From IMG/VR virus record IMGVR_UViG_3300048836_001186, positions 1 through 28,424 of that record: 28,424 nt of DNA, one strand, 5' to 3'. Shown in pieces: positions 1 through 28,424 of this stretch. The translations under genes were made by a program, and so were the position numbers. The stretch comes from a virus. Positions within the stretch are counted from its first letter, which is position 1. Every line of letters begins with the position of its first letter. A model generated the notes under the pieces. It did no database searches. It saw nothing but the letters and a program-made list of their open reading frames with translations, and had not been told where the DNA came from.

Positions 1-240
1 GAGTTCTTCCGGGTCGCCTTCAGCGTCACGGCGGCGCCCGACTTCGACGTATCGATCAAGGCATTGCGCCAAGCGGACGGTCGAATGTGGTCCGCGATCC
101 GGGAAGTCTCGCCGTGGTTCGATAAAGCTCTTTCCGACATCGAGCACTCCGAAATGACCGCCGAAATGTTCGCCTTGCCGGTCGGCGAAATGAACAGGAT
201 CGTTCACGAGGAAAACATTTTGCGAAATGATCTCCGGTGA
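1..240 (+). CDS. 3' end of an unrecognised gene (partial)
   Basis: An open frame enters from the left edge in frame 1 and stops with TGA at 238-240, leaving 79 codons. The visible C-terminus is mixed alpha/beta in character, rich in acidic residues, and has no transmembrane segment, cysteine cluster or motif I recognise. It begins with EFFRVAF and ends with ILRNDLR. Codon use is GC-rich like the phage genes to the right. The next gene on the same strand begins about 147 bases downstream, so the two could be co-transcribed. The true start and most of the protein lie outside the window, so no function is proposed. Confidence 0.6.
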   Translation, partial: EFFRVAFSVTAAPDFDVSIKALRQADGRMWSAIREVSPWFDKALSDIEHSEMTAEMFALPVGEMNRIVHEENILRNDLR

Positions 241-350
241 AATCGAGACGGCTCAACTAAGCGAGACGACGATTTCGATTGACGTAATAGGAATCCGTGA
301 GAATTTCGAGCAATGACGAACATCGAGCCCGCCTTAGCCAATAGAGCCTG

Positions 351-366
351 ACGCATCCCGCGTCGG
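351..366 (+). promoter_or_regulatory. small hairpin in the leader of the 388 gene
   Basis: GACGC and GCGTC are separated by five bases and form a short stem about 25 bases before the start codon. Its role is unknown. No TAAATA is present. Confidence 0.25.
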
Positions 367-387
367 CACTTGGATAAGGTAACTTGA

Positions 388-861
388 ATGAAACTCGAAG
401 ATTTCTACACCCGGACTCCGCTTCCGATCCCTGTCGGCAAGGTTAGCCTCACGAGTGGCGCGCTTAAACTCATGCGGCTCATCGCCGACCTCGAAAAAAC
501 GCGCGGCGAAGGCGTGGATTTCATCGACCTTCTCAATCGTTGGGAGCCGGGCGCCCGGTCGCTGAAGACGCTCGCGCGCCGCTATGGCTACGACTCCGGC
601 ATGGCCGAACCCATGAACGCCGCCTTGTGGTTCCAACCGATTGCCGATGAACAAAACCCGGAAAAAGTGACTTGGGTCCGTTTGGGTCTCACCCAGGCCG
701 GGTATGCCGAGCTTTCGCGGGTCGCGGCGAAATCGCCTCATGGCGGCCCGATGACCGCCGCCCATGCCCAGGCCGCCAAGGATGCCATTGACGTTCGCCC
801 CGGCCTCTCGAAACGCTCCAAGGCCGCGTTGAAAGCTCATGTCACCCGCAACAGCAAGTAG
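388..861 (+). CDS. hypothetical protein, possible winged-helix fold
   Basis: This 157-residue soluble protein is preceded by a purine stretch (AAGG) about 8 bases before the ATG, which is an acceptable ribosome binding site. It lacks the TAAATA element that marks most other starts here. The middle part (about residues 20-55) reads as helices. Residues 90-110 (WVRLGLTQAGYAEL) resemble the last helix and wing of winged-helix DNA-binding proteins, but this is a visual impression only. The basic C-terminus (LSKRSKAALKAH) would suit a nucleic-acid-binding protein. It faces the methyltransferase gene tail to tail, with a GC-rich hairpin between them. I do not recognise the family. Confidence 0.65.
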   Translation: MKLEDFYTRTPLPIPVGKVSLTSGALKLMRLIADLEKTRGEGVDFIDLLNRWEPGARSLKTLARRYGYDSGMAEPMNAALWFQPIADEQNPEKVTWVRLGLTQAGYAELSRVAAKSPHGGPMTAAHAQAAKDAIDVRPGLSKRSKAALKAHVTRNSK

Positions 862-870
862 GCTTGGGAT

Positions 871-898
871 GCCGCCGGAGGGACATCCTTCCGGCGGC
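871..898. terminator. hairpin between convergent genes
   Basis: A perfect 9-bp inverted repeat (GCCGCCGGA / TCCGGCGGC) fills the 38 bases between two converging genes. No T-run follows on either strand, so it is either a factor-assisted terminator or a simple mRNA 3' end protector for both genes. Confidence 0.45.
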
Positions 899-899
899 C

Positions 900-1629
<730 letters not shown>

Positions 1630-1646
1630 CATGGCCCTCGCCGTGA

Positions 1647-2237
1647 TCAGAGCGCCTGCGCGAACAGGCCCCCCGACATCGCCCGCAGGCTCTTTTCGTG
1701 CGTGTAGTCGTCGGCAACGCCGTGCGCGACGATATGCTCATAGAGCCGCCGATCCTTGGCCTCGGGTTTCCAACTCGCGGCGGCTCGCGAGGCCCATTCC
1801 GCGTAATGCCGAAGACGTTTGCGGCTGAAGCGATGGCCGCGCGTGGCGTAGCGACCCGGAACCACAACCCGGCCCTCAGTGACGCGGAACGGGAACCGGA
1901 TAAACGGGCCGAATGTCGTCATCGTGGCGGCCTCGATCCTCTTCGGCGTGACTTCCCGGATCGTGATCTCTCCGGAGAAATCGCCGAGTTCGCGCCAATC
2001 ATCGCGCAAGAATGAACACGTCGTCGGCAAATCCAAGGCATCATCGGCGTGGATAACGAAGTGCATATCTTCGAAATTTGAACAGGTGTCTCTCTGGCAA
2101 CCCCTGGAGTCGAGGAGCGTGGTCACCAATGCAGCGACTTCATTCATTAAATCATATTCAGTCATTTCTTTTGTCCAATCATTGAAGTCGTGAACCCTTT
2201 TGTTCAATTCATCTTCAATAGTATTTATGCAAATCAC
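1647..2237 (-). CDS. hypothetical protein
   Basis: This is a soluble protein of up to 196 residues that I do not recognise. The start is uncertain. The furthest upstream ATG (2237) lies before the TAAATA at 2222-2227, so if that element marks the gene start the real start is downstream. Candidates are TTG at 2207 or ATG at 2165 (MTEYDLM). The N-terminal third is acidic and less GC-rich than its neighbours. The C-terminal half is basic and arginine-rich (GHRFSRKRLRHYAEW). Cysteines at about residues 47 and 52 (CQRDTC) could be a metal site or coincidence. The gene ends 39 bases before the methyltransferase on the same strand, so both may form a leftward pair. Confidence 0.6.
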   Translation of the reverse strand: MICINTIEDELNKRVHDFNDWTKEMTEYDLMNEVAALVTTLLDSRGCQRDTCSNFEDMHFVIHADDALDLPTTCSFLRDDWRELGDFSGEITIREVTPKRIEAATMTTFGPFIRFPFRVTEGRVVVPGRYATRGHRFSRKRLRHYAEWASRAAASWKPEAKDRRLYEHIVAHGVADDYTHEKSLRAMSGGLFAQAL

Positions 2238-2240
2238 TAC
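2218..2240 (-). promoter_or_regulatory. TAAATA element with T4-late-like extension
   Basis: The sense strand reads GCATAAATACTATTG. This is the copy most like the T4 late promoter consensus TATAAATACTATT. The flanking inverted repeat is weak (TAGT/ACTA), and no start codon follows at the usual spacing. Confidence 0.5.
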
Positions 2241-2336
2241 ACGAGCCGTCCATATCTATCGCTGACTCGTCTACTTTTCTTGTTAGTGTTGCTGATATGC
2301 GACACCTATATTGAATTCGTTTAGTAGTGCGATCAT

Positions 2337-2570
2337 TCAAACCACGCCGAGACTGACGACGAAGGCGAACCAACTCTCGATCTCGACTTTCGATTCGAGT
2401 TCGTCGCCCCGGATTTCGATCAGGCGGTAGCGGGGAAACGGCGCCTCGGGAGTCGTGAGATCGCGGGCCTGGAGACCGATCTCGACGGCCCAGGTCAGGA
2501 AGTCGCGGCCATCCTCGGGATCATCGAAGCGAAGAACGGCGCGGATCATCAAAGCCGGGATCGAGATCAT
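2337..2570 (-). CDS. small hypothetical protein
   Basis: The frame encodes about 77 residues from ATG 2570, or 70 from ATG 2549. An in-frame GTG lies further upstream at 2612. It is a short acidic protein without cysteines or membrane segments, ending in hydrophobic residues (FAFVVSLGVV). The core MIRAVLRFDDPEDG followed by WAVEIGLQARDL looks like a compact alpha/beta domain. It overlaps the end of the preceding leftward gene (2521-2703) in a different frame, a layout typical of coupled small phage genes. I do not recognise the family, and the start is a choice between near-equal candidates. Confidence 0.5.
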   Translation of the reverse strand: MISIPALMIRAVLRFDDPEDGRDFLTWAVEIGLQARDLTTPEAPFPRYRLIEIRGDELESKVEIESWFAFVVSLGVV

Positions 2571-2703
2571 CGGGGCGATCTCGGCCCGACCATTCGAGAT
2601 CGAAGAGTTCACGGGCTTCGTCGATGACGGATTGGATGCGAGCGTTGAGGGCGGCGGCGAAGGCCGCGTGATTGAAGGCGGTCGTGTCGTTGGTGTCAGT
2701 CAT
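2521..2703 (-). CDS. small acidic hypothetical protein
   Basis: A 60-residue protein with a helical first half (AAFAAALNARIQSVIDEARELFDLEW) and a proline/aspartate-rich tail. There is no Shine-Dalgarno sequence before the ATG. The leader instead holds a TAAATA hairpin and then a second strong hairpin, ending about 18 bases before the start. The next leftward gene overlaps its 3' end. The function is unknown, and the short length keeps confidence moderate. Confidence 0.5.
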   Translation of the reverse strand: MTDTNDTTAFNHAAFAAALNARIQSVIDEARELFDLEWSGRDRPDDLDPGFDDPRRSSLR

Positions 2704-2720
2704 ACCGGGGAAGAACCCAC

Positions 2721-2745
2721 GGGGACGGACACCGTGTCCGCCCCC
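2721..2745 (-). promoter_or_regulatory. strong leader hairpin before 2703
   Basis: Ten bases on each side pair around a five-base loop (GGGGACGGAC with GTCCGCCCCC on the plus strand, one non-canonical position). In the minus-strand transcript that position is a G-U pair. No T-run follows. It lies between the TAAATA element and the start codon. Confidence 0.5.
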
Positions 2746-2767
2746 TCTCGTTATTTATCCGGAGAGG
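2744..2767 (-). promoter_or_regulatory. TAAATA hairpin
   Basis: CCTCTC and GAGAGG form a perfect 6-bp inverted repeat around a 12-base loop that includes TAAATA (2752-2757, minus strand). The nearest plausible start codon is 48 bases further on, so this copy is not adjacent to a start. Confidence 0.6.
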
Positions 2768-2944
2768 CCGATTTCGGCGCCGTAGCGGGAAGGCTCCAGG
2801 ATGGCCCGTGACGGGCGTTTGTCGCGGCGTGGCGCGGTGAAGCCCCGGATCGAGAAACGGGCTCCACGGCCTCCCCTGGCGGCCTGCGGCCCCATCTATC
2901 GCTTAGCGAGCCCTGAAGGTGTCTTCGGATTCCAATTTCTATAG

Positions 2945-3136
2945 GGAGCGGCTGCGACCACTCGCATTTTCGAGTTCAGGGGAGCGGCTGCGACCACTCG
3001 CATTTTCGAGTTCAGGGGAGCGTCTGCGACCACTACGCAAATTTGAATCAGGAGCGTAGCGACCACTAAGAGAAATCACTCAGAGGAGCGGATGCGACCA
3101 CTACGCAAAATTTGAATCACGAGCGTAGCGACCACT
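2945..3136. repeat. six-unit direct repeat array, 34-36 bp period
   Basis: The core GGAGCGgcTGCGACCACT recurs at 2945, 2981, 3017, 3051, 3085 and 3120. Units 1 and 2 are identical over 36 bp. Units 3+4 and 5+6 form a higher-order pair, in which CTACGC and GCGTAG flank the spacer and could fold. Spacers of units 1 and 2 contain ACTCG/CGAGT arms. The array lies in a 634-base gene-free gap between two leftward genes. Iterons at an origin, a regulator-binding array or a repetitive structured RNA are all possible. Confidence 0.8.
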
Positions 3137-3207
3137 GACATAATAAGACTACAGCGGCCCTGCCGCCCTCTTTCTACCCGCCACCGGCGATTTATGTCCT
3201 TAGAGTA

Positions 3208-3237
3208 GTAAAACCGGCGGGCTTTGCCCGCTACGGT
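3208..3237 (-). terminator. probable terminator of the 3338-4057 gene
   Basis: GCGGGC, three bases and GCCCGC form a hairpin, with outer CCG/CGG pairing. On the minus strand it is followed by GGTTTT. It lies about 100 bases beyond the stop codon of the leftward gene 3338-4057. Confidence 0.5.
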
Positions 3238-3240
3238 TGC

Positions 3241-3322
3241 TGCACTCTTATGCATATATGCTTTATGGCTCTTTCTTCATCTTATGCATAAGAGTGCGCG
3301 ATTCCTTATGCATAAGAGTGCG
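3241..3322. repeat. three copies of a palindromic TTATGCATAAGAGTGC element
   Basis: CTTATGCATAAGAGTGCG occurs as direct copies at 3281-3298 and 3305-3322. Its inverted half TGCACTCTTATGCATA is at 3241-3256. The centre CTTATGCATAAG is a perfect 12-bp palindrome. The set looks like operator sites for a dimeric regulator, just beyond the end of the 3338-4057 gene. Confidence 0.65.
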
Positions 3323-3337
3323 GAGTGCAGACCTCGA

Positions 3338-4057
3338 TTACTCGCTTCGATCACTGGTAGCCCATCCGTCGCGGAACTCGGCGAAAGCGACCCGGCTCAC
3401 GAACTTGGCATTGTCCTTCAGTTCATCACCGGTGTGGTAATGGGTCGCCCAGTTCTTGATCTCGAAGAAATCGCCCGATTCCGTATTCCAGATCGTGATC
3501 GAGCCGCCGAGTTCTGCCGCGCTGGCCATAATGAGTTGACCGGGCACATAGCCCGACCCCTTACCCGGCGCCGAGGCGAAGACCGGACCGTAGAGGCGAT
3601 CTTTGCCCTCATCGGCAAGGGTTGCCTTTAGGTCGTCGATCCATGCTTGGCTTTTCGACCGGTTGTTTCGCAAAACCCGCCCGAACTCCGCCGCCGTGTA
3701 GAGCATGACGCTCAGCTTGCCGTCCGGACGACCGAGTTCGATGTCGTCCGGGTCACCCGACCACCATTCAAGCGCAAGGCCATAGGATGCTTTGGATTTG
3801 GGTTTGTCGCGGTTGTCGAAGAGACAGACCTGCATGAGGGTTAGATCGGCCTTCGCGGGCAGGCCCCAAGGTTTCGGCGGCCTAATCCTCGACGGTAGCT
3901 CAACCGGCAGCTTGGCAACTATCCGCCCTTTAAGAGCATTGAGCATCGCCGGGTCTTCCAGGCTGTCGATGAAGGCAATGACATCGGATAGTGAAGTCTT
4001 ACGAACGGGTAGTTGAATCACGTTTTCGGTGATCGGTGCGGTGTTCTCGTTATTCAT
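3338..4057 (-). CDS. hypothetical phage protein
   Basis: A 239-residue soluble protein of unknown function. The start is well supported: ATG 4057 follows AAAGGAGAACT, a canonical Shine-Dalgarno at good spacing, unlike most genes here. Residues 1-60 are mainly helical and proline-flanked (IRPPKPWGLPAK). Residues 75-200 read as alternating strands with conserved-looking aromatic stretches (GLALEWWSGDPDD, GSGYVPGQLIMASAAELGGSITIWNTESGDFFEIKNW in part). There are no catalytic motifs I can name. A rho-independent terminator lies only 31 bases upstream on the same strand, so the gene may be controlled by attenuation or by its own short promoter. It is followed by the palindrome cluster and the repeat array. 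Confidence 0.75.
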   Translation of the reverse strand: MNNENTAPITENVIQLPVRKTSLSDVIAFIDSLEDPAMLNALKGRIVAKLPVELPSRIRPPKPWGLPAKADLTLMQVCLFDNRDKPKSKASYGLALEWWSGDPDDIELGRPDGKLSVMLYTAAEFGRVLRNNRSKSQAWIDDLKATLADEGKDRLYGPVFASAPGKGSGYVPGQLIMASAAELGGSITIWNTESGDFFEIKNWATHYHTGDELKDNAKFVSRVAFAEFRDGWATSDRSE

Positions 4058-4143
4058 AGTTCTCCTTTGTGGTGTGTCCAGATACGAAAAAGCCCAGCAG
4101 GACGGCCATCCTGCTGGGCTTTGCTCTTCTGAAATCCGCTCAT
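4054..4143 (-). CDS. possible 29-codon leader peptide containing a terminator
   Basis: ATG 4143 opens a 29-codon frame that reads through the terminator hairpin and ends in a TGA overlapping the ATG of the 3338-4057 gene (ATGA). If translated, ribosomes would melt the hairpin and couple to the downstream start. No ribosome binding site precedes this ATG, and the peptide has no family resemblance, so the frame may be fortuitous. Confidence 0.25.
   Translation of the reverse strand: MSGFQKSKAQQDGRPAGLFRIWTHHKGEL
4084..4122 (-). terminator. strong rho-independent terminator, leftward
   Basis: A perfect 13-bp stem (4089-4101 with 4110-4122, core GCCCAGCAGG / CCTGCTGGGC) has an 8-base loop. On the minus strand it runs into TTTTTCG. 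The A-run on the other side could let it act both ways. It sits upstream of a leftward gene, so it either ends leftward transcripts from 4190-4330 or attenuates the gene. Confidence 0.85.
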
Positions 4144-4192
4144 TCGCGAACGCCAGAATAGAAACCGTTGGTCAAACGATGGCCGTCGTCTT

Positions 4193-4212
4193 TCCTATTT
4201 AGTATTTACACC
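4193..4212 (-). promoter_or_regulatory. double TAAATA element without a gene
   Basis: Two leftward copies occur seven bases apart (4203-4208 and 4196-4201), reading GTGTAAATACTAAATAGG. No start codon follows at the usual distance. The strong terminator lies about 75 bases downstream, so a transcript of roughly 100 bases is possible. Confidence 0.5.
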
Positions 4213-4241
4213 GCCTCCGGCCTCAATGTCGAAATTGAAAT

Positions 4242-4273
4242 GGCCCCTGCGAGGGACAAAACTCGCAAGGGCC
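4242..4273 (-). ncRNA. hairpin in a possible short leftward RNA
   Basis: Twelve bases pair on each side (GGCCCTTGCGAG / CTCGCAGGGGCC in the minus sense) around an 8-base loop. The one non-Watson-Crick position is G-U on the minus strand but A-C on the plus strand, which favours a leftward RNA. It lies downstream of the TAAATA at 4324-4329. Confidence 0.35.
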
Positions 4274-4320
4274 ACGTATCAACACAACAGGATATCAAGG
4301 CGACTGAATTCCCTGACAGT

Positions 4321-4333
4321 TAGTATTTAACAC
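4321..4333 (-). promoter_or_regulatory. TAAATA element without a gene
   Basis: Leftward GTGTTAAATACTAAC contains TAAATA with short GTTA/TAAC arms. It shares GTGT..AAATACTAA with the double copy at 4193-4212. No open frame follows. Confidence 0.45.
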
Positions 4334-4385
4334 TTTGGAGCCTTTATTACAATATTCATATTATCGATACCATGCATAAAGCGTG

Positions 4386-4410
4386 CTTGCATAAATATAA
4401 TTATGTCAAG
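4386..4410 (+). promoter_or_regulatory. TAAATA hairpin at the 4403 start
   Basis: CTTGCATAA pairs with TTATG-CAAG (one bulged T) around a six-base AT loop. The ATG at 4403 lies in the right arm, five bases after TAAATA (4392-4397). Here part of TAAATA is in the stem. Confidence 0.6.
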
Positions 4411-4699
4411 TTGCATTAGATGTTCAGTAGAACTCACAAACGAGAATTGGTTTCCAAGCCGACAAAGAAAACACGATCACCGTTGTAAGCGGTGTTGCTC
4501 CCTTCATGCTTCCAAGAACTCTATGAAGTGGAACAAGGCCAACCCCGAAAAGTTCAAGGCAACCCAGGACCGTTACCGGGAACGCAACGCCGATGCGATC
4601 CGGGAGCGGGCTCGCGAGTATTACGCCGCGAACCGGGAGAAGGTGCTTCGCCAACGCCGCGAAAGCCGTTTGCGGATGAAGGCCAAGCGCGATGAGTGA
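4403..4699 (+). CDS. small zinc-finger protein, Endo VII N-terminus-like
   Basis: This 98-residue basic protein has two CxxC pairs (C4/C7 and C28/C31) that would bind one zinc, in a spacing typical of the N-terminal finger of phage recombination endonuclease VII relatives. A long charged helix follows, with repeats such as YRERNADAIRERAREYYAANREKV split over residues 57-80. That helix also precedes the nuclease domain in those proteins, but no nuclease domain follows here. It may therefore be a DNA-binding remnant or a small independent finger protein. The start is set by the TAAATA hairpin five bases upstream. Its 3' end overlaps the next gene by 8 bases. Confidence 0.7.
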   Translation: MSSCIRCSVELTNENWFPSRQRKHDHRCKRCCSLHASKNSMKWNKANPEKFKATQDRYRERNADAIRERAREYYAANREKVLRQRRESRLRMKAKRDE

Positions 4700-4922
4700 G
4701 CCCCAGACCTACTTCCGTGATGCCTGGATCGCCGCCCTCGTGGCCAACGGCGTGTTCATCCTGTCCGCGTTGATCGTCAGCGTCGAGGATGTCCCCGGCC
4801 TTGTCCGCGTTGGCCTCTGGAGCCTCGGCGCGTTCGGGTTCTCAACCGCGACTCTGGCCTGGATCGTCGCGGGTGCGAACATCCGCCTGGGGCTGAAGCG
4901 GCTCAAGAAACCCGCCGGATAA
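4692..4922 (+). CDS. small membrane protein with two TM segments
   Basis: The 76-residue protein has two hydrophobic stretches (about residues 12-31 and 40-63) separated by a short acidic loop (VEDVPG), and a basic tail (LKRLKKPAG). This predicts an inner-membrane hairpin with both ends in the cytoplasm. The size and topology would fit a class II holin, but it sits far from any lysis cassette, so an unknown membrane function is equally likely. The start overlaps the preceding gene, implying coupling. Its stop codon TAA (4920-4922) is also the first half of the TAAATA element of the next gene. Confidence 0.65.
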   Translation: MSEPQTYFRDAWIAALVANGVFILSALIVSVEDVPGLVRVGLWSLGAFGFSTATLAWIVAGANIRLGLKRLKKPAG

Positions 4923-4930
4923 ATACCGGC
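4914..4930 (+). promoter_or_regulatory. TAAATA hairpin at the 4931 start
   Basis: GCCGG and CCGGC pair perfectly around the seven-base loop ATAAATA. The ATG follows immediately. The element shares its TAA with the stop codon of the upstream gene. Confidence 0.75.
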
Positions 4931-5122
4931 ATGGAAACTCACGAACTTCGATTGAGCCGATCCCGGCCCGCCAACGCCAACGACCTCACCGTTGTCTATT
5001 CGACGATCTCGACCCTGGCCGCCCGCGTCGATGACCTGGAGGAAGAACTCAACAACGCCGCCGCCGTGGCGATCATGCTCCTCAAGCGTATCAAGGCCCT
5101 GGAGGCCGGAGCCGATCTTTGA
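4931..5122 (+). CDS. small coiled-coil protein
   Basis: A 63-residue protein with a polar N-terminus (about 20 residues) and then one long amphipathic helix (residues 22-58, VVYSTISTLAARVDDLEEELNN and AAAVAIMLLKRIKALE). The heptad spacing suggests a dimeric or trimeric coiled coil. It is too polar for a membrane span. I do not recognise a family. The TAAATA hairpin directly before the ATG supports the start. It forms a small cluster with the two genes before it, which are transcribed the same way with almost no gaps. Confidence 0.6.
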   Translation: METHELRLSRSRPANANDLTVVYSTISTLAARVDDLEEELNNAAAVAIMLLKRIKALEAGADL

Positions 5123-5196
5123 AGGGTCGATCTCACGCCGCCCAGGCGTGGCGCGGTTGGCATTGTCTCGCGGCCTGACCACATAAAGAACACCGA

Positions 5197-5225
5197 AGCT
5201 AAATAGTTGATGGATCAACATCAAC
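5197..5225 (+). promoter_or_regulatory. TAAATA element at the 5210 start
   Basis: GCTAAATAGTTG directly precedes ATG with the standard four-base gap. The usual inverted repeat is poor here (CACC-AA / TTGATG, one mismatch and one bulge). Instead GTTGAT/ATCAAC forms a tight hairpin over the start codon. Confidence 0.6.
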
Positions 5226-5725
5226 TAAAGCAACGCCTCACTTACGACCCTATAAATGGCTCATTTTATTGGAACTCGCTACCCGTTGTCGGCCCATGGC
5301 AGGATTCCTGGAATGTAAAGCACGCCGGTAAGATCGCGGGAACAATTCTGCATGGCTCAGACGCTGGATATATCGGTATCAGAATAGGTGACCGAAGATA
5401 TCGCGCTCATCGATTGGCCTTTATCTGGATGACGGGGCAAGCCCCCACCGTAATCGATCACATTGATGGTGATAAAGGTAACAACAAATGGTGCAATCTT
5501 CGCCCATGCACAACGGGTGAGAACAACATTAACACTAAAAGGTCTAAGAGAAACACGACGGGCTTCAAAGGTGTCTCGCCCTATCGAGGGAAATATCGCG
5601 CCACTATCTGTCGAGACGGCGTGTGGAAACAGATCGGGGTTTTCGATGATCCTTCGGTAGCTTCTGTTGCCTACCACGCCGAGGCGAACAAGCTGCACGG
5701 CGCGTTCCGGCGGCCCGGTGTCTAA
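5210..5725 (+). CDS. HNH-AP2 homing-type endonuclease
   Basis: The 171-residue protein has an HNH nuclease core: H67 in YRAHRLAFIWMTG, then IDHIDGDKGNN at 82-92 with the catalytic D83-H84 pair, and N96 in CNLRPC. A C-terminal AP2-type DNA-binding domain (about 117-163, TGFKGVSPYRGKYRATI) follows. This is the usual structure of free-standing phage homing endonucleases, which nick or cut related genomes lacking the gene and so spread themselves. An in-frame TTG lies one codon upstream, but ATG 5210 is chosen because it sits four bases after TAAATA. The gene is visibly less GC-rich than its neighbours (for example 5240-5560), as expected of a recent insertion. It overlaps the next HNH gene by eight bases. 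Confidence 0.9.
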   Translation: MDQHQLKQRLTYDPINGSFYWNSLPVVGPWQDSWNVKHAGKIAGTILHGSDAGYIGIRIGDRRYRAHRLAFIWMTGQAPTVIDHIDGDKGNNKWCNLRPCTTGENNINTKRSKRNTTGFKGVSPYRGKYRATICRDGVWKQIGVFDDPSVASVAYHAEANKLHGAFRRPGV

Positions 5726-6062
5726 GGGCGACCATCGCAGCGACGCGGCGGCAGCTTATCGCCGCCTCTACAGCCTAGCCGCTTGGCGCGGGAAGAATGG
5801 CCGACGACTTCAGCAGTTGAGGGAGGAACCGTTGTGTCGGTTCTGCCTCATCATCGGCACGGTCACCGAGGCGACGGTTGCCGACCACGTTCAAGCACAC
5901 AAGGGCGATGCCGACCTGTTCTGGGCCGGGCCTTTACAATCTCTTTGTGCTCCATGTCACAACCGGCTGAAGGCCCAGGTCGAAGCTCACGGCTACCACG
6001 ACCAATGTGATCACACAGGATGGCCGGTTTCCGACTCCCATCCGGCGAACCGCAAGCGATGA
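5718..6062 (+). CDS. HNH nuclease associated with DNA packaging
   Basis: The frame is longer upstream, but GTG 5718 fits best: it overlaps the stop of the homing endonuclease and gives a 114-residue protein of normal size. The motif order is CRFC (C40/C43), then D56-H57, then CAPCHNRL (C77/C80/H81). This is the zinc-bound HNH fold found beside terminases in HK97-like phages, where such proteins assist the large terminase in cutting DNA at cos sites. The position just upstream of the terminase genes supports that role. The end is basic and histidine-rich (HGYHDQCDH). No active-site residue appears to be missing. Confidence 0.85.
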   Translation: MSKGDHRSDAAAAYRRLYSLAAWRGKNGRRLQQLREEPLCRFCLIIGTVTEATVADHVQAHKGDADLFWAGPLQSLCAPCHNRLKAQVEAHGYHDQCDHTGWPVSDSHPANRKR

Positions 6063-6063
6063 T

Positions 6064-6087
6064 CCTCGAATGATAAATAGATTCAGG
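6064..6087 (+). promoter_or_regulatory. orphan TAAATA hairpin
   Basis: CCT-GAAT pairs with ATTCAGG (one bulged C) around GATAAATAG. It begins right after the HNH gene, yet no start codon or open frame follows within 200 bases. It may head a non-coding transcript. Confidence 0.5.
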
Positions 6088-6120
6088 CGCGACACGCCTA
6101 CGCTCGTGAGAAATGGCGGT

Positions 6121-6173
6121 CCGGCGTTCTCTCCCAAGGCCGGGCCGCCGGTAGCCCCCCCCTGGGGGGAGAG
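6121..6173 (+). other. GC-rich structured stretch, possible pseudoknot or cos region
   Basis: CCGGCG (6121-6126) can pair with CGCCGG (6146-6151), while CTCTCCC (6129-6135) can pair with GGGAGAG (6167-6173). The two stems interlock. A run of eight C, one T and six G lies inside. The stretch is in the 244-base gap between the HNH and hydrolase genes, with nothing coding visible. Confidence 0.4.
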
Positions 6174-6262
6174 TCGAGGACGTTTAGACCCCCTCCGAAG
6201 AGACCGATCCGCCCCACAACGCGCGATTCCGGGGTTCCCGGCTCTGTTTTGAAATCATTGAA

Positions 6263-6306
6263 TAAATAGTCAGAACGCCACAATATCGGCGAGCATAAAT
6301 AGAGTC
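6263..6306 (+). promoter_or_regulatory. two TAAATA elements before the 6307 gene
   Basis: Copies at 6263-6268 and 6296-6301 both face the gene, and the second is five bases from the ATG. Neither has a strong flanking inverted repeat. A different hairpin, GAGTC/GACTC (6302-6319), would place the ATG in its loop. Confidence 0.5.
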
Positions 6307-6807
6307 ATGACTACGACTCTTCCCGCCTGGATGCTGACTGCACGGGCCTGCATCGGTGTTAAGGAATATCCCGGTGCTCAAAACAACCCCCTGATTATGC
6401 GCTGGGCAACTCGCGCCGCTAAGTTCCTCGGCATCAAATACGATGGCGACCATGTTCCGTGGTGCGGTCTCTTCGCGGCCTATTGCGTGGTCGAGAACGG
6501 CCTCATCCCTCCCGGCATCGCTATCCGGGCCTCTGAGTGGGGAAAGTGGGGAGTGGCCTTGGCGAAGCCCTCGCCGGGCGCCGTCCTGGTCTTCACGCGG
6601 CAAGGCGGCGGACACGTCGGCTTCTATGTCAGTGAAGACGCGAGCTATTACCACGTCCTGGGCGGTAATCAGGGCGATGCGGTTTCCGTGGTCAAAATCG
6701 CGAAGTCGCGGTGTTCGGCCATCCGTTGGCCCGCCGGTGTCGCTCTTCCCAAGACAGGCCCGGTGTTCAAGGCCCTCGACGGCAAGGCTTCGACGAACGA
6801 AGCATGA
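6307..6807 (+). CDS. TIGR02594/NlpC-P60-like peptidoglycan hydrolase
   Basis: A 166-residue protein with the motif series of the TIGR02594 group of papain-like cysteine peptidases: PWCGLFAAYC with C53 as probable nucleophile, PSPGAVLVF at 89-96, GGGHVGFY with H103 as probable base, and YHVLGGNQGDAVSV with N121 as third residue. These proteins cleave peptide links in peptidoglycan and act as endolysins or entry hydrolases. No signal peptide or membrane segment is visible, so export would need a holin or delivery in the virion. Its position, between the packaging HNH gene and the small terminase, is unusual for an endolysin, which would normally be near a holin. The best holin candidate is at the far end of the window (28182). 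Confidence 0.85.
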   Translation: MTTTLPAWMLTARACIGVKEYPGAQNNPLIMRWATRAAKFLGIKYDGDHVPWCGLFAAYCVVENGLIPPGIAIRASEWGKWGVALAKPSPGAVLVFTRQGGGHVGFYVSEDASYYHVLGGNQGDAVSVVKIAKSRCSAIRWPAGVALPKTGPVFKALDGKASTNEA

Positions 6808-6809
6808 GC

Positions 6810-6825
6810 CGGGCCTAAATACCCG
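6810..6825 (+). promoter_or_regulatory. TAAATA hairpin at the small terminase start
   Basis: CGGG and CCCG pair around the loop CCTAAATA. The ATG follows at once (6826). The stem is only 4 bp but all G-C. Confidence 0.6.
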
Positions 6826-7269
6826 ATGCCTATGCCGCTCAAACCGACCCGCCTTCACGAACTCGCGGGCAACCCATCAAAGAAAAAGCTCAACCGCGCC
6901 GAACCTAAATCGAAGGGTGTCCTGGCCGCTCCGAAGTCCCTCTCACGGGAAGCCCTGGCGATCTTCAAACGCCTTGTCGGCGCCATGCCGTCCGGCCTGT
7001 ATCAAAGCGTTGATGAGGCGTTGCTCGTGGCTTTCGCTGAAGCCTACGCGGGACACCAAGCCGCGACCGCCGCAATCGCCCAGCATGGGATGATGACGAC
7101 GGGTTCAACGGGCCAAATGGTCGTCTCGCCATGGGTCAAGATTCAGTCAGATCAGGCCCGGCTCATGGTCACGCTATCGACCAAGCTCGGCTTCGATCCG
7201 GTGTCACGGGCCGCGATCACGGCGCCGGAGCAATCGCAGACCGATGAGTTCGACGGCCTGATCAATTAG
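6826..7269 (+). CDS. terS: terminase small subunit, P27 family
   Basis: The 147-residue protein opens with KPTRLHELAGNPSKKKLN and then EPKSKG, the hallmark start of P27-family small terminases. These bind the packaging site and load the large subunit. Helical segments follow (about 40-85 and 110-125), and the C-terminus is acidic (SQTDEFDGLIN), which usually contacts the large subunit. The length is typical. A second ATG two codons in (MPMPLK) is possible, but the first is placed by the TAAATA hairpin. It is separated from the large terminase by 574 non-coding bases, an unusually long gap for this pair. Confidence 0.9.
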   Translation: MPMPLKPTRLHELAGNPSKKKLNRAEPKSKGVLAAPKSLSREALAIFKRLVGAMPSGLYQSVDEALLVAFAEAYAGHQAATAAIAQHGMMTTGSTGQMVVSPWVKIQSDQARLMVTLSTKLGFDPVSRAAITAPEQSQTDEFDGLIN

Positions 7270-7423
7270 ATCGGGCGGCTCCCGAGCCATTGGACTCCAG
7301 AAGCGTCAACTGTCAGCGCATCCACTCGTTGTCGCGAAAACACGCTCTACAGATCGGAACTATTAGAAGCAATGGCATGCAACCGCACTCATGCGCATAC
7401 ATGGATGGTCACCACGATTAGAA

Positions 7424-7467
7424 TAATTTCACACGCGGGTTGAAATTACGGAGCCATTATTTTCAAC
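7424..7467 (+). promoter_or_regulatory. mutually exclusive stems (switch-like)
   Basis: TAATTTCA (7424-7431) pairs with TGAAATTA (7441-7448) over 8 bp. The overlapping GTTGAAA (7439-7445) can instead pair with TTTCAAC (7461-7467) over 7 bp. The two states exclude each other, as in attenuators or riboswitch expression platforms. Confidence 0.4.
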
Positions 7468-7488
7468 GAATTTGTCCGGTTTTCTATA

Positions 7489-7563
7489 GGAGTGGCGTTG
7501 CACTCCGCAAAGCAACCACAGGAGTGACGAAAGTTGCTTAAAGTTTCTCTTGAAAAGAGACTT
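7489..7563 (+). ncRNA. three consecutive hairpins, candidate structured RNA
   Basis: GGAGTG/CACTCC (7489-7506) is followed by AAGCAAC/GTTGCTT (7510-7539) and TCTCTT/AAGAGA (7546-7560). The loop of the second hairpin carries another GGAGTG (7521-7526) that could compete for CACTCC. There is no open frame. Confidence 0.4.
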
Positions 7564-7825
7564 CGTCGGCGCTAGGGGTGGAAACGGAAAGGGGCGGCCC
7601 GCCTGTGAAGCAACCGCCCCTATAGTCCCGGCTCCCCTTCCACAAGGGATGCGACTGAGTAGAGTAGGGCGGCACCCACCGAGGGTTCAAACTCGGGAAC
7701 GGGGCCGCTTTCCCTTGCGCCTTAGCGCGAGAGTTGTTTACATCTTTTGATTCTTCGAAGTCAACACTTCTGAAGATAAGCAGAAAATAGTCTGCATTCA
7801 CTTCAACCGCATCGTGAGAACTGAC

Positions 7826-7847
7826 GCTCCGGCTAAATAGTCGGTGC
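7826..7847 (+). promoter_or_regulatory. TAAATA hairpin at the large terminase start
   Basis: GCTCCG and GGTGC-type arms pair as GC, mismatch T-T, then CCG/CGG around GCTAAATAGT. The GTG start (7844) lies in the right arm, four bases after TAAATA. Confidence 0.6.
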
Positions 7848-9472
7848 AGACCCCGACTAAGAACACCGAACGCGCCGACCGCGTCATAGCCTTCATCGAA
7901 AAGCTGAAGGTGACGATTGGCGACGATGCTGGCCAGCCGCTCCGCCTTCGCGAATGGCAAAAAGCCTTCATCCGCGACATCTATTCCGGCGTTCGGGCCG
8001 ATGGTCGCCGGGCGGTTCGCCGGGCCATCCTCTCGATAGCGAGGAAGAACGGTAAGACCGAACTCGCCGCCGCGCTCATCCTCGCCCATTTGATCGGCCC
8101 TGAGGCGGAGCCGAACGGCGAAATCTACAGCGCGGCGAATGACAGACAGCAGGCCGCCATCGTGTTCGGCGCCTGTAAGCGAATGATCGAGGCTTCGCCG
8201 ACGCTTGGCCGCCTGTTGCGGGTCGTCGACTCCACAAAGACGATCTTCGTCATCCGAAGCGACATCCGGGCGGCGGGTTCGAAGTTCCGCGCCTTGTCCG
8301 CCGACGCAGGTCGCCAACATGGCCTCAACCCCTCACTCGTGATCGTTGACGAACTCGCCCAGGCGCGAAGCCGCGAACTCTTCGACACGCTTGCGACAAG
8401 CCAAGGCGCGCGGTCCGAACCGCTCCTAATGGTGATCTCGACCCAATCCGACGATCCCGAACACGTCCTCAGTCAGATGATCGACGACGGCGTTCGGGCC
8501 GAAGACCCCTCGACCGTCTGTCACTTGTTCGCGGCGCCCGATGGCTGCGATCTCCTGGATGAATCGGCATGGATGGCCGCCAATCCAGCCCTCGGCGACT
8601 TCCTCGATCTCGATGCCTTCCGGGCCGATGCCATGAGGGCGAAACGCCTTCCCGCCGAGGAGCAATCGTTCCGGCTCCTGAGACTCAATCAACGGGTCGC
8701 CGCCGAGGCCGCCCTGATCTCCCGTCCGGATTGGATGGCCTGCCTTCCTGGCGGAGTGTTCCCGGCGCCGACTTTCACCGCCGAGGATGCCTTCGAATTC
8801 GAGCCCGGCGAGCCGGTTTATCTCGGCCTCGATATGAGCCTTCGAACCGACCTCACGGCCTTGGTCGCGGTGTCGGCCCATGATGGTTCACGGGTCAAAT
8901 CGTGGTTCTTCAAACCCCGTGAGGCCCTTCGCGATCATGGTGACCGCGACCGCCAGAATTACGAGCTTCACGAGCGTCACGGATGGATGATCGCCACACC
9001 GGGCCGCTCTATCGATCCGGCCTTCGTCGCCCATCAAATTAAGACGATCCACGACCGTAACCCGGTGATCGGCTTGGCTTTCGATAGGGCTTACTCGGGC
9101 GAACTCATGCGGCGCCTGGGCGAGATCGGCCTCTTGGCCCAGGAGGGTGAAGGCGACGGCCTTCGGATCGTCCCTTGGGGGCAGGGCTTCGTCAGCATGG
9201 GGAAGGCCATAAACGCCTTCCAACATTCCGTTCTCCAGGCCGAACTTCACAGTGATGGCAATCCGCTCCTGACCTTCAGTGTCGGCAACGCGCTCGCGGT
9301 GACCGATCCGGCGGGCAATCGGAAATTCGATAAGTCAGCCGCTCGCAAACGCATGGATGGCGCCGTGGCCCTGGCGATGGCTTTGGGTTTGAAGGCCGAA
9401 GATCGCCTCACGACGGCCCCGGCCAGCCCCTGGGAAGATGTTGGATTTTCGATTTTGGCCTCGACTACTTGA
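7844..9472 (+). CDS. terL: terminase large subunit
   Basis: This 542-residue ATPase-nuclease drives DNA into the prohead and cuts it at the ends of packaging. The ATPase part shows a Walker A-like ARKNGKTE (67-73), Walker B LVIVDE (165-170) and a coupling motif ISTQS (198-202). The C-terminal RNase H-like nuclease shows D330 in YLGLDMS, D413 in LAFDRAYS and D505 in KRMDGAVAL, a complete metal-binding triad. The sequence is of the HK97/Terminase_1 type and full length. The start is GTG 7844, chosen because it lies four bases after TAAATA and because no better codon is in frame. No Shine-Dalgarno is present. Confidence 0.95.
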   Translation: MQTPTKNTERADRVIAFIEKLKVTIGDDAGQPLRLREWQKAFIRDIYSGVRADGRRAVRRAILSIARKNGKTELAAALILAHLIGPEAEPNGEIYSAANDRQQAAIVFGACKRMIEASPTLGRLLRVVDSTKTIFVIRSDIRAAGSKFRALSADAGRQHGLNPSLVIVDELAQARSRELFDTLATSQGARSEPLLMVISTQSDDPEHVLSQMIDDGVRAEDPSTVCHLFAAPDGCDLLDESAWMAANPALGDFLDLDAFRADAMRAKRLPAEEQSFRLLRLNQRVAAEAALISRPDWMACLPGGVFPAPTFTAEDAFEFEPGEPVYLGLDMSLRTDLTALVAVSAHDGSRVKSWFFKPREALRDHGDRDRQNYELHERHGWMIATPGRSIDPAFVAHQIKTIHDRNPVIGLAFDRAYSGELMRRLGEIGLLAQEGEGDGLRIVPWGQGFVSMGKAINAFQHSVLQAELHSDGNPLLTFSVGNALAVTDPAGNRKFDKSAARKRMDGAVALAMALGLKAEDRLTTAPASPWEDVGFSILASTT

Positions 9473-9524
9473 GACCCTGGCGGCTTGAACCGCCGTGAGC
9501 CGCCGGTGAACCGCCCGCGACCCG

Positions 9525-9545
9525 CATCGAGCTAAATACTCGATG
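9525..9545 (+). promoter_or_regulatory. TAAATA hairpin at the portal start (best example)
   Basis: CATCGAG and CTCGATG form a perfect 7-bp stem around the seven-base loop CTAAATA. The ATG of the portal gene is the last three bases of the right arm. Confidence 0.8.
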
Positions 9546-10814
9546 AGTTTCTTCAACATCTTCGGCGAGCAAAGGTCTTCGCCCTCCCTCGAAAATCCCA
9601 ACGTCAGCCTCAGCGATCCTGGCGCCTGGGCGACGCTCTTCGGCTCCGCATCATCGTTCGCCGGGGAAGCCGTCACCGAACAGACGGCCCTCGCCGTCCC
9701 CGCCGTCGCCGCCGCCGTCAATAAGATCAGCGACGCAATCGCGAGCCTTCCGCTTCAACTCTTCCGCCGGACCGAAGACGGACGGGCGAAGGCCGATTCC
9801 GACCCGCTATATAGGATCGTCCACGACCAAGTTAACGCCGACTATCTGACCTCTTTCGCATGGCGCAAGTGGATGGTGTCGAGGCTCCTCTTACGCGGAA
9901 GAGCCCTCACCTACATCGAGCGTAACAAGGCTGGCCGGGTGATGAACCTCTGGCCACTCGATCCGGATCGCGTCGTCATCGAGATCAAGGGCGGTCGCCG
10001 CGCCTACCGCTACCGGCTCGCGGATCGTGAAGTCGTCTACTCCGCCGGTGAGATCATCGATCTCGTGTGGATGCCAACCGGCGACGGCGTTGGTCACCAC
10101 GATCCGCTCGTGGTCAACCGAAACGCCATCGGCCTCGCCATCGCGGCTGAGCGATACGCCTCGACGGTCTTCGACGCTGGCGGTGTCCCGCCGCTCGTGA
10201 TGTCCGGCCCGGCGATGTCGGCGGCAGCCCAGGAGCGTGCATCAACCGATGTCGCCGCAGCCGTGAAGGCGGCCAAGCGTGAGCGTCGCGGCATCCTGAC
10301 AATGCCCAGCGGCTTCGACCTCAAGCCCATCGGGTTCGAACCCTCAAAGGCTCAACTTCTGGAGCTTCGTCAGTTCCAAATATTAGAGATCGCGCGGGTC
10401 TTCGGCATCAATCCGACCTTTCTCCAGGACCTCAGCAGCGGGACTTATTCCAACACTGAACAGGCCGATATCAGCTTCGCCAAGCACACCCTGGCGCCGT
10501 GGATTGAACTCATCGAGCAAGAGCTAAACGCGAAGCTCTTTAGCGACCGCAACCGCTCGCTCTTCGTCGAATTCAACATCGACGGCATGTTGAGAGGCGA
10601 CTTCGCCACGCGCATGAGTGGCTACGCTACCGCAATCCAGAACGGCATTCGCACGCCCAACGAAGTTCGCGCGCTCGATAACCTGCCGCCAAGCGACCAA
10701 CCCGACGCGGACAAGTTGCATATACAAGGCGGGTCCGTTCCGCTCGGCGCCCAAACCCAGGCCAGCCCGCCCGCACAAGCGGCGGAACGGGCCGCGTCGC
10801 TAAATAGTCGATGA
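9543..10814 (+). CDS. portal protein, HK97 family
   Basis: A 423-residue portal protein, which forms the dodecameric ring through which DNA enters and leaves the head. Family features include the early PAVAAAVNKISDAIASLPL segment, the middle VWMPTGDGVGHHDPL region, and the C-terminal stretch FLQDLSSGTYSNTEQAD followed by FAKHTLAPWIELIEQELN, which is characteristic of HK97-type portals. The tail (residues 385-423) is proline/alanine-rich and probably disordered. The length is normal. The stop codon overlaps the start of the protease gene (ATGA), giving the portal-protease-capsid order expected of this group. Confidence 0.95.
   Translation: MSFFNIFGEQRSSPSLENPNVSLSDPGAWATLFGSASSFAGEAVTEQTALAVPAVAAAVNKISDAIASLPLQLFRRTEDGRAKADSDPLYRIVHDQVNADYLTSFAWRKWMVSRLLLRGRALTYIERNKAGRVMNLWPLDPDRVVIEIKGGRRAYRYRLADREVVYSAGEIIDLVWMPTGDGVGHHDPLVVNRNAIGLAIAAERYASTVFDAGGVPPLVMSGPAMSAAAQERASTDVAAAVKAAKRERRGILTMPSGFDLKPIGFEPSKAQLLELRQFQILEIARVFGINPTFLQDLSSGTYSNTEQADISFAKHTLAPWIELIEQELNAKLFSDRNRSLFVEFNIDGMLRGDFATRMSGYATAIQNGIRTPNEVRALDNLPPSDQPDADKLHIQGGSVPLGAQTQASPPAQAAERAASLNSR
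10795..10813 (+). promoter_or_regulatory. TAAATA hairpin at the protease start
   Basis: CGTCG and CGATG pair, with one G-T wobble in the sense strand, around CTAAATAGT. The ATG (10811) lies in the right arm although the gene also overlaps the portal stop codon. Confidence 0.6.
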
Positions 10815-11422
10815 CGAAGAACATCATCGAACAACGGGCCTTCGCCCTCATCCTGGACAACACCGCCGACGACGACGAAGGCCGCTCGCTGAGCGGCTAT
10901 GCGAGCGTCTTCAATTCAGACTCTCTCGACCTCGGCGGATTCATCGAGCGGGTCGCGCCGACCGCGTTTGATCGCAGCCTCCAGGCCGCCGCCGCCGGTG
11001 AGGTCTCTATCCAAGCCTTGTGGTCGCACGATAGCCGCCAGCCGCTTGGATCGACGCGGGGCGGAAAGCTCACCCTGGCGAGTGATGAGCGCGGCCTTCG
11101 CTTCACCCTGGACACGACAAGGTTCACGCCCGCCCAACTCGACGCGGCCCGCGACGGCGATCTTCAGGTCAGCTTTGGCTTCCGGGTTCGCGAGGACACT
11201 TGGGAGCGTCGCGACGGCGGTCTTCCGCTCCGAACCCTTATCGACGTTGACCTGATCGAGATCAGCCCGGTCGTGAACCCGGCCTATCCGGCAACTGAAG
11301 CCGCCCTTCGTTCAATGGAAGAATGGGCGAAAACAGAAGAACGGACCACTGAAGATAAATACTCGGCCAGTGCTCGCGCTCGGCTGAGAATGAAGCTCAA
11401 GCTACACCAACGTAAGTCTTAA
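10811..11422 (+). CDS. prohead maturation protease, HK97 U35 family
   Basis: A 203-residue serine protease that cleaves scaffold domains from the assembled capsid protein before packaging. The catalytic His is H73 in ALWSHD and the Ser is S121 in LQVSFGF. The conserved LIEISPVVNPAYP (148-160) completes the fold. The N-terminal GRSLSGYASVF and FIERVAPTAF are also family marks. The last 35 residues are charged and basic and may be removed by self-cleavage. A TAAATA copy (11356) lies inside this 3' end, facing the capsid gene. Confidence 0.93.
   Translation: MTKNIIEQRAFALILDNTADDDEGRSLSGYASVFNSDSLDLGGFIERVAPTAFDRSLQAAAAGEVSIQALWSHDSRQPLGSTRGGKLTLASDERGLRFTLDTTRFTPAQLDAARDGDLQVSFGFRVREDTWERRDGGLPLRTLIDVDLIEISPVVNPAYPATEAALRSMEEWAKTEERTTEDKYSASARARLRMKLKLHQRKS
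11347..11372 (+). promoter_or_regulatory. TAAATA element inside the protease 3' end
   Basis: GATAAATACTCG (TAAATA 11356-11361) matches the usual element, but GCC replaces the start codon. Only distant CACTG/CAGTG arms flank it. It could be a promoter for the capsid gene 126 bases downstream. Confidence 0.45.
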
Positions 11423-11455
11423 AAGCCGATCCCCCTCAGTCCTAGCCAATCGCAC

Positions 11456-11490
11456 GGAGAAACCCAAATGATTGATTAGGACTATCGATG
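11456..11490 (+). promoter_or_regulatory. capsid leader: SD, 3-codon ORF and start hairpin
   Basis: GGAGA (11456-11460) stands 8 bases before ATG-ATT-GAT-TAG (11468-11479), a three-codon frame. ATTGAT (11471-11476) pairs with ATCGAT (11484-11489) around TAGGACT with one U-G wobble. The capsid ATG (11488) begins in the right arm. The geometry is that of the TAAATA hairpins with a different loop. Confidence 0.6.
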
Positions 11491-12690
11491 AATATCAAAG
11501 AACTAAGGGAGAAAGCCCTCCGCATCGAGCACGAAGCCCGCGCTCTACTCACCGACAACACCGAATTGGCCTCCGATACCGAAGCCCAATTTGATCGCAT
11601 GCTGGCCGAGGCTGATGCCCTCTCCGCCCGCGCCGACCGTCTCGCCGATCTCGAAGCCCGCGACGCAGCCCGCGCCGAGGCCGATCTCGAAGCCCGCCGC
11701 CCGGTCGAAGATCGTCAGATCGAAACCGCAAAACCCGCCTCGGCGGAAGATCGCGAAGCCGCCCTCTGGACCGGCTTCATCCGCGACACCCTGTCTCGTG
11801 AAGAGCGCAGTGAGTTCCGCGCCCAAACCGTAACCGGCACCGGCGCCGAGGGCGGATACCTCGTCCCTCAGACCCACTACGCGCAGATCGTTCGCTCGAT
11901 GGCCGCCTTCGGCCCGATGTTGAACCCGAACCTCGTCAATTTGGTCGAGACGCTGGGCGGCGGGCAATGGAACGTCCCGACCAACGACGATACCGGCAAC
12001 GCGGGCGCCCTGATCTCCGAAAACACGGCGGTCTCCGCCGCGTCTCTGACCTTCGGCACCAAGACCCTCGGCGCCCACAAATTCACGTCCAACCTGTTCA
12101 CCGTCTCTGACGAGATGTTGCAGGACTCGGCGTATGACGTTGTTAGCTTCGTCAACTCGGCCATCGGCGAACGCCTGGGCCGCGCTCTGAACGCAGCCTT
12201 CACGACCGGCGACGGTTCCGACAAGCCGCAAGGCATCGTTGGCGCGGCGACCTCGGCCTTCACCTCGGCGGCCAACACCACTGTCACGGCAGACGAAATC
12301 CTGACCCTGATCCACAGTGTTGACCCGGCCTATCGCGCCTCGGCGACGATGATGTTCAACGATGCGACCGCCCTGGTTCTTCGTAAACTGAAGGCCGAAA
12401 CGTCGGGCGAATACCTCTGGCAGCCGTCCATCCAGGCCGGTCAGCCGGGGACGATCTTCGGCCATAACTACGTGATCAACCCCGCCATGGCCTCTATCGG
12501 CGCCTCGACGAAGCCGATCTTGTTTGGCGACTTCAAGCGTTTCACGGTTCGCGCCGTGAAGGGGATCAACGTGGTTCGCCTCAATGAGCGTTACGCCGAT
12601 CAAGGACTCGTCGGATTCATCGGCTTCGCCCGTTACGACTCCGAACTCCTCGATTCGAAAGCCGTCAAGGTGATCACGATCAAGGCTTAA
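11488..12690 (+). CDS. major capsid protein, HK97 fold
   Basis: The 400-residue protein has the usual two parts. Residues 1 to about 90 are a charged coiled-coil scaffold (delta) domain (KELREKALRIEHEARALL and onward). The mature HK97-fold shell protein follows from about residue 110 (TVTGTGAEGGYLVPQTHY). Cleavage by the adjacent protease is expected between these parts. Family marks include LVNLVETLGGGQWNVPTND and FLVNP-type segments near TSNLFTVSDEMLQDSAYDV. The C-terminus (VRLNERYADQGLVGFIGFARYDS) is also typical. Expression should be the highest in the phage. It has its own leader with a Shine-Dalgarno and a strong terminator just downstream. Confidence 0.95.
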   Translation: MNIKELREKALRIEHEARALLTDNTELASDTEAQFDRMLAEADALSARADRLADLEARDAARAEADLEARRPVEDRQIETAKPASAEDREAALWTGFIRDTLSREERSEFRAQTVTGTGAEGGYLVPQTHYAQIVRSMAAFGPMLNPNLVNLVETLGGGQWNVPTNDDTGNAGALISENTAVSAASLTFGTKTLGAHKFTSNLFTVSDEMLQDSAYDVVSFVNSAIGERLGRALNAAFTTGDGSDKPQGIVGAATSAFTSAANTTVTADEILTLIHSVDPAYRASATMMFNDATALVLRKLKAETSGEYLWQPSIQAGQPGTIFGHNYVINPAMASIGASTKPILFGDFKRFTVRAVKGINVVRLNERYADQGLVGFIGFARYDSELLDSKAVKVITIKA

Positions 12691-12720
12691 TCTGATCAGC
12701 CGCACGATTGGATGAGGCGA

Positions 12721-12755
12721 AGGCCCCGGAAGTTCGCTTCCGGGGCTTTTGTTTG
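12721..12755 (+). terminator. rho-independent terminator after the capsid gene
   Basis: GCCCCGGAAG and CTTCCGGGGC form a perfect 10-bp stem closed by a TTCG tetraloop and followed by TTTTGTTT. It should reduce transcription into the tail genes, so the capsid mRNA would be most abundant. Confidence 0.92.
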
Positions 12756-12761
12756 CCCGTC

Positions 12762-12782
12762 TCGATAAATACTCGATGCGAC
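12762..12782 (+). promoter_or_regulatory. TAAATA element at the connector start
   Basis: TCGA / TCGA flank TAAATAC, and a longer imperfect pairing (CGTCTCGA with TCGATGCG, one mismatch, one wobble) covers the ATG at 12776. It follows the capsid terminator by a dozen bases. Confidence 0.55.
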
Positions 12783-13372
12783 ACTGGACCAACCTCGTCA
12801 GAACGATTCAGCCTACCGAATTCCCCATCACCCTCGCCCAGGCGAAGGCTCACCTTCGCGTCACTCACGATGAAGACGACGACCTCATCGACGGCCTGAT
12901 CGAGGCCGCCGTGGCGACCATTGAGGGGCCAAGCGGCGCCGGGATCGCGCTCCTGACTCAGACCTGGAGACAGTCATTCGACCGGCCTTGCGCTCGCGAA
13001 GGCGTGACGCTCCCGCTCGGCCCGATCCAGGCGGTGACCGCCGTCGCCTATGTCGATGAAGACGGCGAGCTTCAAACCATAACCTCGCCGGATTGGAGCT
13101 TCGAACCCGACATCGCGCCGGGGCGGCTCTACCCGGCCTATGGCCAATCGTGGCCCGCCATGCGGCAGCAGCCCGGCGCCCTTCGCGTGACCTACCGGGT
13201 CGGTTACGGCGACGATGCCGCCGATGTTCCTGCCGATCTCCGGCACGCCCTCTTGCTCCTGGTCGGCCACCTCTATGAGCATCGTGAGGCGACGACTGAG
13301 GCCAAGCTCGCCGATATCCCGTTCGGCGTTGAGTCCGTCCTCACCCGCTACCGGGTCGGGTTCTTCGGCTGA
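12776..13372 (+). CDS. head-tail connector (gp6/phiE125 gp8 family)
   Basis: The 198-residue protein begins MRHWTNLVRTIQ. An in-frame ATG nine codons upstream lies before the TAAATA element and is rejected. ITLAQAKAHLRVTHDEDDDLIDGLI at 21-45 is the signature of the gp6-like connector family that forms a ring beneath the portal. A beta-rich central part (TLPLGPIQAVTAVAYVDEDGE) and a C-terminal helix (ALLLLVGHLYEHRE) follow. The order capsid, connector, head closure matches HK97. This gene restarts transcription or translation after the capsid terminator. Confidence 0.9.
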   Translation: MRHWTNLVRTIQPTEFPITLAQAKAHLRVTHDEDDDLIDGLIEAAVATIEGPSGAGIALLTQTWRQSFDRPCAREGVTLPLGPIQAVTAVAYVDEDGELQTITSPDWSFEPDIAPGRLYPAYGQSWPAMRQQPGALRVTYRVGYGDDAADVPADLRHALLLLVGHLYEHREATTEAKLADIPFGVESVLTRYRVGFFG

Positions 13373-13388
13373 TCAAGCCAACGGGGCG

Positions 13389-13407
13389 ATCTCGCTAAAT
13401 ACGAGAT
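13389..13407 (+). promoter_or_regulatory. TAAATA hairpin at the 13406 start
   Basis: ATCTCG and CGAGAT form a perfect 6-bp stem around CTAAATA. The first two bases of the ATG lie in the right arm. The arm sequence is the reverse arrangement of that at 9525, with pairing preserved. Confidence 0.78.
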
Positions 13408-13636
13408 GCAGACCCTAATTCGCTTCACCCGCCGCTTCGAATACACGCCTTCCGACAACCGCTATGTGACGATTTCTTACCCGCAAGGCTACGAAGGCGA
13501 GGTCGATCAGGCATGCGCTGATCTCGCCCTGGCCTCCGGAGCCGGTGTCGAAGTCGATGATGAATTCGGCGACTTCATCGAACGCCTTTCCGATCCCGAT
13601 ATCGACGACGACCTCGACGGCGAGGAGGTCGAGTAG
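13406..13636 (+). CDS. small head-region protein of unknown role
   Basis: A 76-residue acidic protein. The first half (LIRFTRRFEYTPSDNRYVTISY) is beta-rich and resembles short phage proteins that occur between connector and head-closure genes. The middle (QACADLALASGAGVEVDD) is a short helix with a turn. The last 20 residues are almost all Asp/Glu. It heads a coupled run of four genes ending at 14767, and its TAAATA hairpin sets the start. The function is not established. A head-tail joining or capsid accessory role is inferred from position only. Confidence 0.75.
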   Translation: MQTLIRFTRRFEYTPSDNRYVTISYPQGYEGEVDQACADLALASGAGVEVDDEFGDFIERLSDPDIDDDLDGEEVE

Positions 13637-13638
13637 CG

Positions 13639-13989
13639 ATGTCGGCCCCGCATACCTCGGCGGGCGATCTTCGCGCCGCGATCACGATTCAGAGGCAATC
13701 GACGACGGCGAACGCAGCCGGTGATCTCACCGGCTCTTGGTCCAATGTTGCGACCGTCGCGGCCTCGATCCATTCGACACGCGGCGGAGAGTCGGTTCGC
13801 GCTCAACGCCTCTCAGGCATCGAGCCGTTCGATATCGTTGTTCGAAGCTCGGCCTCCACTCGCTCGATCACGACCGCCGACCGGCTCATCGACCGCGATG
13901 GCCAAACCTTCAGCGTGAAATGGACCGGTGATCTCGACGGGCGTGGTCGCTTCGTTTGGATCGCAGCCGAGACGGGGGGCCTGACTTGA
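13639..13989 (+). CDS. head closure / head-tail adaptor protein
   Basis: The 116-residue beta-barrel-like protein matches the phage head-tail joining family: GDLRAAITIQRQSTTANAAGD near the start, WSNVATVAASI, then GGESVRAQR, and a late DRDGQTFSVKWTGDLDGRGRFVWI. These proteins seal the connector after packaging and offer the surface for tail attachment. A purine-rich GAGGAGG about 11 bases upstream could serve as ribosome binding site, and the preceding gene ends two bases before the ATG. Its own stop overlaps the next start (TGATG). Confidence 0.88.
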   Translation: MSAPHTSAGDLRAAITIQRQSTTANAAGDLTGSWSNVATVAASIHSTRGGESVRAQRLSGIEPFDIVVRSSASTRSITTADRLIDRDGQTFSVKWTGDLDGRGRFVWIAAETGGLT

Positions 13990-14375
13990 TGGCCAACTTC
14001 ATCGGACAAGGCGCCTTCGAAGCAATCATCCGTAGCAACCGCGCCAACGCCGAGGCCGAGGCTTTGCGGGCGTGTGAGACCTCGGCTCGTGAACTCGGGA
14101 AGCGGGTCCAAAAGACCCTTGGTCGCGGCGATCCCCGCAACGGCCACCTCGCCGATACCATAAACGTCTTTCAATCGAATGCGACGACCTGGACGGTCGA
14201 AGTCGGGTCGTCTTCGCAAGAATACGCCGCCGCCCTGGAGTTCGGTCACCTGTCCCCGGACGGCTCCCGCGTTCCGGCGAAGAAGTTCTTTTTCCCGTCC
14301 GTCAAAATCATGAACAAGAAACACCGTCGCCGAATCCTCGCGTGGTTCCGCAAGGCGTTGAAAGTGGGGACGTGA
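13989..14375 (+). CDS. HK97 gp10-like tail/neck protein
   Basis: The 128-residue protein has an N-terminal helix (ALRACETSARELGKRVQKTL), then a beta-rich middle (TWTVEVGSSSQEYAAALEFGH) and the end VPAKKFFFPSVKIM, as in the HK97 gp10 family. The YAALEFG-type segment followed by a PAKKFFFP motif is the family mark. It functions at the head-tail interface or in tail completion. The ATG overlaps the previous stop. A longer in-frame start 11 codons upstream would overlap more and is rejected. Confidence 0.87.
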   Translation: MANFIGQGAFEAIIRSNRANAEAEALRACETSARELGKRVQKTLGRGDPRNGHLADTINVFQSNATTWTVEVGSSSQEYAAALEFGHLSPDGSRVPAKKFFFPSVKIMNKKHRRRILAWFRKALKVGT

Positions 14376-14767
14376 TGGCGGAGCCGTCCCTCGAAATCCA
14401 AAAGTGGGTCTATGCGCGGCTTGTCGCCGCCGCGATCCCTGGCGTGGCTGCGAAGGTCTATCCGCGCGTTCCCGCTGGCGCCGCCCTGCCCTACTTGGAA
14501 ATCGGCAACGATCAGATCATCGGCGACGATGAGGCCGGTGATTTCTTCGAATGTCACGTCGAGGTCAGCGCATTCGCGGCCACGACCACTGAGGCCAAGA
14601 CAATCGCCGGGCTCGTCTATGCCGCGTTGAACGTCGCGCCGACCCTCACCGGCTTCACCTGTCACGAGTGGCATTACACCTCGACCCTCTATCGAAGTGA
14701 AATCGACGGCAGCGATGAGTTCGAACAAGCAATCATTGAGTTCGAATATCACGTCCAGGCGACTTGA
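14375..14767 (+). CDS. tail terminator/completion protein (DUF3168-like)
   Basis: A 130-residue protein with the opening SLEIQKWVYARLVAAAIPGVAAKVYPRVPAGAALP (over residues 4-39), followed by YLEIGNDQ, a helix TTTEAKTIAGLVYAAL and the end FEQAIIEFEYHVQAT. This matches the DUF3168/gpU-like family whose hexamers cap the tail tube. The start overlaps the previous stop codon (TGATG) with no separate ribosome binding site, suggesting coupled translation. It closes the neck gene cluster. Confidence 0.87.
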   Translation: MAEPSLEIQKWVYARLVAAAIPGVAAKVYPRVPAGAALPYLEIGNDQIIGDDEAGDFFECHVEVSAFAATTTEAKTIAGLVYAALNVAPTLTGFTCHEWHYTSTLYRSEIDGSDEFEQAIIEFEYHVQAT

Positions 14768-14790
14768 GCCGAATAACCCGGCCCTGAAGA

Positions 14791-14827
14791 TAAATACCTC
14801 CGAACCACCAACTAATTCGGAGAAAAT
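14791..14827 (+). promoter_or_regulatory. TAAATA plus SD-sequestering hairpin before tail tube gene
   Basis: TAAATA (14791-14796) is followed one base later by CTCCGAA (14798-14804), which pairs perfectly with TTCGGAG (14816-14822). That right arm holds the Shine-Dalgarno GGAG for ATG 14828. The ribosome site would be hidden unless the hairpin opens. Confidence 0.6.
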
Positions 14828-15259
14828 ATGTCAACAATTACGCCGGTCCTCGGCCACCAACTTCTCGTTCAGATCGGCACGCCTTCCGGTAACACTGTCG
14901 TCTATGCTCACACCAACGTCGTCAACACTACGCGAGGCGTTACGTTCTCGACCGATGTCGAAACCGACGACCTCGTTGATCTCGCCGATCAATCCGCTCC
15001 GGCTCAAAAGTTCCGCCGGGTGAAATCCCTCGACGTGAAGATCGACGGCGCCGGGATGATGGATGCAACTTCGACCTATGAATGGATCGAGCGTTGGGAA
15101 GCCGGATCGGAGTTCACCGCCCGCGTCACCGATGGCAATTGGACGATCACCGGCCCGTTCGTCCTGACGAGCTTCCAAATCTCCGCAGACCGGACCAAGC
15201 CGGGCGAGAACCAACTCACGCTTGAGCAGGCCGGTCCCGTCGTCGTCGCCGAGGTCTAA
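14828..15259 (+). CDS. major tail (tube) protein
   Basis: The 143-residue beta-rich protein fits the siphophage tail tube family: GHQLLVQIGTPSGNTVVYAHTNV at the start, then ETDDLVDLADQ, VKSLDVKIDGAGMMD, YEWIERWEAGSEFTARV and TITGPFVLTSFQISADRTKPGE toward the end. Hexameric rings of this protein stack to form the tube. No C-terminal Ig-like domain is present. It is one of two structural genes here with a true Shine-Dalgarno (GGAGAAAATATG), consistent with very high expression. The stop overlaps the next start (TAATG). Confidence 0.9.
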   Translation: MSTITPVLGHQLLVQIGTPSGNTVVYAHTNVVNTTRGVTFSTDVETDDLVDLADQSAPAQKFRRVKSLDVKIDGAGMMDATSTYEWIERWEAGSEFTARVTDGNWTITGPFVLTSFQISADRTKPGENQLTLEQAGPVVVAEV

Positions 15260-15639
15260 TGCTCACCGTAACGAGTGGGCGGATTGAGGAGTTCGTCGGC
15301 GACAACGACTATCCGCTCGAACTCCGGATCGGCGAGCTTCGCGCCCTCCAGGCCAGCATCAACAGCGGTCCCGCCGTGATGCTGAGCCGTCTCCAGGATG
15401 GGGCGTGGTTCGTCGATGACATCATCGAGCCGATCCGTCTCGGCCTCATCGGGGCGGGCATGGAACACCGGGCGGCCAAGCGGCTCGTCGATACCTACAT
15501 CACCGGCGGCGCCCTTCTCCAATACCTCCCGGTCGCCCTGAAGGTCATCCTCGCCGCCCTCATCGGCAATGAAGAGGACCAACCCGACCTGGGGGAGCCG
15601 ATGGCCCCGATGAACCCGACGACGGGCGAGGACTCATAA
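15259..15639 (+). CDS. tail assembly chaperone (gpG-like, GTA type)
   Basis: The 126-residue protein resembles the gene-transfer-agent tail chaperone family: LELRIGELRALQASINSGPAVMLSRL, then GAWFVDDIIEPIRLGLIGAGM and AAKRLVDTYITGGALLQYLP (each quoted in part). Such chaperones coat the tape measure during tail assembly. The C-terminus is acidic and proline-rich. The gene starts by TAATG overlap with the tail tube gene. A second frame overlaps its end and has no start codon of its own before 15702, as expected for a programmed frameshift partner. Confidence 0.85.
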   Translation: MLTVTSGRIEEFVGDNDYPLELRIGELRALQASINSGPAVMLSRLQDGAWFVDDIIEPIRLGLIGAGMEHRAAKRLVDTYITGGALLQYLPVALKVILAALIGNEEDQPDLGEPMAPMNPTTGEDS

Positions 15640-15830
15640 AGTTCTCGACCTATTTCGAGTTTGGCGGGGCGGCTGGATACACGCCGAGGGATATCGACGC
15701 GATGTCCCTCTGGGAGTTCCGATGCATCCAAAACGGATGGCGGAAAGCACAAGGTGGCGACACCGGTCCAAAGCCACCCACTAAGAAAGAATACGAAGCG
15801 GCCCTTGATCGCTTCGCTGATTTCCTCTGA
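15573..15830 (+). CDS. tail chaperone frameshift extension (gpT-like)
   Basis: This is the -1 frame relative to the preceding gene, open from 15573 to TGA 15828-15830. The protein YFEFGGAAGYTPRDIDAMSL followed by WEFRCIQNGWRKA resembles the small tail chaperone family seen in alphaproteobacterial phages and gene transfer agents. Coding character extends well upstream of the first in-frame ATG (15702), and no ATG, GTG or TTG lies before it. A -1 slip in the 15573-15639 overlap therefore best explains expression. The only obvious slippery run is five G at 15591-15595. The alternative is independent translation from ATG 15702, giving 42 residues. Confidence 0.75.
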   Translation, partial: RGPTRPGGADGPDEPDDGRGLIKFSTYFEFGGAAGYTPRDIDAMSLWEFRCIQNGWRKAQGGDTGPKPPTKKEYEAALDRFADFL

Positions 15831-15841
15831 CGACCAAGCAA

Positions 15842-15877
15842 GTGACTGCATCGGCCTAAATAGTCGATGGCAGTCAC
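15842..15877 (+). promoter_or_regulatory. TAAATA hairpin at the tape measure start (longest stem)
   Basis: GTGACTGCATCG pairs with CGATG-CAGTCAC (one bulged G) around GCCTAAATAGT. It forms twelve base pairs, with the ATG (15867) and the next codons in the right arm. Confidence 0.8.
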
Positions 15878-18857
15878 AGCAACACTTGTAGCGCGTTACC
15901 AAGCAAACATCGTCGATTTTGACCGCGAATTAAAGCGGCTCCAGGCCCTTAACGCGCGGGCCGCGCAGAACATCGCAAATCAACATCAACAGGCTGCACG
16001 CGGCGCAAATCGGGCCTGGGCGAACTCCAATATCGGCGGGGCTCTAAACCGGAGTCTTGGCGCGGGGCTCGGGTCGCTCCGAACCGAATTGATGGCCTCG
16101 ATTGCCGCCATCGCGTCGGGAGCCGGGATCGCGGCGGCCATCGCGCTCGCCGACACCTACGCCCGTTTCACCAACTCATTGAAGGTCGCGGGCGTTGAAG
16201 GCGCCGCGCTCGAAACCGTCCAGAAGCGGCTTTACGAAGGCGCGATCCGGAATGGCGTTGAACTCGAAAGCCTCGGCCAACTCTATGGCCGTGTCGCCTC
16301 GGCATCGACCGAACTCGGCGTAAGTCAGGAGCAAATTCTCCGGGTCACCGATGCCGTCTCGGCGGCGATCCGGGTCTCCGGCGGAACCGCCGCATCATCC
16401 TCCGGCGCCATGCTCCAAATGGCCCAGGCGCTGGGCGCTGGAACGGTCCGCGCTGAAGAATTCAACTCGATGACAGAAGGGATGCTTCCGCTTCTCCAGG
16501 CGGCGGCGGGAGCCTCGACAAAATACGGCGGATCGGTCGCGAAAATGCGGACCGATGTCCTGGCCGGGAAACTGTCCTCGAAAGAGTTCTTCGACCTCAT
16601 CATTGCGGGATCGGCCAGCCTTGAAGCCAAGGCCGCCCGCGCACCTCTCACGGTCGCTCAGAGCTACACGAACCTCTCGACCTCGCTCATCAAGTTCATG
16701 GGTGACACAGACGCGAGCCTTGGCGTTACGCGGCGCCTGAGCGAAGCCCTCGCGCTCCTGGCCAACAATCTCGATGTCGTCGCCAATTCGCTCGGCGTGA
16801 TCGTCGTCGCGTTGTCGGTCGCCCTCGCTCCGGCGATTGGCCGGGCCGCCATCGGCCTGGGTAGCTATGCCGCCGCAACGGCTGGATCGCTGGCCGCGAA
16901 CATCGCTCACACCTCCCAACTCGTGGCCAAGACCGCCGGTATCTATGGCGTGAGCCGGGCAGCCGCCGTCGCCACGATCTCGATGCGGGCGTTGATGTCG
17001 GCGACCGGCATCGGACTTGCGATCACGGCGATCACCGTAGCCCTCGGCGCCTTCGCCCTTCAGTCAGCCAAGGCCGCCGAGACGAACCGCGAACTCAAAA
17101 ACGCGGTTGATGAATACTGGGCAAGCATCGAGGCAAAGCGAAAGGCGGAAGCTCAAGCCCGCGTCGAAACCGGAGCCCTGACGACCGAACAGAAAAAGGT
17201 TCTGTCATCGACTGCCAGTTTGACGGGTGAGGTCAACCTCTTGGCCACCGCCTGGGGACGTGTCGCCGCCGAGGCCAAGCGCGCCGCCCTGGAGCAAATG
17301 CGGGCCAAGCTCAAGACACTCGAAACCGCCGAAACCGCCGCGCGAGACAAGTATGATCGCCGCGTTCGCCGCGCTCAGGATAGCTACGCGAGCGGCCTCA
17401 CATCGACCGCGAGAACGGGCATTCTACCCGCCCAACGTCCCGCCGATGTCATAGCCAAGAGCGAAGAGGCGACCGAACTACGTCGGGCCTCCGGCGCCGT
17501 CGCTGGCACCCGCGCCGAGATCGCGGCGGAAGAGAAGCGCAAGCTGGCCGAGTATCGCCCGCCCGCTCCGGCGGTTGCGTCTCCCAAAGGCGGCGGTCGT
17601 GGCGGCAGCGGCGGCAAATCGGCAGTCGATATTGCTCGCAATTCCGCCGAGGCGGTTGAACGCGCTGAGCGCGAATTGGCCGAGGCCCTTAGGGCTCTCG
17701 CGACCACTGGCGAAGACCGTCACCGCGTCGCCCTTGAGGCTTTGATCGAGGAGCGGGATGCGAACATCCGCGCCATCGAACAACGCGCGCAGGATGGCGA
17801 GATCACCCAAGCGGCGGCTGAAAAGCTCGTCACCCTGGAGGGTCAAACCTACCTCGCCAAGAAAGAGGCCGAGACCGCCCGCCGGGCTGAAGAGATCGCG
17901 GCCAACCAAGCCGAAATCAGTGAACTTCGAACTCAGCAGGCCGCCGATGCCCTCCAGGTCGAAGCCGATGAGTTGTCCGCGAAGGCCGAACTCGCGACGA
18001 CCCTGGCCGAAAAGCAAGAATACGAACGCCAAGCCCTCGCGAAGACCCAGGCCGCCGACGATCTTCTCTTTGCGGCTCAGCAAGAAGCGACCCGACTTCA
18101 ACTCACTAAGAACGGCCACGCGAAGGCGGATATCGAGGCATATCTCGCCGACAAACAGAGAACCCGCGACCGTGTGAAGGCGGGTGAGACTTCCGGTCAA
18201 GCCACAGACCAGAAAGGCGAGCGAGGACCCGGCTCACTCGAAGAATGGATCGCAGAACTTGCACGAGCCGAGTCCGCCGGTCGCACCTTCAACGCCAGCC
18301 TCTTCGACATCGCCAAAGGCGGCCTCGACGCAATCGCCTCGGGTATCACTGACGCAATCATGGGCGCGCAAGATTTCAAGGAAGCCTTCGCCGATATGGC
18401 TAAAGCCGTCATCGCGCAGCTTGTCGAGATGGCGATCAAGTTCTTGATTTTCGAAGCTCTTGGCCGGGCCTTCGGTGTCCCTGGCATGGGTCGAATGGCT
18501 ATCGGTCTTCCGGCCTCGGGCTCTGGCCCCAAGGTCGGTTCCAATGCCACTGGGACGCGTTTTTGGCGGGGCGGGCCGACCGCGATCAACGAAAAGGGCG
18601 ATGAGATCATCACTCTTCCGACCGGGTCCCAAGTCATCCCGCATTCAGTCGTTCGTCAGGCGATGAAGGTCACGGGATCGCGGGCGGCTCCGGTCCAGCA
18701 ATTCACCAACCACATCGTCGTCGATGCGCGCGACGCAGTGCTCACGTCGAGTGTGAAGGGCTGGATTCAGGAGGCGAACATTCAGGCGATGCTCGCGACC
18801 AAACAGCAAATGGCGCGCGACAACATGGCCAGCGCGAGGAACCGCCTGGGCCGGTGA
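15867..18857 (+). CDS. tape measure protein
   Basis: The 996-residue protein sets tail length and is coated by the chaperones upstream. Residues about 85-280 form the conserved N-terminal tape measure domain (YARFTNSLKVAGVEGAAL, LGQLYGRVASASTELGVS, then GALGAGTVRAEEFNSM-like). Hydrophobic segments follow near 300-400, and a long charged helical region lies at about 430-790. The C-terminal part (WRGGPTAINEKGDEIITLPTG in part) is the usual tail-tip end. At 0.15 nm per residue the tail would be about 150 nm. A TAAATA hairpin covers the start, and there is no Shine-Dalgarno. Confidence 0.93.
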   Translation: MAVTATLVARYQANIVDFDRELKRLQALNARAAQNIANQHQQAARGANRAWANSNIGGALNRSLGAGLGSLRTELMASIAAIASGAGIAAAIALADTYARFTNSLKVAGVEGAALETVQKRLYEGAIRNGVELESLGQLYGRVASASTELGVSQEQILRVTDAVSAAIRVSGGTAASSSGAMLQMAQALGAGTVRAEEFNSMTEGMLPLLQAAAGASTKYGGSVAKMRTDVLAGKLSSKEFFDLIIAGSASLEAKAARAPLTVAQSYTNLSTSLIKFMGDTDASLGVTRRLSEALALLANNLDVVANSLGVIVVALSVALAPAIGRAAIGLGSYAAATAGSLAANIAHTSQLVAKTAGIYGVSRAAAVATISMRALMSATGIGLAITAITVALGAFALQSAKAAETNRELKNAVDEYWASIEAKRKAEAQARVETGALTTEQKKVLSSTASLTGEVNLLATAWGRVAAEAKRAALEQMRAKLKTLETAETAARDKYDRRVRRAQDSYASGLTSTARTGILPAQRPADVIAKSEEATELRRASGAVAGTRAEIAAEEKRKLAEYRPPAPAVASPKGGGRGGSGGKSAVDIARNSAEAVERAERELAEALRALATTGEDRHRVALEALIEERDANIRAIEQRAQDGEITQAAAEKLVTLEGQTYLAKKEAETARRAEEIAANQAEISELRTQQAADALQVEADELSAKAELATTLAEKQEYERQALAKTQAADDLLFAAQQEATRLQLTKNGHAKADIEAYLADKQRTRDRVKAGETSGQATDQKGERGPGSLEEWIAELARAESAGRTFNASLFDIAKGGLDAIASGITDAIMGAQDFKEAFADMAKAVIAQLVEMAIKFLIFEALGRAFGVPGMGRMAIGLPASGSGPKVGSNATGTRFWRGGPTAINEKGDEIITLPTGSQVIPHSVVRQAMKVTGSRAAPVQQFTNHIVVDARDAVLTSSVKGWIQEANIQAMLATKQQMARDNMASARNRLGR

Positions 18858-18868
18858 ATCCCGATTGA

Positions 18869-18895
18869 GGTCGCTTCCTAAATATAGAAGTGACC
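18869..18895 (+). promoter_or_regulatory. TAAATA hairpin at the 18890 start
   Basis: GGTCGCTTC and GAAGTGACC form a 9-bp stem, with one G-T wobble in the sense strand, around CTAAATATA. The GTG start lies in the right arm. The arm sequence is unrelated to the CGAG type seen at other sites. Confidence 0.8.
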
Positions 18896-19486
18896 ACATC
18901 ATTTCCAACTTTGCCCGCCGGGTCCTCGACGACCTTCGCGCTTCGCTCGAACGCCAACACCCTAACCCCGATCATGGGCGGTCCGGATCAACGGATCGCT
19001 CGTCTCGGCGACCGCTGGATATTGGAGGTCGTGTGTCGCCCGATGCGCGTCGCCCAGGCCGGAGCGGTGATTACTGCTCTTCTCCAAGGGCTTAGCGACA
19101 AACTCTTAGTCGCCTTTCCGCAGCCCGGTTTGGATGTCGGATCGCCGGGATCGCCCATCGTCAGCGGCGCCGGTCAAACCGGATCGAGCCTCACGATCTC
19201 CGGCTTCAGCGACGGCTATGAAATCCGCAACGGCCAGTTCTTCAGCATCGTCCAGGGTGGCGTTCGCTACCTCCACAGAGTCCGCGCCGATGTGACCGCG
19301 CCGACCGGCGGCGGAGCCGTCGCGGTTCCGATCCTCCCGATGTTGAAGGTGAGCCCGGCGGCGAACGCGGTTTGTGAATTCGCGTCTCCGAAGATCGAGG
19401 GCTTCGTCGATGGCGACTCCGCCTCCTGGACGGTCGGCTTCCTCGAAAACGTCGGGCTGACGTTCCGGATCGTCGAGGCTCAATGA
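18890..19486 (+). CDS. tail-tip protein (distal tail-like position)
   Basis: A 198-residue protein, mostly predicted beta, directly after the tape measure gene, where distal tail proteins lie. The first 60 residues include TLPAGSSTTFALRSNANTL and RLGDRWILEVVCRPM. The rest resembles a repeated beta-sandwich ending GFLENVGLTFRIVEAQ. I cannot name a family with certainty. The distal tail role is inferred from gene order and fold impression. The start is GTG 18890, placed by the TAAATA hairpin. The end overlaps the next ATG (ATGA). Confidence 0.7.
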   Translation: MTTSFPTLPAGSSTTFALRSNANTLTPIMGGPDQRIARLGDRWILEVVCRPMRVAQAGAVITALLQGLSDKLLVAFPQPGLDVGSPGSPIVSGAGQTGSSLTISGFSDGYEIRNGQFFSIVQGGVRYLHRVRADVTAPTGGGAVAVPILPMLKVSPAANAVCEFASPKIEGFVDGDSASWTVGFLENVGLTFRIVEAQ

Positions 19487-20157
19487 CGATGGACGGGACG
19501 CTTTCCACCGCCCTCGGCGGCTCATTCATCCGCGTCTTCACCGCCGTCCGGATCGAGATCGGCGAAGAGCCGATCAATCTCGTCAGCGGCTCCGGCACCG
19601 TGGCGTTCGCCGTGAATGGCGACACCGTGACGTTCACGTCAAAGGATGCCGTCTTCGGCACCCTCAACGCGGTCTCTTCGATCAACGAATCCATCGCGAC
19701 ATCGGCGCCCAGGCTCCAGGTCTCACTTCTCCCGCCGTCGAACTCGGCGGTCGGCGCCTTGTCGGCTCCACTCGCTCAGGGCTCCCGCGTCTATGTTTGG
19801 ATCGGCATCGTGAGCGAAGCGACCGGCCTTGTCGTCGGATCGCCCGAACTCGTTTGGTCGGGTCGGCTCGAAACCGCCAAGACCACCGTCGTCGATACCG
19901 GTCGCGTCGTTGAACTCGATGTCGCCTCGGCCTTCGACCGGCTCTTCATCACTAGCGAAGCGGCCCGCCTGAATCGCGCTTGGCATCAATCGATATGGCC
20001 GGGTGAGACCGGCCTCGATTTCAACGTCGATAGCCTTGTCGATCCGATGTGGGGAGCCGAGGCCGCGACCAAGGCGCAGCCGACAAACACCGCACCAAGA
20101 CCGGTCGTCGCAACGCCGCGCGACATCCTCGACTCGATCTTCCGTCCCAACGGGTGA
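19483..20157 (+). CDS. tail-tip protein (DUF2163-like position)
   Basis: The 224-residue protein is beta-rich and has the features of tail-hub proteins encoded before the NlpC-like peptidase in gene-transfer-agent-like tails: VYVWIGIVSEATGLVVGSPE, then LVWSGRLETAKTTVVD and VVELDVASAFDRLFITSE (each in part). Such proteins form the baseplate hub to which the fibre protein is attached. Assignment to the DUF2163 type is tentative. The start ATG overlaps the previous stop, so the pair is probably coupled. The next gene begins after 25 bases with a fresh TAAATA hairpin. Confidence 0.65.
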   Translation: MTMDGTLSTALGGSFIRVFTAVRIEIGEEPINLVSGSGTVAFAVNGDTVTFTSKDAVFGTLNAVSSINESIATSAPRLQVSLLPPSNSAVGALSAPLAQGSRVYVWIGIVSEATGLVVGSPELVWSGRLETAKTTVVDTGRVVELDVASAFDRLFITSEAARLNRAWHQSIWPGETGLDFNVDSLVDPMWGAEAATKAQPTNTAPRPVVATPRDILDSIFRPNG

Positions 20158-20163
20158 TTTCGC

Positions 20164-20185
20164 CGTCGAGGCTAAATACTCGATG
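20164..20185 (+). promoter_or_regulatory. TAAATA hairpin at the 20183 start
   Basis: CGTCGAG and CTCGATG form a 7-bp stem, with one G-T wobble in the sense strand, around GCTAAATA. The ATG ends the right arm. Confidence 0.78.
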
Positions 20186-20635
20186 AGTTCCAATCCGTTG
20201 ATCGAGCGAGTGAATGCGGCGCAAACCGTGTTCAAGGATTTTGTCTTTTGCCCATTTGACTGGGGCAAGGCGGATTGCGCTCACCTCGCGGCGGCCAATC
20301 TCATCGCGCTCGGCTATCCCGATCCCCTGGCGAAGATTCGCCGCTACTCGACCGAATCCGGGGCGAAGCGCGCACTCCTGAAATCGGGGCACGAGCGGAT
20401 CGAGGACTTCCTCGATAACACGGTCGGCCTTTCCCGGATTCCTCCGGCTCGCGCCCTTCCTGGCGATATCGTTGGCCTGCCCGGTGAGGGCGATTGGACC
20501 GCGCTAGGCGTGGTCATTGATGCTGATCGCGTCCTGGCCTTCGTCGATTACGGCTCCGGTGTTCGTGGCGAACTCGGATCGTTGAATGCGGCAACCAAGG
20601 CTTGGTCGGCTCCCCCCCTCGGGAGGGCCACCTAA
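20183..20635 (+). CDS. NlpC/P60-like tail protein (DUF6950 type)
   Basis: A 150-residue protein starting at ATG 20183; longer in-frame starts upstream overlap the previous gene and precede the TAAATA hairpin. FDWGKADCAHLAAANLIALGY at about 26-46 (in part) gives the likely nucleophile cysteine in the DC pair. PARALPGDIVGLPGEGDW at about 91-108 is the second core strand. The usual HVGI histidine is replaced by ALGVVID, so catalytic activity is uncertain. These proteins lie before the central fibre gene in many siphophages and act as tail-tip peptidoglycan-processing or structural subunits. It overlaps the fibre gene start (TAATG). Confidence 0.8.
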   Translation: MSSNPLIERVNAAQTVFKDFVFCPFDWGKADCAHLAAANLIALGYPDPLAKIRRYSTESGAKRALLKSGHERIEDFLDNTVGLSRIPPARALPGDIVGLPGEGDWTALGVVIDADRVLAFVDYGSGVRGELGSLNAATKAWSAPPLGRAT

Positions 20636-23600
20636 TGCCAATGGTAGCAGCCGCCGCCGTGGCGGTCTTTGGAGCGGTCAGCGCGGGCGCCGCCGTCGCA
20701 ACGGCTATCGGCGTGACGAGCTTCCTCGGCCTGAGCGTCGCGACGTGGTCGGCCATCGGTATGGTCGGGATGGCCGTGAGTGCGCTCGCGCTCGGCCTCT
20801 CGATGTCTTCGATGATGCCGAAGCCATCCTCGACCGGCACCCAACTCAATATGAAGCTCACGGGGAACGATCCCCTTCCCGTCGTCTATGGCCGGACCGC
20901 GACGGGCGGCACGATTGTCTATCGAGAGACCTTCGGCAAATCGAACGGGACGCTGGCGATGATCGTCGCCCTGAGCGTCGGCGGCGCCATCGCCGGGTTC
21001 GATGGGGTCCTGGCCAACGACTACACGCTCGGCCTCACGGGATCGGTCGGCAGTCTCCAGACCGTCAACGCCGTAAGCGGCCACACCTACAAATCGAAGA
21101 TGTTCGTGCACGGCGCCAAGTTCCGCATGGCGCGACGCGTCGGCGCGGCTCCCGAAACCCAAACGCCGAGTCAATACGCCGGGGTCACCCTTCCGAAATC
21201 ACCCGGCAAGCTATCCGGCATCGCGCACGCCGTGATGCTCATGGACTACTCGCAAAACACCTTCCCGCAGGGTGTTCCGAAGGTCGTTCACGTCGTTCGC
21301 GGCCAGCGGGTTTACGACCCTCGCCTCGACGACACCTATCCAGGCGGTGAAGGCGATCATCGCATTGATGATCCCGACACTTGGGAATTCAGCGAGAACC
21401 CGCACCTTTGCGCGCTCAACTGGACGCTTGGCCGGTTTGAGAACGACGTTCTCGTGTTTGGGATCGGGGCAACGCCCGCCGAGGTCGATCTCAGTGCGTT
21501 CGTCGCCGGGGCCAACATCGCCGACGAACTCGGCTGGAAAGTCGGCGGTGTCGTTCAAACCACCGATGACAAGTTCGCCGTTCTCGGCACGCTCCTCCAG
21601 GCTGGCGGCGCCGTTCCGGTAGCGCGTGGCGCGCAAATCTCGTGTGTCACCAACACGGCCCGGTCGTCGATCTTCAGCATCACGACCGATCACGTCATCG
21701 GCTCCGCCGAGATCATCAACTCGACCGCCTTCCGTGACCGGAAGAACCACATCACGCCCCGTTATCGGGCCGAGTCTCAATTCTGGCAGATCACCAACGG
21801 CGAGCCCGTAACGGCTTCGACCTATGTCGAGGAAGATGGCGGCGAACTCCGGTCCACAGAGGCCGAATATCCCTTCGTCCAGGATGCGACCCAGGCCCAT
21901 CAACTCGCGGCCTATGATCTCGTCAACGGGCGGGAATTCCTACAACTCGACCTGACGACAAAGCCCGAACTCATGGCGGTCCGGGCTGGCGATTGCGTCA
22001 CCGTCGCCCTGCCTGATCTCGCCCTCGATGATCAGAAGTTCATCGTCGTCGCGCGGGATTTCGATCCCGCGACTTGGACCGTCAAACTCAGCCTTCGCGC
22101 CGAGACCGATGCCAAGCACGCCTTCGCCCTTGGCCAGACCGCCGAGGCTCCGGCCTCGCCCGCGCTGAAGACCTTCGACCCTTCGAACCCGGAACCGCCG
22201 GGCGAAGATGCCTGGGTCGTGACGGAAACGAGCATTTCGACGGGCTCGGGATCGAACGCGGTGACGACACCCGCCATCGTCGTCGAGGGCGCGAGCGACG
22301 AACCCACGGCGACACAGGTTCTCCTCGAATGGCGGCAGCCGCTCGTCTTTGAGGGCGAGGCCCCATCGGCTGACGAGCAGGCCGAAATGGGATGGCTTGG
22401 CGAGGTCGCCGTTGATGCCAGCGCGACCCGTGGCGAGATCACGGCGGGCCTCTTGCCCGCGACGGATTACGAAGTCGGCGTGAGTTATCGAACGGTCTTG
22501 GGGATCAAGTCTCAACGCTTGATCATCGGCCCGATCACCACGGGTGAACAGCGCGTCGCCGCAGTCACGGATGGCGGGATCGATTGGGCCGCGAACACAA
22601 TCGCGAACGTCCCTGGCGGCCTTGCGACGAACGAAGCGGGCCAACTCCTGGCCAACAACGTCGCGACCGCCAACGGCGTGACGGTTGAAACCGCGCTCGC
22701 CAACGTGATCGTCGATGTCTCTGAAATCGCGGGGATGATCGCCGACATCGAGTCGGGCGTGAACACGGCCTATCAAGAGGCTCAAGACTCGGCCAACGCC
22801 GCCGCCGATGCCGCGACCTGGGCCGCCGCCAACGCCGCCCTCATTGATGCCGCACGGATCGAGGCCGAAGACTTCCGCGACTACGCGGCTGCCAACGCCA
22901 CGGCTGCACAAGCCTCGGCATCACAGGCGATGGCCAATGCCTCGGCGGCGGCATCGAACGCCGTCGCGGCTGCCACGTCGGCGGGCTCGGCCTTGGCTTC
23001 GTCGCTCGATGCGGAAGCGCGTGCGACCTGGGCATCCGCCAACGCATCACTTGCGGCTGTACGCGCCGGATATGCGAATTCGAACGCGACGGCATCGGCA
23101 GCCAATGCGGCGGCTTCTCTCGCCTCCGCCGTTGATGCTCAAGTCAAAGCCGGATGGGCGAACGCGAACGCCATCGTCGCCAACACTCAGGCCATCTATG
23201 CGAGCGCGAACTCGGCGGCGGCCCAAAGCTCGGCGACCTCGGCGGCGACCCAGGCCGGTTACGCATCGGCGAACTCGGCGGCGGCCCAATCCTCGGCGGC
23301 GTTGGCGGCGACCTACTCCGGTCAAGCGGGCGCAAACGCGGCGGCGGCAGCCACTCAAGCCGGTTATTCGTCCTCAAATGCCACGATATCGACGGCTCAG
23401 GCCGGGTTCGCCTCGGCGAATGCGTCAATGGCCGCATCGAACGCGACGCTAGCCGCCACGAGGGCGGGATATGCACAGACGAACGCCGCGATTTCATCGG
23501 CCCAGGCCGGATACGCCACCGCGAACGCCGCTGCCGCGACCACACAGGCCGGACTCGCGGCCACCTTTGCCGGATACTCGAATTCGAACGCGGCTGCCTC

Positions 23601-26600
23601 TCAGGCTCAGGCCGGATACTCGGCTTCGAATGCCGCGATCTCGACGACTCAAGCTGGGTATTCGAACGCCAACGCAGCCTTCGCCGCCAGTAACGCAAGC
23701 CTCTCGGCGACCCGCGCCGGATATGCGCTGACGAACGCCACGGTCGCCCAAACCCAGGCCGGATATGCGACGGCGAACGCCGCAACGGCGACCTCTCAGG
23801 CCGGGCTCGCAGCCACCTATTCCGGCTATGCAAATTCAAACTCGGCGGCGGCAGCCGCGTCGGCTGGCGGGGCGGCAACACAGGCCGGATACAGCGCGGC
23901 GAACGCGACAATCGCGCAAACCCAGGCCGGGTACGCGAACGCGAACTCCGCAACAGCGACCTCTCAGGCGGGGCTCGCAGCCACCTTCGCCGGATATGCG
24001 AACTCGAACTCGGCGGCGGCAGCCGGGTCGGCTGGCACGGCTACAACACAGGCCGGATACTCGGCTTCGAATGCCGCAATCTCGACCTCACAAGCGGGTT
24101 TTGCAGCTTCGAACGCCAGTTACGCGGCCAGCAACGCAACGCTCAGCGCCACCTATTCCGGCTACTCGAATGCGAACGCCAGCGCGGCAGCCGCCTCGGC
24201 TGGCACGGCGACGACGCAAGCCGGATACAGCGCCGCGAACGCATCGATTTCATCAACCCAGGCCGGATATGCAACTGCGAACGCCGCAACGGCGACGACC
24301 CAATCCGGTCTCAGCGCGACCTTCGCCGGATATGCGGCGGCGAACGCCACCACGGCGAGCAACACGAATAACGCCGCACGTCTAACCGCAGCGGCGATGT
24401 TGCCGTCCGACTTCCTCATGGAAGGCGACTATTGGTTCAGTGGCTATAACGGCAACCCGTCCGCCGTTTCAAAACTCCCGACCGGGAGCATCTACACCTA
24501 TCCCGTCGAGACCGGGATCGGGAAGGTGCTTCAGATCACCCACACCGGTTCAAGCGACACTGCCGCAATCGGAGCCGTAAAGGTCTCTGGTCCGGGGCGG
24601 CGCTATCGCTGCACTGCCATCGTCCGGATCACCAACACGCCGACCGGCAGCCCTACGGCGACCATCTGGGCCATCGGGATGGGGGCCACGTTCAGCTACA
24701 TCGCGGGCGCCAGCGCGAGCGTTAGCTCCGCCGTCATGACTCAAAACACTTGGGTCACGATCTCCGTCGAGATCACTTCGGACACGATCATCGCGGCGGG
24801 CGGGGCTTGGCTCCGTCCGATGCTTCGCGCCCAGACCGGCAACAACACCTATCAAGTTCAAACGGTCCGCGTCGAAGACATCACTGAGAGTTTCAAAGCG
24901 GCGACAAACGCGACTATTTCGACCACCCAGGCCGGATACGCGACATCGAACACGGCCTTCGCGGCCTCGAATGCGACCCTATCGGCCACCCGCGCCGGAT
25001 ATGCGCAGACCAACGCGACCGTCGCCCAAACCCAGGCCGGATATGCGACGGCGAACGCCGCAACGGCGACCTCTCAGGCCGGGATCGCAGCCACTTTTGC
25101 CGGGTACGCGAATTCGAACTCGGCGGCGGCTGCCGGGTCGGCTGGCGCCGCCGCGACCCAGGCCGGATACTCGTCTGCCAATGCGGCCTTGGCCCAAACT
25201 CAGGCCGGATATGCGTCGTCAAACGCGGCCTTCGCGGCAACGAATGCGACCCTCTCGGCCACCCGCGCGGGATACGCCCAAACCAACGCCACGGTCTCAA
25301 CCACACAGGCCGGATACGCCTCGGCCAATGCCGCCCTGGCCGCATCCAACGCCACCCTCAGCGCCACCTTCGCGGGCTATGCGGCGGCCAATGCCGGACT
25401 CGCGGCAACTTCGGCTGGGTACTCCGCATCCAACGCAACGGTCTCGAACACACAGGCCGGATACGCGACTTCGAACGCCGCCTTGGCGACTTCGAATGCA
25501 ACTCTGGCCGCCACGTTCGCAGGATTCGCGAATTCGAACGCGACGGCGGCTGCCGGGTCGGCTGGCGCCGCCGCGACCCAGGCCGGATACTCGTCTGCCA
25601 ATGCGGCCTTGGCCCAAACTCAGGCCGGATATGCTAGCGCGAACTCGGCGACGGCGACGACGCAGGCGGGCCTCGCGGCAACCTTCGCCGGTTTCGCCAA
25701 CGACAACGCTACAGCCTCGGCGGGGTCGGCAACCCACTCGGCCAGCAATGCAGCGATCTCTTCAACTCAGGCCGGATTTGCCGCTTCAAATGCCGCCTTG
25801 GCGACCTCTCAGGCCACGCTCGCCGCCACCTATGCCGGGTACTCAAACGACAACGCTACAGCTTCGGCGGATGCGGCGACAAGCTCGGCCAGCAATGCAG
25901 CGATCTCGACGGCTCAGGCCGGATACGCCACCGCGAACGCCGCGACGGCCACGTCTCAGGCTGGACTCGCGGCGACCTATTCGGACTACGCATCGAGCAA
26001 TGCGGCGGCGGCAGCCACACAGGCGGGTTACTCGTCTTCCAATGCCGCGATCTCTTCAACGCAAGCCGGATATGCGTCGGCCAACGCGACTTTGGCGACG
26101 ACCCAGGCGACCCTCTCAGCGACATTCGCCGGGTACTCGTCTGCCAACGCGACCCTCTCTCAGACCCGCGCCGGATATGCGCAGACCAACGCGACCCTGG
26201 CCCAAACCCAGGCCGGGTTCGCTACGGCGAACGCCGCTTTCGCATCATCAAATGCAACGCTGTCAGCGACCCGCGCCGGATATGCTCAAACCAACGCGAC
26301 TGCTGCCGCAACCCAGGCCGGATATAGTGCTGCGAACGCGACCTTGGCCCAAACACGGGCTGGTTACGCCACTTCGAACGCGGCATACGCCGCCAGTAAC
26401 GCGACACTCAGCGCGACCTTCGCCGGGTACTCGAATTCGAATGCCACCTTAGCCGCTACACGCGCGGGATATGCCCAATCGAACGTAGCGCTGGCGACGA
26501 CCCAGGCTGGATATGCCAGCGCCAACGCCGCCTTCGCGGCATCGAATGCGACACTCAGCGCCACGCGCGCCGGATTCGCCCAGACAAACGCCACGGTCGC

Positions 26601-27834
26601 ACAGACACAGGCCGGGTATGCAACGGCGAACGCCGCGCTCGTCTTCAGCAATGTGGCGCTCGCGGCGGGTCATGCGGCCAACGCCTCCAATGCATCGGCT
26701 TTCGCCGCATCAAACGCCACCCTGTCTCAGACGCGCGCCACCTACGCCGCCGCCAACGTCGCCTTGGCGCAAAACTGGTCAAACGTCGCGGCCTCTCATG
26801 CCGCCAACGCCATCGCGAACGGCGCTGCCCTCCAGGCATCGATCAACGCCGTAACGGCGGCTTGGACATCGAACGCGGCGGCTCAAGCCCTCTCGCTCAC
26901 CACACTCACGGCCAACGTTGCCGGGGCCAACGCCACGCTGACGACCCAATCCGGAGCGATCTCGACTCTCCAGGGCAAGACTGCCGCCTATCTCGATATC
27001 GTCGCGGCGGCTGGCGCCGACCCGGCATATCTCCGGATGAATGCCACGAGCTACGGCTCAAACATCATGCTCGCGGCCTCGGCAATCGGCCTCTACAACA
27101 CGGCGGGAAGTGGCCTGAAAAAGGTCATGGAAATCGTCGGCGGCAACGCGCGGTTCTCGACTCCGGTCGAAATCCAGGTCGGTTCGTCCAAGCTCTGCTT
27201 GGGTCCAAACTTCGGCTCATCGTCCAATCTCGTGATGTGGTTCGGCGCCAACATCGCCCAGAACGCGATGACGACGGCGAACTCGACCTTCCACCTCAAG
27301 AACGACGGCTCGGCCTATTTCGGCGGGACGTTGAGCGCGGGCGTTCTTCGCAATTCGGGCCAATCATCTGGCCTCAGCGCGACGGAAGAGTTCATCCTTG
27401 GACCCTTCGGGACGAATACTGGCAGCAAATCCGTCACAGTGTCTTGGAGCTACGGAATCACCGCAACTCGCGACACAAACCCGACCACGAGAACCCAAAC
27501 TGTCGCGGCGACCGTCACGCTCTATCGGTCGATTGCTGGCGGTTCCTATACGCAGGTCGCTCAACAAAGCGTCGGCGCGGGCGGTTCGTGGACGGTCACC
27601 GCATATGGCGACACTGAAGCCCCCAACCCGTTAGGCGGGTCCTCGGGTATTTTCGATTATGTCGCCGAGGGAATTCAGCAACTCGCTTTCACCTACACGG
27701 ACACAAACACCTCCTCGGGTGACTTCCGTTACAAGGCGGTCTTGAGCCGGTCGGGTGGCTTCACCGCGTCGGGCACTGCCATCGGCTCCGATGTCTATGC
27801 GCAAAGGCTCGGCATCGTGAGCACTGAGCAATGA
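20635..27834 (+). CDS. giant tail-tip fibre / host specificity protein
   Basis: At 2,399 residues this is by far the largest gene. Residues 1-75 are hydrophobic and small-residue rich. Residues about 75-640 form the J-like tail-tip core (NDPLPVVYGRTATGGTIVY, then WALNWTLGR-like and baseplate folds) and end in fibronectin-like strands (PATDYEVGVSYRTVLG). From about 708 to 1250 and 1420 to 2112 the protein is almost pure alanine-rich heptads (AGYATAN-AATATSQ type). A beta-rich insert (about 1256-1417) separates them. Residues 2113-2399 form a beta-rich tip (YLDIVAAAGADPAYLRM and GSAYFGGTLSAGVL), probably contacting the host surface. Start ATG overlaps the previous stop. An upstream in-frame ATG is rejected for that reason. 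Confidence 0.88.
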   Translation: MPMVAAAAVAVFGAVSAGAAVATAIGVTSFLGLSVATWSAIGMVGMAVSALALGLSMSSMMPKPSSTGTQLNMKLTGNDPLPVVYGRTATGGTIVYRETFGKSNGTLAMIVALSVGGAIAGFDGVLANDYTLGLTGSVGSLQTVNAVSGHTYKSKMFVHGAKFRMARRVGAAPETQTPSQYAGVTLPKSPGKLSGIAHAVMLMDYSQNTFPQGVPKVVHVVRGQRVYDPRLDDTYPGGEGDHRIDDPDTWEFSENPHLCALNWTLGRFENDVLVFGIGATPAEVDLSAFVAGANIADELGWKVGGVVQTTDDKFAVLGTLLQAGGAVPVARGAQISCVTNTARSSIFSITTDHVIGSAEIINSTAFRDRKNHITPRYRAESQFWQITNGEPVTASTYVEEDGGELRSTEAEYPFVQDATQAHQLAAYDLVNGREFLQLDLTTKPELMAVRAGDCVTVALPDLALDDQKFIVVARDFDPATWTVKLSLRAETDAKHAFALGQTAEAPASPALKTFDPSNPEPPGEDAWVVTETSISTGSGSNAVTTPAIVVEGASDEPTATQVLLEWRQPLVFEGEAPSADEQAEMGWLGEVAVDASATRGEITAGLLPATDYEVGVSYRTVLGIKSQRLIIGPITTGEQRVAAVTDGGIDWAANTIANVPGGLATNEAGQLLANNVATANGVTVETALANVIVDVSEIAGMIADIESGVNTAYQEAQDSANAAADAATWAAANAALIDAARIEAEDFRDYAAANATAAQASASQAMANASAAASNAVAAATSAGSALASSLDAEARATWASANASLAAVRAGYANSNATASAANAAASLASAVDAQVKAGWANANAIVANTQAIYASANSAAAQSSATSAATQAGYASANSAAAQSSAALAATYSGQAGANAAAAATQAGYSSSNATISTAQAGFASANASMAASNATLAATRAGYAQTNAAISSAQAGYATANAAAATTQAGLAATFAGYSNSNAAASQAQAGYSASNAAISTTQAGYSNANAAFAASNASLSATRAGYALTNATVAQTQAGYATANAATATSQAGLAATYSGYANSNSAAAAASAGGAATQAGYSAANATIAQTQAGYANANSATATSQAGLAATFAGYANSNSAAAAGSAGTATTQAGYSASNAAISTSQAGFAASNASYAASNATLSATYSGYSNANASAAAASAGTATTQAGYSAANASISSTQAGYATANAATATTQSGLSATFAGYAAANATTASNTNNAARLTAAAMLPSDFLMEGDYWFSGYNGNPSAVSKLPTGSIYTYPVETGIGKVLQITHTGSSDTAAIGAVKVSGPGRRYRCTAIVRITNTPTGSPTATIWAIGMGATFSYIAGASASVSSAVMTQNTWVTISVEITSDTIIAAGGAWLRPMLRAQTGNNTYQVQTVRVEDITESFKAATNATISTTQAGYATSNTAFAASNATLSATRAGYAQTNATVAQTQAGYATANAATATSQAGIAATFAGYANSNSAAAAGSAGAAATQAGYSSANAALAQTQAGYASSNAAFAATNATLSATRAGYAQTNATVSTTQAGYASANAALAASNATLSATFAGYAAANAGLAATSAGYSASNATVSNTQAGYATSNAALATSNATLAATFAGFANSNATAAAGSAGAAATQAGYSSANAALAQTQAGYASANSATATTQAGLAATFAGFANDNATASAGSATHSASNAAISSTQAGFAASNAALATSQATLAATYAGYSNDNATASADAATSSASNAAISTAQAGYATANAATATSQAGLAATYSDYASSNAAAAATQAGYSSSNAAISSTQAGYASANATLATTQATLSATFAGYSSANATLSQTRAGYAQTNATLAQTQAGFATANAAFASSNATLSATRAGYAQTNATAAATQAGYSAANATLAQTRAGYATSNAAYAASNATLSATFAGYSNSNATLAATRAGYAQSNVALATTQAGYASANAAFAASNATLSATRAGFAQTNATVAQTQAGYATANAALVFSNVALAAGHAANASNASAFAASNATLSQTRATYAAANVALAQNWSNVAASHAANAIANGAALQASINAVTAAWTSNAAAQALSLTTLTANVAGANATLTTQSGAISTLQGKTAAYLDIVAAAGADPAYLRMNATSYGSNIMLAASAIGLYNTAGSGLKKVMEIVGGNARFSTPVEIQVGSSKLCLGPNFGSSSNLVMWFGANIAQNAMTTANSTFHLKNDGSAYFGGTLSAGVLRNSGQSSGLSATEEFILGPFGTNTGSKSVTVSWSYGITATRDTNPTTRTQTVAATVTLYRSIAGGSYTQVAQQSVGAGGSWTVTAYGDTEAPNPLGGSSGIFDYVAEGIQQLAFTYTDTNTSSGDFRYKAVLSRSGGFTASGTAIGSDVYAQRLGIVSTEQ
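22756..24378 (+). repeat. alanine heptad repeats, first block (coding)
   Basis: The encoded protein repeats every 7 residues (21 bp), with common 14- and 21-residue super-units. Position 1 is nearly always Ala and position 4 Ala or Ser. AGY/AGF/AGL openings and Asn or Gln at position 7 are frequent. This is the pattern of an alanine zipper. Confidence 0.85.
24896..26970 (+). repeat. alanine heptad repeats, second block (coding)
   Basis: The same heptads resume after the beta insert. They include an exact 91-bp duplication (25124-25214 and 25544-25634, 420 bp apart). A 63-bp exact copy is shared across the insert (23743-23805 and 25021-25083). Confidence 0.85.
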
Positions 27835-28157
27835 GCGATCTCGTCCCGCCCTTCGTTTGGATCGATGGCGTGTTGACCTCGCGAACCACCGGGCTCGCCG
27901 TCGTCGATCAAAACGGCGATCCCATCGTTTGGGCCGAGGCCGAGTTCACGACCCTGCCGCCCGACACCCTTCCGACATTCATTGTCACGGTCGCGGCGGG
28001 AGCCGCAGCCGGTCGGGTTACCTTCCAGGCTCGTGACGCGCAGGAATCCCTCACGGTCCTCACGGATGATCACGACCTCGGCTCGCAACGGTCCATAATC
28101 GTATGGCTGAGCGGCCAGCCCGACCCGCTTACCGTGACGGTTGAGGAGCCGGAATAA
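27831..28157 (+). CDS. hypothetical protein after the fibre gene
   Basis: A 108-residue protein, beta-rich and acidic, without cysteines or membrane segments. VPPFVWIDGVLTSRTTGLAV, followed by LPTFIVTVAAGAAAGRVTFQ and then IIVWLSGQPDPLTVTVEEPE, suggests a single small beta domain. Genes at this place often encode fibre assembly chaperones or fibre-associated proteins, but I do not recognise this one. The ATG overlaps the fibre stop codon (ATGA), so the two are probably translationally coupled. Confidence 0.65.
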   Translation: MSDLVPPFVWIDGVLTSRTTGLAVVDQNGDPIVWAEAEFTTLPPDTLPTFIVTVAAGAAAGRVTFQARDAQESLTVLTDDHDLGSQRSIIVWLSGQPDPLTVTVEEPE

Positions 28158-28163
28158 CGACCC

Positions 28164-28181
28164 TGGCGATAAATAAGGTTC
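28164..28181 (+). promoter_or_regulatory. TAAATA element at the 28182 start
   Basis: GATAAATAAGGTTC precedes the ATG, with six bases between. Pairing arms are poor (GACCCT/AGGTTC, one mismatch). The AAGG could act as a weak ribosome site. Confidence 0.5.
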
Positions 28182-28424
28182 ATGACCCAGCAGACCCAGC
28201 CGACCAACGAAGTCATTTCGGCAAAACTCGACTTCATCAAAGACCTACTTTTGGAGAAGCTCGGCGCCGTTGATCGCCGGGTCGATGCGCTCACGGATGA
28301 ACTCGCCGGGAAGGTCGGTCACCACGAGTTCAACCCGGTCCGGATCGTCGCGTTCGGCCTTGTCGGTTTGATCCTCACGGGCGTGGTCGGCGCGCTGCTC
28401 AAGCTCGTCATTATGGGGTCATGA
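28182..28424 (+). CDS. XhlA-like membrane protein, candidate holin component
   Basis: An 80-residue protein with an N-terminal amphipathic, coiled-coil-like part (residues 10-46, KLDFIKDLLLEKLGAVDRRV and onward), a short linker (GHHEFNPVR) and one strong membrane segment (about 54-77, IVAFGLVGLILTGVVGALLKLVIM). This matches the layout of XhlA-type haemolysin/holin accessory proteins, which help form lysis pores in the inner membrane. Location after the fibre genes suits a lysis protein. If so, the enzyme partner might be the distant TIGR02594-type hydrolase at 6307 or a gene beyond the window. The reading frame ends exactly at the window edge with TGA. Confidence 0.7.
   Translation: MTQQTQPTNEVISAKLDFIKDLLLEKLGAVDRRVDALTDELAGKVGHHEFNPVRIVAFGLVGLILTGVVGALLKLVIMGS

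Follow-up and report, generated by a model that had tools for sequence, protein, structure and literature searches.

Putative TAAATA late promoters set in inverted repeats at phage start codons, and an unusual capsid leader with a three-codon ORF

The late promoters of phage T4 have no -35 element and consist of the octamer TATAAATA, a -10-like box at positions -13 to -6 (PMC2988020), while the late promoter version of phage Aeh1 is CTAAATA (PMC1524935). In the T4 genes e, soc, 49 and I-TevI, a hairpin in the longer transcripts hides the ribosome site; the late promoter is encoded by the 5' strand of this hairpin, which late transcripts evade (PMC3014915). In the T4 genes 25 and 38, the Shine-Dalgarno sequence (SD) lies 22-27 nt from the AUG with a hairpin between the two (PMC3014915). 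A repeated element located 3-7 nt before many start codons was described as the SAS, GGGATAGGAGCCC, in cluster K mycobacteriophages (PMC3203893). In Caulobacter, translation of 375 leaderless mRNAs is about as efficient as that of mRNAs with a leader (PMC4117421).

The window analysed here, i.e. the whole stretch of 28,424 nt of the virus record IMGVR_UViG_3300048836_001186, comprises 24 copies of TAAATA compared to 1.6 expected, and most of them lie 4 or 5 nt ahead of a start codon (N4 and N5 sites). In the literature covered, which was limited to open-licence papers, no TAAATA start element is described for such phages. The boxes of the window are as follows.

1612-1617, minus strand: TAAATA-N4-GTG box of the leftward DNA methyltransferase gene (900-1607)
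4392-4397, plus strand: TAAATA-N5-ATG box
4920, 5200, 6296, 6816, 7834 and 10801, plus strand: further TAAATA boxes of the N4 or N5 type
9526-9545, plus strand: start of the portal gene with a hairpin of the CATCGAG-CTAAATA-CTCGATG class, TAAATA at 9533-9538 and ATG at 9543
11356-11361, plus strand: TAAATA box nearest upstream of the capsid gene, lying in the protease frame; a hairpin follows at 11362-11388
12766, 13396, 15857, 18879 and 20173, plus strand: further TAAATA boxes of the N4 or N5 type
14791-14827, plus strand: TAAATA and the inverted repeat CTCCGAA/TTCGGAG, which holds the SD of the major tail gene
28170, plus strand: TAAATA box of the N6 type

The arms of the inverted repeats differ from gene to gene (CATCGAG/CTCGATG, ATCTCG/CGAGAT, TCTGG/CCAGA). 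At box 18879 the arms also differ between the window and its nearest relative G001, yet both pair. The hairpin at the portal start, which the initial annotation had used as its comparator, proved to be real (-8.9 kcal/mol, 2 of 200 shuffles as good). A CHAP-domain endolysin-like gene (6307-6807) starts 5 nt after the TAAATA at 6296, a setting like that of the T4 lysozyme. On the minus strand at 4196-4208, two TAAATA boxes lie 7 bases apart (TAAATACTAAATA) with no start codon nearby, and a leftward ORF of 239 aa (3338-4057) follows about 140 bases downstream of them. G001 (L002, 11268-11822) carries about 550 extra bases just 3' of the capsid gene, corresponding to 12754-12757 of the window, and these bases directly precede the TAAATA box that belongs to the gene of the head-tail adaptor.

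Relatives of the phage were collected by alignment of the large terminase (TerL), two more were added by alignment of the capsid protein, and a genome search contributed a Caulobacteraceae lysogen; all records other than the lysogen are virus contigs and possibly fragments. A single-sequence search of bacterial genomes with the capsid protein gave no match, and blastn against phage records returned a distant Rhizobium phage only. Across twelve phages, 92 sites with TAAATA 4-5 nt before a start were determined, 56 of them N4 and 36 N5, and an SD-like tetramer was present in only 2, leaving 90 of the 92 without one. Several pattern-scan matches in AT-rich contigs (e.g. L031, L038, L041 and L048) were rejected, as they are single sites in unrelated contigs that look like chance or coding matches. 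While the TAAATA core is invariant across the collected sites by construction, its surroundings showed no -35 signal, with all columns upstream of -13 at or below 0.28 bit (63 sites). In the same 63 sites the base before TAAATA was mostly C or A and the one further upstream G or C. The base just before the ATG was biased as well, being G in 46 of the 56 N4 sites and C in 29 of the 36 N5 sites, which may reflect the base at which the RNA starts.

When the 5' flanks of the sites were swapped, the real flanks paired across TAAATA far better, with a z of -12.3 overall, -9.3 within phages and -10.1 with the window left out. In G014 and G016 the hairpins were weak, with z values of -0.8 and -1.8. 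Since these tests rest on predicted energies and the sites of one phage may share ancestry, the z values indicate a strong effect but are not exact figures. The initial annotation had argued, from the capsid start, for structure rather than promoter. Structure near gene starts is indeed real genome-wide (z -12), but this does not extend to the small hairpin at the capsid start described below. Occlusion of the AUG was considered as the specific target at N4 and N5 sites but is not claimed here, since swapping the flanks left the start codon no less paired (0.37 for real and 0.40 for swapped flanks); it was more open (0.70) only for RNA assumed to start with this codon.

The capsid and major tail proteins are usually the most abundant proteins of a virion. 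In the relatives of the clade, the genes of both carry TAAATA 26-41 nt upstream of the start, and in nearly all of these leaders TAAATA is followed by an inverted repeat with the SD in its 3' arm, as for example TCTCCGAGA/TCTCGGAGA, AACTCCA/TGGAGTT and CTCCGGA/TCCGGAG. In the window, the major tail protein gene (14828-15259, PHROG match) shows this arrangement. The real leaders fold better than swapped ones (z -9.5). For 22 leaders with an SD, the predicted probability of the SD being unpaired was 0.12 in read-through RNA, 0.15 for a start directly after TAAATA and 0.36, i.e. partly open, for a start 6-8 nt after TAAATA. For these 22 leaders the SD is thus predicted to be hidden when the RNA reads through and to be freed when it starts locally, which was predicted neither for the SD of the window capsid gene nor for the AUG at N4 and N5 sites. 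In the capsid leaders of G006 and G104, TAAATA itself lies within the stem. This suits a promoter and speaks against an RNA element presented in a loop. With TAAATA 26-41 nt upstream of SD-led capsid and tail starts, and sometimes in a stem, the preference for structure over promoter is not supported.

In the 2.6-Mb genome of the Caulobacteraceae lysogen, 12 of 13 TAAATA-N4/5-RTG sites fall into the 33-kb prophage stretch, and hence the element belongs to the phage. The pattern was absent from portal relatives at 43-59% identity (L005-L017) and from bacterial prophage relatives with a TerL about 50% identical. The contig L028 (10,242 bases), whose podophage-type portal and coat genes belong to P22-type families and are not related to those of the window, carries the same TAAATA hairpins; its capsid leader is a hairpin too, without TAAATA and with the SD-like sequence AAGGA as part of the loop. 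The presence of the elements despite unrelated head genes implies either that the element moved between phage types or that the phages have a host or a factor in common. Searches for sigma-70 regions 2 and 4 (Sigma70_r2, r4) gave no match in these records, most of which are fragments, and a T4-type gp55 may escape the models. A conserved ORF of 125 aa was considered as a candidate regulator and turned out to be an HNH endonuclease. This ORF, which resembles HNH endonucleases and measures about 110-125 aa, lies upstream of the terminase genes (window 5724-6056; L352 6250-6627) and is conserved at 49-68% identity in every clade member for which enough sequence is available. The prophage G104 additionally contains a Ros/MucR regulator gene (Pfam ROS_MUCR; L353 13298-13744), and G006 has a homologue of it (L078 11512-11994, 55% identity); both are possible regulators.

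We assume, with moderate confidence, that TAAATA is the -10-like core of phage-specific late promoters without a -35 element, that the hairpins silence read-through RNA, and that the capsid gene of the window is served by coupling to a mini-ORF. Every box would be set in or beside an inverted repeat, so that read-through RNA from upstream, having both arms, would fold over the ribosome site, while RNA begun at the box, about 5-6 nt downstream of it, would be without the 5' arm and stay open. With such starts, the mRNA of most late genes, which have TAAATA-N4/5-ATG and no SD, would be leaderless or nearly so, and that of the capsid and major tail genes would have a short leader with an SD freed only in locally started RNA. 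A T4-like start would coincide with the A of the ATG at N5 sites but fall one base late at N4 sites, which counts against this assumption. The negative sigma-domain searches, the weak hairpins of G014 and G016, the start codons at N4 and N5 sites being paired no more than with exchanged flanks and the merely partial opening of the freed SDs likewise speak against it.

Two other explanations of the TAAATA elements have to be considered. The hairpins could be RNA operators, in which a phage protein would bind the (C)TAAATA loop and control translation, as known from the MS2 coat protein and T4 gp43. The phage specificity of the elements would agree with this, and within the window TAAATA is usually the loop, with varying arms and a fixed distance to the start, which is the classic operator signature. 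However, the hairpins of G014 and G016 are weak while the word and its spacing persist, and at the capsid and tail genes TAAATA is found outside the loop or in the stem, 26-41 nt from the start, so that we regard an operator as unlikely. That TAAATA is a host feature taken over by the phages, such as a promoter or a signal for leaderless expression, is extremely improbable. Caulobacter does have many genes that lack an SD or a leader (PMC4117421), but the confinement of all except one of the lysogen's sites to its prophage and the missing pattern in the prophage relatives with the half-identical TerL contradict it, and on the former ground it was set aside as largely refuted.

The capsid gene of the window is the odd one out and, in the promoter reading, a derived case of the TAAATA system. 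Its start region comprises the following features.

11438-11483, plus strand: leader hairpin of 14 bp in the predicted fold, 8+6 pairs with one 1x1 mismatch (11446/11475)
11456-11459, plus strand: GGAG Shine-Dalgarno sequence in the loop of the 14-bp hairpin, 8 nt before the mini-ORF ATG (from sequence and fold)
11468-11479, plus strand: three-codon mini-ORF ATG ATT GAT TAG, found here and in the identical-leader relative G001
11471-11489, plus strand: small hairpin ATTGAT-TAGGACT-ATCGAT (-3.2 kcal/mol; equalled by 26 of 200 shuffles)
11478-11481, plus strand: SD-like AGGA in the 3' arm of the 14-bp hairpin, 6 nt before the capsid ATG (from sequence; predicted unpaired probability 0.00)
11488-12690, plus strand: major capsid protein gene (PHROG major head protein match; M1 invariant in six capsids)

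The product is an HK97-type major head protein according to the PHROG match, and its start at ATG 11488 is confirmed by the alignment of residue 1 in all six divergent capsids compared. The initial annotation had described a small hairpin at this start and read it as a shape conserved from the portal gene, with possibly high, SD-driven capsid output through termination and reinitiation at a three-codon ORF. Its letters and geometry were correct: the arms lie at 11471-11476 and 11484-11489 with a single T-G wobble (11473/11487), the 7-base loop TAGGACT occupies 11477-11483 and is followed by 4 nt up to the ATG, the ORF is present with its TAG 8 nt upstream of the capsid ATG, and TAAATA is absent from the region. 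Nevertheless, conservation of the shape could not be upheld. The small hairpin is not beyond chance (z -1.2), and its arms are missing from the printed leaders of eight non-identical relatives.

By contrast with the small hairpin, the 14-bp hairpin reached -17.7 kcal/mol with a z of -4.4, and none of 200 shuffles was as good. It is the predicted dominant structure of the capsid leader, and since it uses the same bases, the two hairpins compete. No Rfam covariance model matched the window at gathering thresholds. The 3' arm of the 14-bp hairpin includes the body of the mini-ORF as well as the AGGA, and the capsid gene thus has an SD-like sequence of its own, which is hidden in the stem. The initial annotation had directed a good SD to the mini-ORF and not to the capsid gene; the GGAG for the former exists, but the statement is incomplete as to the latter, which has this AGGA.

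The intergenic region before the capsid gene lacks TAAATA, and the box nearest to the gene, at 11356, is 126 nt upstream. It has CTGAAGATAAATAC in common with box 14791 of the major tail gene, but being in a coding frame it could be a chance occurrence. Local initiation at 11356 cannot remove the 14-bp hairpin, which lies wholly downstream of the box, and the predicted RNA begun there still folds it with the AGGA unpaired at 0.00. Instead, ribosomes would load at the GGAG in the loop, read the three codons and thereby open the 3' arm, stop 8 nt before the capsid ATG and pass to the capsid start by termination-reinitiation or coupling. Judging from the predicted fold, with an SD in the loop and the mini-ORF body forming the arm that hides the SD-like sequence of the capsid gene, such a coupling is plausible in this one phage, and the mini-ORF probably loads ribosomes that pass on to the capsid start.

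It is not conserved, however. The nearest relative G001 (92-94% nt identity) has a capsid leader identical over 230 nt and therefore gives no test of conservation. The mini-ORF was missing from all eight non-identical clade members (G006, G013, G014, G015, G016, G017, L251 and G104), whose printed leaders are also without the ATTGAT/ATCGAT arms; relatives of this kind are what the initial annotation had itself named as refuting its reading. Exact-pattern scans, one for the mini-ORF and one for the 5' arm of the 14-bp stem, matched G001 only. Among 35 wider relatives, 34 have no mini-ORF and one has an SD-led one with the start GTG, while 29 of the 35 carry an SD at the capsid start. For the clade, SD-driven capsid translation as proposed by the initial annotation holds, whereas a conserved termination-reinitiation leader was found in none of the eight. 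Since GGAG-N8-ATG at 11456-11470 looks like the capsid starts of the relatives, the mini-ORF may be a former capsid start that was displaced by a short insertion.

Apart from coupling through the 14-bp hairpin, the capsid start can be explained in other ways. A possible alternative is that the mini-ORF is neutral and that the capsid starts directly from the AGGA when the 14-bp hairpin breathes or melts. The distance of 6 nt is right and an SD at the capsid start is the rule among the wider relatives, but the predicted fold pairs the AGGA completely and a better SD is offered in the loop. The model of the initial annotation, with a conserved small hairpin and reinitiation after the mini-ORF giving high SD-driven output, has the letters and the spacings of GGAG and stop codon on its side; with the small hairpin within chance and in competition with the 14-bp hairpin, and the mini-ORF missing in the eight clade members, we consider it quite improbable. 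Finally, the GGAG could form a split ribosome-binding site for the capsid AUG 28 nt away, the small hairpin located between them shortening the distance, as known from T4, where 27 nt are shortened to 11 (PMC3014915). Besides the weakness of this hairpin, its outer pairs take in the A and T of the start codon, and the 14-bp fold excludes the arrangement, which makes it very improbable.

We tentatively extend the promoter reading to a whole family of temperate phages of alphaproteobacteria, together with one phage or more whose head module is unrelated. These would carry many hairpin-wrapped TAAATA late promoters without a -35 element at their start codons, translate their late genes only from locally started, mostly leaderless RNA and depend on a factor unrelated to known sigma domains. 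If the promoter reading is right, a trick of few T4 genes would organise whole genomes of unrelated temperate phages, with one inverted repeat per gene tying translation to local transcription. Start sites and expression classes of late genes would be predictable from sequence alone, a putative new phage promoter-specificity factor would be indicated, and the Caulobacteraceae would offer a testable system of leaderless expression. The leaderless reading suits Caulobacter, as leaderless mRNAs are well translated there (PMC4117421).

Compared to the described systems, the elements resemble the SAS of cluster K in being short, repeated before start codons and symmetric in their outer bases. The SAS, however, occurs with an SD, has fixed arms and belongs to non-structural genes, whereas the elements described here have no SD, varying arms and mainly structural genes; tested against the consensus GGGATAGGAGCCC, they did not agree with it, holding TAAATA and no SD. 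With the T4 genes 25 and 38, the capsid leader of the window shares an SD far from the AUG with a hairpin between (GGAG 11456 and AUG 11488), but it has a stronger competing hairpin and a mini-ORF in between. The T4-type late promoters correspond in the short AT box, placed about one helical turn ahead of where the RNA is likely to start, the missing -35, the many copies and the strongly kept core. Here, only TAAATA is kept, the sequence after the box is GC-rich and the searches for sigma domains were negative, and the flanking bases of the sites are close to the Aeh1 form and not to the T4 octamer TATAAATA. In the T4 genes e, soc, 49 and I-TevI, the SD or AUG is likewise hidden in the longer RNA, with the promoter box in or before the 5' strand; while this is known for few genes in T4, the putative arrangement described here concerns the majority of late genes in unrelated temperate phages, whose starts mostly lack an SD.
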